In this document: positions 1-64,000 of the stretch, in pieces | Numbering within the stretch: position 1 is the first letter of the stretch | Layout of the letters: every line of letters starts with the position of its first letter | Assembly: GCA_021816725.1 (NCBI GenBank) | Contig: JAKAXD010000002.1 | Location: 1 to 64,000 of the forward strand | DNA length: 64,000 nt | Origin: Thermoplasmata archaeon | GTDB taxonomy: Archaea > Thermoplasmatota > Thermoplasmata > Thermoplasmatales > GCA-001856825 | Direction of reading: 5' to 3' | The notes under the pieces: model-generated | Told to the model about the DNA's origin: nothing | Seen by the model: the letters and a program-made list of their open reading frames with translations, nothing else | Database searches by the model: none | Made by a program: the position numbers and the translations under genes

Positions 1-380
1 TTATGTTTGGAATGAAAGATGCGAATGACCCAAAGATGAAATCTAACATGGACAAAATAATGGAAAAGCTGTGGGTTAAGAGTACTGGAGGGATCGCAAG
101 GTATGAAAATGACGGATATCAGAGGTTAAAGTTAGACCAGAGTGTTCCAGGAAACCCTTGGATTATAACCACACTCTGGGCCGCCAGGTACTTCTTAAAG
201 ATAAGGGAGAGGGAAAAGGCCATGAACTTGATAAAATGGGTTCTGGACCACAAACAGAGTTCCGGGGTACTTTCGGAACAGATAAATCCATATGACAACA
301 CGACTCTTTCAGTCTCCCCACTAATCTGGAGCCACGCAGAATTTATACTGACTATAATGGACTACATAGATTCAAAGTGA
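1..380 (+). CDS. Glycoside hydrolase family 15 (glucoamylase/trehalase-like), C-terminal fragment; 5' end lies outside the window
   Basis: ORF 3..380: GGIARYENDGYQR...GNPWIITTLWAARYF...LSEQINPYDNTTLSVSPLIWSHAEFI resembles the GH15 C-terminal catalytic region. Confidence 0.8.
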   Translation, partial: MFGMKDANDPKMKSNMDKIMEKLWVKSTGGIARYENDGYQRLKLDQSVPGNPWIITTLWAARYFLKIREREKAMNLIKWVLDHKQSSGVLSEQINPYDNTTLSVSPLIWSHAEFILTIMDYIDSK

Positions 381-911
381 AAAAGCTAAATCACACTTTG
401 TTAGAGGAGTTTGAGGTAATCTGACTCTAGTGGTTTAAACATGTCATGTTACTTCCATAAACTCCCTAGAGGATTTGTTTGAATTCTATGGGGTGTCTTT
501 TGATCAATCAAAAATTTCCACTAGAACATTGACCTCAGTTTATTACTCTTAATGGATTTTTCAGTGCTCCCAAGCACATTACGATTCACTTGCACCACTT
601 TATGTGATAAGGTTTGCCTCTTACAGGCCACATTTGTGATCAGCGTAAAATTGAAACTTTGATTATGTCATTTTACTGGTCAGTGTTATAGCTTACATTA
701 AATACCTTCGTCCGGGCAGACTTGATTCGATCTGAATTGTTACGTTATTTGGCTCTCCCACACATAAGAAGCATGAGAATCAAGCATTGAAAACCGAAAT
801 ATTACGGTCGTATTGATTGCATTTCATGCACAACTGGCATAAATCATCAGAAGTCAAACACAGTCACTCTTGACAGAAAACGTATTATAATGTCAGATTC
901 TGTAATATGCG

Positions 912-3900
912 ATGAAACACTACATTATGTCTCCAGATATTTCCGGAAATAGAATTACGTTCATATGGAACGATGATTTATGGATGGTAGAAGGCGATTC
1001 ACCTGCAGTTAGACTCACAAATAAATTGGGCATTGTTACAAATTCAAAATTTTCGCCTGATGGAAAGAAAATTGCATTCAGGGTAGAACAAGGGGTTGAC
1101 GGCAGTTCGGCCGATATATATGCGATTGATCTGGAAAGTGGAAAAATAAATCGACTTACATACCTGGGAGGGAAGAGTACCAGCAGAAGAATGTATACTG
1201 ATATAGCAGGGTGGACACCTTCCGGAGAAATAGTCGTATCTACGGACGCCTACAGCCCATTTACGGCAATGACCGAACTCTATTCTGTAAAACCAAAAGG
1301 AGGGGCCCTATCTAAATTGCCGTACGGTCCAGCTTCTCAAATAATTTATACGAAGAATAGTGTAGTGATTGCAAGACATGCAATAGATATGCCACACTGG
1401 AAGCACTACAGAGGAGGAACTTCTGGAGTTTTGTGGGCTTCCGACAGAACCGGCAAATTCAAAAAGATAGTAGACCTCAAGAATCATCTTTCTTCCCCTT
1501 TCTACGCAGAAGGAAGAATATACTTTGTTACAGATGTAAACGGTACAGGAAATCTATATTCAGTAGACGAGAATGGTAATGGGATAAGGCAGCATACTAA
1601 TTTCAACGAGTATTACGTAAGGAATGCAAAATCAGACGGACAAACGTGCGTCTTTCAAATGGGGGGTGAAATTTACATTTTCGACCCAAAGTCAAAGACA
1701 ACAAAATCATTCTCCCCAAAAGTTATTTCCTCACCGGACAACATAGTAGAAAAGTATCCTGACGTCTCCAAATATATAGAACAATTCTCCCCGGATTTTA
1801 ATGGCGATAATATTGCAATTACTGCCAGGGGAAGAGGGTTTACTTCTTCTTTTGAAAATGGTTTTGTTTATGAGGTAGGAAATTCTAGAGAAAGAATCAA
1901 GTGGGCTACTAGACTAAGTCCTGGTGAACTTCTCTACGTGTCAGATAAGGAAGGCGAGGAGAATCTATACCTGCTTGACCTTAGAAATTTCACGTCCTCA
2001 GAAATATCATTTTCTAAGGGCATCGTGGAGTGGTTAATGACTGACCAAATCGGAAAGAAGATTGCAGTGTCCAACAACAGGGGGGAACTGTATATAATAA
2101 AGAAATCAGCAAAAGGAAAGATAGAGACGGAGATCATTGACAAAAGCGATCAGGGAATAATATCAAACTTGACATGGTCCCCAGATGGTAAATTCCTTGC
2201 ATATTCTGCTCCCATAAAGACTATGATTGGAAGGGGGCCTTCTAGCGTCATTAGGGTTTATTCAGAAAAGGAGAAAAAGACAAGTGACGTTACGGAAAAT
2301 GGATCTTATGATTACAGTCCTTCTTTCTCTATTGATGGTAAATTCCTATATTTCCTATCTGACAGGAATTTGGATCCTACTTCAGATAATTTTGTCTTTG
2401 ACCTTTCATTCCAGACTACTGGCATTCCAATGTTGGCTCCATTAGATGCATCTGCATCTAAGAAGTTGGATAATCTTCCTGACGATCTGGGAGAGATAGA
2501 AGGAAAGAAAAACAAAACTGAACCGTTTCCCTTGGAGGAATTGAAAAACCAGGTGAGGAGCCTAAAACTTAAACCATCAAATTACGAAAAGATAGCTGCG
2601 TGCGTAGAAGGTATTCTCTTGCTCGAATTCCCTGTTGAGGGTATGTCAAAGTATGGATTATTTGGAGGTGGTGCAAGAGTTGGTAAGCTGATAAAGTACG
2701 ATCCTATTTCCGGAAGAGAAGAAGTAGTAAGAGAAGGTGTAGCAGACTTCTTTGTTTCCGGGGATGGAAAAATTGCTATTTTAAAGGATAAAGAATCAAA
2801 CCTTACAAGGATAAATGTTGAACACTATGACAAAAACCACGGTTCTGAGAAGGACGATAAGAAGTTCGATTTCAAGAGAATCAAATTAAAGGTAAACCCA
2901 AAAGAAGAATGGGCTCAGATGTTTTTGGAATCAAAAAGGCTCGTAAGAGAAAACTACTGGAATGAAAAGAAAATGAAGAAAATGCACGAAACTGCATTCT
3001 CGAAATATGACAATCTGATACCAAGACTCTCTTCAAGATACGAACTTTCGGACGTTCTAAGAGAGTTTCAAGGAGAGTTCGCAACTTCTCATTCCTATGA
3101 AGTAGGTGGCGACCTCTCTGATGCCAAATCTGTTCCCATTGGGAAACTAGGGTTGGATGTGGAGTATGAAAATGGAAAGTATTTCATTGAGAATATCTTG
3201 AAAGCTAATCTCACAAATGAAGGAGAGAAATCTCCAGCTTTCGTAGCTTCTATTCCCCTTAAGAAGGGGGATATAATAATAGCCATAAATGCATCAGAGT
3301 TGAATGAAGAAAACACCGTTGAAAAGGCCCTTTTGAACAGAACTGATGAATTTGTTTCTGTAACAATTGAAAGGGATGGAATGAAACTTACATCATACAT
3401 CAAGGCAATAGCGGACGAAAGAAGGTTAAGATACAGGGAATGGGTTGAACGCAATAGAGAAATCGTTCACAGAAAAACGAACGAAAGAGTTGGGTACATT
3501 CACATCCCTGATATGGGGTCATCAGGTTTTGCTGAATTTGCAAGGCTCTATCCTATTGAGTCGAAGAAGGACGCACTGATAGTTGACGTAAGGTACAACG
3601 GCGGCGGTTTCGTTTCGCAACTGTTGCTTGAAAAACTAGCGAAGAGAAGAATTGGTTACGACATTCCAAGAAGGGGGGAAATACAGCCGTACCCAGCATA
3701 TACGCTCAACGGCCCTATGGTAGAGCTTGTAGATGAAAATGCAGGTTCTGATGGCGATATTTTTACACATTCGTTCAAGTTATTTGGACTGGGCCCTGTT
3801 ATAGGTAAACGTACATGGGGAGGAGTCATAGGGATAAGCCCTCGCCACGCACTTGTAGACGGAACTATTGTCACACAACCAGAATTCGCCTTCTGGTTCA

Positions 3901-4067
3901 AGGATGTAGGATTCGGAGTGGAAAATTACGGTACCGAACCTACAATGGAAGTAGAGATCACGCCCGAGGAATGGGGGAAGGGTAAGGACACGCAGCTGGA
4001 GAAGGGAATTGACCTTGTAATGAAATTGATGAAAGAGTACGAAGGACGGGTGAAATACAAGGAGTGA
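912..4067 (+). CDS. tri: Tricorn protease
   Basis: 1051 aa; N-terminal beta-propeller repeats, PDZ-like region, C-terminal catalytic core with FATSHSYEVGGD (Ser-His), ENAGSDGDIF (nucleophile Ser context), GKRTWGGVIG, NYGTEPTMEVEITPE (Glu). Confidence 0.96.
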   Translation: MKHYIMSPDISGNRITFIWNDDLWMVEGDSPAVRLTNKLGIVTNSKFSPDGKKIAFRVEQGVDGSSADIYAIDLESGKINRLTYLGGKSTSRRMYTDIAGWTPSGEIVVSTDAYSPFTAMTELYSVKPKGGALSKLPYGPASQIIYTKNSVVIARHAIDMPHWKHYRGGTSGVLWASDRTGKFKKIVDLKNHLSSPFYAEGRIYFVTDVNGTGNLYSVDENGNGIRQHTNFNEYYVRNAKSDGQTCVFQMGGEIYIFDPKSKTTKSFSPKVISSPDNIVEKYPDVSKYIEQFSPDFNGDNIAITARGRGFTSSFENGFVYEVGNSRERIKWATRLSPGELLYVSDKEGEENLYLLDLRNFTSSEISFSKGIVEWLMTDQIGKKIAVSNNRGELYIIKKSAKGKIETEIIDKSDQGIISNLTWSPDGKFLAYSAPIKTMIGRGPSSVIRVYSEKEKKTSDVTENGSYDYSPSFSIDGKFLYFLSDRNLDPTSDNFVFDLSFQTTGIPMLAPLDASASKKLDNLPDDLGEIEGKKNKTEPFPLEELKNQVRSLKLKPSNYEKIAACVEGILLLEFPVEGMSKYGLFGGGARVGKLIKYDPISGREEVVREGVADFFVSGDGKIAILKDKESNLTRINVEHYDKNHGSEKDDKKFDFKRIKLKVNPKEEWAQMFLESKRLVRENYWNEKKMKKMHETAFSKYDNLIPRLSSRYELSDVLREFQGEFATSHSYEVGGDLSDAKSVPIGKLGLDVEYENGKYFIENILKANLTNEGEKSPAFVASIPLKKGDIIIAINASELNEENTVEKALLNRTDEFVSVTIERDGMKLTSYIKAIADERRLRYREWVERNREIVHRKTNERVGYIHIPDMGSSGFAEFARLYPIESKKDALIVDVRYNGGGFVSQLLLEKLAKRRIGYDIPRRGEIQPYPAYTLNGPMVELVDENAGSDGDIFTHSFKLFGLGPVIGKRTWGGVIGISPRHALVDGTIVTQPEFAFWFKDVGFGVENYGTEPTMEVEITPEEWGKGKDTQLEKGIDLVMKLMKEYEGRVKYKE

Positions 4068-4240
4068 TTCCTCATTGAAGGCCCTGTAAAAATCAGTCAG
4101 TTAGGGGGCAGCTGTGAAATTAGGCTAGAGAGGCAAGTTTCTAATAGCGTTTAAGCGATTGAAGCAGATATGACATTTGAGTATCCGTCCCAGGAAATGC
4201 TATGCTATCATTTAGTTGGACCTTCTACAGAATTATGTCT

Positions 4241-4648
4241 CTAGCTTATGAACGAAGAGAGAAGATATATTGCTACCCCGCTTCCTATATATAGAAACCC
4301 AATAAGAATATATATAAGTGTCATTATAAGCTGTTGCTTATTTATATAAACCAAGTCAGCCTCAGTTATGGACTTCCTGTAGAAATCTTTGAGGTCCTTA
4401 ATGTAACTTTCCGCCCCGAAATCATACCAAGCACCGAAAAACATCACTATAACCGCAGAGATGAAAAGTATATCAGGCATGACCGTGAAGAATGTGCCTA
4501 TACCGAACACGGAATAATATACGAAAGTGGAAACTAGCATAGCGACCAAAATGTAGAGAGGCGGCTTGGCATACTTCCACCTACCTCTCCTAACAGACTC
4601 CTTCACTGATTCGCTGACCAAACTCAGGACAGCTTCTTCATTCGGCAA
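4241..4648 (-). CDS. Small predicted membrane protein of unknown function (about 3 TM segments)
   Basis: 135 aa ORF with hydrophobic stretches PLYILVAMLVSTFVYYSVF, ILFISAVIVMFFGAW, LIMTLIYILIGFLYIGSGVAIYLL. Confidence 0.6.
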   Translation of the reverse strand: MPNEEAVLSLVSESVKESVRRGRWKYAKPPLYILVAMLVSTFVYYSVFGIGTFFTVMPDILFISAVIVMFFGAWYDFGAESYIKDLKDFYRKSITEADLVYINKQQLIMTLIYILIGFLYIGSGVAIYLLSSFIS

Positions 4649-4674
4649 TAAGCGTAGATGAAGAATCTTTTAAA

Positions 4675-6882
4675 TTAACTTTTCTTAGCCAGACCTTCGT
4701 GTATCCTTGAAAGTTCTTCCTGTGAGAAATGACAGAGATACCAATGGTCTTTGCCCACTTCCATCTTTGGTGGAGGCGTGTCTTTGCAGATGCTCTGTGC
4801 ATATATACATCTCTTGAAGAACCTGCATCCTTTGGGTACATCAACTGCATTACCTATCTCCCCTATTATCTCAACTAATTGAGGATCCCATTCAGGACTG
4901 GGCACTGGGACAGCCTTGAGGAGTGCTTTTGTGTATGGATGCAACGGAGTCCGAATGACATCCTCGCTTCTTCCGCTTTCCATGCCTACTCCTAGATACA
5001 TCACCAGAAGCCTGTCACACACATACCTTGCTGATGCAAGATCGTGGGTTATGTATAGGACTGTTATACCGAACTGCTTCCTCATCTCCAGTATCAGGTT
5101 CATGAAGCCTGCCCTGAGTGACACGTCCAGCATTGAAATCGGTTCGTCCATCACGATAAATTCAGGTTTCAGAACTAGCGCCCTAGATGCAGCTACCCTC
5201 TGCCTTTCCCCACCAGAAAGTTCGTGGGAGAACCTTTCGAAATAATTTTCAGGAGGACGGAGATTTACTGTGGACAGTGCGTTTCCAACCATATCTCTTG
5301 CCACAAGAGGGTCCCTGGTAATGTTGTGTGCAATGATAGGTTCATTTACAACATCATATACTGACATTGTCGGGTCTATAGAATCATACGGGTCTTGAAA
5401 GATCAGCTGTGAATATTTCCTCAACATTTTGATTTCTCTGCTTCTATCCTTGACAGCTGTAATATCTATAACGCCATCTTTATCCTCGCTCTGGTCCACC
5501 GTGTCCTTCCTCGATTTAAAATAGAGAATCTTTCCGGATGTTGCATCAAGGAGCCTGACGATGACTCGTGCCAGCGTAGTCTTTCCTGATCCGCTTTCGC
5601 CTATGACCCCGAATATCTCTCCTCTTTGAATTTCTATGCTTAGGTCATCGACAGCCCTGACATATCTTGAACCTTCTTCCCGCGAAAAAAGGGAGCCTGC
5701 AGCTGATGTCCTTAAAGTAAAGTATTCCTTAACGTTTTCAAGCTTCATTATTGTTTCATTTTCATTGCTGTATTCTTCAATATTCTGATCTGCTTGAGCA
5801 AGATCAGAGCTCATCTGGATGCCAATCAATTTTTCTGCATAGTGGCATCTGCTATATCTCCCCTTCTGGATTTCCCTGAGCTCTGGGGTCTCATTGAAGC
5901 ACTTGTCGTCCGCAAAGCCGCACCTTCCTGCAAAAAGGCATCCCTTTCTCTCCTCGTAAGGATCCGGAGTTTCTCCTGGAATACCGTTCATTTTTCTCTT
6001 TGCGCGTTCCAGAGAGGGATAGCTGTTCATGAGGGCCAGAGTATACGGATTTAGCGGCCTCTGATAAACGTCCCATGTTGGACCGCTTTCCATGATTCTT
6101 CCTGCATACAACACGACAACCTTCTTAGAAAGCTGAGAGACGACTCCGATGTCGTGAGAAATGATGATCATCCCCTTTTTTTGCTGGCGCTGTATCTTCT
6201 TAAGTTCCTCTATTATCTTTGCTTGGATCACAACATCCAGTCCAGTTGTTGGTTCGTCTGCAATTATTAGGCTAGGAGACAATGATAGTGCCATGGCTAT
6301 GACGGCCCTCTGCTTCATTCCACCGCTCAGTTCGTGAGGGAATGACTTTAGAACAGACTTATTTAGGCCCGCAGCTTCTATTACTTCAATACTCTTCTTT
6401 CTTATCTGTTCATCAGTAAGTTTTGTGTGAATCTTGAATACCTCACCTATCTGTTTTTCTATAGTGTACGCGGGATTGAAGGCATTCATCGACCCCTGAA
6501 AGACCATAGAGACATCTTTCCACCGCATGTTTATAAGTTTTTCATAAAGTATCTTTTTTTGTCTCCTTTTAAGATTCCTGAAACTACGTCCAGATATATC
6601 CTTGCTGGCAACTGTTTCCCCCTTAACCTTCACGTATCCCTCCACTTCTGCATTGTCTGCCACCATTCCCATAATTGACGTTGCCAGCGTAGTCTTCCCC
6701 GACCCACTTTCACCTATTATACCAATGGTGTCTCCTTCGTATATGTCCAGATTCACATTCTCTAGCGCCCTGAGCGTTCCATCAAAAGTCTTAAAGGTAA
6801 GGGTAAAATCATTGATGCTTACAATGACCTTACCAGATTCTTTATCCTGCCTTTCATTAATATTGGTTTCCATTATCTTCAC
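4675..6882 (-). CDS. Oligopeptide/dipeptide ABC transporter, two fused ATP-binding domains (DppD-DppF type)
   Basis: 735 aa with two Walker A (GESGSGKTTLA x2), two signatures (HELSGGMKQR, HELSGGERQR), two oligopeptide-type Cys-rich tails (CLFAGRCGFADDKC; CRFFKRCIYAQSIC). Confidence 0.95.
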   Translation of the reverse strand: MKIMETNINERQDKESGKVIVSINDFTLTFKTFDGTLRALENVNLDIYEGDTIGIIGESGSGKTTLATSIMGMVADNAEVEGYVKVKGETVASKDISGRSFRNLKRRQKKILYEKLINMRWKDVSMVFQGSMNAFNPAYTIEKQIGEVFKIHTKLTDEQIRKKSIEVIEAAGLNKSVLKSFPHELSGGMKQRAVIAMALSLSPSLIIADEPTTGLDVVIQAKIIEELKKIQRQQKKGMIIISHDIGVVSQLSKKVVVLYAGRIMESGPTWDVYQRPLNPYTLALMNSYPSLERAKRKMNGIPGETPDPYEERKGCLFAGRCGFADDKCFNETPELREIQKGRYSRCHYAEKLIGIQMSSDLAQADQNIEEYSNENETIMKLENVKEYFTLRTSAAGSLFSREEGSRYVRAVDDLSIEIQRGEIFGVIGESGSGKTTLARVIVRLLDATSGKILYFKSRKDTVDQSEDKDGVIDITAVKDRSREIKMLRKYSQLIFQDPYDSIDPTMSVYDVVNEPIIAHNITRDPLVARDMVGNALSTVNLRPPENYFERFSHELSGGERQRVAASRALVLKPEFIVMDEPISMLDVSLRAGFMNLILEMRKQFGITVLYITHDLASARYVCDRLLVMYLGVGMESGRSEDVIRTPLHPYTKALLKAVPVPSPEWDPQLVEIIGEIGNAVDVPKGCRFFKRCIYAQSICKDTPPPKMEVGKDHWYLCHFSQEELSRIHEGLAKKS

Positions 6883-9167
6883 CTTCTCCTGAGTCTCGGA
6901 TTCACTAGCTCGTCAACTCCCCTTGATAGGAATATGAAGCCCATGACAAATAGCGTTAGCGCTATTGTAGGCGGAAAGACCCACCAAGGTGCAATCGCAG
7001 CGAGATAATAATTGTCATAGAGTGGATTGAGCATACCTCCCCAAGTGAGAATGGTCAAAGGGGCTATACCCAGGAACTGAAGTGTTGCGATAGCGCCAAC
7101 TGCGCCACTAATGCTAATAGATGTTAGATAGATGAGAAGGGGCGTAATGTTCGGCATCATGTGACGCCTAAGTATCTGAAGAGTACCTGCACCTGAAACT
7201 TTGGCTGCATCCACAAATGTCCTTTGTTTCACGCTTCTGATTATACCTAATATCGTAAATGTAGTAAATGGCCACGCGGTGAAGCTTAGAACAAGTATGA
7301 TATTGGTCAGAGAGGGCTTCAGAACAGAAGTCAGCGCAATAAGAAGTGCAAGCCCTGGGATGAGGTAAATGACAAGTGTTATGGTATCAACAGCCACTGA
7401 TATGAAACCCCTGTAATAACCTATGATCATTCCAAAAATTATTGCCACAATTATTCCTATTAGCCCGACCGCAATACCGACGACCCAGTCAGGTGCAAAA
7501 CTTCCGATAAACTGGCTCCATACATCATTTCCCTCGCTGTTTGTTCCAAGTGGGAATATAGCACCAGAAGCAGTGTGAAATGTAGGCCCTATAGGATTTA
7601 CTGAAACACCTGTAGCTGAATAAACATAGTCATACCCGTTCAATCCTCGGAATGTAATTGATTCCGTACCGGTGGCTGCATTGAGTATTAAATTAGGAGG
7701 GGTTATTCCTTTCATGTAACGTTGAGGAAGTTCACCCCATTGGAATGGATTTGTGCCAAGGCTTCCCGTCAAAGAGTAAAAGGCTCCACTGGTAGAGGAA
7801 ATGATATATGTGTTAGAACTGGGATCGTAAAGTGGAGGAATTGAGTAAGTTCCTACCCCGGAAGTCAGAGGTACCTTTCCTAGAAGATGATTTGGTCCAT
7901 TTAATACATATGCCTCATCACCAACTATGGCAAGGATTGAAGAGGGAAAGCCCGTACTTCCATAGGATGAAGAAATTGAGCTAATTGACGGAGACGCAAA
8001 TGTATACAAAATTGATGCAGTCCCGTTGGAAGTATATATTCTATACAAGTCGCTTGAAGTTGCGTTACTTGCCGCCGCTATAACAAAATTTCCCGGAGAG
8101 TTGGTTCGCTGGTATGAAAGGGGGATCTGCAATTGGCCTGAAAAATTCATTCCGCTTAAGTTGGATTCCCAAGCTAAACTACCATTATCACGGTAGGCGT
8201 ACATTGTACTTTTGTCAGTTATCAAGACAAGCTGCGGGCCGCTTGACTGGAAAAATGAGCCATAAAATTCCATTCCTGAAGGTGCGGTTGAGAATGGAAG
8301 GCTCTTATCTGATGAAATTTTTAACCCGCTGTCCTGAATGACATTTAGGTAGAATGTTGAATTCCCCTTATTTTCAGTAATCGCGATAATCTTACCAACA
8401 TTGGAAGTTGCTCCAGGAATCGAAGAGCTTAAAAATGGTATGTTCGGAATACTAGGTTGATTGACGGGTAAAACACTGGAAATAGGAGGTAGAGCAAATC
8501 CTGAACCCAGGGACACATTTTGCATGCTGACTAAGCGTGGATCAATTGGTGATCCGGAAGAGCTTAAGTCTGATATTCTGGCAAGTGTCAAATGGCCAGA
8601 TGATGTTGCCACCATAATGTAGTTAGACATGACCTGTGCTCCGGTGAATGCATTTGTACTCTCCACCAAAGTGAAAACGGACATCGCAACAGGAACTGAA
8701 GGGCTGATTGAAAGATTGAAAACATCTACTGCCTTTCCAATGACGCTAGATGAGGGTGTTTCAAGCTGGAGAGCTACTATTTCCCCGTTAGAATCTATTG
8801 AGTAGACCCAGTTGCTCCCCGTTATTGTAGTGGATGAGCCGTACGAAGATATCTGGTAACTTGAGTTGGCCGTTGTGTTTCCAACAAAGTTTTCAGAGAG
8901 CAACTTTGGAACCGTTGTGTCAACTGTGGGTGCAACATAAGTGGATGGATTGCTTTGAAGTTGTATCACTGGTGATATTATTGCAATTATCGCTAGTATT
9001 ACTATTATGTAAAATCCGGCCTTACCATAAGGTGATTTGTAGAATATTTTCCACTGTTTCTTTAGACGACTGAGCCGGAAATTTAATCTTCTCCTCCTGA
9101 GCTCTCTCAGCTTCTCCTTGTCTCGTTCAGTTTCCCTATATTTATCATTTCTTTCAACAGACGACAT
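6879..9167 (-). CDS. Oligopeptide ABC transporter permease (DppC-like) with a large extracytoplasmic insertion
   Basis: 762 aa; N-terminal TM, about 450 aa Ser/Thr/Gly-rich insert, then FPLGTNSEGNDVWSQFIGSF...YYRGFISVAVDTITLVIYLIPGLALL...DAAKVSGAGTLQILRRHMMPNI permease core. Confidence 0.92.
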   Translation of the reverse strand: MSSVERNDKYRETERDKEKLRELRRRRLNFRLSRLKKQWKIFYKSPYGKAGFYIIVILAIIAIISPVIQLQSNPSTYVAPTVDTTVPKLLSENFVGNTTANSSYQISSYGSSTTITGSNWVYSIDSNGEIVALQLETPSSSVIGKAVDVFNLSISPSVPVAMSVFTLVESTNAFTGAQVMSNYIMVATSSGHLTLARISDLSSSGSPIDPRLVSMQNVSLGSGFALPPISSVLPVNQPSIPNIPFLSSSIPGATSNVGKIIAITENKGNSTFYLNVIQDSGLKISSDKSLPFSTAPSGMEFYGSFFQSSGPQLVLITDKSTMYAYRDNGSLAWESNLSGMNFSGQLQIPLSYQRTNSPGNFVIAAASNATSSDLYRIYTSNGTASILYTFASPSISSISSSYGSTGFPSSILAIVGDEAYVLNGPNHLLGKVPLTSGVGTYSIPPLYDPSSNTYIISSTSGAFYSLTGSLGTNPFQWGELPQRYMKGITPPNLILNAATGTESITFRGLNGYDYVYSATGVSVNPIGPTFHTASGAIFPLGTNSEGNDVWSQFIGSFAPDWVVGIAVGLIGIIVAIIFGMIIGYYRGFISVAVDTITLVIYLIPGLALLIALTSVLKPSLTNIILVLSFTAWPFTTFTILGIIRSVKQRTFVDAAKVSGAGTLQILRRHMMPNITPLLIYLTSISISGAVGAIATLQFLGIAPLTILTWGGMLNPLYDNYYLAAIAPWWVFPPTIALTLFVMGFIFLSRGVDELVNPRLRRR

Positions 9168-9176
9168 CTTACCTAC

Positions 9177-10157
9177 CTACAGTTTTATTCTCGGGTCAAG
9201 CCAAGCATGAATGAAATCTACGAGCGAATATGTAACGATGGTCACAAGGGATATAATGAAAAGTGCACCCTCCGCAAGTGGGTAATCCAGTTCTAGCGTC
9301 GCATTGTAAAGCAGATGTCCAATTCCCGGATAGGAAAATATGATCTCGACGACTACTGCTCCGCTCATCAATAGAGCAAGCTCCAGGGCCATTCTCGTAC
9401 TAATCGGTATCATAGCATTTCTTGCAGCGTGATGAAACATCACGTTTCCCTCTCTCACACCTTTTGCTCGAGCAGTCATTATGAAATCCTCACCTAGTGT
9501 ACCAACCATTGCAGCCCTTGTGGTCAAGAGATGGCTTGCCCCTTCTATTACTATTAGAGTTGTAACTGGTAGAAATATATAGTACGCAACGCCAAGCGGG
9601 TTAGTTACAAGCCACGAAAGTGGGAAAACGGTCCTTACCGGGAAGTATGGTTTTAGAGCTGTCAAATAAATAACTAACCAAACCGCCAATACGAAGAATG
9701 GAATTGCATTAAGTATAGTAGAAGAAGCAATGAGTCCCGACTCCTTTTTTGTGGATCTGAACCAGGATGTCAAGATACCTAATGGGATGCCCAAGGCGAA
9801 AGATATAATTGCTGCTGTTCCAAAGAGAAGGAAGGTGTAGGGGAGCGCCTGCCTAATGATATCCCAAACTGACAAGCTTTCGAAATAATCGTATCCAAAG
9901 TTGAATGTAAACATGTCCTTCATATATATTAGGAAGTTTACAGGATTCCATTTGCCTCCGGCAAGCCCCAGTTGGGCCTCCACAGCAGTCAAACGTTGAC
10001 CAGTCAGCCCTGCCTTGTTTTTAGCGCCAAAAAGAAGCAACTGCGCTGGATTCCCTGGCATCAATCTGTAAACCACAAAAATTACAACCGCAACCAGAAT
10101 AATCAATACGACCGCCTGAATGATCTTGCGGGCGATGAGGTATGGGTTCACCCGCAT
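9177..10157 (-). CDS. Oligopeptide ABC transporter permease (DppB-like)
   Basis: 326 aa; FVVYRLMPGNPAQLL N-terminus, TARAKGVREGNVMFHHAARNAMIPISTRMALELALLMSGAVVVEIIFSYPGIGHLLYNA. Confidence 0.94.
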   Translation of the reverse strand: MRVNPYLIARKIIQAVVLIILVAVVIFVVYRLMPGNPAQLLLFGAKNKAGLTGQRLTAVEAQLGLAGGKWNPVNFLIYMKDMFTFNFGYDYFESLSVWDIIRQALPYTFLLFGTAAIISFALGIPLGILTSWFRSTKKESGLIASSTILNAIPFFVLAVWLVIYLTALKPYFPVRTVFPLSWLVTNPLGVAYYIFLPVTTLIVIEGASHLLTTRAAMVGTLGEDFIMTARAKGVREGNVMFHHAARNAMIPISTRMALELALLMSGAVVVEIIFSYPGIGHLLYNATLELDYPLAEGALFIISLVTIVTYSLVDFIHAWLDPRIKL

Positions 10158-10427
10158 TTATAAGAGATTAGTTCATAATCATTTCGGATAATTATGGTAG
10201 TCTTCCTTGGTTCGGGGCTATGAATATTATTGATTTCTAAGAATTTAGATGTGCTTGAATGTTTGATCTAAGGATGAAGCACAACATTGAGTGCCTAAAT
10301 TTTCCGTTACTCTTTATTCTCTGACATTTTCTTTATCTAAACCACTTTCAAACTCGATATGCTTCAAAAGAAAATGACTTACAAAAATAAGAAATAAACT
10401 AAAAAAAATTGAAAATTAAATAAAAAT

Positions 10428-13400
10428 CTACTTTTGTTCTGGTGGATTTTGCTGCTCTGGCGGTGTTTGATCCTTCGCTTTCCCCTTAGCTCTTGACATA
10501 GAGTAAAGTGCTGCAAACGCTACAAACAGAACCGCGAATACCACGATTAGCGCATAGTATGCATCAAGGTTCGGTGTAACTGTTACAATCTTCGTTATAG
10601 GCTTAGATGTTGCTTTCTGCAGAGGCATCACGAGGAAACTATAAGTGTAGGATGATCCACCGCTCGTCACTGTAATTGTTACAGGTGTCATTACTGTCAC
10701 ATTCGGTGCACTGTATGTTATTGTAGCGGATCCATTGGCGCCCGTCGTGCCTGATGTCGTTGATATGTTCCCTAAGCTTGCACTTACGCTAAAAGATGTT
10801 CCTGACACAGACGGCCCTGCTGAGTTTGTCATTGTGGAGTTCACGTATAGCGTGTAGGAAGAATTGCCGTATACTACATTAAAACCGTTGATAGATTGCG
10901 AGTTGTTGAAGTAAGGCGTCATGACGGTTGAAGGCGTAGGATTGTTTACCATGGCAGAAGAATTGATTTCTGCAGTTGCTACGGCAGTATAGTTGATTCC
11001 CACTGCACTCAGCTGGAACATGTCAGCAGGTACCAGATACTGATCCATGAAATTTTCAGGTGCATATCCCATGAATGAGCCACTTACAGACTCAACCTGA
11101 TATAGTCCAGAACTGAACATTACCGAAGCCATTCCAGAGCTGTTGGTCATTACCTGTATTGCCGGGAGTGTAGTGCTACCAAACAAGCTGTTCAGATTCG
11201 GGTACTGAATCTCTGTCCCAGTGCCGTAGAAGTATCCTCTGTTAGCTCCAAGCGCATTTTGACTTACGAGATCAACTGCGAAATTTGGAACAGGTGCCCC
11301 GAGTGCGTTAGTAACGGTTACATTGACTTCAACGGAGCCGCTTGGAGAAGATATGAATGGTTGCGAAGTTGTCATTGTTATCTTGTACTGAGGAATTCCT
11401 GATGATACCTGGACAGGTATTTCCACCGGTTGCTGTGTTCCAAACCCAAATGGATTTGTGGCAGAGGTCAACTCTGCAAGTGTCATGTATGGAGCAGCAC
11501 CAGACATCGGAGCACCGGCGTAATAATTTCCAAGGAAGATATAGCTTTCAGTGCTGTTGCCGATGATTGAAACGTTAAGGCCGCTAACTGCTCTTACACC
11601 TATCGTGAATGTCCCATTAGAAGGCGTACTTCCAACAACCTCAGTCATGTTATAGTTGTTATTGGCCGAATATGATTCCGCATAAGGATTTCCTGGAGTC
11701 AATTGACTTAGCGTAGCAGACCTATCGGTACTGTTGCTCAAATCGAGAATTCCGGAGTTGACCTGAACCATATAGTTGTACCCAGAGATAGGTGTGCCAT
11801 TTACAGGATTGTATATCTCAATAGTTAGAGGCTGATAAGCGCTTGAGGTAGTCTGAAGATTTGGAACTGCTAGAACCTTGTAAGCAACTGGAACAGGTGA
11901 TACATCTATGAACGTGTATCCAAGACCAGGTAATACCGGACCAGAAGACGAGCCACTCATAGTAGCTGCTGCAGAAATGTTAATTTCACCTATATAGTCT
12001 GACGTGTAAACAAGCGGCTGATTGCCTAGCACCTTGAATTCTAGAACATAAGTTCCCTGGGAATTCGTGACCCCAGACAGGCTTGTTATATTAAGAAGTG
12101 CTCCCGACGGGTTGACACCAATTGTGAGAGAAGCTCCGGACACAGGCGTTCCGTACTGATTCCTTACCTCAAAAGTAATGTTACCATATTCACCGTTGTA
12201 GTATATTCTGCTCGATGGAACCACTCCGACACTCAACTCCGTAGGAATAGTCTTTGATACAGTTGTCGTTGTTGAAGTCTTTAGATGGGCTGTCATGAAG
12301 TTCCAGTATTCATACCCTGTCTGTGAAAGTGTATCATTGGTTGTGTTGGTGAACACAGATGTCACAACCGGGAAAAGATCTATTCCGTAGCCAACGTTGA
12401 TCATTGTAGACTCAATTGCAGCTATCCCCTGTATCTCGTTTGAAATTGCAATCCTCTGCGTCAGGTTAGTGTTAGTGTTCAGTTCGTTATACAGATTGGT
12501 CATTAGGGTGGTCACCGCTGTTCCATTCATATTTACTCCGTTATATGTAATGTTGCTGTAAGGACCGAGGAAGAAACCTGATCCTAATCCAGCTGGAGTA
12601 TAGAATGAAACATAATCGCCTGTTGGATCTCCGACAATTCCACTGATACCGAGCTCGACTGCCTGGTAACCGTATGTTATGAGATTATCCACGAGCGTGC
12701 TGAAAGCTTCTTGGGTCACCGTTGTCTTGACTCCTATCTGGTCCCACCATTGTGCTATCAAGAGAGCTCCCTCAACCCCTAACGGGTTTGAAGCTGCAGA
12801 AGTTATTTGTATATCCATCGTGAACTGTTTTCCCTGATAGTAATACTCGCCGTTCACCCTAGTCATTCCTGGAGTGTTGTTCAGAAGCGTCATAGCTAGT
12901 GAAGGGTTGTATGAATATGACGGTAGACTATGATTCTGCCAAACGCTGTCAGAATCTGGAATCACTGAAGTGCCGGGTATTCCGTACCCTTCATCCACGA
13001 CAGAGTTTAGATAAACTTTGTTCACAGCATAGTTGAGCGCCTGTCTCACGGATGTTACATTTAACGGCGGAGCTATTGAAGCAGGTGTGAAACCATACTG
13101 ACTTGTAGTCATATTTGCATCTGACTGATTGAATGAGTTAAGCTGTATGAATCCGTACCCTGTAGTTGGCTTGTGGAACACATAAGTGTTCGGAGATGTT
13201 GCCAGAGTAGGGAGGAATGTCGGGGTTACTCCACCTTCTATCTGGTATACCTGATTGAGTGTTACTGCAGTAACCGCAGCAGATAGCGATAGGTACAACG
13301 GAACATACAGTTCGTAGAACTTTGGTGTCCACTGGCTGAGTGACGGGACGTACTGTACAAAGTAGTGAGGGTTCACGTAAAGCTTCCAGTACTGGTCGAA

Positions 13401-14411
13401 GATCCACTTCCCAGGTGGTAAACCATAATTGTTTGTGAACATAAATGGCCCTGTTCCAATTAGACCTGTCGCAGTTCCGGTAGCTGCATTATATCCAACA
13501 TCCCATGAATTGTATGAGTTTGCAGCCGGTAATGATGCCGTATAATTCCATGCTCCTGCGGATGATGAATAATCGTGGGCTACCCAGACATGATAGGGAA
13601 GTATGGGTGTCTCAAGAGTGTAAGTCAGGAAGGTGGCACTTTGGCTGCTCAGGTAAAAATCAACGGTGGTATTGTTAACCGGTACAGCGTTCACAATATT
13701 TGGGAATGATCCACTATAATCAAAAGCGGATTGTAGTATCTTCCATGATAGTATGAAGTCTGCTGACTGTACGTAGTAAGTCTGCATTGTGACCGAGGGA
13801 TACCTATAGGTATAGCTGTGTGGGTTTCCGTTAGGTCCATTGAATGATGTGTGGTTTGAGTAAACATATGTTGATACTCCTGGGGAATAATCTGTCCATT
13901 GTACTCCTGATCTTATGTTAACTTGGTAAACGTACTTCACTGGTTCGTACTGCCCATTCAGCGGATCAAAAGTAGTGAGATTTCCAGATCCTGCCAGTCC
14001 CAGGAACGTGCTTGTCGCAGAAGATGCTGACATATTGGTAACATTGTGTTCAGTCCAGCTTGTTGCAAGCCATGGAGAGATTGTCTCATTCGGGAGAAGG
14101 GTTGTTGCAGAATCATATACTTCGTTGAGGAGATAGAAACTGTAAACGTCAGTGGCCTGATACACGTTTAAATGCTCCACATCGTTGGTTGCTGCCATTA
14201 TAAATGTTCCATTTGTATAGCCGGGTTCCTGCATCGTAGTTGTTGGATACGTCCAAGGTGCACTACTACTTGCCGACGCCGCTGGGGTTCCTGAAGCCCC
14301 AGCAATCACTACGTTTGAAGTTGCGTCCATAGTGATTGCCATTGCAGATAGTATCATCACTAAAGAGACCGCAATTGCTATCACTATTTTCCTTTCGTTT
14401 CTGTATTTCAA
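10428..14411 (-). CDS. Oligopeptide ABC transporter substrate-binding protein (SBP_bac_5-like) with long Ig-like extension and C-terminal TM anchor
   Basis: 1327 aa; signal/TM N-terminus, SBP family 5 features (NVTSVRQALNYAVNKVYLNSVV...YNPSLAMTLLNNTPG), NxS/T-rich beta-repeat region, C-terminal TM YYALIVVFAVLFVAFAALY plus charged tail. Confidence 0.92.
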   Translation of the reverse strand: MKYRNERKIVIAIAVSLVMILSAMAITMDATSNVVIAGASGTPAASASSSAPWTYPTTTMQEPGYTNGTFIMAATNDVEHLNVYQATDVYSFYLLNEVYDSATTLLPNETISPWLATSWTEHNVTNMSASSATSTFLGLAGSGNLTTFDPLNGQYEPVKYVYQVNIRSGVQWTDYSPGVSTYVYSNHTSFNGPNGNPHSYTYRYPSVTMQTYYVQSADFILSWKILQSAFDYSGSFPNIVNAVPVNNTTVDFYLSSQSATFLTYTLETPILPYHVWVAHDYSSSAGAWNYTASLPAANSYNSWDVGYNAATGTATGLIGTGPFMFTNNYGLPPGKWIFDQYWKLYVNPHYFVQYVPSLSQWTPKFYELYVPLYLSLSAAVTAVTLNQVYQIEGGVTPTFLPTLATSPNTYVFHKPTTGYGFIQLNSFNQSDANMTTSQYGFTPASIAPPLNVTSVRQALNYAVNKVYLNSVVDEGYGIPGTSVIPDSDSVWQNHSLPSYSYNPSLAMTLLNNTPGMTRVNGEYYYQGKQFTMDIQITSAASNPLGVEGALLIAQWWDQIGVKTTVTQEAFSTLVDNLITYGYQAVELGISGIVGDPTGDYVSFYTPAGLGSGFFLGPYSNITYNGVNMNGTAVTTLMTNLYNELNTNTNLTQRIAISNEIQGIAAIESTMINVGYGIDLFPVVTSVFTNTTNDTLSQTGYEYWNFMTAHLKTSTTTTVSKTIPTELSVGVVPSSRIYYNGEYGNITFEVRNQYGTPVSGASLTIGVNPSGALLNITSLSGVTNSQGTYVLEFKVLGNQPLVYTSDYIGEINISAAATMSGSSSGPVLPGLGYTFIDVSPVPVAYKVLAVPNLQTTSSAYQPLTIEIYNPVNGTPISGYNYMVQVNSGILDLSNSTDRSATLSQLTPGNPYAESYSANNNYNMTEVVGSTPSNGTFTIGVRAVSGLNVSIIGNSTESYIFLGNYYAGAPMSGAAPYMTLAELTSATNPFGFGTQQPVEIPVQVSSGIPQYKITMTTSQPFISSPSGSVEVNVTVTNALGAPVPNFAVDLVSQNALGANRGYFYGTGTEIQYPNLNSLFGSTTLPAIQVMTNSSGMASVMFSSGLYQVESVSGSFMGYAPENFMDQYLVPADMFQLSAVGINYTAVATAEINSSAMVNNPTPSTVMTPYFNNSQSINGFNVVYGNSSYTLYVNSTMTNSAGPSVSGTSFSVSASLGNISTTSGTTGANGSATITYSAPNVTVMTPVTITVTSGGSSYTYSFLVMPLQKATSKPITKIVTVTPNLDAYYALIVVFAVLFVAFAALYSMSRAKGKAKDQTPPEQQNPPEQK

Positions 14412-14921
14412 AACTTTTACCTCCTATTTTTTAACCGGTGTTGATTGAAATTCCTTAATATAAACATTTTGAAGAATTTTTTGATTTGCTTGTTTCTCGT
14501 TCAATAGTCTTATAAAAGATTTGATTAGATTTCTCAGCCTGAGCTTGGAACCAAGAGGGGCAGAAATTCTCAAATTGCCACGAAGAAGTAAAATAAGAGT
14601 TGGACAAGATGGAGTATATTTTGGAGAAAGTGGTCAATCATTATGTTGATTATTTATTCATTATTGGCTTTACTTTCTACATAACAGACTCTCCGTCGAG
14701 ATATGCCTGAATCGAAATTCCAAATCAAGTACTTTTGAAGTATTACCTCTTTTTACTTCAAATTTTTAATTGGAATCTTAAAGCCTAAATATTGCGTTAA
14801 AAATCTTTCAAAGGTTATACATTACAGGAAAAGAACGAAATACCCCAAAGCAAGATTGAACTTTAGAATAGTTTTAATCAATCTTCCAATTCTCATCTCA
14901 ACTTGAGTTGATTAATTCGAA

Positions 14922-16196
14922 ATGGCAAATTCAAAAATAACGATGTGGCAAGCCACAGCGATAGGACTTGGGAACATAATAGGAGCAGGAATATTCGTAC
15001 TTGCAGGTGTTGTGATAAAGGATTCAGGTCCTGGAGCTATTGTAGCCTTCGTCTTTACCGCTTTCCTAGCTATGACAGTTGCATTTAACAGTGCTGAGTT
15101 ATCTTCTAAGATTGTCTCTCATGGTGGTCTCTACTCTTTTGTAAGGGATACCATGGGCGATTCTCTAGGATTCATAGTCGGATGGTTGAGAGCTATATCT
15201 TATGCAATTGCGGGTGCTGCAGTGACTCTTGGATTTTCTTCATACCTGCTCTCGTTTTTCAATATTGATTCACATCTGCTGATAATACTGGTATCAGTAA
15301 TTTTCATCTCTGTTATAACCGCAATAGACTACTCTGGGGTGAAACTGGTAGCAAAGCTGGAGCAGGTACTGGTCTTCATGACCGTGGCAGGCCTAGTGAT
15401 TTTCATATTGGTATCAATAAAGTATGGATCCTGGACCACTTCTCATTTCACTCCTCTCTTCCCCCATGGTCCATTAAGTATTATCGAGGCAGCATCCCTC
15501 GCTTTCTTTGCATATTCTGGGTTCAATACAATCGCGACCCTTACCCCTGAGGTTGAGGATGGAAGAAGAAACGTACCAAAAGCAATCATGATATCACTAA
15601 TAGTAAGTTCCGTCCTTTACATCCTGGTGGTCATAGGCATGCTCTCGTTAATGCCTTGGAATCTATATGGAGTTAGCGCAGACCCTTTGGTGAATGCTAT
15701 ACGCTATTCTCATGCCCCTGTGTTTATTTCATTTATCATCAGCATAATTGCCCTGATAGCAACTGTGACTGTCACCCTCTCCCTCATTGTTGCGGGATCG
15801 AGGACCCTCCTCCAGATGAGCGAGGATCGTCTCTTCCCGAAGTGGATCGAAGGGAAGACTAATGACTCACCAAAAAGGGCCGTGCTGATAATAGGAGCAC
15901 TTGCAGTAATATCCCTATTCCTTGGAAATCTTCAATATGTAGCGCTTGCATCAAATTTTGGGGTAATATTCTCTTACTCACTTACAGGAATAGCAGTGAT
16001 AATAATAAGGAAGAGAAAATTGCCTGGCTTGTTCAACGTCCCCCTATATCCCTACCTGCCAATAGTATCCGTACTGCTTTCTATAGTCATTATGCTAACC
16101 CTTGGGTCACAAGCACTTTATCTTGGTACCGTAATGATAGTGACGGGGATCATAATTTACTCCTTCCAAAGGATAGAAAAAGGAAAAGTTCAATGA
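14922..16196 (+). CDS. APC-family amino acid permease
   Basis: 424 aa; GLGNIIGAGIFVLAGVV...SLAFFAYSGFNTIATLTPEVEDGRRNVPKAI. Confidence 0.93.
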   Translation: MANSKITMWQATAIGLGNIIGAGIFVLAGVVIKDSGPGAIVAFVFTAFLAMTVAFNSAELSSKIVSHGGLYSFVRDTMGDSLGFIVGWLRAISYAIAGAAVTLGFSSYLLSFFNIDSHLLIILVSVIFISVITAIDYSGVKLVAKLEQVLVFMTVAGLVIFILVSIKYGSWTTSHFTPLFPHGPLSIIEAASLAFFAYSGFNTIATLTPEVEDGRRNVPKAIMISLIVSSVLYILVVIGMLSLMPWNLYGVSADPLVNAIRYSHAPVFISFIISIIALIATVTVTLSLIVAGSRTLLQMSEDRLFPKWIEGKTNDSPKRAVLIIGALAVISLFLGNLQYVALASNFGVIFSYSLTGIAVIIIRKRKLPGLFNVPLYPYLPIVSVLLSIVIMLTLGSQALYLGTVMIVTGIIIYSFQRIEKGKVQ

Positions 16197-16303
16197 TATC
16201 TATTCAACAAAAAAGAGAAATGGATTGTTCAGTTCCAACAGTAAACAATTTGCACTGACCTTGTTGCGGGCGTAAGGAAGAAAGAATGTGAGCAATGTGA
16301 AGA

Positions 16304-16777
16304 CTATTTTATTATCAGGACTGGAATAGTGGAGTGGGTTACTACTGCATTTGAAACGCTTCCGAGAAGTAGACTTTTGAACCCTCCAAGCCCCCTGGAC
16401 CCCATGACTATCAGGTCCGGCTTGATCTTCTTGGATTCTAGTAGAAGGGACTCTGCCACAGAAGTAGTTCCTTCTGTATAGACAACTTCAATTTTCACAT
16501 TCCGCTTCCTGGCCTCCTTAATCAACGGCTCAGAAGCTTTAGTTACCTTTCTCTTATCTGCAGAATAAAACTCGTCCCAGTTGTAATATACTTCCCCATA
16601 ACCTACAACCGGATATTCAATACAATGGACAATAGTTATTTCTGAACGATATTTCTCTGAGATAGATATGGCTGCTTTCAACGCCCTTATTGAGTGCAAT
16701 GATGCGTCAAATGCGACAACTATCTTTTTTGGAATAAATTCGCCCTCCAATTTCGAGGAATTGCCATTTCCTTTCAT
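16304..16777 (-). CDS. Universal stress protein (UspA family)
   Basis: 157 aa; KKIVVAFDASLHSIRALKAAI...DLIVMGSRGLGGFKSLLLGSVSNAVVTHSTIPVLIIK. Confidence 0.95.
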   Translation of the reverse strand: MKGNGNSSKLEGEFIPKKIVVAFDASLHSIRALKAAISISEKYRSEITIVHCIEYPVVGYGEVYYNWDEFYSADKRKVTKASEPLIKEARKRNVKIEVVYTEGTTSVAESLLLESKKIKPDLIVMGSRGLGGFKSLLLGSVSNAVVTHSTIPVLIIK

Positions 16778-17336
16778 ATTTATATAAGCGGATTGGCAAA
16801 TTTAAAATTATTCATTACAGACAGGCTGCTCCAATATTTCATTTAGGACTTTTGGAAGCAAAGTACTGCGGTACGTTTTGATACTCGGTCTAGAACGCGA
16901 TATGGGTGTAGAAAACTATGGAATCTGGCTCAAAGTCTACGAAAGGCCGACGAGAAAAGTCTAAAGTTGATATAAAGTTTGAATAGGCCTCACTGGAGGA
17001 GTATATCTTTTGATAGTGCATTTAATTATATAGATACTAGAGAAATAAAGCTCCTGTCGCGATCCCTTAACTAAGTGGCGAGAGTAGACCCTCTCATTCC
17101 TTCTGGATCCTCTTTTTGCCCACTAGAGGATACTCCAATGGATTCAGAAAGAGCAGAGTCACAGATTCAAATTCATTACCGAGACGAATACGAAATTTCA
17201 ATAAGAATGGATGTGAAATGGGGATAGTAAGATATAAAGAAATCACTTCCGACTGAATTGACCACGAATTCAATGTAACTTTCCTGAAAGATCACTCAAG
17301 AGTAAAAAAATAATATGTTGATAGAGATGGAACAGC

Positions 17337-18560
17337 ATGAAAAAAATAGTAATAATTGGAGGTGGGTTTGCGGGCCTTAGGGCTCTTTACAGGCTCATAA
17401 AAACCCTCGGGAATATGGTGAATGTAACACTCCTCGACCGGTCAGAATTCAGTATAGAAAAACCTTCATTGCCTGAGGTTGCCTTTGCAGGAAAGGAACC
17501 TTCAAAGGTCAGGATTCCGTTGAAACAGACAGTGGAAAGTAAGGGCGCGAGATTTGTAAAGGATAATGCGACGAAAATTAATCCAGTGAATAAAGTTGTC
17601 ATGACAGATGGTGGAGCTAAAATCGACTATGATATCCTTCTTATTGCCACAGGCGCAGTGAAAGATTATGATTCCATTACAGGGTTCAGTGATTATGGCT
17701 TTTCTATCTGCGACGATTTTCAAGCTGAACGTCTTGCGAAGCGATTGGAAAGCTTCGAGGGGGGTAAGATTGTTATAGGATCAGCCCGGACGGAGTGGGA
17801 CCAAAATAGTACAAGCATCAAGCTGGACGCCCCATGCGAAGGTCCAATTGGTGAGGTTATGTTCATGATTGATACATATCTAAGTGAGAGAGGAATCAAG
17901 GAAAAATCAACCATCACGGTATTCACACCTGGGGCAGTATTCTTTGACGATGTAGGTGAAAGCATCCATGCGGAGCTAGGCCCATTCATTAGGGAACACA
18001 AAATTTCGGTTCTCACAAATAAGATCATCACAGCAATTGATGATCACGCTGTTCTCTTTAGAGACGGTACCGATCTTGAAAGCGATTTGACCATAATCAT
18101 TCCCCCTTACAGGGGACCTGATGTTATCTCCCTCTCGCGGCTCGGGGACAGCCGTGGCTTTATAAGAACAGATGATGAGATGCGGCACACAGAGTATGGG
18201 GACATTTTTGTAATTGGGGACGTTAACGCGGGATCAATGCCAAAACTGGGACACATAGCCATAATGCAAGCTGACGTCGCAGTGGCAGCAATAATAAAGG
18301 AAATAACGGGGCAGGGCGAAGTACCAAAACCCCGACCTGAGATATTTTGCATAATGAACAGAGGAAGGGACGGAGCAACTGTTATACTTTCAGATACACT
18401 GTTTGGGGGGAGTCGTGACATTGCATATAGCGGAAGATTGGCACCTACCTTTAAGTGGGGATTTGATTCATATTATTTTTACACACATGGACACATGCCC
18501 CCGGAAATTTTTCAGGAGCCTGTCGAGTGGCTTGTGAAGTTACTGAAAACAAATGAATGA
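17337..18560 (+). CDS. FAD/NAD(P)-dependent oxidoreductase, sulfide:quinone oxidoreductase-like
   Basis: 407 aa; IVIIGGGFAGLRALYRL, LLIATGAVKDYD, GDIFVIGDVNA; two candidate SQR Cys contexts (LDAPCEGPIGEVMF; PEIFCIMNRGRDG) and C-terminal YYFYTHGHMPP. Confidence 0.82.
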   Translation: MKKIVIIGGGFAGLRALYRLIKTLGNMVNVTLLDRSEFSIEKPSLPEVAFAGKEPSKVRIPLKQTVESKGARFVKDNATKINPVNKVVMTDGGAKIDYDILLIATGAVKDYDSITGFSDYGFSICDDFQAERLAKRLESFEGGKIVIGSARTEWDQNSTSIKLDAPCEGPIGEVMFMIDTYLSERGIKEKSTITVFTPGAVFFDDVGESIHAELGPFIREHKISVLTNKIITAIDDHAVLFRDGTDLESDLTIIIPPYRGPDVISLSRLGDSRGFIRTDDEMRHTEYGDIFVIGDVNAGSMPKLGHIAIMQADVAVAAIIKEITGQGEVPKPRPEIFCIMNRGRDGATVILSDTLFGGSRDIAYSGRLAPTFKWGFDSYYFYTHGHMPPEIFQEPVEWLVKLLKTNE

Positions 18561-18781
18561 GAAGTTCTATGACCGGACCAATTTATTTTTTTATGGATGA
18601 AAGCATTTCAGGATTGACTCACTGCCATTTCTAATTTCAAAGTGTAGGTTATGGGCCATCACACCCACTATTGAATTGCCACCATCTGCGGTTATTATTC
18701 TTCTGAAACATTTCCAAAGACGGAACAGGTAAACCTATACACCAGCGTCCTGGTATTCATACAAATAAAAAGACGACGGAA

Positions 18782-19230
18782 ATGCTTCATAACAAAATGG
18801 AATCGCTCCTCCTAATTATCCTGAAGATCGCTTGTGGCAAAGCAGACGGAGGGCGGATTGCGATGATAGGCATAGGCGAATCAGAGGTGTCAGGGCAGAA
18901 CGGGGTGGAGAATGCAGTGCAGGAAGCGATATCTCAGCCCCTGATAGACGCCGACATATCAGATGCGAAGGGAGTGCTAGTGCGTGTTGTTGGTGATGAG
19001 ACCATGACAGTCTCCGAAGTTGAAGCCGCAGTGAGCCTGGTGCATGAAAGGGTGAATCAGAACGCAAGGATAATATAGGGAGCTTCAGTGGATGAGTCGA
19101 TGAAAGGGTCGATAAAGGTGCTTGTTGTCCTGACGGGCGTTGAGTCTCCGTACATGTTTGATTCAACTGGAAGCTTCTCCATAGCGACGAAAACTGCAGT
19201 GCTGAAAGGACTTGACTGGGGTCGGCAAAG
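18782..19230 (+). pseudogene. ftsZ: ftsZ remnant: N-terminally truncated, interrupted by an in-frame TAG
   Basis: Same-frame segments ADGGRIAMIGIGESEVSGQNGVENAVQEAISQPLIDADISDAKGVLVRVVG...VHERVNQNARII-[TAG 19076-19078]-GASVDESMKGSIKVLVVLTGVESPYM; FtsZ C-terminal domain without the GTPase half. Confidence 0.85.
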
Positions 19231-19469
19231 TTTAAAAAATTACTACAAATTTTTCCCCCTTTATTCGAATAAAGAATCACGCATTTCCCATACAAGGAAG
19301 ATAGTGACCAGTTTTACAATGACATAAATTATCAAAACCCAATTGTCATTTAAACCCCTGTTGCATAGCTTTTCAAATTTACTCTATTTTCGTTATTTCT
19401 ATTAAACCTCAAGTGCGATACGAGTCAGTGGTTTATGTTTCCGAAAGAAAAGCAGACGGCAAGGGATTT

Positions 19470-20132
19470 TTATTGTACAATCAAAGGGCGGAAATTCTCA
19501 AGTGACCTTCCAAATTCTGATAAAGAGAATTTGTATGTATGGTGTCCAGTTGTACCATCCACTCTATCAACTATTTCCATTGAAATCAAAATTTTCAATC
19601 GCCTGGATACAGTGGATTTATCAATCCCGTTTGAAGCAGCTAATTGCCTTATCGTGTTCGTTCCACTAGATATATCCTTTATCAGATTAAAATAGACTGG
19701 GTCAAAAATATCCATTTTCTGTACTTTTTTAGGAGAGACCACAATTGTCCGGTCAGTCTCCCTTTCATAAATAACCATGGAGATGTTACGTTCTACAGCA
19801 TATATGGCCAAAGCAGCCATTCCAATGCCAGACCCGCACGAGATATTTACCCAGGAAGGAAACCCCCTTTTGGCACATATAGATTTGACGGCAAATAAAA
19901 TCTGAAAAAAATTAGTGATATCGTTTACGTAAATCAGGTCGATTTTAGTATTTACCAAATCAAGAAATTCCCTAATTTTAATTTCCACTTGATCATAGCC
20001 AGAATTCTTATTTAGAATGAGAACAAGTCTGCCCACCTTTGGAACATCCGAAAGAAACGGCTTTATTACATAATCTTCATCTCTGTTGAATATGGTAATT
20101 GCATAAGTGTTTTCCACAATTATTAATGTCAT
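19470..20132 (-). CDS. CARF-like domain plus winged-helix HTH transcriptional regulator (Csa3/DUF6293-like)
   Basis: 220 aa; Rossmann-like N-terminus with WVNISCGSGIGMAALAIYAVERNISMVIYE, C-terminal HTH TIRQLAASNGIDKSTVSRRLKILISMEIVDRV. Confidence 0.75.
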   Translation of the reverse strand: MTLIIVENTYAITIFNRDEDYVIKPFLSDVPKVGRLVLILNKNSGYDQVEIKIREFLDLVNTKIDLIYVNDITNFFQILFAVKSICAKRGFPSWVNISCGSGIGMAALAIYAVERNISMVIYERETDRTIVVSPKKVQKMDIFDPVYFNLIKDISSGTNTIRQLAASNGIDKSTVSRRLKILISMEIVDRVDGTTGHHTYKFSLSEFGRSLENFRPLIVQ

Positions 20133-20293
20133 TTAATATATAATATTTATCTTATTGTTCAATTAGGTCGGTATTTAGATTGCGCAATTTAGTTATTTTC
20201 CTGCAACAATGCATAATTTTTATCTATTCCTGCATCTAAAAATAAATAGTTTTTTGTTATCTCGAAAGATGCGAATCTTGGTGATAAGTACTC

Positions 20294-21691
20294 ATGTCTG
20301 AATCTATTCATGAAGTTGATAAAGAGGATAAAAATTTCAAAAGGGATAAATCGATCTTTTGGAAATCGGTATATGCTCTTCTAATTCTAGCCGTCTCACT
20401 GTTCATAGGGGGGATAGTGATGCAATACGTTTTCCATCAAACCAAGGCACCTTTGCTTCTGGGTTTGATCGTAGCGCTGCCACTTGCCATTCCACTTGAA
20501 CTCTGGAATTTCACTGATCCTGATACTCTATTCAGAGTCATGGCTTTTCAGGACAGGTTTTTGATGGTATGTTTTGGATTTGCTATTGGTGTCGGAGCAA
20601 TACTGCTATATGCCGTTGCATTAATTACTCACCCCAACTTTGGAATAAAAGACTTCTTCGTTCCTGGAATAGTTGTAGGTGGTATAATATTTGGTGCAGG
20701 AGTCGGGCTTGCTGGATACTTCCCGGGAACCATATGGATAGCGCTAGGGACGGGAAGGAGAGATGCAATATTCGCGGCGCTAGGAGGACTACTAGGTGCA
20801 TTTTCCTGGTCCGTGATATTCGGAGGAGTAAGGGGATTTTTCTGGAATACGCTCAATTTCGGTCCAATAACATGGGCCTCAATATTCGGCATAAAGGCCA
20901 AGATCGATGTCTTCTTTGTGAGCCTGATCTTTGGTGTCATTCTTATTGCCGTATTTCTGTTGCTTCCTAGGTATCCTGGAACAAAGGTAAAAAATTCCTG
21001 CGGATACCATATGACTGGAAAATCTGAAAAGACAATAACTTTTGATGCAGTAATAAAGGAGGATTTTGAAAAATATCCAAAGGTCAATAAGTATCTCACA
21101 AGGTTGATTAATGAAAGCAGCGTAGAAAATGCAAGAATGACAATACCTTTGGGCCTGGCATTTACCATAACGGCAGTAGCGGTCATAATACTCCATCAGA
21201 TATTTGGGGAATCAACAACATTCTCCTGGATAGGAGCACAACTTTCATATCTGGTGAGCCCTACCTGGGCTGCTTCCAACCCTTATTTCCAGCTATTCGG
21301 GGGTATGCACATCATCAACGGTTTACCAGTGAACAATCCGTTCAGTGAGATAGGATGGGAGCCTTTCACAGACCTGAGTTCTCTGTTGGGTGGCCTCATT
21401 TCTTCGGTTCTTATATCTAGAAGATTCATGGGTTTCAAGAAACAGGTGCCAAATGCGTGGACTCATAGCCACAATCCGAGATACAGACCTATCGGCTCAT
21501 TCGCCGGGGCATTCATGGTATTGTTCGGTGCGAGAATGGCTAATGGATGTGCGTCAGGGCACATACTGAGCGGTGACATACAGATGGCAATTTCCAGCTT
21601 CGTATTCATGATGTTCGTCCTAATCAGCGCCTGGATCATGCTCAGGTTCTTCTACCACATGAAAATAAATGCGTGGGGATATACTAAATGA
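20294..21691 (+). CDS. YeeE/YedE family sulfur-compound transporter
   Basis: 465 aa multi-TM; GAGVGLAGYFPGTIWIALGTGRRDAIFAALGGLLGAF and FGARMANGCASGHILSGDIQMAISSFVF (YeeE GCxSGH motif). Confidence 0.9.
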   Translation: MSESIHEVDKEDKNFKRDKSIFWKSVYALLILAVSLFIGGIVMQYVFHQTKAPLLLGLIVALPLAIPLELWNFTDPDTLFRVMAFQDRFLMVCFGFAIGVGAILLYAVALITHPNFGIKDFFVPGIVVGGIIFGAGVGLAGYFPGTIWIALGTGRRDAIFAALGGLLGAFSWSVIFGGVRGFFWNTLNFGPITWASIFGIKAKIDVFFVSLIFGVILIAVFLLLPRYPGTKVKNSCGYHMTGKSEKTITFDAVIKEDFEKYPKVNKYLTRLINESSVENARMTIPLGLAFTITAVAVIILHQIFGESTTFSWIGAQLSYLVSPTWAASNPYFQLFGGMHIINGLPVNNPFSEIGWEPFTDLSSLLGGLISSVLISRRFMGFKKQVPNAWTHSHNPRYRPIGSFAGAFMVLFGARMANGCASGHILSGDIQMAISSFVFMMFVLISAWIMLRFFYHMKINAWGYTK

Positions 21692-21752
21692 TGGTGACAA
21701 AGTTGAAAGAACTAAAGTCCATCCATCGCAATGAGCCTCGCTTGGAGGTTAA

Positions 21753-22106
21753 TTGATCATGGCAAAAATTCTGGTGCTGTTAATAACAGGGAAGGACAAC
21801 ATAAACACGGAAATGGTATCATTCAATTTTGCGGCAAATGCAGTAAAAAATGCAAAAGCCGACGTAGAGTTCCTCTTTCTGGGAAGGGGCGTCCAGGCTG
21901 CGGATAACAAGCAGAAAAGTTCACCGCAGTTTGAGGAGCAGGTTGATGAACTGTTGAAGTTAGGGATAAAGGTAAAGATATGCAAGGTAAGCATGGCAGG
22001 AGAGGGGATAACTGAATCGGATATATTCCCGGGCATAGAGATGGTTCTGGGAGGAGTTGAAGTAAACAGTAAAATAGAGAGCGGATATGCAATAGTAACG
22101 TTCTGA
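21753..22106 (+). CDS. DsrE-family protein
   Basis: 117 aa; ILVLLITGKDN...VEFLFLGRGVQ...ELLKLGIKVKICKVSMAGEGITESDIFPGIEMV. Confidence 0.82.
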   Translation: MIMAKILVLLITGKDNINTEMVSFNFAANAVKNAKADVEFLFLGRGVQAADNKQKSSPQFEEQVDELLKLGIKVKICKVSMAGEGITESDIFPGIEMVLGGVEVNSKIESGYAIVTF

Positions 22107-22111
22107 TTTAG

Positions 22112-22900
22112 ATGTTCGGAATCACAGATCTGCAAATAGTACTGTCTATAATTTCGGGATTACTCGTAGGCTTTAGTCTAGGTCTTATAGGCGGAGGGGG
22201 ATCTATACTCGCAATTCCTCTGCTTATCTATTTTGTCGGATACGATCATCCACATCTTGTGATAGGCACGACAGCTCTTGCTGTGGGCATAAATGCGTAC
22301 CTAAACCTCATACCGCATACCTTAAAGAAGAACGTGAACTATAAAACTGGAACATTATTCACAATTCCTGGGGTTGCCGGCGTTCTTGCTGGTTCTGAAC
22401 TTGGACTTCTCACTCCTGGAACGTTCCTGCTCTTCTTTTTCGGTTTCCTCATGATTGGCATAGCGTTATATATGCTACAGAGAAAGTGCGTTGATACGTC
22501 AGAGAAGGAACGCAAGGTATCTAAATCGTACGGAATACTTGTGCTCACTGGCGTTGCGGTTGGGTTCGCTTCGGGATACTTCGGAATAGGGGGCGGATTC
22601 CTAATAGTTCCCGGCCTTCTCTTTGGCGGAGGCCTGAACATTATTCAGGCAGTAGGCACTTCCCTTATGTCCGTCGGTACGTTCGGGATCGTTACAGCTG
22701 CTAGATATGCGATAAATGGCGATGTCAACATAATCATATCGGCTTTGTTCATCATAGGGGGAGTTTTAGGAGGGTGGGTGGGCGCCAGGTACGCAAGCCG
22801 AGTACCAAAGCGCAGGTTGACACAGATATTTGCGATAATAGTGATAGTCGTCGCAATATACATAATATACCAGAACTTCGGAGTAGTCCTTCACCTATAA
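22112..22900 (+). CDS. TauE/SafE family sulfite/anion exporter
   Basis: 262 aa; GFSLGLIGGGGSILAIPLL and GFASGYFGIGGGFLIVPGLLFGGG paired motifs, GGWVGARYASRVPKRRL. Confidence 0.92.
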   Translation: MFGITDLQIVLSIISGLLVGFSLGLIGGGGSILAIPLLIYFVGYDHPHLVIGTTALAVGINAYLNLIPHTLKKNVNYKTGTLFTIPGVAGVLAGSELGLLTPGTFLLFFFGFLMIGIALYMLQRKCVDTSEKERKVSKSYGILVLTGVAVGFASGYFGIGGGFLIVPGLLFGGGLNIIQAVGTSLMSVGTFGIVTAARYAINGDVNIIISALFIIGGVLGGWVGARYASRVPKRRLTQIFAIIVIVVAIYIIYQNFGVVLHL

Positions 22901-23319
22901 CAACTTTATGACTGATATCAAACAAGGATTTTTACGGTATTCGAGACTTTTGGCTTCTATTTCACTCGGGAAGGCAAAAGTCTCAATTAACTCATGAACA
23001 AGCGGTAGATATATCGGAAAAAGTTTGGGACTCTGCTGAGGGGTTCCCCCTCTATAAGGAAACCTACGTTATTAGCAACTGGTCAGTCCCTTGTGCCTGA
23101 TTATGGTCTTTTACAAAACTGAGACTGTGTAAGTGTGTTATGCAATTAATTGGACTGTTTCGGAAAAAGTCTGCATAGTAATTGGAGAGAGGTGTTTGAT
23201 GTTTTATGACCAACACGAAAATCTCAGTTGAGATCATCGAGGGGTGAGATAATAGAGTTTGGAGCAACTATAATCAGCCTCTCGTCAACAGGAAAAGCAT
23301 TTCTGGATACATATTTACC

Positions 23320-23610
23320 TCACTCCTGGAAAGAGAGACTCGGTAAGGAGAATGGTGGGAGAGATTCTTGGATACCGAGTGATGAGTAAGCAGCAACTAT
23401 TTCCCTTATCCTGCTCCTCTTGAATGTTCTCGTGGCATTCATGAGATGGCAGTAGGCGGTGATGTACTTCCTCTTTCTTTCAATGACATCGATCGTTCTT
23501 TCTGTCTTAACCGTATCGTGATAAGATAGGTGATCCTGTAGCTCCTTCCCCACTATGACCCTTACCCTGTTTCCACGTTTTGCCCTTCTGGCCGTCCTGT
23601 CCTTTCCATC
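23320..23610 (-). pseudogene. Fragment with WYL-domain-like C-terminus (probable decayed regulator gene)
   Basis: Reading frame continues upstream of ORF 23320..23553: QDGKDRTARRAKRGNRVRVIVGKELQD...RKRKYITAYCHLMNATRTFKRSRIREI; the AYCHLxxxxRTFxxxRI pattern is WYL-like. Confidence 0.4.
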
Positions 23611-24195
23611 CTGCTGTTCATGGGAGGGAATGTAGCGTCATGTAAAATAGTGAGCATTTTGGCTTTTAAGCATGCCAGCATGTTGAATGTGTAAAACTGC
23701 TCTCATTTTACATGAGACTGTTTGAAATTATTCAAAGAACATCTCCTCAGAAATCATTCTTGGCACTTGCTCCCGTACTTTAGTATCAAATTCAGGTCAC
23801 TCCTGCCGAGTACATAGGTGTATGTCCAATCATCCTTGGAACGGGCGATCTCCGCCTACCTATTACCTTGTGAGTGAGACCTATATGAGATTTCGGGTGA
23901 GTCAAGAGAGGGTGCTTACATTATCGTATGACGAGATTCGGTACCGTGGCACAAATAGAGAATCGTTCGTCTGGGGGTCCATAAATACTGATAGCATTGA
24001 TGTGTTGTGTTTGCTCCTTGTTTGCAGAAACGTTTCCTGTAGATGACTGGAAGTTTTCTAGAGAAATTGTTGACGATGAGTGGAAGTAGCAGCATATGCT
24101 CTGCGAATGAATGGCGTGTGATCTACCAAGGGCTAGACTCATCGAATGTGTACCTTTTTTGCTGTACTAGGTTTAGTTTGACCCGGTGCCAAGAA

Positions 24196-24822
24196 TCAAA
24201 GAAAAGATGCAGAATTTTCCCGCATAACCCGGACCTCGTCGTCTATAAGGGTCTTGTAACTGGAGAGGCTGGTGCCTGTGTCGATGATAACAAAAGCGTA
24301 GGCTCCTGCCCGACCTACGCTTATCAATTCATAAGAATTCAGTCCACCTGTACTGAAGTAAAAGACGCTGAAGTGGTCATGGGTAACATTTTGCAAGCCT
24401 TGAGTAGTGATGAACTGGGTAAGGTTTTGCTTCCAAATTTGGTTCTGCTGTTTATAGAAAGCCAATGAGGAGAGTGATGAAGAGAATTCAAGTGAACTAA
24501 TACTCAGTTTTCCTGGTCCTGAGATAGCGCTTAAGAGTATTTCTTTAAATTCGGTTACATTCTTAGAGTTGTAATTGCCAGTAATGTTGTTGTAGGTGAC
24601 TGTAAGCTGCTGCCCTGTGAGATTGAGGATTTGTTATTCGGAAACGACTCCCACAAAAAAAGTATTATCTGCAATATAGACTGCAGCTTCACTCTCTCCA
24701 ATCACCACAGCCAGCAATATTAAGGTTGAAATGATCACAACCCTCCACCTGGAAGATATGTTGGTTTTTCTCGGAGCTCTTTCAGTTAACTGTGAATTAC
24801 TGGAAGTGTTGAATTCATCATT
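24196..24822 (-). pseudogene. Decayed membrane-anchored secreted protein with in-frame TAA
   Basis: One continuous minus frame: RKTNISSRWRVVIISTLILLAVVIGESEAAVYIADNTFFVGVVSE-[TAA 24636-24634]-QILNLTGQQLTVTYNNITGNYNSKNVTEFKEILLSAISGPGKLSISSLEFSSSLSS-LAFYKQQNQIW...; upstream in-frame stop and no clear ATG. Confidence 0.65.
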
Positions 24823-24979
24823 AGCTTTCTTTTCTCTTTACCACATTTTATTCTATCACTTTTAGTTGAGAATAACAATTTGTCGTATATTTGTTTTTTA
24901 TCCTGATATCAGAAAACGTTCAAAGCTAAATCTATATTCTATTTATAGTCAGATTTCATTATAATTTTGGTCTGTGTAA

Positions 24980-27838
24980 ATGGTAGGAACTTTCCAGTCG
25001 TGCAGCAAGAGTTATGGGCACATGGCCGGCGTGTCGATCCTACTGGCGCTTGTTGTTATTCTGTCCGCTTTCGCAGGCGGATTTCAAAACACAGAGACAC
25101 AGGTTCCTGCCGAAAGCCACATCTTAGGATATTTGAGCCCTCCGGAAAATGTCAGTTTCCCGAGAGGTCAGGGTGATTCCAATGGACTGACCTCTCAATC
25201 TTCCCAGGGGACATCAAATGACCCTTATGCAGGGTACGTTCAATATACACTCTTCCCAAACAACAATACACTCTTGAACGGGAACGTTGCGGGTAACGAG
25301 AATGGAACGGTTCTGATCGATTCGGGTGCGGACCCTTATGAGCTGGAATACGACCCGATAAACAATCTGGTCTATGTGTCCGATTTTCTCTCGGGGAAGA
25401 TCTCTGTTGTTGAGCCCATATCTAATAAGGTCATCTTCAACGTTACTGGTTTTCATTTCCCCACAGCTTTTGCACTGGACAAGAAGGATAACTACCTTTA
25501 CGTAGCTAACTTGGGGTCAAACTATGTTTCCGTAGTTAATGGCAGCAGTGGCAGCTACGTAGGGAACATATCCGTGCCGTCTGGTCAAGGTGGGATTGCA
25601 TTCGATCCTGAGAACGGTTATCTATACGTGAGTGATTATCAATATGGTTCTGTTTCCATAATAGACGCAAGCACGGACAAAATCGTTTCAAGCGTATCCG
25701 TTGGAGAGTTTCCCTATTCTGTGTGCTACGACCCATCCAACGGTTATGTTTACGTTGGTCATTACGTCCCGATTCTTGTAAGCTTATCTGGTTCTGTTCT
25801 TTCCCAGGCTGAAAACAGTGCGTCAAGTGCGAGCTATAATTCAAGCGATATTGTTGTCATAGACCCCTTCACAGGTCAGGTCATCTCCGCTTTAGGAGCC
25901 AGTTCTGATGTATCTGACATAGAATTTGATTCATCTAACGGCGATCTATATGCAGTCAACGCCATAAGCTCGTACATTACGACAATCAGCTCGGCCAGTG
26001 ACGATGTCATCTCAAATGTGACCCTAGGTTTCCACCCCAATCATATTGCTTTCAACCCTTCAACCGGGCTGATATACATCACTCCTTCGATCGAGTCGGA
26101 AATTATCACTTCTCTACTGCCTAAATTTGATAATGTCACCGTGATGGACCCGTCACTTGGCTCTGAGGTATCCCAGCTGGAGGTCGGCTGGGGAACGGAA
26201 GGGATCGTTTTCGATGCGCTGAACAGCCGCTTCTATGCCGCTAATTCCGGGTCCGGAACTATCTCTGTCATTTCAACACAGCGTGCTTATACTGCGAGCT
26301 TCAACGTTTCAGGCATTCCACGAGAATTTGGATGGTTTGTGAACGTCACGGGCATTCCATCCTCTGGCCGCATTTTAGGGGATTCATACTCACTCGATCT
26401 TCCGAACGGTACCTACGATTTCGCCGTAGCATCTTCGAACAAGAGTTACAGACCTGATCCGTACTCCGGTTCTTTCAGCATAGACGGTTCATCCATTTCA
26501 CTATCCATACCCTTCTCAGAGGTGCTGTATCAGGTCCTCTTCAATGAGGAGGGTCTCCCATCCGGGATGAACTGGACTGTCATCCTCTCCGGATCGTCAA
26601 ACACCTCCGCATCATCATCGATAGGATTCAAGGAACCGAATGGGACGTTCAATTACTCTATCTCGACCGTGCAGGGATTCCATGCCATCCAATCCTACGG
26701 GAAGGTCGGAGTGGACGGAAAAACGGTGACGGAATCTGTTTCATTCAAAAGAACCGTATACCCGGTAATTTTTGCTGAATCGGGCCTGCCCTCCGGGGCA
26801 GGTTGGTCAGTTACCCTGAATGGCACGTCGCTTTCTTCCAATACGACCTCTATAGTATTCACCGTCACGAACGGAACTTACTCTTATTCTGTTGGGTACG
26901 TTCCTGGTTACAGGGCGTCAAACACCACTGGCACCGCCGTTGTGAACGGTTCGTCCGTCACGGTTTCAGTGAACTTTACGTTGACAGATTATCCGCTTAC
27001 GGTTGTTGCCAATGGCCTGCCTAATGGGACGAACTGGTATGTGACACTTGCTCAGTCGTTCAATCACCGTACTTTTCTAAAGGAGATATCCCCCAACTCT
27101 TCATATGAGACCGTTTCACCAAACAGTTCAGAATTCACCTTTCTAGTTCCGAACGGTACCTACGCATTCTCAATAACTTGGAACATCTGGCCTGCCCCCT
27201 ACCTGCCATCAGTGACCCAAGGTTTTCTTAGCGTGAATGGAAGCGGTGTCAAAGAAATCCTGAACTTCAGCAGGGCGTACCTTTTACTGTTCAACGAGTC
27301 CGGTCTACCTATCTTCACTGTTCCTAACATTGCGATAGAGAACAACAGCGATTTTTACCTCTACCCTAACTCATTCTATCAATCATTGTTCCTAGTCCTT
27401 AACGGCACTTATTCCTATTCGATTGGTTCTATTGACGGGTTCTATCCGTCCCCATCAAACGGTACCATCAGCGTAAACGGGAGCAACGTGTTTCTGTCTG
27501 TCGAGTTCTACAAGCCGGGTTATTTCATCGGCAAAATGACCACAATGAATGTTACGCTCACAATCAACGGATCCAGTTACATGATAAAGAACGGAGAATT
27601 CAACATGTCCCTCAGGCCTGGGACTTATGAAATCAATGTTTCAGCTCCGGGGTATGAAGCTTACAGAACGAACATAACAGTTTCATCTTCCACAGTGACT
27701 TCACTCTCTATTCATAGCCTTTCAAAAGCATCAGCGCCTTCTTCGTTACCAGTTTTGCTCCTCGTTATCGCAATGATAATCATAGTAGCTTTCGTCGTCG
27801 CTGCAGTAGCATTGGTGAGATTCAGGAAAAGGACATGA
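24980..27838 (+). CDS. Large surface protein: YVTN-type beta-propeller followed by tandem 'ESGLPxGxxW...NGTYxYxI' repeats and a C-terminal TM
   Basis: 952 aa; NNLVYVSDFLSGKISVV, NYLYVANLGSNYVSVV, GYLYVSDYQYGSVSII propeller blades; FAESGLPSGAGWSVTLNG...NGTYSYSV repeats; C-terminal LLLVIAMIIIVAFVVAAVALVRFRKRT. Confidence 0.9.
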   Translation: MVGTFQSCSKSYGHMAGVSILLALVVILSAFAGGFQNTETQVPAESHILGYLSPPENVSFPRGQGDSNGLTSQSSQGTSNDPYAGYVQYTLFPNNNTLLNGNVAGNENGTVLIDSGADPYELEYDPINNLVYVSDFLSGKISVVEPISNKVIFNVTGFHFPTAFALDKKDNYLYVANLGSNYVSVVNGSSGSYVGNISVPSGQGGIAFDPENGYLYVSDYQYGSVSIIDASTDKIVSSVSVGEFPYSVCYDPSNGYVYVGHYVPILVSLSGSVLSQAENSASSASYNSSDIVVIDPFTGQVISALGASSDVSDIEFDSSNGDLYAVNAISSYITTISSASDDVISNVTLGFHPNHIAFNPSTGLIYITPSIESEIITSLLPKFDNVTVMDPSLGSEVSQLEVGWGTEGIVFDALNSRFYAANSGSGTISVISTQRAYTASFNVSGIPREFGWFVNVTGIPSSGRILGDSYSLDLPNGTYDFAVASSNKSYRPDPYSGSFSIDGSSISLSIPFSEVLYQVLFNEEGLPSGMNWTVILSGSSNTSASSSIGFKEPNGTFNYSISTVQGFHAIQSYGKVGVDGKTVTESVSFKRTVYPVIFAESGLPSGAGWSVTLNGTSLSSNTTSIVFTVTNGTYSYSVGYVPGYRASNTTGTAVVNGSSVTVSVNFTLTDYPLTVVANGLPNGTNWYVTLAQSFNHRTFLKEISPNSSYETVSPNSSEFTFLVPNGTYAFSITWNIWPAPYLPSVTQGFLSVNGSGVKEILNFSRAYLLLFNESGLPIFTVPNIAIENNSDFYLYPNSFYQSLFLVLNGTYSYSIGSIDGFYPSPSNGTISVNGSNVFLSVEFYKPGYFIGKMTTMNVTLTINGSSYMIKNGEFNMSLRPGTYEINVSAPGYEAYRTNITVSSSTVTSLSIHSLSKASAPSSLPVLLLVIAMIIIVAFVVAAVALVRFRKRT

Positions 27839-28033
27839 GGTGCAGGATTCAAGGTAACCTGGAGATGGCCTAGGATTGTCATTACGGTAAGCAGACAAGC
27901 ACATCGATTGTTTTCCTATAATAGCGTCAGCAGCATAACATGAATGACATCTCACATTTCGAAGCTCTCAAGTAAGATGTATAAAACAACTTTATAATTC
28001 CAACTTATGTTGAGATATAAGCCTGTTTGTATA

Positions 28034-28105
28034 TGGACCGGTCGGGATTTGAACCCGAGGCCTCTTGCTTGCGAAGCAAGCGATCTTCCACTGATCTACC
28101 GGCCC
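28034..28105 (-). tRNA. tRNA-Ala (anticodon CGC)
   Basis: Minus strand GGGCCGGTAGATCAGTGGAAGATCGCTTGCTTCGCAAGCAAGAGGCCTCGGGTTCAAATCCCGACCGGTCCA; 7-bp acceptor stem, CTTGC/GCAAG anticodon stem, GGTTCAAATCC T-arm. Confidence 0.95.
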
Positions 28106-28117
28106 AGTTGCGGTCTA

Positions 28118-29077
28118 TCACCGCATTATTTTTGTAGATTTCTCTTTCAATTTCTTATCTTCTGCTTCATAGGAAAAGTATTCAATAAGCTCATAATACT
28201 CCTTTCTCGTCATTAATTTTCCTAGAAATTCCCTCTGTGTCCCTCTTTTAGAAAGTTCTCCATAAATTTCATCCATATACTTAAGTGCACCCCTGAAGGC
28301 AGTCAGGGGGAATATTACTATCCTGTACCCAAGATTCCTAAGTTCATCTACTGAAAGAAGGGGACTTTTACCGAACTCCGTCATATTTGCCATGAGAACA
28401 CCACCAACTTTACCTGAAAACTCCCTGAACTCCTCCTCTGATTCGAGCGCTTCCGGGAAAATTCCGTCTGCCCCCGCTTTCAGGTAGAGCTTGGCTCTCT
28501 CAATGGCATTGTCTATCCCATCAACACTTCTTGCATCGGTTCTTGCAATGATCATGAAGTCCTTGTTCACTCTTGCCTTGCATGCTGCCTCCACTTTCTC
28601 AATCATTTCATCTACTTCTATCAGTTTCTTACCTTCCAGATGACCGCATTTCTTCGGCAAAACCTGGTCCTCTATGTGAACAGCAGATGCTCCTGCGCGT
28701 TCAATCTCCCTTATCGTTCTTTCAACGTTGAGCACTTCCCCAAAACCTGTATCAATATCGACTATCAACGGAAGCTTGCTCACTAGCTTTATTCTCCTAA
28801 CTTCCTCTGCAATTTCGCTCAGGCTCGTTAAGGAAAGGTCCGGGAGGCCCATGGCGCCTGCCACTCCTGATCCTGAAAGGTAAAGCGCCTTGAACCCATG
28901 CTTCTCAGCAATAATAGCACTGATTGCATTGAAAACACCTGGCGCTGCAACCACTCCTCTCGAAACAGACTGTCTTAGCTCCGAAGGATCAGATCTTGAT
29001 CCTTCAAATAAGTCATCCGTTCTTTTGGCATTCTTTTTCATTTCATTCACATCCTTCATTATATTGGTGAAATTCAA
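28118..29077 (-). CDS. prpB: Isocitrate lyase/PEP mutase family, methylisocitrate lyase-like
   Basis: 319 aa; PLIVDIDTGFGEVLNVERTIREIERAGASAVHIEDQVLPKKCGHLEGKKLI (KKCGH motif), MIIARTDARSVDGIDNAIERAKLYLKAGADGIFPEAL. Confidence 0.88.
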   Translation of the reverse strand: MNFTNIMKDVNEMKKNAKRTDDLFEGSRSDPSELRQSVSRGVVAAPGVFNAISAIIAEKHGFKALYLSGSGVAGAMGLPDLSLTSLSEIAEEVRRIKLVSKLPLIVDIDTGFGEVLNVERTIREIERAGASAVHIEDQVLPKKCGHLEGKKLIEVDEMIEKVEAACKARVNKDFMIIARTDARSVDGIDNAIERAKLYLKAGADGIFPEALESEEEFREFSGKVGGVLMANMTEFGKSPLLSVDELRNLGYRIVIFPLTAFRGALKYMDEIYGELSKRGTQREFLGKLMTRKEYYELIEYFSYEAEDKKLKEKSTKIMR

Positions 29078-29080
29078 TTT

Positions 29081-30031
29081 TCATTCAAAGTAGTCCATTA
29101 TGAGTTCGCATACGTCAGTAGAATAAAGCGCTATTCTTTCGGCATCTTCGAGTATTTCAGCCAGTACAATTCCTTCTGCAGATTCTCTCAGCGAACGATT
29201 TATTTTATCCCTCTCGCTTTTGAAATATCCTTTCTTCGATATTTCAATGTTCGCGTTCTGGACGTCCTTCTTGAAGAAGTATTCCATTGACCTCCCCATG
29301 ATGTCGGTAGCAGCCTTGATGTAGTTCTTTATTTCCACGTTGTTCAGGGTCCTCTTACCTAGAAGGCTGTAGATCCTTAATCCATGATCAGCTATTCTCT
29401 CCAATATCCTTGATACAAGTAGATAGGAAAGAGCCTCTGACGATGAAATCTTGTTAAGCTGTAGAACAGAGTAATCCTTAAGACTCTGGTTAAAGAGCCT
29501 CTGTATGTAGATATTGAACTTGTCAACTTCATTCTCCTTTTGCAGCACGTAATCAACTGGTATCTTTTGATCGCTAATTGATTCTGCAACTATGCTTCTC
29601 ACTAATGTCACCATTCTCCTCATTCCCTTTTCGAAGGTCAGCATTGGCAGTGAAATTAAGTCCTCCATTGTTGCTTCATTGGCCTTTTCATCAATTATCT
29701 CGAATCCTATAGTATAATCCATGAATCTCCTCATTACGTCGTCCATGGCCTTCTTGTCCTCTGCCCTTATGATGATCTTCTTAACTCCCTGTATGTATTT
29801 AGATATCAACATCCTTAGTTCGTTGTCTATATCCGCATCCTTCTTGATGTCCAAAATCGCACCAGAGGAAGTCTGTTCCCTGTCGAAAGGTTCCATCATG
29901 ATACCCCCCTTGTCGTTGTAGTTGAGCATGACCTTTGACCCTACTTTAAGATCAAAGTTCTGACACCATGCCTTGGGAAGGGATACTACAAGGGTGCTAC
30001 CACCTGTCTTCTGGATTTTTCTTATCTCCAC
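29081..30031 (-). CDS. AbrB/SpoVT DNA-binding plus PhoU-domain protein
   Basis: 316 aa; N-terminus MEIRKIQKTGGSTLVVSLPKAWCQNFDLKVGSKV, helical PhoU-like C-terminus (SYLLVSRILERIADHGLRIYSLL). Confidence 0.88.
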   Translation of the reverse strand: MEIRKIQKTGGSTLVVSLPKAWCQNFDLKVGSKVMLNYNDKGGIMMEPFDREQTSSGAILDIKKDADIDNELRMLISKYIQGVKKIIIRAEDKKAMDDVMRRFMDYTIGFEIIDEKANEATMEDLISLPMLTFEKGMRRMVTLVRSIVAESISDQKIPVDYVLQKENEVDKFNIYIQRLFNQSLKDYSVLQLNKISSSEALSYLLVSRILERIADHGLRIYSLLGKRTLNNVEIKNYIKAATDIMGRSMEYFFKKDVQNANIEISKKGYFKSERDKINRSLRESAEGIVLAEILEDAERIALYSTDVCELIMDYFE

Positions 30032-30353
30032 TGTATTAGATAGTCATCATATATTTCAATGTGTTTATATTTTAATTAAGCTTCTTTTCAAGCTAATTTC
30101 TCGAAGAATGTAATGAAAGACGAACGCATAGAATTTATATAGAGTTCTTTTCAAAGTCAGTGTTTATTCTAGGTGTTATACGCACGCTTCCGCTTGGATT
30201 ATGGTATATCTTCCTCGTGCTGCTGCAGAGATTCCCAGATTTAATATACTGCCCCACAATTATCAAAGTCATTAGCTAATAAAGAGACAATACCCACTTT
30301 CTTAGCTATAGATATTACAAAAGCTCTTTAATAGGGGCACCATTTGTAGAGCT

Positions 30354-32096
30354 ATGGACCAAGCATTCGAATCCATACTATCTCCGGAATTCGAAATCAG
30401 TCCAAATTCAAAAATGAAGAATTTGGATGAGGTTTACGAGAAATTCGGCCATTTGATAAACCCCGGAATGTTAGCAATAAGAGTGACAGCATCTCTGTGT
30501 CCTGAGTGTGTCGCGGAAAACAAGTTTGACAGAATGAAAATCCCTGCTCTCGTTTACGCTGAGGGGGGAGAAGTAAAAATGATAAAGGAGTGCCCAGAGC
30601 ATGGAGTCACCAAGGAGAAGTACTGGGAAGACTACGACATGTACATGAAGGCAAAGAAGTGGCTGGACAAGGGTATCAAGCTTGAAAACCCTATGATCAG
30701 CCTTGCTGCAGAGAAGATAAACTGCCCAACCCACTGCGGTCTTTGCGTTAAACACAAGAGCCATACTGGTCTCGGAAACGTCGTTTTGACGAACAGGTGC
30801 GATCTTTCATGCTGGTACTGCTTCTTCTACGCAAAGGAGAATGACCCCATCTACGAGCCGACATTGGACCAGATCAGGATGATGTTGAGAAGGATGAGAA
30901 ACGAGAAGCCTGTTGGTGCTAACGCGGTGCAGCTAACTGGAGGAGAACCAACTATGAGAGAGGATCTTCCAGAGATCATAAAGATTGCAAGGGAAGAGGG
31001 ATATGAGCACGTTCAACTGAACACAAACAGTATCAGGGCCTCGAAAGACCTTGAATTCGTGAAGAAATGCCGCGATGCTGGATCAAATGTAATTTACACT
31101 AGCTTCGATGGTGTTACCCCAAGATCAAACCCCAAGAACTTCTGGGAAATTCCAGAAGCACTAAATAACTACAGAAAAGCAAACGTTGGAGTCGTACTAG
31201 TTCCAACCGTAATTGGCGGAGTGAACGATGGAGAACTAGGGGACATCATAAAGTTCGGTCTATCAAACCTGGATGTTGTCAGGAGTGTCAACTTCCAGCC
31301 CGTTTCGCTTGTAGGAAGAATGCCAGATAAGCTCAGGGAGAGGCAGAGAGTCACAATACCTGGCTGCATCAAGAAGATAGAAGCACAGACAGACGGTGCA
31401 ATAGGAAGGGAAGACTTCTTCACTGTTCCAAGCACTACCTCAGTAACTAACTTCGTTGAGGCACTGAAGGGTAAGCCAACCTACAGGCTCAGCATCCACT
31501 TCGCGTGCGGAATGGGTACATACATCTTCAAGAAACCTGACGGATCGATCATCCCTGTTACAAGGTTCATAGACGTCGAAGGACTATTCGAATACCTGAA
31601 CGAGCTGTCCGCGGACATAAACGAGTCAAGGGTCAAAGCACTCAAGAAGGCATCTGCACTCACGAATCTGCTAAGGAAGCTTAACACATTCGTAGACGAG
31701 AAGAAAGCGCCTGAAGGCTTCAAGATGAGGGAAATGATCTTCGGTGCGTTCACCGGCGGGGATTATCACGGACTGAAAGCATTCCACTACAACTCAATGT
31801 TCGTAGGATTCATGCACTTCATGGACCCGTACACCTACGATGTCGACAGGGTAGAGAGATGCGATATCCACTACGCAATGCCTGACGGAAAGGTAGTACC
31901 ATTCTGTGCATTCAACGTAATCCCTGAACTTTATAGGGACGCAACTCAGAGAAGATTCTCTATGGAACCGAAAGCATACGAAGAGAAGACGGGAAGAACA
32001 CTGAAGGAAGAGAAATTCATCAGGAAGTACTCCGACCAGGAGAAGGCACAGGTAATTTCATTCTACGAGAAGTCCATCGGAAGAAAACTGGCCTAA
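30354..32096 (+). CDS. Radical SAM protein, tetraether lipid (GDGT) synthase Tes-like
   Basis: 580 aa; N-terminal CPECVAENKFDRMKIPALVY...CPEHGVT, CPTHCGLC, VVLTNRCDLSCWYCFFYAKEN (CX3CX2C), QLTGGEPTMREDLPEI; C-terminal Cys set (HFACGMGTY, CDIHYAMPDGKVVPFCAFN). Confidence 0.85.
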   Translation: MDQAFESILSPEFEISPNSKMKNLDEVYEKFGHLINPGMLAIRVTASLCPECVAENKFDRMKIPALVYAEGGEVKMIKECPEHGVTKEKYWEDYDMYMKAKKWLDKGIKLENPMISLAAEKINCPTHCGLCVKHKSHTGLGNVVLTNRCDLSCWYCFFYAKENDPIYEPTLDQIRMMLRRMRNEKPVGANAVQLTGGEPTMREDLPEIIKIAREEGYEHVQLNTNSIRASKDLEFVKKCRDAGSNVIYTSFDGVTPRSNPKNFWEIPEALNNYRKANVGVVLVPTVIGGVNDGELGDIIKFGLSNLDVVRSVNFQPVSLVGRMPDKLRERQRVTIPGCIKKIEAQTDGAIGREDFFTVPSTTSVTNFVEALKGKPTYRLSIHFACGMGTYIFKKPDGSIIPVTRFIDVEGLFEYLNELSADINESRVKALKKASALTNLLRKLNTFVDEKKAPEGFKMREMIFGAFTGGDYHGLKAFHYNSMFVGFMHFMDPYTYDVDRVERCDIHYAMPDGKVVPFCAFNVIPELYRDATQRRFSMEPKAYEEKTGRTLKEEKFIRKYSDQEKAQVISFYEKSIGRKLA

Positions 32097-32097
32097 A

Positions 32098-32685
32098 CTA
32101 GGGAAAGATTACTCTTTTCCCTATTATTTTATATTTCTTTTCGCTCATTTGTCTTAAAGCTTCTACGATTATTTGATGTTCCAGAGGATGCGTTCTTTCT
32201 AAAAGAGATTCTGGGGTGTCATCATCCCTCACTTCCATACATTTCTGCAAGATTATTTGCCCCCCATCTATGTCCTTGGTTACAAAATGTACAGTGGCTC
32301 CGGAAACCTTCATGCCGCTTTCGATAACGGCTTCAGTGACTTTTGTTCCATACATTCCCTTACCACCGAAAAGCGGAAGGAGGGATGGATGAACATTAAT
32401 TATCGGCTTTATGCCAAGAAGATCATCCGGTATGACCCACAGGAATCCAGCGAGAACCACAATGTCGACCTGCAGGAAGATCTTGTTCAGTTCTTCCAGC
32501 ATATTGTTTCTTCGTATGATCAGAGTTCTGATCCCGTTGTTTTCCGCCCTGTGAAGCGCCAAGGCATTTGGGTTACTGGAAACTACATATGATATTTCTG
32601 CATCTGTAAGGTAGCCTCCCTTTATAGCATCAATTATTGACTGTAGATTAGTTCCGTTTCCGGAAACTAGCACTGCCAATTTCAT
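32098..32685 (-). CDS. purN: Phosphoribosylglycinamide formyltransferase
   Basis: 195 aa; LAVLVSGNGTNLQSIID, VVLAGFLWVIP, INVHPSLLPLFGGKGMYG, SGATVHFVTKDIDGGQIILQ. Confidence 0.95.
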   Translation of the reverse strand: MKLAVLVSGNGTNLQSIIDAIKGGYLTDAEISYVVSSNPNALALHRAENNGIRTLIIRRNNMLEELNKIFLQVDIVVLAGFLWVIPDDLLGIKPIINVHPSLLPLFGGKGMYGTKVTEAVIESGMKVSGATVHFVTKDIDGGQIILQKCMEVRDDDTPESLLERTHPLEHQIIVEALRQMSEKKYKIIGKRVIFP

Positions 32686-33646
32686 CTGTCATAACAATTT
32701 CATCGAATATATATCTACTTTTATCCTTGAGCCCTAGTGCCATCTGAAGCTCGTAGAAGGTAATAACCGGCCTAGAAAAAGTTCCATAATCCTCGATCGT
32801 TACCCTTGGGCATGCGGTGTTAACGTAAACTTCCGCAGGGAAGTTCAACAGTTCTTCATCCCTCACTAAATCCAGAGTTATAATGAACGGTGACTTTCCC
32901 GCCTCCTCCAGAATCTTGTAAGCTACCCTCGCAAGGGAGTATCTTGTCTGACCAACCTTTGTAGATACTATTATCCCGAACCTCTTTGACCTTGATGCAA
33001 AATCTATGGCGCTGTATCTCTGCGAAAGGAATCTTCTCTTCTCATTCTCCATATCCACATATTCCCCCGTCTTTGGGTTAAATGCCAGCACATTCTTCTC
33101 CTGTAGTCCCAAGGCTATTCCGAGAGGATGGAACATGCCTTCACCAATGAATAGCACGTTATTCTCTGTACCCCTGGCTGCAGAAATATTGCAACCCAGG
33201 ATCTGCCCCGGATAGAATACCCTAGAATCGCCCTTCCTTAGTGTGACCTCCAGTCCACCTTCCTCCAATTTCCTCTTTATTTCTGGAAGACTGTTGGAAT
33301 AAGTTACGTTAGATGTCAGAATGAGGGATTTAAATGGAATCCTTGCAACATCCAATTCAAAATCAAGGTCTTCCTGAATCTCCTCGAAGATCACATTTGA
33401 ATATGAACCAAGATTTGGGATTGGGCTGTGCCCAAACTGGATAAGCAGGTCCCAGTTTCCATTTTGAGGTATGTCACAAGCTCCCCAGAAAGGATCTCCA
33501 ATGAAGACCAGTTCCTTCCCATCAAATTCTTTCACTATGTCACGAATCCCTCTCTTCATTCCCTCAGGTAACTGGACTGCTATGGATCTTGCAGATCTAT
33601 ACCTCTCATCCTCCTTAATCTTCCTTAAAACTACTTTAAAGTCCAT
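32648..33646 (-). CDS. dph2: Diphthamide biosynthesis protein Dph2
   Basis: 332 aa; VQLPEGMKRGIRDIV, FIGDPFWGACDIP, QILGCNISAARG, VYVNTACPRVTIEDYGTFSRPVITFYELQMAL; the three Cys contexts of archaeal Dph2. Confidence 0.93.
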   Translation of the reverse strand: MDFKVVLRKIKEDERYRSARSIAVQLPEGMKRGIRDIVKEFDGKELVFIGDPFWGACDIPQNGNWDLLIQFGHSPIPNLGSYSNVIFEEIQEDLDFELDVARIPFKSLILTSNVTYSNSLPEIKRKLEEGGLEVTLRKGDSRVFYPGQILGCNISAARGTENNVLFIGEGMFHPLGIALGLQEKNVLAFNPKTGEYVDMENEKRRFLSQRYSAIDFASRSKRFGIIVSTKVGQTRYSLARVAYKILEEAGKSPFIITLDLVRDEELLNFPAEVYVNTACPRVTIEDYGTFSRPVITFYELQMALGLKDKSRYIFDEIVMTDEIGSASFRKRN

Positions 33647-33684
33647 TCGTAAAAAGCTATATCAAACGTGTTATTAATGGTTAA

Positions 33685-33768
33685 GCCGTGGTAGCGAAGC
33701 GGCCTAACGCGCCAGACTTGAGATCTGGTTCTCTCACGAGATCGGGAGTTCAAATCTCCCCCACGGCG
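33685..33768 (+). tRNA. tRNA-Ser (anticodon TGA)
   Basis: GCCGTGG...CCACGGC acceptor stem, CCAGA-CTTGAGA-TCTGG anticodon arm, long variable arm, GGTTCAAATCTCC-type T-arm. Confidence 0.95.
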
Positions 33769-33810
33769 TCCCAAAATAACGTTTAAACACGGAATTGTTA
33801 TCTTCATCAG

Positions 33811-34356
33811 ATGAGTGACTGGAATACTCGAATATTGCTATTCTCTAAGGCAGAAAGTGAAGGAAAGTACTTTGATAACAAATCCCTGATAGTCAGAAGG
33901 GGGAAATCCCATACGGAGTTCGATCTACGATTCAATAGTGTTGACGAGGGGCTAGAGTATGTTTCAAAAGGCGGAGAAATAGATGAGCTTTGCATATTTA
34001 GAAGAGGAGACAGACTCCCCCTGAATGATCTTGCAGAAATAAGAAACGGTCTCATATACGGTTTCAATTCGATGGATGAGGAAAAATACTGGCTTGCCCA
34101 TGAAATCTTCGAAAACTTCTGGAAGCATTATGAAGGCGACTTAAGCACTTTTTTTCAGAACGTAGTATTAATATGTGTCTCTATGGTCCATTTCCAGATG
34201 AACCACGAATCCAACTCTTCCAGGCTCTTCGGGGAAGCAAGGAGAGGGTTGCAACATTACATAGATGATGCAGATTCCTGGGAATTCTCGTATCCGCTGG
34301 ACAGTAAGATACTGAATGGACTCAGAGAATGTGCTCTGGCTCTATCCACCGCTTAA
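33811..34356 (+). CDS. DUF309-domain protein
   Basis: 181 aa; EKYWLAHEIFENFWKHYEGD...FFQNVVLICVSMVHFQ...RLFGEARRGLQHY. Confidence 0.75.
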   Translation: MSDWNTRILLFSKAESEGKYFDNKSLIVRRGKSHTEFDLRFNSVDEGLEYVSKGGEIDELCIFRRGDRLPLNDLAEIRNGLIYGFNSMDEEKYWLAHEIFENFWKHYEGDLSTFFQNVVLICVSMVHFQMNHESNSSRLFGEARRGLQHYIDDADSWEFSYPLDSKILNGLRECALALSTA

Positions 34357-35537
34357 CTTCCCCTCTTATTTTCCAGAGTCAATTTGAATTCTCCGCTTTC
34401 CTTGCCCATAATGTGTACGAAAATTGCAAAAGTTGAGATGAAAAGGAATATCGCGCTGAATATCAGGAGAGTCTTTTCCAGACCAATCACCGTCGCTGAG
34501 TAGCCCAAGAAAGGCTCAGCAAAGGCAGTGAGCAGGGAACTGACCAGGAATATTACTGAAAGAACTGTAGCCCTAACTTCGGATGGAACCAAAGCATTCA
34601 CCTCCTCACTCAATATGTTGGAATAGAATCCGAATATCACAGAGTTGAGAATTAGAAAGACCAATGAGAATACGTTTTCTATAAGGCCCGGAATGTAAAT
34701 TGTGAAAAAAGTGAGCGATGTGAAGAAAAGCATTGCAAAGAACCTGTTCTTTGCAATGAACGCAAACCTTTGAGTGCCCAGAGATGCCAGTCCCCTCAGT
34801 AGCACGTCTGCGAAAAATATTACACCAATTAGACCAGTGGTTATTCCCATTTCCTTATAGTACGGTTGTTTGAATATGAGCATCATGTTGAAGTTCAGAA
34901 GTAAGGCGACCCTCAGCAGGATTATGCTCAATATCCTTCTGTCTCTGACATAATGCCCAAGCTTCAGGGCAAGAACTCCATGGGTCCGGACTTTCTTCCT
35001 CTCCTTCAGCCTCAGTGTATAAATGGATGAAAATAAGACGACCAGTGCAGTTACAACGACTACTACCCTCAGTCCAATGTACTCTCCAATATATCCTCCT
35101 ATCAGGGAAGCTATTGCAACAGAGAGTGCTGAAAGAAAGTTCACTACACCTATTGTCTGAAGGTATCTTAGGCTGTGGGACTCCGAATATTCGTATGTTA
35201 CGCTTTCAAGTGCTGTTGAGTTTATTGCAACCCCTACTCCCCACACAACGTAACTTATCGCGATTCCGATGAAAGTCTGGAATAGACCAAAGAATAAGAT
35301 TCCAATTCCTGTCAGCAAGGATGATATGAAGAGTGCATTTCTTCTCCCTATTGAATCAGTGATTCTTCCCATGGGAATGCTTGCTAGTACGATGGAGAGA
35401 TAGAAGACAACGTCGAGAATTGTTACGTAAAATATACTGTACCCAATCGCCAGTAGGTACAATACCCAGACCGGATTCAAGAGGAGGAACGAATAGAAGA
35501 AAGTATAAGTGTAGATGTTTCGAAGTCCACTCTTCAA
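34353..35537 (-). CDS. Major facilitator superfamily transporter
   Basis: 394 aa, about 12 hydrophobic segments, SIPMGRITDSIGRRNALFISSLLTGIG motif A. Confidence 0.87.
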   Translation of the reverse strand: MKSGLRNIYTYTFFYSFLLLNPVWVLYLLAIGYSIFYVTILDVVFYLSIVLASIPMGRITDSIGRRNALFISSLLTGIGILFFGLFQTFIGIAISYVVWGVGVAINSTALESVTYEYSESHSLRYLQTIGVVNFLSALSVAIASLIGGYIGEYIGLRVVVVVTALVVLFSSIYTLRLKERKKVRTHGVLALKLGHYVRDRRILSIILLRVALLLNFNMMLIFKQPYYKEMGITTGLIGVIFFADVLLRGLASLGTQRFAFIAKNRFFAMLFFTSLTFFTIYIPGLIENVFSLVFLILNSVIFGFYSNILSEEVNALVPSEVRATVLSVIFLVSSLLTAFAEPFLGYSATVIGLEKTLLIFSAIFLFISTFAIFVHIMGKESGEFKLTLENKRGS

Positions 35538-35559
35538 GCTTTAGCTCCTGAAGGGCGAA

Positions 35560-36633
35560 TTACGACCAGGCTATTACCTTTTTTATCTCCTGGTTCTCCT
35601 TTTCTGTGAATATTTTAAGGTCCTCCGGCCCGTATCTTCCAGTTATAAGTCTACTCATTCCCGTGGTCTTCCCATTTGTCTCTATGAATCTTATTGCTTC
35701 AGCATAATGTGACTTTGCACCATCTACGCTTCCAGCTACTACAATGTTCCTGTCCACCAACTTTTCCAGTACGTCATAGTTGGAAGAAGGCAACTGCCCA
35801 CTTGTTCCAAACATGATAGCAATTCCGTTGTTTGCGATGTTATCTGTAATTTCCTTCAGTACGTCCATTGCACCTACCGCATCTATAGCTGCATCCATGG
35901 GGGCGTCTTTCACCTTCTTGTCAAGATTTTCAGAAGATGTATCCAGGTATTCTATCTTGTTTAGGTCAAAGAAATCCATTATGGTTTCTCCTAGGGGGTG
36001 GCGGTTGACCTGGACGACATTCATTCCCAGGGATCTAAACACGATAGATATCAGGAGCCCCTCCGTACCAGTACCAAAAACATACATGTTCTTACAAGCA
36101 AGAGTAGAATCATCGCAATACCATGGTTGCCTAAGCCGTAAGAACTGAAAAGTTTCCTTAATCTTCATTACGTTCTTCAGTGGTTCCGTTAGGACTGCAA
36201 GCCCCAATATGGAAGGGTCATTAACCTTATTTAGGAATCTTGGGTCATCTATGAATTCGTCCCTCATGAAACCGTTCTTCCCTCTAATCCCAGCTTCAAC
36301 AAAGTCGCCGTCCTCGCAATAGTCCTGTCTCCCCAGTCTACACATCCTGCATTTGCCGGGCCGTCTGACCATCGGTACTACTATATCTCCTTCCTTGAAC
36401 CCTGAGTTACCTTTTGGGTCTTCCACTATTCCTACAGCCTCGTGACCTAGGATGAGTGAAGGGCCTTTCTCTGGTCTTGCAAACTTGAGGTTCCCCAGCA
36501 CTATTTCCTTATCCGTTCCGCATATTCCAGTCTGATACGTTCTTATCTTAATTCCATCCCCGTCCTCAGGGCTCACTTGAGAAAATTTGACTCCCCCGTT
36601 GGGTGGAATAGTTGTAATAGCTCTCATCTTCAT
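35560..36633 (-). CDS. gdh: Glucose 1-dehydrogenase (Zn-dependent, Thermoplasma/Sulfolobus type)
   Basis: 357 aa; YQTGICGTDKEIVLGNLKFARPEKGPSLILGHEAVGIVED, CRMCRLGRQDYCEDGDFVEAGIRGKNGFM, YVFGTGTEGLL. Confidence 0.92.
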   Translation of the reverse strand: MKMRAITTIPPNGGVKFSQVSPEDGDGIKIRTYQTGICGTDKEIVLGNLKFARPEKGPSLILGHEAVGIVEDPKGNSGFKEGDIVVPMVRRPGKCRMCRLGRQDYCEDGDFVEAGIRGKNGFMRDEFIDDPRFLNKVNDPSILGLAVLTEPLKNVMKIKETFQFLRLRQPWYCDDSTLACKNMYVFGTGTEGLLISIVFRSLGMNVVQVNRHPLGETIMDFFDLNKIEYLDTSSENLDKKVKDAPMDAAIDAVGAMDVLKEITDNIANNGIAIMFGTSGQLPSSNYDVLEKLVDRNIVVAGSVDGAKSHYAEAIRFIETNGKTTGMSRLITGRYGPEDLKIFTEKENQEIKKVIAWS

Positions 36634-37253
36634 TCCTCCACTGCAATTATCCTAGCGGGTGCCCCGTCTCCATCCTTCACCATAATAGGCATGACTTCCA
36701 CGCTGAAAGAATGTCCTACCAGCTTCGATAACGGGATTGAGTTGAGGTTCTCTGCGATAGGGATGGAAGCACCGAGAAGGATGTGATGCGTCTCGAAATC
36801 CCTTGAGTTCTGAATTTCAGCTGAAGGGGAATCTATCCCCACTAACCTGACGCCATAGTCCCTGAGCTTTTTTGCATCTTCTCCCTTGATATAAGAGAAA
36901 TTTTCAAAAGTCTTGAAATTCTTCCAGTCCTTGTTATATCCTGTGTAGAGCAATATAATGTCATAGTGCTCTTCAGGCAACTTCAACGCGTTCGTAGGGT
37001 CGTATGATATACATGTACCCCTTCCCCTTAGATCGGAAACATGAAGCTGATCTATAGTTTTCCCGCCATCGATAAAATGTGAAGGGGCATCAAGATGAGT
37101 CCCCGTATGTGTCCCCATCCTTATTTCCTTAATGTTGTAGCCATCCTTCCGAATATTCCTGAACTGCCTTATTTCTGGAATAGGATCCCCCTTGAAGTAT
37201 GGCATCCCTTCTTCAATTGGCAAGGTTAGATCATGAATAATCAATATATTCAC
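36630..37253 (-). CDS. Cyclase family protein (kynurenine formamidase-like fold)
   Basis: 207 aa; IHDLTLPIEEGMPYF...EIRMGTHTGTHLDAPSHFIDGGKTID (HxGTHxDxPxH motif). Confidence 0.9.
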   Translation of the reverse strand: MNILIIHDLTLPIEEGMPYFKGDPIPEIRQFRNIRKDGYNIKEIRMGTHTGTHLDAPSHFIDGGKTIDQLHVSDLRGRGTCISYDPTNALKLPEEHYDIILLYTGYNKDWKNFKTFENFSYIKGEDAKKLRDYGVRLVGIDSPSAEIQNSRDFETHHILLGASIPIAENLNSIPLSKLVGHSFSVEVMPIMVKDGDGAPARIIAVEE

Positions 37254-38443
37254 TCCTTCTTGAAAGTACCTTTTACTACCCAGGGAGGCTCCCCTTTGTT
37301 AAAAGATTCCATCTTGTCTGTCTTGTACTCACTGAGTATCTTTTCATTGACTTCTATCCCGAGGCCAGGCTTTCCACTAAGGGAGAAATATCCCTTATCC
37401 AGGCTGTAACCTGATTTGACCAGATCCTTTTTCCATTTTGGCCAGAATTTCTCGAAGCTTTCCTGAATTAGGAAGTTTGGTATGTTGTAATCCAAATGAA
37501 GAGTTGCTGCTGTTTGTATAGGACCGAAAGCATTATGATATGCAACTTCAACACCAAACGAGTCTGCAAGTACTGCAGATTCCCTTCCCTGGATTATTCC
37601 CCCTACATTCGTGATATCCGGTTGTATCACGTCTACGAGGTCAGACACAAAATAGGGAAGGAATAGATTCTTGTTTAGCACTCTTTCTCCCAGCGCTATT
37701 CGTACTTCTGTCCTCTCCCTCAATCTCTTCAGCCCAATGAATTGGTCCGGGTGTACCGGCTCTTCTACAAAGAACGGCTCCAGATCCTCAATTCCCTGCG
37801 CGACCCGTATTGCAGAATTTGCAGAGAATCTGCCGTGGCACTCTATCAATAGATCAAGGCGTGTTCGCTCTTTCAGAGTCTCTATAATCTTCCTTGCTTC
37901 GCCCACTCCTCTCTCATCTATCTTATCATAATTAGAACCGAACGGATCGAATTTTGCAGCAGTGAATCCCATTCCCTCAACCTCCTTTGCCTTAGCCAGG
38001 AAATTTTGTGGGGTTATGCAGTTGTCATACCAACCATTCGCATAGGCTCTCACCTTGTCTCTTACCTTTCCGCCGAGGAGGTCGTAGATTGGTGCACCAT
38101 GTTCCTTCCCCACAATATCCCACGACGCAATCTCGAAAGCGCTAAGTGCCGCTGTTGACTCCATAGAAACTGGAAGATAGAAGGAGTGTTTGTAGAATTC
38201 AAGATAATTCCTCTCAATCTCTTCAACCTCCCTGCCCAGGAATACCCTCTTTACCTCATTCATTTCTTCGTAAACTGGCCTTGTCATCAAGGTTGTTGGA
38301 GCTTCACCATAACCCACTTCCCCGTCGCCAGTAACAACCTTAAGGACCAATATCGTGGAACTCCAGGGACTCGACTTTTCGCCCTCTTCTCCAAGCTCTA
38401 ATATTTCAACATCTTTGATTCTTGTCATACCTATATCCAACAA
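37250..38443 (-). CDS. Mandelate racemase/enolase-superfamily sugar-acid dehydratase, probable gluconate dehydratase
   Basis: 397 aa; FTAAKFDPFGSNYD, LLIECHGRFS, FFVEEPVHPD, RIALGERVLNK; adjacent to glucose dehydrogenase. Confidence 0.88.
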   Translation of the reverse strand: MLDIGMTRIKDVEILELGEEGEKSSPWSSTILVLKVVTGDGEVGYGEAPTTLMTRPVYEEMNEVKRVFLGREVEEIERNYLEFYKHSFYLPVSMESTAALSAFEIASWDIVGKEHGAPIYDLLGGKVRDKVRAYANGWYDNCITPQNFLAKAKEVEGMGFTAAKFDPFGSNYDKIDERGVGEARKIIETLKERTRLDLLIECHGRFSANSAIRVAQGIEDLEPFFVEEPVHPDQFIGLKRLRERTEVRIALGERVLNKNLFLPYFVSDLVDVIQPDITNVGGIIQGRESAVLADSFGVEVAYHNAFGPIQTAATLHLDYNIPNFLIQESFEKFWPKWKKDLVKSGYSLDKGYFSLSGKPGLGIEVNEKILSEYKTDKMESFNKGEPPWVVKGTFKKE

Positions 38444-38511
38444 AATATGGCTAAAAACATTTCCGACTTAGTTTCACCCTTTGTTCCGGCTTCAATGCTC
38501 CTTCGAGCTAG

Positions 38512-39471
38512 TCACTTTTTAGCTTCTGACGACTCGTATATGGCAAGTGCCACCGGAGCGAGTTCCACCGTTTTATCTGCAACCTTAATTAAGGGTACAT
38601 CCCTGTAATATTTCCCTAATTCACGATCAACTGATTCCTTTAGTTCCCTAATCAATGAACGATCATTCTTCATGAGCCCTCCTCCCAGAAATATTGCTTC
38701 TGGATCGAACTCGTTTATGTAATTTGAAATTGCAACTGACAAATAATAAACAGTTTCATCTATAAGCAGAGTGCAGAATGGATCGCCCAATCTCCTTCCG
38801 CTGAAAATATCCTCTGCAGACAATCTCTCGAGTGGAATTGACGAAAGAAAGGGGGAATCCCGTATTTCGCGTGAGTTCTCTGCGGCCCTCCTGGCGAGTG
38901 CCCTCCCTGAAGCTAGGGATTCTATGCAACCTCTTCTTCCACAGCCACAGACCGGCCCATTTGCAAGAATAACTGCATGTCCAAGCTCCCCTGCATACCC
39001 TTTTCCTCCCCTGTAAACCTCGTCGTTTACGAAGATCCCTCCACCGATTCCAGTTCCAACAACTAGGTAGACGAAGTTCCTATACTTTTTACCTTTGTCA
39101 AATAGCTTTACGGAGATAGCCTGGGCAGTTGCGTCGTTATCTACAAACACCTCGTGCTGGAAGGCCTTTTCAAGCTTTGCCTTTAGATCGACTGATCCCC
39201 ATCCCATCAGATTCGGCGCAAAAAGCGTTATCCCTTCCGCGGACAGAGGGGCAGGAAATATAACCCCTATATGGTCAAAATCATCAAACTGCTGGCCAAT
39301 ACTATGAATCTGGTTGATTAGATCTGATACCCCCCTTAGCTTCCTTGTCTTTGCTTCCACTCTCTTCTCTATGTCTCCATTGCCTTTAGCGAGTACTGCA
39401 GTTATCTTTGTTCCCCCGAAATCGAATCCTAGATACTTCTTGTTGGCCACAACTGAATAGGAACTTATCAA
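38512..39471 (-). CDS. ROK-family sugar kinase (glucokinase-like)
   Basis: 319 aa; YLGFDFGGTKITAVLA, FVDNDATAQAI, VVGTGIGGGIFVNDEVYRG, CGCGRRGCIESLASG. Confidence 0.93.
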   Translation of the reverse strand: MISSYSVVANKKYLGFDFGGTKITAVLAKGNGDIEKRVEAKTRKLRGVSDLINQIHSIGQQFDDFDHIGVIFPAPLSAEGITLFAPNLMGWGSVDLKAKLEKAFQHEVFVDNDATAQAISVKLFDKGKKYRNFVYLVVGTGIGGGIFVNDEVYRGGKGYAGELGHAVILANGPVCGCGRRGCIESLASGRALARRAAENSREIRDSPFLSSIPLERLSAEDIFSGRRLGDPFCTLLIDETVYYLSVAISNYINEFDPEAIFLGGGLMKNDRSLIRELKESVDRELGKYYRDVPLIKVADKTVELAPVALAIYESSEAKK

Positions 39472-39488
39472 ATTTATTCTTTCTTGTA

Positions 39489-40148
39489 TCAGATTATGAA
39501 AGACTCTCCTGGTTTCAGGATAGGGACTTTGAACTGGTCACCCAGTGCCTGTCTGAGATCGTTTGGATTGGTGTTGATGGGCGGGAATGTTCCGTAGTGC
39601 ATCGGAATTACAATTTCTGACCCGATCATTCGGGCGGCCATTGCTGCCTCTTTTGGACCCATCGTGAAAAAACCCCCAGTAGGGAGAAGGGAGACCTTTG
39701 GTCTGTACATCTCCCCTATTAGTTTCATATCCCCGAATATGCCAGTATCTCCAGCGTGGTAGATCGTCACATCATCCCCTGTTATTACAGCTCCTGCACA
39801 GTTTCCGCTGTGAACTGCCGGGACCAAAGCCACCTTGATCTTCCCAAAATTAACTTCATTCCCAATGTTCATTCCTACCAGGTTTTCTTCCGGAATGCCT
39901 GCGTTTGCGCCAGGTAGGACATTCTCGAACATAGATATCAGTTTAGCTCCCTTGTTCTTGGTTATCTCAAATGCGTCACCCATATGGTCGTCGTGATTGT
40001 GCGTAACTACCACAAGGTCAATCTTCTTCAGGTTTTCTGGTTTAATCGGCGACTTTGGATTGTTCTTGAGGAAGGGGTCTACCAAGACAACCGTATCCTT
40101 GAAATCTATCTGCCACGCTGCGTGACCATACCAAGTAAGCTTTACCAT
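39489..40148 (-). CDS. Metallo-beta-lactamase-fold hydrolase (UPF0173)
   Basis: 219 aa; VKLTWYGHAAWQI, VVVTHNHDDHMGDAF, IYHAGDTGIFGDM, IPMHYGTFPPI. Confidence 0.95.
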   Translation of the reverse strand: MVKLTWYGHAAWQIDFKDTVVLVDPFLKNNPKSPIKPENLKKIDLVVVTHNHDDHMGDAFEITKNKGAKLISMFENVLPGANAGIPEENLVGMNIGNEVNFGKIKVALVPAVHSGNCAGAVITGDDVTIYHAGDTGIFGDMKLIGEMYRPKVSLLPTGGFFTMGPKEAAMAARMIGSEIVIPMHYGTFPPINTNPNDLRQALGDQFKVPILKPGESFII

Positions 40149-40219
40149 TTCTATCCACTCCTCGGACCCATTGTCAACGTTGAATAAAAGATTTTGTTAG
40201 TTCATTTTGGAATCATTTC

Positions 40220-41113
40220 TCAAGAAGGCACCCCTACCCTCCCAGATGCCAGCAAGCTTTCAAGGAATTTGCCCCTTATTTCGTCGTGATTTTTTCCGAT
40301 TACAACGAGAATTATCTTTACCAGGTAGGTGTCTTTTCCAATTTCCTCCACATTACAATTGTACTCGGTAATTTCCTTCATTTTTGAGGCAATTGAATCC
40401 ACTTCCTTTTTGAAATTGGAATAATCAATGCTCTTCATGATTTCCGTCCTGATCTGAATCCTGTTCCTTACAGGGTTCACTGTAGTTGCTCCCTGTATCA
40501 CTATGTTGTTTGGGAGCTTGAGGATCGTTCCATCTTCTTCCAATATTGTGGTGAAATTCATAGAGATGTCGTCTACCGTCCCTGATATTTTCCATCTGAA
40601 TTCGTCCCTCGAGAGAAACTTTGGAGGATAGGATGGCAACATATAGGAGTACTGCCACGTATTGAGCTCAATATAATCCCCCGGAGAAAACGGTTTAGAC
40701 CATATAAGAAGAATCCCACTGAAGAAATTAGAAAGTATTTGCTGTGCAGCCAGTCCAATTATCGCGCCTCCAAATGCACTACCCAAGATGACAGAACTTA
40801 GGTCCACCCCCAGAAGATCCAGAATGACAAGCAGGATGATGAAGTAACCCAAAATTGATACCAGGAATACAAGGGGTTTTGCATATTTCTTCTCTACCCT
40901 CCTTTCAAGTGTTACTAGTAAGGCCTTCATTATTAATCGGAGGATTATGTAAAGTATCAGGCCAAAAAGGGCTGCCTGTATGATATCTGTATATTGCGTG
41001 TAGCCTGCAGGTATGACAGGTTTCGTCCTAGTGAAGAAGAAAACCAGAGCTATCATTGCCAGCCCGGTGAGAATTATCCACCAAAACCGACTCGCAATGC
41101 TTCTCTTCTCCAT
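40220..41113 (-). CDS. MscS-family mechanosensitive channel
   Basis: 297 aa; LGSAFGGAIIGLAAQQILSNFFSGILLIWSKPFSPGDYIEL...LKLPNNIVIQGATTV. Confidence 0.92.
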   Translation of the reverse strand: MEKRSIASRFWWIILTGLAMIALVFFFTRTKPVIPAGYTQYTDIIQAALFGLILYIILRLIMKALLVTLERRVEKKYAKPLVFLVSILGYFIILLVILDLLGVDLSSVILGSAFGGAIIGLAAQQILSNFFSGILLIWSKPFSPGDYIELNTWQYSYMLPSYPPKFLSRDEFRWKISGTVDDISMNFTTILEEDGTILKLPNNIVIQGATTVNPVRNRIQIRTEIMKSIDYSNFKKEVDSIASKMKEITEYNCNVEEIGKDTYLVKIILVVIGKNHDEIRGKFLESLLASGRVGVPS

Positions 41114-41212
41114 GATAGGGCACCAAATTATCTGATAAAAGTTTTATCGGTTTAAATCGGAGCACGGGATTGGACTAATCAAATTAAATATTTTGATTTA
41201 ATTCATGGGAGA

Positions 41213-41857
41213 ATGGCCACTTACACCGTGACTTACAAGAAGAGCAATTTTTCAAGGAAGGAGCTACAGGACATTGCAATTTCAGTAATCACGCTTTCTG
41301 TGGCTCTATTCCTCATCATATATCGTTCTACTTTTAGGGTCAACGGCATTCCCATAAAACTGCAGATCCTCCCTGCACTTGGAATTGCCTTCCTAATGAC
41401 CATAACCGCCTTCCTGATACACGAGATGAGTCATAAGTTCACTGCTATACATTACGGTGCTTGGTCTGAGTTCAGAATGTGGCCAATGGGATTGGTCCTT
41501 ACAATAATTACAGGACTCATTGGGTTCCTCTTTGCACTCCCTGGCGCAGTCTATTTTGCCAGTTATAGAAATCCGATTAAGGAAGGGAAGATTGCAGTCG
41601 CAGGCCCCATTGCAAACCTTGTGATGGGAGCTGTCCTGCTTCCCCTGTTACTATTTGTACCCATGACATTTGGCCCATATGCTGCAGTTTTCTTCCTGGT
41701 ATATATAAACCTCTGGCTGGGATTGTTCAACTTATTGCCGATTCCGCCCCTAGATGGAAGTAAAGTCTTTGCCTGGAACAAGTCATATTGGGGGGTCATT
41801 TTCGGCATCGCTGCCATCATGGTGATTTACTTCTTCCTGAATTTTGGGGTGATCTAG
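41213..41857 (+). CDS. Site-2 protease family (M50) metalloprotease
   Basis: 214 aa; TAFLIHEMSHKFTAIHYG (HExxH), VAGPIANLVMG, GLFNLLPIPPLDGSKVF. Confidence 0.92.
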   Translation: MATYTVTYKKSNFSRKELQDIAISVITLSVALFLIIYRSTFRVNGIPIKLQILPALGIAFLMTITAFLIHEMSHKFTAIHYGAWSEFRMWPMGLVLTIITGLIGFLFALPGAVYFASYRNPIKEGKIAVAGPIANLVMGAVLLPLLLFVPMTFGPYAAVFFLVYINLWLGLFNLLPIPPLDGSKVFAWNKSYWGVIFGIAAIMVIYFFLNFGVI

Positions 41858-41929
41858 TTCCATCCTAAGTTCGAAGCATTACTAATTGTATTTGTAGCCT
41901 CGATTTTGGGAATGAAGACCTTCCCCACT

Positions 41930-42589
41930 TCATGATTTGTCAGCCGATTCAGATTTTTCCGTGTTCCTCCTCTTTGCGTACCACCTGTAGAGGAAGTATA
42001 TGAAGAAGGCAACAATGAATATTGCAAGCAGAAACAATCCTATCTTCTCTATGATTGGAACAAGTGTATCCCATGATTTCCCCAGTACATACCCGCCTGC
42101 GGCCAGCGCTGTAGACCATATAAGGGATCCAGTGAAGGTAAATATTGAAAATTTCACAACGTTCATCTTTGATACACCTGCTGGGATGCTCATATAGGAC
42201 CTGAAACCTGGCACAAATCGCCCGAAGAATACAGTCCATTCTCCCTTTGCATCAAACCACTTCTCCGTTCTCACAAGATGCTCCTCCCTTAGGCCAACGT
42301 ACTTTCCTATGAAGAGAATCAGTGGCCTTCCACCATACACAGAAATATAGTACAACAGAAGATTTCCTACAAACCCTCCGATGGATCCAGATAAGACATA
42401 TAATGTAAAGAGACCTAAATTGCCCGTTGAGAGGAAGCCTGCAAAGACCATTATTACTTCCGAAGGAAATGGGAGTCCTATTCCTTCCAGTACCATGAGC
42501 AGGAATACCCCTGCAGGACCCATCGTACTCATAAGTTCAAGGGACTCTTGAATCAAGTATGAGATTATGCCAGATATAGTAAAGACCAA
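41930..42589 (-). CDS. DedA-family membrane protein
   Basis: 219 aa; GVFLLMVLEGIGLPFPSEVIMVFAG, FFGRFVPGFRSYMSIPAGVSKMN. Confidence 0.93.
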   Translation of the reverse strand: MVFTISGIISYLIQESLELMSTMGPAGVFLLMVLEGIGLPFPSEVIMVFAGFLSTGNLGLFTLYVLSGSIGGFVGNLLLYYISVYGGRPLILFIGKYVGLREEHLVRTEKWFDAKGEWTVFFGRFVPGFRSYMSIPAGVSKMNVVKFSIFTFTGSLIWSTALAAGGYVLGKSWDTLVPIIEKIGLFLLAIFIVAFFIYFLYRWYAKRRNTEKSESADKS

Positions 42590-42740
42590 TCTAGTTCAAA
42601 CTCGTTATGCAAACTAGTTAATAAACTTAGATTTACTAAAGTGTACCCGTATTGCTTCTTTCTAATTGATAACGCCTGCGGTTACAGTTTTAATATACTT
42701 TGCCATAGCATTAACAACTGACAGTCATCTTGGGGAAATA

Positions 42741-43370
42741 ATGAAAGTAGATATCAATGAAAGAATGATGGCCCTTAGCAGGAAGTATTCGCACTATGGA
42801 GAGATCCATGACTACAGCAAGGATGGGAGTACCGAAGACGTAAATATTCCTTGGAGCACTGCAAAATTGATTACGCTGGAAAGGGATAGGTACAGTTGTC
42901 GGATCTGCGGCAAATCGCCAATAATATCGGAGAACAAGGGCGGAGTTGAAAGACTGCGAGTGGAGGTCGAGGTTCACCACATAATCCCCAGAATTGCCGG
43001 TGGCTCAAATTCCACAAGTAATCTCATAACTCTTTGCAAGGATTGCCATATAAAAACATTCAAAAATAACTATACTGGGGTTCCGTCATTCGATATAAAA
43101 TTAGATCAGGGAGTTGAAGTATTAACAAACAGCGTCATACTGCTCAAGTACGGCAGCAACTGCAAGAAACACCCTATTTCTGCGTTCCATTACAAGGATA
43201 GAGACATCTTGCTGAAGGAACCACTTGATTGCGAAATCTGTGACTTCCCAAGTCTGAAGAGGGTTTATGACGTAATCTTTCAAAGAGACCTGGATATCGA
43301 GGAAATTATAATCAAAGATAAAAATAAAAAATATATCGTGGGAATTATTGAAAAACAAAATTCCCTTTAG
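42741..43370 (+). CDS. HNH endonuclease
   Basis: ERDRYSCRICGK...VEVEVHHIIPRIAGGSNSTSNLITLCKDCHIKTF; ORF opens at 42666 but ATG 42741 (MKVDINERM) is the more likely start. Confidence 0.87.
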   Translation: MKVDINERMMALSRKYSHYGEIHDYSKDGSTEDVNIPWSTAKLITLERDRYSCRICGKSPIISENKGGVERLRVEVEVHHIIPRIAGGSNSTSNLITLCKDCHIKTFKNNYTGVPSFDIKLDQGVEVLTNSVILLKYGSNCKKHPISAFHYKDRDILLKEPLDCEICDFPSLKRVYDVIFQRDLDIEEIIIKDKNKKYIVGIIEKQNSL

Positions 43371-43792
43371 AATCTGCTTCTGCTGTAATTTCTGTTATTA
43401 TTGAAGCTTCTCCTGGGTCTTCTATCAACCTCATCTGGTTGATATTCTTTCTCGCTCATGTCAACAGACTCATTAACTGATTCAACTGCCGTGTCTGCCT
43501 TCTTTATTGCTCCGTACTTTCCTACGTTGAGTCTCATGTGTCCCCTGACAAAGCTTACGTACCCATTTTCGACGATAATACTATCGCCGTTCTCTACCTG
43601 GCTTACTTGTTCATTCCAGAGTGACATTGTCACTTTTCCAGTCTCGTCGCCTAGGACTGCCTCGGTAACTTTTTTCTGTTCGCCATATCTTGTCTGTATG
43701 TCTTTAGCCTCGCCAACATTCAAAACTTTTGCCAAAACAGTCACTCTCTTGGATCCCTGGTTGAGATCCTTCACTTTTGTAAATTCGTCCAT
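43367..43792 (-). CDS. Single-stranded DNA-binding OB-fold protein (RPA/SSB-like)
   Basis: 141 aa; DLNQGSKRVTVLAKVLNVGEAKDIQTRYGEQKKVTEAVLGDETGKVTMSLWNEQ, acidic linker, Arg-rich C-terminus. Confidence 0.88.
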   Translation of the reverse strand: MDEFTKVKDLNQGSKRVTVLAKVLNVGEAKDIQTRYGEQKKVTEAVLGDETGKVTMSLWNEQVSQVENGDSIIVENGYVSFVRGHMRLNVGKYGAIKKADTAVESVNESVDMSEKEYQPDEVDRRPRRSFNNNRNYSRSRF

Positions 43793-43936
43793 ATACTACC
43801 AATCCTTTGTCTAGAGCTATTAGCTCATCATCTTCAGGTTAACGTCCTTATTAACCTTTTCTCCTTCAAAAATTTACAATAAACCCCATTAACCATTCCA
43901 TATCAGAAAAATTTACCAAATAAAAATCAAATATTT

Positions 43937-43955
43937 CGCAGTTTTATGAACTGCG
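43937..43955. other. Perfect 7-bp stem, 5-nt loop hairpin in an AT-rich intergenic region
   Basis: CGCAGTT-TTATG-AACTGCG between the SSB and speD genes. Confidence 0.5.
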
Positions 43956-44164
43956 TTAACCTACTTATCCAAAAGAAGTATGAGATTCATAAATTTAACA
44001 CTTATTAGATGTTCCAATATTCCGAATTTTTTACAATGAAATTTTGAAAGTAAGTGATTTTACAAATACAAATTATATTGCTTGCTATTTATTTGAAAAT
44101 TCTTTAACACTAAAAAATTAAACTTTATATATAAGTAAACCTTGAGAGAACTCGGTGAAAACTG

Positions 44165-44554
44165 TTGTCAATAGGGATTCATCTTGTTGGTGATCTTCAG
44201 GGGGTGTCACCCGAGAAGATTTCGCACACAGATACAATGCAGGAGATCATGGAATCTGCTGTAAAGTTCGGGAAACTAACTAAAATCAGGTCTTACTATC
44301 ACCAGTTCACCCCAAGTGGAGTAAGTGGTATCATATTGCTAGCAGAATCACACCTCAGTTTTCATACTTGGCCCGAATACGGGCTGGTGGCTTTGGATAT
44401 TTTCACCTGTGGACCAACCGAAAATGCTGAATCTGCAATGGAATATATCCTGGGAAAACTGACTCCTTCCAGTATAGAATATAAAAGAATCGAAAGAGGG
44501 GTGGATTTTCCAAGGGGGAATCAGAAAGAGAAAGCGATTGAAGCTACTGCCTAG
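44165..44554 (+). CDS. speD: S-adenosylmethionine decarboxylase proenzyme
   Basis: 129 aa, TTG start; GIHLVGDLQGV, LAESHLSFHTWPEYGLVALDIFTCG. Confidence 0.94.
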   Translation: MSIGIHLVGDLQGVSPEKISHTDTMQEIMESAVKFGKLTKIRSYYHQFTPSGVSGIILLAESHLSFHTWPEYGLVALDIFTCGPTENAESAMEYILGKLTPSSIEYKRIERGVDFPRGNQKEKAIEATA

Positions 44555-45057
44555 AATAGGTATTCGAGAAGGGAGGTTAATTGTAGTCCTTTCTCCCATT
44601 TCATCATGTAAGCGCCGCTCCTTGTTACTTCCAGCTTCGGGATGATCTTTGCAAACATTCTGTACTTTCCTTCATACTCTGAATCGAATGTAAATACTCT
44701 CCATGGGTCACCATTAACACTCTTTAACCTGTATGCATAAAGGGGCATTACACCAGTCTTTGAAATCATCTCTACATATTCTTCTGCTTGATCCTGAGAA
44801 CGGTGAGAGGAGGAGGAGAAATTGAGGGTCCGTTCTTTAGAGCTCTTGATCTCAATAGGAATGCTCAAGTCTTGCCGGATAATTATTATGTCAAAACCGT
44901 GGCTTCCGGCTGCCCTTACAACAAGAAATGGTTTTGATTTGATCTTCTTCTTAATGTCTTCTCTTATCCATCCGATCTTTCCGAGTTTGTCATCGTTTCC
45001 TGCCAGTATAAGCTTCAGCTCTCTTTCATAGACTGTTCCGTTTGCCGCGATTTCCAC
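44551..45057 (-). CDS. hjc: Archaeal Holliday junction resolvase
   Basis: 168 aa; YERELKLIL, FLVVRAAGSHGFDIIIIRQDLSIPIEIKSSKERTL catalytic core. Confidence 0.85.
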   Translation of the reverse strand: MEIAANGTVYERELKLILAGNDDKLGKIGWIREDIKKKIKSKPFLVVRAAGSHGFDIIIIRQDLSIPIEIKSSKERTLNFSSSSHRSQDQAEEYVEMISKTGVMPLYAYRLKSVNGDPWRVFTFDSEYEGKYRMFAKIIPKLEVTRSGAYMMKWEKGLQLTSLLEYLF

Positions 45058-45060
45058 CTC

Positions 45061-46014
45061 TCATTTCGTACCCTTACCATATAAGTAACCAAGAAAGCTC
45101 TCAAGCTGTATAATTTCCCTTGCCCCCTCAGATATCCTGAAATCAATTTCTCCAAGGACAAAGAGAATATCGGACTTCAATTCGTCTTCAACAGGAAGAT
45201 CATATATTACCCTATGGAATTGTTCCACCACGTCCTGTCCGGAGATCCCCTGTTTGATTACAGCTTCCTCAAGCATTGATCTTGCCTTTGAAACATCCCC
45301 TTTCAATGCAAGTGTCAAAACCTGAACTGCCCAGTCCTTATGAACCAGACCCGCGGCCTCGTAGATTGAGTTAACTGTTATCTTTGAGGAGTAGGTGGCT
45401 GCAACTTGGAGCGTGTTAATCGCCTTTCTCATGTCCCCATAAGAGAGCTCTGCTATTACATCAAGAGACTTTTTCTCATACTCTATGCCTTCTTTCTTAA
45501 GTATCTCAGCAAGCGCAGAAACAACTGCTTCAGCCGGAATAGCTTTGAACCTAAATATGGCTGTCCTCGACTGTATCGGCTCTATTATCTTAGATGAGTA
45601 GTTGCAGGATATTATGAACCTTGTTGTTCTTGTAAAATTTTCCATTGTTCTTCTCAATGCGGCCTGAGCCTCATCAGTCATATAATCTGCTTCATCGAGG
45701 AATAGTATTTTGAACCCGAGAGGATTTGTCGGCAGAATTCTCGAATAGTCCTTTACCGTTTCCCTCACCATCTTTATTCCCCTATCATCGGACGCATTAA
45801 GCTCAAGAAAATTCTCCTTCCAATCTTCCCCAAAGAATTCCCTTGCGAGAACTGTTGCTGCTGTTGTTTTCCCAGTTCCAGGCGGTCCTGAAAAGAGCAG
45901 ATGAGGAATGTTCTTCTGCTGGATGTAGCTTTTGAGCCTTTCAGTGACAACGGTCTGGCCAATAACCTCAGCTAGCCTCTTTGGCCTATACTTCTCTATC
46001 CAGATCTCGTCCAT
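45061..46014 (-). CDS. rfcS: Replication factor C small subunit
   Basis: 317 aa; WIEKYRPKRLAEVIGQ, LLFSGPPGTGKTTAATVLARE, FLDEADYMTDEAQAALRRTMENF, FIISCNYSSKIIEPIQSR. Confidence 0.97.
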   Translation of the reverse strand: MDEIWIEKYRPKRLAEVIGQTVVTERLKSYIQQKNIPHLLFSGPPGTGKTTAATVLAREFFGEDWKENFLELNASDDRGIKMVRETVKDYSRILPTNPLGFKILFLDEADYMTDEAQAALRRTMENFTRTTRFIISCNYSSKIIEPIQSRTAIFRFKAIPAEAVVSALAEILKKEGIEYEKKSLDVIAELSYGDMRKAINTLQVAATYSSKITVNSIYEAAGLVHKDWAVQVLTLALKGDVSKARSMLEEAVIKQGISGQDVVEQFHRVIYDLPVEDELKSDILFVLGEIDFRISEGAREIIQLESFLGYLYGKGTK

Positions 46015-46111
46015 TTCCTCTGGTAATCATAGTTTACGAATAAATAACCTTTCTTGGATTGAACTAAGAAGGATTTTATATTCCAAATCATTTTCCTGAA
46101 AGGTAATACAA

Positions 46112-46627
46112 ATGGTAAGAAAGCCGGGAAGGATGTACAGGAAGATCACCGGACCAGCATATACGAAAAGGGAATACATGGGAGGAGTTCCAGCATCAAG
46201 GATACAACAGTATGTTGCTGGTGACATCAATGGAAATTACGATGTAGAACTGCGTCTGGTTGCAGAAGAATCCTGCCAGATCCGGCATACTGCTCTAGAA
46301 GCAGCGAGGGTAAAATCCAACAGGCTGCTAATAAGGGATTTCGGAGAGAAGGGTTACTTTATGAGAGTTAGGCCATTCCCCCACCATGTCATAAGGGAGC
46401 ATAAGATGGCTACCGGAGCTGGGGCAGACAGAATATCTAGTGGGATGAGCTTGGCGTTTGGACGCCCAGTTGGCACAGCTGCCAGAGTAAAGAGAGGTTC
46501 TACAATACTCATAGTTAGGATTCCAAAATCTGGGATGGACAGGGCAAAGGAAGCACTAAGGATGGCTTCCCATAAGATACCGACGCCTTCAAGGGTGGAC
46601 GTTATAGATCTGACTAATCCGTCCTGA
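46112..46627 (+). CDS. rpl10e: Ribosomal protein L10e (uL16)
   Basis: 171 aa; RKPGRMYRKITGPAYTKREYMGGVPASRIQQY, MRVRPFPHHVIREHKMATGAGADRISSGM. Confidence 0.97.
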   Translation: MVRKPGRMYRKITGPAYTKREYMGGVPASRIQQYVAGDINGNYDVELRLVAEESCQIRHTALEAARVKSNRLLIRDFGEKGYFMRVRPFPHHVIREHKMATGAGADRISSGMSLAFGRPVGTAARVKRGSTILIVRIPKSGMDRAKEALRMASHKIPTPSRVDVIDLTNPS

Positions 46628-47213
46628 TTTTAATAGTGTTCTTGAATTCCTTCTCTATCAGTGAAAGCTCGGCCTTCCCCATAGTATTCTTGTTCAGTGA
46701 AAGGATGAAAATTCCGTTCCTATCCAGGACTTTATCCTTAAGAACTGTAAGGAACCGGATGACGTTCTGAACAGAGTTAGAAGTGGAAAAGATGTAATCA
46801 AGGCAGTCAATGTACAATACCCCCCTTTCGGTAAAATTGTTTATCACAAATTCCTGAATCTGGCTGAGCTGGGCAGGATTGAAGCCACCGAGAGATTCTT
46901 CATAGGTAATAGGAGCAAATTTTACATTCTTAAACGAAGCTATATTACTCTTTGTGTCCCTGCTCATGACTATTAACGGGACACCCTGCTCCGCTATGCC
47001 AGATACGATCTCCATTCCCTTGGTGTTCCTCTTCTCATACACTAAATACGTCTCACCATAAACCAGCTTGATGGCCGTCTCGTCATTATCACCTTGACTT
47101 TCCCTTTCCAACTTTTTGATGAACTCTTCGCTGATTCCGTAGGATCTTGCGACATCAATTGCGAATTTTAACCCGTCCTTGTATCCTTCCTTGTATACTT
47201 TATTATCGCTCAT
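46614..47213 (-). CDS. DUF835-domain protein
   Basis: 199 aa; FVINNFTERGVLYIDCLDYIFSTSNSVQNVIRFLTVLKDKVLDRNGIFILSLN. Confidence 0.75.
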   Translation of the reverse strand: MSDNKVYKEGYKDGLKFAIDVARSYGISEEFIKKLERESQGDNDETAIKLVYGETYLVYEKRNTKGMEIVSGIAEQGVPLIVMSRDTKSNIASFKNVKFAPITYEESLGGFNPAQLSQIQEFVINNFTERGVLYIDCLDYIFSTSNSVQNVIRFLTVLKDKVLDRNGIFILSLNKNTMGKAELSLIEKEFKNTIKIRTD

Positions 47214-48049
47214 TTCCTTGGCATTTCTAGATAAGAAACGACTTCTTGAATGATTCGTGCAGCAAGCATGGATGTGTTGCCATTGTCAAATAATGGCGTT
47301 ATCTCATTAACATCAAGACCAATCAGGTTGTTTCCCACGGAGTCAAGGATATCCATTACAACCATAGGATTAAGACCGAAAGGCTCAGGCGTTCCAACTC
47401 CTGGGGCAAAAGCAGGGTCAAAACCATCAAAATCTATAGATAAGTAAACGGGGGATTTGCAGAATTCGTTGAGAAATGCCTTTAATTTCCTGCCATCCGC
47501 ATTTACCTCGTAACTGGTAAAGTACTTCTGCGTTCCCCCTTTTACTTCCTCTGGTGAAACGGATCTGATTCCTATTGATACAACATTTTCCTTGCCGACC
47601 ACTTCGCTAACCCTTCGGGCGACACACGCATGAGACAACCGGTCCCCCATATATGAGTCCCTGTAATCTGTGTGTGCATCTATGAATATTACCTTGCTCT
47701 TGATTCTCTTGATAGCGCCGTAAGTGATACTGTGTTCCCCGCCCATCATTATCGGGAATTTATGGTCTGAAACTATTCCGTCCACAACAGAATATACCTC
47801 TTCAGTCATCTCTTCCGGTTTATGATATTCGTCTAAATCCCCCAAATCATATATGCCTGAATTCTTGGTGTCTACACACCTGTAGACCGAATAACTCTCC
47901 ATATTGTAGGAAGCCTTCCGTATTTCATTTGGGGCTAGTTTTGCCCCAGATCTGAAAGATACAGTAGAATCGAAAGGAACCCCGAATACTACGTACCTGG
48001 AATCTTCGTAGCTGTCAGATGAGTCACAAAACTTCAGACGAGAGGGCAT
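47210..48049 (-). CDS. speB: Agmatinase (ureohydrolase family)
   Basis: 279 aa; FGVPFDSTVSFRSGAKLAPNEIRKAS, MMGGEHSITYGAIK, FIDAHTDYRDSY, YLSIDFDGFDPAFAPGVGTPEPFGL. Confidence 0.95.
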   Translation of the reverse strand: MPSRLKFCDSSDSYEDSRYVVFGVPFDSTVSFRSGAKLAPNEIRKASYNMESYSVYRCVDTKNSGIYDLGDLDEYHKPEEMTEEVYSVVDGIVSDHKFPIMMGGEHSITYGAIKRIKSKVIFIDAHTDYRDSYMGDRLSHACVARRVSEVVGKENVVSIGIRSVSPEEVKGGTQKYFTSYEVNADGRKLKAFLNEFCKSPVYLSIDFDGFDPAFAPGVGTPEPFGLNPMVVMDILDSVGNNLIGLDVNEITPLFDNGNTSMLAARIIQEVVSYLEMPRK

Positions 48050-48436
48050 CTAAACCCGCATCAGCCTTCTCTTTCCCATTGATTCCCAGTATTCAACCTC
48101 GACTCCGCTGGCAGCTCTGTCCTTGAATTCATCTGGGATAGGAATACTAAATTGCTCGAATGTCTCCATGTCCATGAAAAGTCCTTCATTTTGAGATATG
48201 CTGAGTATCTGCGCTGTCTTCTTTTCTATTATGGGTACCTTGACCTTGTGTTTAGTTGGATACACTACACTCCTCTTCTGATTGTCAAAGATACCTATTG
48301 CAACAATTCTCGCCTTGGCTTCGCCATGTTTCCCTGGTTTAGAAGTTGTGATTTCTACTATTTTGCACGGCTCATCATCTATAAGAATGTACTTGTTTTC
48401 CTTTAATTCCCTGACCTCTTGATCTTGCCAAGTCAT
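48050..48436 (-). CDS. eif5A: Translation initiation factor 5A
   Basis: 128 aa; [29 protein letters not shown] (hypusination loop), CDS abuts agmatinase. Confidence 0.97.
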
Positions 48437-48461
48437 TTATTATCTCTGGTTAAAGATAGTG

Positions 48462-48475
48462 CTTTATATATATGT
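48462..48475 (-). promoter_or_regulatory. Candidate TATA box for eIF5A-speB-DUF835 transcription
   Basis: CATATATATAAAGC (minus strand) about 26-40 nt upstream of the eIF5A start. Confidence 0.5.
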
Positions 48476-48732
48476 TGGGGATTCAACACGGCTAAGGACA
48501 CTCTAAATGACTGAAGGTAAGACAGTGAGATGAAGAAATTTTTATTCAATGTATGGAAAGAGAGTCCGTACAGGTTTATTCAAAGCCTTAATATTAATCG
48601 AATTCCCAATGAATTTTTGAGATGGTACCGTTAAGGGACCCATTGAAATTGCCGTTGGAAGTCATTCGAAAACGAGCTGTAGCTGGTAGAGTTACAGGTA
48701 CACTATTATATTAAATTCAGTGATGCTTTCAC

Positions 48733-49074
48733 ATGACAAAGGTACTTTACCTGATAATGAGTGGGGAAGAGGCGTCCACAAGATTTGATACTGCGATATA
48801 TTCTGCAATGAAACTAAATGAAGAGAAGAGGTTTGAAAGTTTAAAGATTCTGTTCTTTGGGGATAGTGAGATACTGCTCGCGAAGGCTACCGGCCAGAGA
48901 GCTGAGTACCTGAAGACGCTCATAGAAGGGGGAGTAATTGATTCTGCCTGTGTCGGAGTAGCGAAAAGCAGGGATATAGCAGTAGAAATACAACAAAAAG
49001 GAGTAAGCTTAAAAAATTACAGGGACAGAATTTCTCACTACATCTCAGAAGGATTTACAGTCATATCCTTTTGA
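48733..49074 (+). CDS. DsrE-like protein
   Basis: 113 aa; VLYLIMSGEEASTRFDTAIYSAMKLNEEKRFESLKILFFGDSEILLA...YLKTLIEGGVIDSACVGVAKS. Confidence 0.65.
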   Translation: MTKVLYLIMSGEEASTRFDTAIYSAMKLNEEKRFESLKILFFGDSEILLAKATGQRAEYLKTLIEGGVIDSACVGVAKSRDIAVEIQQKGVSLKNYRDRISHYISEGFTVISF

Positions 49075-49084
49075 TATTGGGGCT

Positions 49085-49576
49085 CTACCTGCCAGTGCTG
49101 CCAGATGGAATAGGGTCTTCAATTATCTTGCTGGTTACATTTATCCTGACTCCTCCGCGTTTTAAGATAATCGATACATTGCAGTACTTTTCCTGGCTCA
49201 GGCTGATTGCCCTGTCAAGGCTCTCCTGCTTTACCTTACCATGGACAACGTACTCTAAATTGATATCCGTAAACACCTTGGGATGCTCAGGAGCTCTAGT
49301 CCCATCTGCAATGACTTCTAGCCCCACAACAGGTTCTTTCTTCTTCTTTAGTATTGACAATACATCCATTGCCGTGCACCCGCACATAGCCTGTAACAGC
49401 ATCTCTGTCGGGGAACTCCCTTTTTGCTGTTCCTTATCATCTGAGAAGTCTAATATTGTATAGCGGTTTGAATCGCCTGAGGCAATAAAACTCATATCCT
49501 TCATCCATTCTACTTTACCCCGCATGCACAGCAAATAATCAATGGTATTTATTCTTATAGAAGCTGCATATAACAA
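49085..49576 (-). CDS. OsmC/Ohr-family protein
   Basis: 163 aa; SSPTEMLLQAMCGCTAMDVLSILKKKKEPVVGLEVIADGTRA...SQEKYCNVSIILKRG (paired reactive Cys). Confidence 0.92.
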   Translation of the reverse strand: MLYAASIRINTIDYLLCMRGKVEWMKDMSFIASGDSNRYTILDFSDDKEQQKGSSPTEMLLQAMCGCTAMDVLSILKKKKEPVVGLEVIADGTRAPEHPKVFTDINLEYVVHGKVKQESLDRAISLSQEKYCNVSIILKRGGVRINVTSKIIEDPIPSGSTGR

Positions 49577-49856
49577 GGAAACTCACCTTTATTTTAATTT
49601 TCTTAAATTGTTTTCCCGAAAAGAGTACAAACTGACTAATGAACTCACTCCATTATGCACTAACCGAGCAAATATGATAAGAAAGCTAATGAGCGCCCCT
49701 TACTGCATTCATGGAAGTAGCCTTTATACCGACAAGCAGTATACACAGATTATTCACCCCATGATCTAAGTGGGATCCCAGCCTGATCCGAGGATTTCAT
49801 GCAATGAACGAACTTACGCAAAGAAATGATTAATACAGTAATTCTAATGGCGACCG

Positions 49857-51323
49857 GTGAACTGGCTCCTGATTATTGTTATATTGATTATTGCCTGGAC
49901 TGCGGTATATTACCTGGCAATAACAAAGCTAAAGAGCCATGTTGCTCCCTATGGTCCTGCACTCTTGATCAAGACACAGGCAGGTGTAAAGACCATCGAG
50001 AAGGTATCAAAATTCAAGTTCTGGGATTATTTCATTTCCTTTTATTATTATGCGCTGCCTTTCTTCGCGGCTGCAGGGGTGGCTCTACTGGTCTATGAAG
50101 CTTTCCTTGTACTGTCTATTCCAAGGAGCGCGGCACCTTCGCTTTCCTATGTGCTAGCTTTGCCGGGAATAAACCCCGCAATACCTATCGTGTGGGGAAT
50201 AATAGGCTTAATAGTAGCAGTTGCCCTCCATGAAGCGTCACATGGAATTGCCGCAAGAAGATTCGGGATTTCTGTCAGGAGCACAGGCCTTCTATGGCTC
50301 ATAATACCGGTAGGAGCATTTGTTGAGCCAGATGAGGAGGAAACAAAGAAGGCAGAACCAAAAACAAGGGCGAAGATTTTTGCCGCCGGACCAGGTATGA
50401 ATGTTACGCTTACCGTAATATTCCTAGTCCTTGCAATACTTGTTGCTTACTCGTTTGCACCCGTTCCTGGGGCCCCAGTTCAATCTTCGCTCATTCCAGC
50501 TTTTCACCCTGGTGACGTACTGCAATCAATAGATGGAATTTCCATCCCGAATATTACCGCACTATCTGATCTTTCCATTACCCCGGGGAATTATGTCAAC
50601 GTCACACTCCTAAGGAGCGGCCATGAGTTGACTGAAAGGGTGATGTACGGCGTGTACGTAACCGCCGTGTTGAAAAACTACCCTGCATATAACGCAGGTA
50701 TCACAACAGGAAGTGTCATTATTTCACTTGGGAACCAAAAGATCTCGAACATCACCAACTTCCAGAATTTGGAGGATACTTACAAGGCAGGACAAACAGT
50801 TTCTGTTGAAACATTCAACGGGACCAGTTATAACTTCTACAATATCACCTTTGCATCAAGGTATTCCTATCTGGTTTCAAGTGGAGTAGCAAATCCTGGC
50901 ATTCCAAAGGATTCCGCTTTCATGGGGATAGAAGTTTCTGTGCTTGGGCTCAGTCTATTTGACCAGTATTCCTATTTGAGCCTCATCAGGAACCCTGCTT
51001 CTGCTGGCCCTCTGGGATTCTTCGAATACCTCGGCCTACCTTTCCATTTTGAGCTCCCGCTTCCTTCTGTCCTCCTGTCGACAATATATTCAAACCCGAT
51101 TTTGCTTAACCTTGAGTATCTTTTTTACTGGCTCTTCTGGCTGAATTTTGCCCTTGGCCTGATGAATCTCTTGCCTATAGTTCCTCTTGACGGAGGGTAT
51201 GTTTTTCTCAACATCCCTGCACTGCAGAAAAACAAGAAAGCAAGAGATGCTATTGTAGCGGCGGTTAGCCTTATAGTGCTTTTCCTGATATTATGGGAAC
51301 TCATCGGCCCCAGAATAATCTAG
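49857..51323 (+). CDS. Site-2 protease (M50) with PDZ domain
   Basis: 488 aa, GTG start; VALHEASHGIAARRFG, FAAGPGMNVTLTVIF, PDZ-like region, LGLMNLLPIVPLDGGYVF. Confidence 0.92.
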   Translation: MNWLLIIVILIIAWTAVYYLAITKLKSHVAPYGPALLIKTQAGVKTIEKVSKFKFWDYFISFYYYALPFFAAAGVALLVYEAFLVLSIPRSAAPSLSYVLALPGINPAIPIVWGIIGLIVAVALHEASHGIAARRFGISVRSTGLLWLIIPVGAFVEPDEEETKKAEPKTRAKIFAAGPGMNVTLTVIFLVLAILVAYSFAPVPGAPVQSSLIPAFHPGDVLQSIDGISIPNITALSDLSITPGNYVNVTLLRSGHELTERVMYGVYVTAVLKNYPAYNAGITTGSVIISLGNQKISNITNFQNLEDTYKAGQTVSVETFNGTSYNFYNITFASRYSYLVSSGVANPGIPKDSAFMGIEVSVLGLSLFDQYSYLSLIRNPASAGPLGFFEYLGLPFHFELPLPSVLLSTIYSNPILLNLEYLFYWLFWLNFALGLMNLLPIVPLDGGYVFLNIPALQKNKKARDAIVAAVSLIVLFLILWELIGPRII

Positions 51324-51532
51324 ACAAGGCTCATCTGGAATTGGTTTCCTGAGCTTCTGCTTATTGCCAAATCGAAGTAGCTTACTGGTAGTTTTGAACT
51401 TTCGGAGAAGGAAAGTGCCTCTTTTTTGAATGACACAAAATTAGGGCAGAGATTGCATCTCGTGGTTTCATTTCTTAAAAAATTGCAGTTCCCGTTTGAA
51501 TTGTAAAAGCAGAATCTCCCGATTGACTCCAC
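51320..51532 (-). CDS. Candidate Cys-rich small protein (70 aa)
   Basis: GTG start preceded by AGGAGG (51548-51543, minus); MESIGRFCFYNSNGNCNFLRNETTRCNLCPNFVSF has four Cys in C-x7-C-x9-C-x2-C spacing. Confidence 0.5.
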   Translation of the reverse strand: MESIGRFCFYNSNGNCNFLRNETTRCNLCPNFVSFKKEALSFSESSKLPVSYFDLAISRSSGNQFQMSLV

Positions 51533-51608
51533 CGTTACTCAACCTCCTGTTCGATAAATACTTTGGTTCTTCAGGACTTTGAAATCAAGATTTAACTTAG
51601 ACTTTGAA

Positions 51609-52970
51609 TTACCCCACTTTTTGAGCTGCCCCTTTTTTTGCGTCGTAATTTGCCCTGACCTCTTCAAATTTCTTCAGTATACTTTCCGTAATCTCGATGG
51701 AGTTGCCCGTATAATCCAATGGCGACAATTTGATAATGTTCTTTCCGCTCCTTTTCCGTATATTTTCCCATAGTTCCCCTCCCTTTTCCCTTGCCTCCAT
51801 TGATGCCTGCCTGACAATCTCGTGAGCCTCCTGTCTACCGTATCCGTTATTCACTAGAGCCATAAGGTAAGCCTCCCCAAGTGCCATATCGTTGGCAAGT
51901 ACATTCTTAAGCATTACGTCCGAGTTTACCCTGAGCCCCCCGAGCACATAGATCATCTTGTTCAGTATGTCGTCTATGAGAATCGACACATACGGGATTA
52001 TGAATCGTTCTGAAGCGCTGTTAGTCAAATCCCTCTCGTGCCATAGAACTGCAGATTCGTGCATTGGGGTGACAAATCCTCTTATGATTCTGGCAAGTGA
52101 GACAATATTCTCGGATGTTACAGGATTTATCTTTTGGGCCATGGTACTGGAACCAACCTGTTTTGCCTCATTGAACGGCTCCTGAACTTCATTAATCTCG
52201 GTTCTTTGAAGATTTCTAACCTCTGTCGCAATTTTTTCCAGAGAGGTGGCGATATTTGCAACAATTGAAACGTACTCCACGTACCTGTCCCTGTCAACTA
52301 TTTGTGTTGGACCCTCCTCCTCATTAATTCCCAGGTTTCGCATCAACGTGGACTGCACCTTGATTGTATCCTTTCCGAGGGCAGCGCCCGTGCCTACTGC
52401 CCCCATGAATTTCCCTACTACCACTCTCTTTTTTGATTCTTCCACCCGAGCCAGGTGGCGCATCACTTCAGCCAGATATACGGAAGTTTTCAACCCAAAA
52501 GTTATCGGTAGTGCCTGCTGCCCGTGTGTTCTCCCAATCATGACAGTATGCTTGTTTTTCTTAGAAAGATCATACAATACTTCAGACAAACCTAGCAGGT
52601 CTCCAATCAATATTGAATAGAACCTCTTGAATTGCAGTGCGTTAACTGTATCTGTTATGTCATTGGACGTTGCACCTAAATGAACGAATCTTCCACTCTC
52701 CCCCGAAACTGAACTGAGCACCTTGACCATTGCCATCACATTGTGCCCTATTTCCGCTTCAACCCGCTTCACTTCCTTTATATCGACATGCTTTAGGTTG
52801 GCGTTCTTCCATATCTCCTCTGCTGCCTCCTTTGGCACTATTCCTATTTCTGCTTCTGCCTTGGCTAGAGACGCCTCGACCTCAAGCATGTATTCAAGAG
52901 TAGACTCTTCCGAGAATATCGCCTTGACCTCTTCCCTTCCGTATCTGTAATCCAGGGGAGAAACAATCAT
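51609..52970 (-). CDS. purB: Adenylosuccinate lyase
   Basis: 453 aa; HLGATSNDITDTVNALQ, IGRTHGQQALPITFG, GSSTMAQKINPVTSENIVSLAR. Confidence 0.97.
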   Translation of the reverse strand: MIVSPLDYRYGREEVKAIFSEESTLEYMLEVEASLAKAEAEIGIVPKEAAEEIWKNANLKHVDIKEVKRVEAEIGHNVMAMVKVLSSVSGESGRFVHLGATSNDITDTVNALQFKRFYSILIGDLLGLSEVLYDLSKKNKHTVMIGRTHGQQALPITFGLKTSVYLAEVMRHLARVEESKKRVVVGKFMGAVGTGAALGKDTIKVQSTLMRNLGINEEEGPTQIVDRDRYVEYVSIVANIATSLEKIATEVRNLQRTEINEVQEPFNEAKQVGSSTMAQKINPVTSENIVSLARIIRGFVTPMHESAVLWHERDLTNSASERFIIPYVSILIDDILNKMIYVLGGLRVNSDVMLKNVLANDMALGEAYLMALVNNGYGRQEAHEIVRQASMEAREKGGELWENIRKRSGKNIIKLSPLDYTGNSIEITESILKKFEEVRANYDAKKGAAQKVG

Positions 52971-53282
52971 ATCAAAATATCGGGATTTAGAATAACTATA
53001 TTTCTATCTTAAGAGAGGCTGCCATAAACCCTAGAAACTTAAGCTTTTTACCTTGAAGGTCCCACTGGAAATTCTCCTGATTATTGAAAGTTCTACAAAG
53101 ATTATGTAAACAATCACCAAGGCTCATTGTTACAATTGAAATAAAGACGACAGTGACCTGGAAGAATACTGTACCCCAGCAGCTTAGACGAGATGCTTCA
53201 TTCTGTGCCCTCCATTTCCAAATAAAGGGTAAATTACCGATGAGAAAAATGACACGCCTCAATCTCAGTTTCAAGGTAGTGG

Positions 53283-54485
53283 TCAAATTATCTGCAGGAT
53301 AGAGAATAGTCCGAGCCCAACTGCAAGTACCATGAATACGTAGAGAAATACAGTTCTAGGCATCCCTATCCTATACTGGCCCATGATCTTCTCGTTAGAT
53401 CCTATTCGTATTACCACTAGAAGTGGCAGAGCCAAGGCTATGGAACTCAATACCATGATGTCGAGCGCAAGATTGATGAGATTGGTTATTAGGAGGGTCA
53501 ATATTGCAGCCGGTATTATCTCAACCAGATAGATGCTATAGAATTTCTTCTGCTTTCTGAAACCCCTATTAAAGCTCCCTCCCATCTTGAGTACATCTGA
53601 TAGTGAATACGACATACTCATGGATATTACAAACATGGCAAGGAGTCCTGCGACACCCAATGCAATTGCAAAAATCAGTGGACCAATTGGGCCTACTACG
53701 TGACTCAAGGCGGATGCGACGTAAGTGACTGAATTTCCATTAATAAACCCGTCCTGCGCTAGCTTCCATGAGAATACAACAATGGCAATCATGAGACCTT
53801 CGGATGCAATGGCTCCCTGAAGCGTGCCCCAGCTTTCCTTCTTCATGCCGGATATCTTGATCCCTGCGTCCACATCTGCTGCCTGATGATAGAAAAGCAT
53901 CCATGGCATTATCACGGCTCCGATGTTTGCAGCAATCAAAAAATAGAATGAATCAGACGGAACGAAGGGAACGAAGTCTCCTAAATGTACGTGATGAGGG
54001 TATACAAGGAAGTCTAAGACAACAAAGAGGAATAATAGGAATCCCATTGCAACGAGAAATACCTCTATTTTCTTGTATTTGCCAGTGATAATGACAAGCG
54101 TATGGACCACTACAACAAAAATTATTGCAACGATTATCGGAATACCTATTATTGAGGCTGCCACTGCAATGCCTGCAAATTCCCCTACGTAAGCGGCGAA
54201 ATCTATAACCGCTGTACCTGCAACTGCAGTTACTGTCCATCCGTGCCCAAAATGTTGAGAAATCACCTGTCCCAAGGTCTTTCCAGTCACAGCCCCTATC
54301 CTCGAGGATGTGTCTTGAACGAAATAAAGCGGTATTATCAAGACTATAAGGAATATTATCAGGTGGGCCTTGAATTCTATGCCTGATTGAATTGCGGTTA
54401 TAACACTCGGTGCATCCAGATCAGCCAACATAACAACCCATCCGGGTCCCAGTACTGGAAGCAGTTTCTTAAGAGTCGGGTTCAT
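53283..54485 (-). CDS. Nramp-family divalent metal transporter
   Basis: 400 aa; LGPGWVVMLADLDAPSVITAIQSG, SRIGAVTGKTLGQVI, ANIGAVIMPWMLFYHQAADVD. Confidence 0.93.
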   Translation of the reverse strand: MNPTLKKLLPVLGPGWVVMLADLDAPSVITAIQSGIEFKAHLIIFLIVLIIPLYFVQDTSSRIGAVTGKTLGQVISQHFGHGWTVTAVAGTAVIDFAAYVGEFAGIAVAASIIGIPIIVAIIFVVVVHTLVIITGKYKKIEVFLVAMGFLLFLFVVLDFLVYPHHVHLGDFVPFVPSDSFYFLIAANIGAVIMPWMLFYHQAADVDAGIKISGMKKESWGTLQGAIASEGLMIAIVVFSWKLAQDGFINGNSVTYVASALSHVVGPIGPLIFAIALGVAGLLAMFVISMSMSYSLSDVLKMGGSFNRGFRKQKKFYSIYLVEIIPAAILTLLITNLINLALDIMVLSSIALALPLLVVIRIGSNEKIMGQYRIGMPRTVFLYVFMVLAVGLGLFSILQII

Positions 54486-54496
54486 TTCAATTCATT

Positions 54497-55192
54497 TTAG
54501 AGCTGGTGGGCATTCTCAAGGGAAATGGAGGTGCTAACATGATGAGTGTTGTTGAGTGCTATTGGTTTATCCCCCGGTCTCAGCCTGATCGTCCTTCCCA
54601 TCTGGATGGGTACCTTCAGCTCGCCATTTTGACCTGTCAGGTAGAGACTGTCTCCCCCCTTCTCCAGTCTGACGGGCATCCCTGGCGTTGAACCGGCATC
54701 CAGAAGCTTCTTCAGAAAAGAATATTCCTCAAGCACCTGCCTTACAAGATAATACTTGCCTTCGGGAGCGTCGGAAGCACTTACCTCTATCATCTTCCGG
54801 TCTGGTTCAATGGGGTTACCGTGGGGGCAGTAGTCGGGCGATCCCATTTTCCTGTATAGATTTGACAGGAGTTTGTCAGGAAAATCGTGCTCGAGGTCCA
54901 TTACTGCATTGTGGACTTCGTCCCATGGAACTTCTAGAAATGCGTATGCAAAGTGCTCAGTGATCCGATGAGCCCTAATCATCTGCATTGCATTTACATA
55001 CCCGTCCCTAGTAAACCTCAGCCCCTGTTTGCCCACAATCAGCTGTTTTTCCCTTTCCAGCCTGTGAATTCCTTCCCAGGCCGATGGAAGAGAGATGCTC
55101 AACCGCTGGGCCACGCTCTTTTCGTTGACAAATTCGTAACTTTCGTTTAGCTCCCATATCGCCAAGAGATAATCCTCGGCATTATGTTTCAC
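54497..55192 (-). CDS. DtxR-family metal-dependent transcriptional regulator
   Basis: 231 aa, GTG start; EDYLLAIWELNE...VAQRLSISLPSAWEGIHRLEREKQLIV, MIRAHRITEHFAYAFLEVPWDEVHNAVMDLEH, FeoA/SH3-like C-terminus. Confidence 0.92.
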   Translation of the reverse strand: MKHNAEDYLLAIWELNESYEFVNEKSVAQRLSISLPSAWEGIHRLEREKQLIVGKQGLRFTRDGYVNAMQMIRAHRITEHFAYAFLEVPWDEVHNAVMDLEHDFPDKLLSNLYRKMGSPDYCPHGNPIEPDRKMIEVSASDAPEGKYYLVRQVLEEYSFLKKLLDAGSTPGMPVRLEKGGDSLYLTGQNGELKVPIQMGRTIRLRPGDKPIALNNTHHVSTSISLENAHQL

Positions 55193-55197
55193 TTCAG

Positions 55198-55219
55198 TTA
55201 ATTAGGGTAGCCTAATTAA
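55198..55219. promoter_or_regulatory. Candidate DtxR-family operator
   Basis: TTAATTAGG-GTAG-CCTAATTAA, perfect 9-bp inverted repeat 6-27 bp upstream of the DtxR gene start codon. Confidence 0.8.
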
Positions 55220-55328
55220 AGATTGCTAAAGGCTTGGTCAAGCAAATCCAATACATTGCAAACTTGATCCGCAGATGAATTTGGAGCAGGTACATAAATT
55301 ATAATATTTCTTACTTGTTCGTTATTAA

Positions 55329-55967
55329 ATGAAACCATACGTGAAGATAAATTTCGCCTGCTCCATGGATGGGAGGATCGCCTTAAGAGGGGGTAAGGCA
55401 TTCAAATTCTCTAACAATGAGGATCTTGCCAGGGTACATAGGATACGTTCGGAATCTGACATAATCTTGGTAGGAAGGAACACCATAAACCTGGACGATC
55501 CTAAATTGGTGGTCAACGAGAAATATCATAAATCTGACCACATCCCAGATGCAGCCATACTGGACTCCAACCTGACTGTCAATTATGAAGCTAGGGTATT
55601 CACATATCCAAGGAAGGTAGTGATCTTCTGTGGGAGTGGGGCAAAGGATGAAAAAATCCCTGTCAACCTGCGATCGAAGATAGTTCTGAGGAAGAGCGAA
55701 ACGTCCCGCCCTGATTCCGGGTTCGTTCTTAGGGAACTTGGGAAAATGGGATATTCTAGGATAATGATAGAAGGCGGGAAATCAGTCATAACATCCTTTA
55801 TCTCTGAAGGAAACTGGGATGAGATCTCTATATTCTACTCCCCGGTCATGATGGGAGAGGAGGGCATACCAATGTTCGGGGTAGCAGAATATCCGATAGA
55901 ACTAGGTACACCCGAAGTGTCTAAATTGGGGAAGGGTTTTTTGGTTAGAATCAAAAAAGGATTATAA
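55329..55967 (+). CDS. RibD C-terminal-type reductase (archaeal 2,5-diamino-6-ribosylamino-pyrimidinone phosphate reductase-like)
   Basis: 212 aa; PYVKINFACSMDGRIALRGG, HRIRSESDIILVGRNTINLDDPKL, MIEGGKSVITSFI. Confidence 0.9.
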   Translation: MKPYVKINFACSMDGRIALRGGKAFKFSNNEDLARVHRIRSESDIILVGRNTINLDDPKLVVNEKYHKSDHIPDAAILDSNLTVNYEARVFTYPRKVVIFCGSGAKDEKIPVNLRSKIVLRKSETSRPDSGFVLRELGKMGYSRIMIEGGKSVITSFISEGNWDEISIFYSPVMMGEEGIPMFGVAEYPIELGTPEVSKLGKGFLVRIKKGL

Positions 55968-55981
55968 TCATATACGATTCA

Positions 55982-57202
55982 TTGTATATGGACGGCAAGA
56001 AGAAGATTGAATGGGCAATGAAATGGATGCCCGTACTGGATATGATAAGGAAGGATTTCATCTCAAGCAAGCCTTTCAAGGGAATGAATATATCAATGGC
56101 CCTTCACCTGGAGGCCAAGACTGCAGTACTTGCTTACACTTTGAAACAGGGCGGGGCAAGAGTGAGCATAGCTGGGTGCAACCCCCTGAGTACGGACGAT
56201 GAAGTGGCAAAATCCCTAAAGGAAGACTACGGGTTGAATGTATATGCCAAGCGTGGACTCACCAAGGAAGAATACTATGAGAGCCTGTCAAATACGATTG
56301 ATGTAGAACCTGACATAATAATAGACGATGGAGGTGATCTTACAGGACTGGTGCACAACGACAAAAGTGTTTACAAGAACATCAAGGGAGGAAATGAGGA
56401 GACTACAACCGGGGTTGTCAGGTTAAAAAACATGGAAAAAGCGGGTGCCCTCAAGTTCCCAATGTTTGACGTAAATGATGCACTGATGAAGCACCTTTTC
56501 GACAACAGATATGGAACTGGACAAAGCACGATAGACGGAATATTGACTGCCACTAACCTGGTCATCGCTGGAAAGAACGTGGTAGTAGGAGGGTACGGAT
56601 GGTGTGGAAGAGGGATAGCTAACAAGATGAGGGGTCTAGGGGCAAATGTTACCGTAACAGAGATAGACCCATTCAAATCCATAGAAGCGCACATGGACGG
56701 TTTCAGAGTAAAACAGATGAAGGATGCAATAAGTGACGCTGATTTTGTCATAACTGCGACGGGCGTGAAGGATATAGTAACACCGGAACTCCTAAGGTAT
56801 GCCAAGGATGGGATAATCCTGGCAAACTCAGGCCACTTCAACAACGAGGTTGCAGTCGATGATATTGAAAAGGTGTTTGGAAAGGGGAAGGAAGTGAGGA
56901 AGAATGTTACTCAATACAATGTTGGGAAGAAGAAGGCATACGTCCTGTCAGATGGGCGTCTTGTAAATCTTGCATCAGGTCAGGGGCATCCTGCGGAAAT
57001 TATGGACCTTTCTTTCTCAATACAAGCACTAACTGCTCGGTTCATTGCAGACAACCCTCCAAAGAATCCGGGAGTTTATCCTGTACCTCACGAAATCGAC
57101 CTGGATGTTGCAAATTCATATTTACATTCCTACGGAATAAAGATCGATAAACTAACGAAGGAGCAAATGAGATATATCAATTCGTGGCAGGAAGGAACCT
57201 GA
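55982..57202 (+). CDS. ahcY: Adenosylhomocysteinase
   Basis: 406 aa; MALHLEAKTAVLAYTLKQGGA, NRYGTGQSTIDGILTATNLVIAGKNVVVGGYGWCGRGIANKMRGLGA, NSGHFNNEV. Confidence 0.97.
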   Translation: MYMDGKKKIEWAMKWMPVLDMIRKDFISSKPFKGMNISMALHLEAKTAVLAYTLKQGGARVSIAGCNPLSTDDEVAKSLKEDYGLNVYAKRGLTKEEYYESLSNTIDVEPDIIIDDGGDLTGLVHNDKSVYKNIKGGNEETTTGVVRLKNMEKAGALKFPMFDVNDALMKHLFDNRYGTGQSTIDGILTATNLVIAGKNVVVGGYGWCGRGIANKMRGLGANVTVTEIDPFKSIEAHMDGFRVKQMKDAISDADFVITATGVKDIVTPELLRYAKDGIILANSGHFNNEVAVDDIEKVFGKGKEVRKNVTQYNVGKKKAYVLSDGRLVNLASGQGHPAEIMDLSFSIQALTARFIADNPPKNPGVYPVPHEIDLDVANSYLHSYGIKIDKLTKEQMRYINSWQEGT

Positions 57203-57263
57203 TTAATTTCAGCATCAATATTTTCCAGGCAAATCATAAATAATCAATATTGGATATGGCGGT

Positions 57264-58322
57264 GTGCCGTTTGAGAAACTGGCCGAGATGATACTCCCCA
57301 GGGAGGTCATTGGGGGCCATGGTGCAATCGAAAGGATCGGCGAAGTGTTCAAAAAACTCACGATATCGCAGAGGAGCATAATAGTCACGGGCAGGAATAC
57401 TGTCAAACTGGCCGGAGACAGAGTCAAAGGGCTCCTCGAGGCCTCAGGCATAGATACTGAAATAATAATCACTGATTACGCTACGGAAGAGAACGTAGAG
57501 ATGGTTAAAGCTCAAACCAAGGACTTTAATGCAAATATCATCATTGGAATAGGGGGAGGGACTAAGATCGACATTGCCAAGAAGAGTGCATTTGACCTTG
57601 GGCTAGATTTTATCTCAATACCCACCTCTGCTAGCCATGACGGTGTTGCTAGTCCCAGGGCATCTATCATAAAGAATGGGCTGTCAACATCTGTAGAAGC
57701 TACCATGCCTGCAGCAATCATTGCAGACACGGAAATAATAGTCAAGGCGCCATTCAGATTCCTAGCGGCAGGGGCAGCTGACGTACTTTCCAACCTGCCT
57801 GCCCTCAGGGACTGGAATTTGGGGCACAGGTTGAAGGGGGAGAGAGTCAGCAGCTCCGCTTATTCAATCTCTGAATTTGCCGCAAAGGAAATAATCAATA
57901 ATGCATCTCAGATCAAACCTCACGTTGAAGAAAGCGTTTGGCTCGTGATCAAGCAGATAGTATTCTCTGGAATAGCAATGAGCATTGCGGGGAGTTCCAG
58001 ACCTGCTTCGGGTTCGGAGCACATGTTTGCCCATGCTGTCGACACCATAAAGAAAGGAAACGGACTGCACGGCGAATTGTGCGGTATCGGCTCAATAATT
58101 GCCATGTACCTGCACGGCGCTGATTGGATGACTATAAAGAACACGCTTCAGACTATCGGGGCTCCGACTACCCTGGACCAGGTCTCGCTGACGGAGGAAG
58201 ATGCAATACAGGCACTTATGATGGCACATAAGACAAAGCCCGACAGATATACGATACTGGGAGAAAGTGGCCTCAGCGAAAGCGCTGCGATGGAAGCGTT
58301 GCGCATCACGGGAGTTTCATAA
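57264..58322 (+). CDS. egsA: sn-Glycerol-1-phosphate dehydrogenase
   Basis: 352 aa; NIIIGIGGGTKIDIAKKSAFDLGLDFISIPTSASHDGVASPRASI, SSRPASGSEHMFAHAVD. Confidence 0.96.
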   Translation: MPFEKLAEMILPREVIGGHGAIERIGEVFKKLTISQRSIIVTGRNTVKLAGDRVKGLLEASGIDTEIIITDYATEENVEMVKAQTKDFNANIIIGIGGGTKIDIAKKSAFDLGLDFISIPTSASHDGVASPRASIIKNGLSTSVEATMPAAIIADTEIIVKAPFRFLAAGAADVLSNLPALRDWNLGHRLKGERVSSSAYSISEFAAKEIINNASQIKPHVEESVWLVIKQIVFSGIAMSIAGSSRPASGSEHMFAHAVDTIKKGNGLHGELCGIGSIIAMYLHGADWMTIKNTLQTIGAPTTLDQVSLTEEDAIQALMMAHKTKPDRYTILGESGLSESAAMEALRITGVS

Positions 58323-58744
58323 TGGTCATAACGCTCGTTCCAAAGAACATTGCAAAGGATGGATCGGTATTCCAGTATTTCGCCCCCGCTCCGGAATGCA
58401 ACGTTTGCAACCTTAAGAACGTCTGCCACAATCTTACACCTGGTTCATACTACAAGGTTGTCAAATTCAGGGAGAAGGAGCACAAATGCTTCATTCACGA
58501 ATATGACAAGGTGTATACTGTTGAAGTGGTTGAGGTCAGTAGGAGCATAATGATCCCCTTGAAGATAGCAAAGGAGGGGGCAAAGGTAACTTATAAGAGA
58601 CCAGAGTGTGATGATTATGAATGTAAGCTGGCAGGTATATGCATTCTGAGCTATATGAAGGACAGATCAAAGATCAAAGTCAATGAAGTGCTTGAAAACA
58701 AATGCCCCAGAGGCTTAGGCCTGGTTGAAACCAAGATAGAATGA
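58322..58744 (+). CDS. UPF0179 family protein
   Basis: 140 aa Cys-rich; CNVCNLKNVCHNLTPGSYYKVVKFREKEHKCFIHEYDKVYTVEVVE, CDDYECKLAGICILSYM. Confidence 0.88.
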   Translation: MVITLVPKNIAKDGSVFQYFAPAPECNVCNLKNVCHNLTPGSYYKVVKFREKEHKCFIHEYDKVYTVEVVEVSRSIMIPLKIAKEGAKVTYKRPECDDYECKLAGICILSYMKDRSKIKVNEVLENKCPRGLGLVETKIE

Positions 58745-59928
58745 GCTTACTTGTCGGAATTATAGGGAAGCCAAATGTTGGAAAGAGCACATTTTTCTCC
58801 GCTCTTACGGAAAATCCTGTAGAGATAGCGGACTATCCATTTACCACTATAGAATCAAACAAGGGGGTCACCTATATAAGGGCAAAATGCCCTGAGACGG
58901 ATATCGGAAGGAAATGCAATCCTAAGCTTGGAAAGTGTGTAAGTGGGGTAAGGCTTGTTCCTGTTGAATTGATAGACGTCGCTGGATTGGTACCTGGGGC
59001 CCACGAAGGCAAGGGGCTTGGAAACAAATTCCTCGACGACCTCAGGAGGGCAGATGGCTTCATACAGGTAGTCGACTCAACCGGTTCCCTGGACCATAAT
59101 GGGATTAATGTTGGAAGAGGCAAGGTAGACCCATTGAGCGATGCGGAATTTGTGCAAAATGAAATCGGGTTGTGGCTAGCAGGCATCATATCAGATGGCC
59201 TTATAAGAAACCTGAGGAAACTCGAGAGTGAAGGCGGCAAGCTGGATGCGGTAATAGCAGAGAAGGTTTCTGGACTTGGAATCGATCCAAAAGAGGTATC
59301 CGCTGCCATCAGGAACGCAGGAATACCCAGCAATCTCAAGGAGTGGGATGACCAGGTTACCCTAAGACTTTCAAAGGAAATAATAAGACTATCCAAACCA
59401 GGGATAATAGTTGCCAGCAAGGCAGACAAGATCGAACAATCTGAAGCAGCAAAATTGAGGGAAAGGGGAGCTCTCGTTGTTTCAGGGGACTATGAGCTTG
59501 TACTGAGGAGGGCATCAAAGGCAGGACTGATAGACTATTTCCCAGGAAATGACTACTTCACGATCATAGACGAGGGAAAATTGAACATTGCCCAGAAAGA
59601 AGCACTGAAGAAGGTCAGTGACTTCCTTAAGGCCAACAATGGAACACAAACCCAGGAAGCGGTAGAGTATCTTGTTTATGATGTTCTTAAGATGATAGTT
59701 GTCTATCCTGTAGAGGATGAAAACCACTGGACAGACAAGAATGGAAACACACTCCCTGATGCAATCCTCATGAAACAGGGGTCAACCGCAATCGACCTTG
59801 CATACAAGGTTCATTCCGATCTGGGGGAAAAATTCATCAGGGCAGTAAATGGACGGACAAAGAGGGTTCTTGGGAGGGATTACCAGCTGCAGGACGGAGA
59901 TGTCATTAAGATTGTCGCTGCCCACTGA
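58741..59928 (+). CDS. YchF-like (Obg-superfamily) GTPase/ATPase
   Basis: 395 aa; IGKPNVGKSTFFSALTENPVEIADYPFTTIESNKGV, IDVAGLVPGAHEGKGLGNKFLDDLRRADGFIQVVD, C-terminal TGS domain. Confidence 0.93.
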   Translation: MSLLVGIIGKPNVGKSTFFSALTENPVEIADYPFTTIESNKGVTYIRAKCPETDIGRKCNPKLGKCVSGVRLVPVELIDVAGLVPGAHEGKGLGNKFLDDLRRADGFIQVVDSTGSLDHNGINVGRGKVDPLSDAEFVQNEIGLWLAGIISDGLIRNLRKLESEGGKLDAVIAEKVSGLGIDPKEVSAAIRNAGIPSNLKEWDDQVTLRLSKEIIRLSKPGIIVASKADKIEQSEAAKLRERGALVVSGDYELVLRRASKAGLIDYFPGNDYFTIIDEGKLNIAQKEALKKVSDFLKANNGTQTQEAVEYLVYDVLKMIVVYPVEDENHWTDKNGNTLPDAILMKQGSTAIDLAYKVHSDLGEKFIRAVNGRTKRVLGRDYQLQDGDVIKIVAAH

Positions 59929-60607
59929 ATTTACTAAAAATTTCTAGCAGCTCTATACTCGACAACTCTTCCGGTCTGTTATCGCCGTAAATTTCAGAAT
60001 CAACAATGTTTCTAATCTTCTTCCTTCTTTGCGAGAACAGTAGCTTAAGGAATTCATCGAATCCAGGTGGTATATATTTATCTCTCTTCTCAAGTCTGAG
60101 AACAGTGCTGTATACTTCTGGAGATGGAGTGAATTTGGATGGAGGAATGTCAAATTTCCTTTCTATCCTGAACTTCATCTGCATCATGATAGAAAGCCTG
60201 GAATACTCCCTTGTCTTTGGAATAGCAGTTATCCTATCAGCAACCTCTTTCTGGATCGTAACTACGCCTTCATCGAACCTGCTGTTCCACAGTTTTTCCA
60301 GAAGAGGGGAAGAGATGGAATACGGCATGTTCGAAATGAACACGTCAAACACGGGCCATTCAACCTTCAGAGCATCTCCTGAAATTATTTTTGCATCTGG
60401 AAAAGAATCAACCAATCGTTTTACGAATCCTTTCTCCCTCTCAATTATGGTCAGTGACCTGTAGTTCCTCAAGAACCTAGTAAGCTGACCCAATCCTGCA
60501 CCAACCTCCAGAACATCTTTGTCTTGAACATTTACGATAGAAACTATATTCTCTGCAATCCTGGTGTCATTGAGGAAGTTTATTCCTGAGCTTCTATTCC
60601 TGTGCAT
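59906..60607 (-). CDS. ksgA: 16S rRNA dimethyladenosine transferase
   Basis: 233 aa; NFLNDTRIAENIVSIVNVQDKDVLEVGAGLGQLTRFL, FISNMPYSISSPLLEKL. Confidence 0.95.
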   Translation of the reverse strand: MHRNRSSGINFLNDTRIAENIVSIVNVQDKDVLEVGAGLGQLTRFLRNYRSLTIIEREKGFVKRLVDSFPDAKIISGDALKVEWPVFDVFISNMPYSISSPLLEKLWNSRFDEGVVTIQKEVADRITAIPKTREYSRLSIMMQMKFRIERKFDIPPSKFTPSPEVYSTVLRLEKRDKYIPPGFDEFLKLLFSQRRKKIRNIVDSEIYGDNRPEELSSIELLEIFSKFSGQRQS

Positions 60608-60610
60608 CGC

Positions 60611-61168
60611 CTATCCGGAAACGAACAGCCTATGCCTTTCATCCTTGTTCTTGAGTTCCCTGATAATCCGCTCCGTGATCATTTTCTCAGGATCCCTGAG
60701 GCCCTTGACCCTAGACTTAAGGTCCTGAAAGTTCTTGAATGGCCCCTTCTTCCTTTCGTCAAGTATCTCCCACATGAGGTTCCTTCCTACGCCATAGAGA
60801 AGATCAAGCTGGTGGAGTCTTGCCGTAACCGGTTGTGCGTTGTTGAAGAAATTCACGAATCTCTGTTCGTTGTTTTCTACTATTTGCCTCAGTACAAATT
60901 CAATCTCATTCTGGGCACCTGGTGTCAGCTCATCAAAGGAAATCCTTCTTCTTACGCTTCCTATCTTATCCCTCTTCTCTATATCCTTCCCGATGTACAC
61001 CCTGTCTCCTATCGCCATCGCAACACCCTGCTTCGGTATAAGCTCGAAGAGTTTCAGCTCCTCTTCCCCTATTGCGAGCGAGAGTGGAACCCTCTTGAAT
61101 GCTTTTTCTTCCATCCTTCCTTGTGGTAGAATGTCAAGGACGTACGCATACTCTTCCAAGGTAGTCAC
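60611..61168 (-). CDS. DUF655-domain putative RNA-binding protein
   Basis: 185 aa; YAYVLDILPQGRMEE...KIGSVRRRISFDELTPGAQNEIEFVLRQIVENNEQRFVNFFNNAQPVTARLHQLDLLYGVGRNLMWEIL. Confidence 0.93.
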   Translation of the reverse strand: MTTLEEYAYVLDILPQGRMEEKAFKRVPLSLAIGEEELKLFELIPKQGVAMAIGDRVYIGKDIEKRDKIGSVRRRISFDELTPGAQNEIEFVLRQIVENNEQRFVNFFNNAQPVTARLHQLDLLYGVGRNLMWEILDERKKGPFKNFQDLKSRVKGLRDPEKMITERIIRELKNKDERHRLFVSG

Positions 61169-61479
61169 CTGCTCTTGTGAAGAGTTTCAATGATCTTGTT
61201 TCCCAGTTCCTGTTCAAGGTTTTGAACGTGGGGGTACAGGATAGACCTTAGTTCATCTATGTTTGCCGGCATGATGTCTATGACCTTTACTGCAAGCATC
61301 TCTTCCAGTCCTAATGAAACTAGCTCCTTTTGAAGTTTTGCAGCCTTTTCCTCTGAAACTTTGGAGAATTTGGTGAGGTGCTTAAGTGCAGACGCTTGGA
61401 CATCAGTGAGTTCTCTTTCCTTTGAAGCATTAGAGAGCAGTTCCTTTGCCTTGGCCAGTGGGATGTATTTTACTTTCAT
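61165..61479 (-). CDS. rpoF: DNA-directed RNA polymerase subunit F (Rpb4-like)
   Basis: 104 aa; ELTDVQASALKHLTKFSKVSEEKAAKLQKELVSLGLEEMLAVKVIDIMPANIDELRSIL; position between L21e and DUF655. Confidence 0.9.
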   Translation of the reverse strand: MKVKYIPLAKAKELLSNASKERELTDVQASALKHLTKFSKVSEEKAAKLQKELVSLGLEEMLAVKVIDIMPANIDELRSILYPHVQNLEQELGNKIIETLHKSR

Positions 61480-61488
61480 TCCCCTGAT

Positions 61489-61779
61489 TCACGCCCTTCT
61501 TAAATGAATTGGATAAGCAACGACTGTCTTGGGTTTCCCCTGATCGCTTATCTTAATGACGTATGCATCTCCTCTCTGTCCCTCAACGACCCCCGTCATA
61601 CCCTGAAATCTCTTGAAAGGCATACCCTTGTGAAAAGATGGTTCTAAATCGATGGCTACACTGTCTCCTACCTTGAACGTCTTAACTATCCTGTTTACGG
61701 TAATTGGTCCCCTCTCGTTCAACCTCTTCCTCATCTTGTATCTAGTCTTAGATCTGGGACCGTGAGACATTTTTCCCAT
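61489..61779 (-). CDS. rpl21e: Ribosomal protein L21e
   Basis: 96 aa; SHGPRSKTRYKMRKRLNERGPITVNRIVKTFKVGDSVAIDLEPSFHKGMPFKRFQGMTGVVEGQRGDAYVIKI. Confidence 0.97.
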   Translation of the reverse strand: MGKMSHGPRSKTRYKMRKRLNERGPITVNRIVKTFKVGDSVAIDLEPSFHKGMPFKRFQGMTGVVEGQRGDAYVIKISDQGKPKTVVAYPIHLRRA

Positions 61780-61790
61780 TTTTCCATCTC

Positions 61791-62858
61791 CTATTTGACT
61801 TCGAGCACATTAAGATAATCTATTTTAACGTTTATGTCCAATTCGTCCTTGAGGTTTGGGACTGTACGACCGTTGTCTCCCGTGATGAATTCCTTGATGT
61901 ATGTACCTGCCTCCGCCCTTATGACTAACACCAGGTGGCCCTCATTATATTGCTTGACTTCCATTGACCTAATAGTCCTTTCCCTAAGCTTATCCTTCCT
62001 AATGTTCAGTACCCTCCTGGGGGTCTTCTGGTTGATCCTGAGATTGCTATACTTCTTCAAGATCTCCTCTATTCCATCTATTGCATTCCCCTCTATTGTT
62101 AGACCGACTTCATATGTCTTGTCGGGCCTCTGAGTCTTCATATCCTCTATTTCAACAGGGTTCGCCGGGGATAATTCAATTATCTCAACCCCGCCACCTG
62201 AAAACTTCAGTACCTCCTCTGAAATTCTCGCAGGATCGAATGTGCGCTTGCGGGGGTTCTTGATTTCAACGTAGAATGGCCTTCCATTGCCGAGCATCAG
62301 GGCATCAACGTCTTCCCTGCCTGACGCATAGAAATTATAGTCGCTGCCCTTGAGTAGGTCACAAGCTGTCAAGCCTATGTATTCTGAAATAGACTTCTCC
62401 CTCTCCTTCCCTATCCCCGGCTTTATCCACGGAGATTGAGGGATACCTCTCCTCTTCTTGAGGTACCTTCCCTTCAGGTATATTGGCCTAATCCATATTG
62501 AGTAATCCATGTTTTCCTGATTTACAGTGAATACAATCTCTGGCCTGGAAAAATCAGCCCTGTAAGGGAGTTCAGCTTCTATCTTTGAGCCCAAGGCAAC
62601 CTGGAATTCATCCTTGTAACTCCTGAGCTTCACTCCTGTCTTCTCTGCAAGTTCAATTTCCTTTCTCAGGTTTCCCTTCGGCGTTCTCAACCCTATCAGG
62701 AATGTAGAGAAATCATACTTTTTGGTTTCTCCTTCAAACATTACAAAATAATCTTCAACATGGTCCAGAATGTCACCGCAAAGTTCACAGCTTCCTTCCC
62801 CTGATTCTGAATAGTCGTTATAGGATAGCCTTTCTTTGCATCTTGGGCAAAGGTACAT
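61791..62858 (-). CDS. pus10: tRNA pseudouridine synthase Pus10
   Basis: 355 aa; CxxC zinc pair, YNFYASGREDVDALMLGNGRPFYVEIKNPRKR, AGTYIKEFITGDNGRTVPNL. Confidence 0.94.
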   Translation of the reverse strand: MYLCPRCKERLSYNDYSESGEGSCELCGDILDHVEDYFVMFEGETKKYDFSTFLIGLRTPKGNLRKEIELAEKTGVKLRSYKDEFQVALGSKIEAELPYRADFSRPEIVFTVNQENMDYSIWIRPIYLKGRYLKKRRGIPQSPWIKPGIGKEREKSISEYIGLTACDLLKGSDYNFYASGREDVDALMLGNGRPFYVEIKNPRKRTFDPARISEEVLKFSGGGVEIIELSPANPVEIEDMKTQRPDKTYEVGLTIEGNAIDGIEEILKKYSNLRINQKTPRRVLNIRKDKLRERTIRSMEVKQYNEGHLVLVIRAEAGTYIKEFITGDNGRTVPNLKDELDINVKIDYLNVLEVK

Positions 62859-62990
62859 CTACTTGACTTCTACTGTCTTCACAACATTCCCGGGAATCCT
62901 CACAAAGACCTTGGATCCACACTCACATTCGAACTGTGTTGTATCTCCTTCGTCCTTCAGTTCCCTTCCACACCTTATGCACTTAAACAT
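62859..62990 (-). CDS. rpoP: DNA-directed RNA polymerase subunit P
   Basis: 43 aa; MFKCIRCGRELKDEGDTTQFECECGSKVFVRIPGNVVKTVEVK; start is internal to the 112 aa ORF in the supplied track. Confidence 0.9.
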   Translation of the reverse strand: MFKCIRCGRELKDEGDTTQFECECGSKVFVRIPGNVVKTVEVK

Positions 62991-63240
62991 TTTCCAGGTC
63001 CACCTTCTTGAATTCAGTACTAAGTTCAGGAGAATATGCATCTCCGACAAACTCGAAGCCGCACTTTCTGCAACCCCAGATACCAGGATGTATCCTCTTG
63101 ACTGATACGTGGTGACACCTAGGGCATATGTAAGTGGTTTTCCTGAGATTTTCCATCTCAAGCCACCTCTTCTTGACAGTAGAACCATACCTGGCACCGA
63201 ATCTGCCAGAACTTCCTACCTTCCTTGTCTTCTTGGTCAT
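62983..63240 (-). CDS. rpl37ae: Ribosomal protein L37Ae
   Basis: 85 aa; KVGSSGRFGARYGSTVKKRWLEMENLRKTTYICPRCHHVSVKRIHPGIWGCRKCGFEFVGDAY. Confidence 0.96.
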   Translation of the reverse strand: MTKKTRKVGSSGRFGARYGSTVKKRWLEMENLRKTTYICPRCHHVSVKRIHPGIWGCRKCGFEFVGDAYSPELSTEFKKVDLENV

Positions 63241-63244
63241 GGAC

Positions 63245-64000
63245 TCATTTCCCCAGTACTCTCTTCCTAATATCCTTTCCCACTTTAATCGATGTATCGA
63301 CTGCAGAAAACAGTTCCTCCTTCGTGATGCTGCCGCCTAGTCCTTTCTGCATTGCAACAACGTCCCCGTTCTCATTCGTTGCTACTGACAATCTTGCCGA
63401 CGCAACCTCCTCCTCTTCAAGGTTGGGATCCGCAAGGAGGGTATTGCCGATCTTTGCGAACGTCACATTGATTGGAATGTGGTTTATTGGCAGCTGGAAA
63501 TCCTCGGCACCGATCTTCGATGCAGGGACCTTTGCCTCAAGCAGAGCAGCCACTGCTCCGAGCGAGCAGGCGTCTATCAGGTTGCCGTCATAATCCAGGA
63601 TGTGCATGTCGATGAATACGACCCAGACCTTCTCCCCTTCCTTTATCACCAGCTTGTCAAGATCTATCATCTTTGATTCCCTAATACCCCTGTCAACGAC
63701 CCTCGCCAGTTCAATTGCATCTTCGCCTGGTGGTCCCGATTCAAAAGTAGGCGAAGCCATTGGTAGTAGTTCTGCATTGGTCGTCAGTATGCCGCTGTTG
63801 GGGGTGTCCGGAAATGGTTCCCCCTGCTCAATCTTGATGCCTACGAGTACCCTCGTGTCGCCGAGTCTAACTTCAGCTGATCCCTCTGCCCTCGGAACGA
63901 AGTTTGTGTTAACTACTGCAGTCCTAATCTCGTCAAACTTCCTGCCGTCTATCCTGCTCCCCTCAGCACATATTTTCTCCAGGTATTCCCTCTTTAATCC
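63245..64000 (-). CDS. rrp42: Exosome complex subunit Rrp42, N-terminus beyond the window
   Basis: Minus-frame reading continues to the window edge: LKREYLEKICAEGSRIDGRKFDEIRTAVVNTNFVPRAEGSAEVRLGDTRVLVGIKIEQGEPFPDTPNSGILTTNAELLPMASPTFESGPPGEDAIELARVVDRGIRES. Confidence 0.95.
   Translation of the reverse strand, partial: GLKREYLEKICAEGSRIDGRKFDEIRTAVVNTNFVPRAEGSAEVRLGDTRVLVGIKIEQGEPFPDTPNSGILTTNAELLPMASPTFESGPPGEDAIELARVVDRGIRESKMIDLDKLVIKEGEKVWVVFIDMHILDYDGNLIDACSLGAVAALLEAKVPASKIGAEDFQLPINHIPINVTFAKIGNTLLADPNLEEEEVASARLSVATNENGDVVAMQKGLGGSITKEELFSAVDTSIKVGKDIRKRVLGK

Follow-up and report, generated by a model that had tools for sequence, protein, structure and literature searches.

The window analysed here is a stretch of 64 kb (G000:C20:1-64000) from a Thermoplasmatales genome, G000, which amounts to 1.31 Mb and is 79% complete. 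On the reverse strand, positions 19470-20132 encode a regulator of 220 aa, composed of a CARF domain (approximately residues 10-138) and a winged helix-turn-helix (wHTH) domain (approximately residues 142-213); this assignment comes from PADLOC Csa3 and HTH profile matches, a Foldseek match to Csa3 and conservation next to YeeE. Across a common divergent promoter region of 161 bp (20133-20293), the forward strand carries genes for a YeeE/YedE-family transporter of 465 aa (20294-21691; PF04143, E=5e-19), a DsrE-family sulfur carrier (21759-22106; PF02635, E=2e-11; one invariant Cys) and a TauE/SafE-family exporter of 262 aa (22112-22900; PF01925, E=6e-51), each scoring above its Pfam cut-off. 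The promoter region contains two predicted operators set 29 bp apart, TGCGCAATTTAGTTATTTTCCTGCA (20181-20205; one mismatch to the TGCA-N17/18-TGCA dyad described below) and TGCATAATTTTTATCTATTCCTGCA (20210-20234; exact dyad). The latter ends 6 bp upstream of AATAAATA (20241-20248, forward strand), a putative yeeE TATA element guessed from the consensus. A preliminary description of this DNA had placed a CARF-like regulator divergently from YeeE-DsrE-TauE across 161 bp, with no CRISPR in view; all of these parts were found at the positions given above, and the window is free of CRISPR-like arrays. A search for viral contigs found none.

With its CARF and wHTH domains, the 220-aa protein is a close relative of Csa3. 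Among PADLOC profiles, it matched Csa3 with E=5e-14, followed by CARF3 (2.5e-10) and CasR (3e-7), and MarR/ArsR-type HTH matches at residues 142-213 account for the winged helix that a Csa3 should have. Sequence and profile searches of solved structures returned matches to the HTH only, with none to the CARF part. An AlphaFold model, built from two sequences with no templates and hence to be read at low confidence (pLDDT 45), shows strands and helices in CARF order and then the HTH helices. When this model was compared with the PDB by Foldseek, the best two matches were Csa3 structures, one with cA4 (6wxq, E=0.0018) and 2wte (E=0.0021), while ring nucleases and Can2 came lower in the list. A wrong model would be unlikely to choose Csa3 first. 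The Csa3-like CARF fold with a C-terminal winged helix proposed in the preliminary description is borne out. In other respects the protein departs from Csa3: its TIGR01884 cas_HTH score of 23.9 bits lies below the cut-off of 60.2, and both the cas linkage and the ligand motifs are missing.

As for the partners, YeeE scored 69.4 bits against PF04143 (Sulf_transp; cut-off 27). Its Cys93, Cys236 and Cys419 were invariant in 19 aligned sequences, these being putative counterparts of C22, C91 and C293 of StYeeE. Against the TsuA equivalog NF052577, it reached 46.2 bits, far from the cut-off of 400 bits. DsrE scored 44.4 bits against PF02635 (cut-off 22.7), with one Cys invariant in 14 sequences.

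A profile search of 117 genomes of the order yielded 22 CARF loci, of which 21 were complete, with scores above 200 bits, and one was broken; the neighbourhoods of all 22 were inspected. A YeeE operon adjoins 16 of them, the window included (G000, G222, G318, G317, G096, G128, G335, G261, G075, G103, G089, G082, G237:C10, G346, G347 and G324). In 15 of these 16 loci the CARF gene is divergent from yeeE, with a common promoter; in G096 an ATPase gene lies between them. The usual operon order is yeeE, in some loci a small membrane protein gene, dsrE and tauE, and some loci are incomplete. In the other six CARF loci, the divergent gene is cas6, which belongs to a complete type I-D set (cas6-cas10d-cas7d-cas5d-cas3d-cas4) in four cases and stands alone within the stretch inspected in G024 and G339. 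The type I-D cas operons with a divergent CARF-wHTH gene (L105, L106, L032 and L035) carry, in some of their CARF promoters, dyads of variable spacing. G237 has both kinds, one YeeE-linked and one Cas-linked CARF. Overall, we conclude that CARF-YeeE-DsrE-TauE is a real, conserved module: with a CARF gene at YeeE in 16 genomes, the neighbourhood extends well beyond the genome of the window.

The nearest named relative is Thermoplasmatales archaeon I-plasma, whose CARF protein is 91% identical and whose neighbourhood is alike; a degenerate-pattern search for close relatives retrieved this organism only. Samples of the class (400 genomes) and of the phylum (390 genomes) provided one strong relative, from G070, plus a few remote ones, and the G070 gene is not located at YeeE; it is divergent from ftsZ. 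As far as we searched, the CARF-YeeE neighbourhood is confined to the order Thermoplasmatales. Many YeeE genes of the order have no CARF gene, so the transporter can do without the regulator. Next to such a CARF-less yeeE, three genomes encode a protein of about 190 aa (L107:9993-10583, L108:6549-7121 and L109:7852-8439) with no informative Pfam match, which could be a replacement regulator. In G324, a DDE transposase gene (L103:379-1893) splits the CARF gene and leaves the yeeE operon intact, a natural knockout of the regulator.

Some further features of the surroundings deserve a comment. Upstream of the CARF gene, in both the window and I-plasma, there is a gene for an SQR-like flavoprotein (17337-18560 in the window) related to the selenoprotein type III subtype, and a distant relative of it is found downstream of yeeE in G075 (L025:10942-12108). 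Between the SQR-like gene and the CARF gene of the window lies a remnant of an FtsZ C-terminal domain (18782-19078, with similarity to 19201); in a sister genome (L023) the gap, of about 300 bp, is too short for it. The ftsZ gene divergent from the G070 CARF homolog is full-length (L034:7859-9061). The occurrence of ftsZ sequences beside both CARF genes is probably a coincidence.

When remote outgroups and G162, with its long branch, were left out of the tree, all 15 intact YeeE-linked CARFs stood together on one side of a branch with a support of 99/97. The same split between YeeE-linked proteins and the rest appeared when remote outgroups were included, with a support of 59/3, probably so weak because of long branches. 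The YeeE partners fall into two very deeply separated subfamilies, only about 40% identical, and the partner subfamily changes twice on the CARF tree, with the linkage spanning CARFs down to about 29% identity. Such a topology means that the CARF-YeeE linkage has been kept, or remade, with different transporters, and association with two YeeE subfamilies favours a functional tie rather than a chance one. Whether or not a CARF gene is present, yeeE of the second subfamily is immediately followed by the gene of a small membrane protein of about 80-120 aa (L026:11065-11424, L028:6721-7083, L031:10700-10960 and L101:2344-2583) with no Pfam match over the cut-off. A co-option of the CARF regulator, as put forward in the preliminary description, fits this picture. 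The CARF tree has no sound root, and we consider it likely, no more, that the YeeE-linked regulator descends from a Cas-linked one.

The divergent promoters share a dyad, TGCA-N17/18-TGCA, which is present in 9 of 13 non-redundant cases (0.08 expected); in 1000 shuffles, at most two promoters carried it. No other 4-mer dyad, at any gap from 2 to 30, scored as high (38.9, as compared to a best of 11.9 in 200 shuffles); a general gapped-word search gave nothing above shuffles. Upstream of 12 YeeE genes with no CARF partner, stretches of 265 bp contain no exact dyad, so that, counting all YeeE-linked loci, 10/16 contrast with 0/12 (Fisher p=9e-4, relatedness not corrected). Five YeeE-linked genomes lack the exact form: G318, G261, G089 and G075 show a single mismatch, and G103 has no dyad. 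In G096, where the ATPase gene separates the two genes, two perfect dyads 30 bp apart lie just upstream of yeeE, and the CARF promoter has none. Presence with CARF and absence from CARF-less YeeE genes indicate that the dyad goes with the CARF gene. Of the remaining CARF promoters, six are non-redundant (that of G070 and five Cas-linked ones), and three of these also have an exact dyad (0.27 expected), which is suggestive, no more, of a tie between dyad and family, a family that seems to keep its DNA preference. A search of the window's own genome with the subclade pattern, allowing up to three mismatches, recovered only the two sites of the window, and a reversed control recovered none; the regulon is therefore probably local. 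Binding of the divergent promoter by the regulator, which the preliminary description called for, has indirect support in this conserved dyad, which follows the CARF-YeeE pair.

In archaea, a site upstream of the TATA element suits activation, or blocking of TFB when it is very close. Taking TATA elements and start sites as guesses, the dyads in other YeeE-linked promoters are, as in the window, upstream of the best-placed candidate for the yeeE TATA, and for this reason activation of yeeE appears the likelier direction of control. One subclade presents an additional arrangement: in G089, G261, G075, G335 and G128, an A+T core some 25 bp before the CARF start, the place of the TATA element in a leaderless gene, falls within a dyad that is exact in G335 and has one mismatch in the other four. 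Such a position would suit self-repression of a leaderless CARF gene.

To what signal might the regulator respond? Csa3 binds cA4 via motif 1 (hydrophobic-G-F-N/D) and motif 2 (G-hydrophobic-R) (PMC8844856). With these motifs mapped onto the family by pattern, the Gly-Phe of motif 1 is absent from all 15 intact YeeE-linked CARFs, which have N, D or E together with other residues instead (F-N-R-D in the window regulator); it is kept in five of the six Cas-linked sisters, G339 having Gly-Tyr. Motif 2 of the window regulator reads N-I-S-C-G-S-G, including G100-S101-G102. Its Arg position is Gly in 15/15 YeeE-linked and 5/6 Cas-linked proteins and Ser in one Cas-linked protein, and a loss seen in both groups is either older than the YeeE/Cas split or shared. 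Moreover, type III Cas10 occurs in only one of the 16 YeeE-linked genomes (G075), and Cas1 was found neither in G000 (79% complete) nor in G096 (96% complete). It might be supposed that the regulator still answers a virus-induced cyclic oligoadenylate, shifting sulfur transport in an antiviral or dormancy response, given that its fold is nearest to the cA4-binding Csa3, that Cas-linked sisters exist in the order and that one genome has both kinds. However, the loss of the cA4 motif residues, combined with the rarity of Cas10, makes a cyclic oligoadenylate signal unlikely, and we see very little chance for this scenario; the nucleotide-type ligand of the preliminary description is not supported. 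As a ligand, the adenine nucleotide adenylyl sulfate (APS or PAPS), which belongs to sulfur assimilation, would link the nucleotide-binding fold to the sulfur operon, and ATP sulfurylase is present in 11 of the 16 YeeE-linked genomes. Nevertheless, a search of G075, G082, G103 and G089, each about 99% complete, revealed no such enzyme, because of which APS is unlikely as a general ligand; motif 1 has also lost its adenine-stacking Phe, and we give such a pocket only the faintest credence.

A more serious competitor, which we still hold to be unlikely, is cysteine chemistry as in SoxR/SqrR: sulfane sulfur delivered by YeeE/DsrE would modify Cys86, and Cys99 in most members, thereby altering DNA binding, with little or no role for a ligand in the pocket. 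Cys86 is invariant in 15/15 intact YeeE-linked CARFs and absent from 6/6 Cas-linked ones, an invariance that keeps sulfane-sulfur sensing conceivable; Cys99, in the pocket loop, is found in 11 of the 15. A precedent exists in Hyphomicrobium, where the YeeE-like SoxT signals to the repressor SoxR (PMC11582611). On the other hand, Cys99 is replaced by Ser in four members, so that no pair is conserved, the two cysteines would be at opposite ends of strand 4 according to the low-confidence model, and the CARF of G070, not at YeeE, has Cys86 too. Finally, chance or inertia might have left a CARF gene with no role for the operon beside dyads belonging to another factor, a reading to which the origin of all genomes from a single order lends something. 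We find this most improbable: the linkage is kept across both YeeE subfamilies and across highly divergent CARFs, CARF-less YeeE promoters lack the dyad, some Cas-linked CARF promoters have it, and in G096 it stayed at yeeE after the genes had parted.

Altogether, we favour, with a probability of roughly 85%, a scenario in which the CARF-wHTH regulator controls yeeE-dsrE-tauE from TGCA-N17/18-TGCA dyads, its ligand probably being a sulfur-status signal and not a cyclic oligoadenylate. The transcription factor, probably a homodimer, would bind one or two dyads in the common divergent promoter and, once bound, would control the operon; in some relatives, the CARF gene is probably repressed by its own product. 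Thiosulfate or sulfane sulfur would enter via the three-cysteine path of YeeE, with DsrE as the sulfur carrier, and sulfite or a similar anion would leave through TauE. The rebuilt CARF pocket would probably read a small intracellular signal of sulfur status. The sequences themselves establish the protein family, the linkage, the common dyad, the dyad at yeeE where CARF is displaced, the lost cA4 residues and the lack of a type III source; DNA binding, direction of control, ligand and transported species we infer. Of the inference in the preliminary description, the sulfur part, a CARF-wHTH regulator dedicated to YeeE-DsrE-TauE, is well supported, and the nucleotide part is not. A bolder version, to which we give slightly better than even odds, is that a CRISPR-type CARF factor was permanently redeployed as a ligand-responsive switch of a sulfur operon, with a pocket rebuilt for a sulfur-status metabolite that no CARF is known to bind, and that the defence and sulfur versions can coexist in one genome, as in G237.

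CARF domains, known chiefly for sensing the cyclic oligonucleotides of antiviral defence, seem here to have a second, metabolic job. The YeeE-linked clade, whose target is fixed and lies outside CRISPR and whose pocket is rebuilt, allows one to address directly which other ligands CARF domains bind, and how defence and metabolic switches arise from one another. For the acid-loving Thermoplasmatales, it also yields a candidate sulfur regulator together with its predicted DNA sites. In the literature that we searched, CARF combined with YeeE was not found, and a mention in the 2020 survey of the CARF superfamily is possible.

Several known systems can be set beside the locus. With Csa3 (Saccharolobus solfataricus, PDB 2wte, 6wxq, 6w11; Sulfolobus Csa3a and Csa3b), its best structural match by the low-confidence model, the window regulator shares a CARF domain, a C-terminal wHTH and a length of about 210-220 aa; unlike Csa3, it is linked to yeeE and not to cas, and it stays below the TIGR01884 cut-off. 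The type I-D-linked sisters (G237:C9, G162, G330 and G345) share its family, the divergent geometry and, in part of their promoters, similar dyads; however, by position they control the cas6-to-cas4 operon, they keep the motif 1 Gly-Phe and they lack Cys86. A precedent for CARF-wHTH roles beyond CRISPR is HFX_2341 of Haloferax mediterranei, an archaeal regulator resembling Csa3a, with homologs in species devoid of CRISPR (PMC11434293); that account gives it no link to a sulfur operon, unlike the window regulator, which shows only a weak Pfam match in its direction (PF19810, E=0.0025, below the cut-off). The SoxR/sHdrR and SoxT systems of Hyphomicrobium (PMC11582611) likewise encode a regulator together with a YeeE-like transporter for sulfur sensing, but SoxR and sHdrR are of the ArsR type with no CARF domain, and sulfane-sulfur sensing by SoxR relies on a pair of cysteines, whereas only Cys86 is invariant in the YeeE-linked CARFs. 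Lastly, YeeE-YeeD (TsuA-TsuB) thiosulfate uptake (PMC11073785) has in common with our locus the YeeE family and three conserved cysteines; here, the operon partner is DsrE instead of a TusA-like YeeD, and YeeE falls below the NCBIfam TsuA cut-offs.
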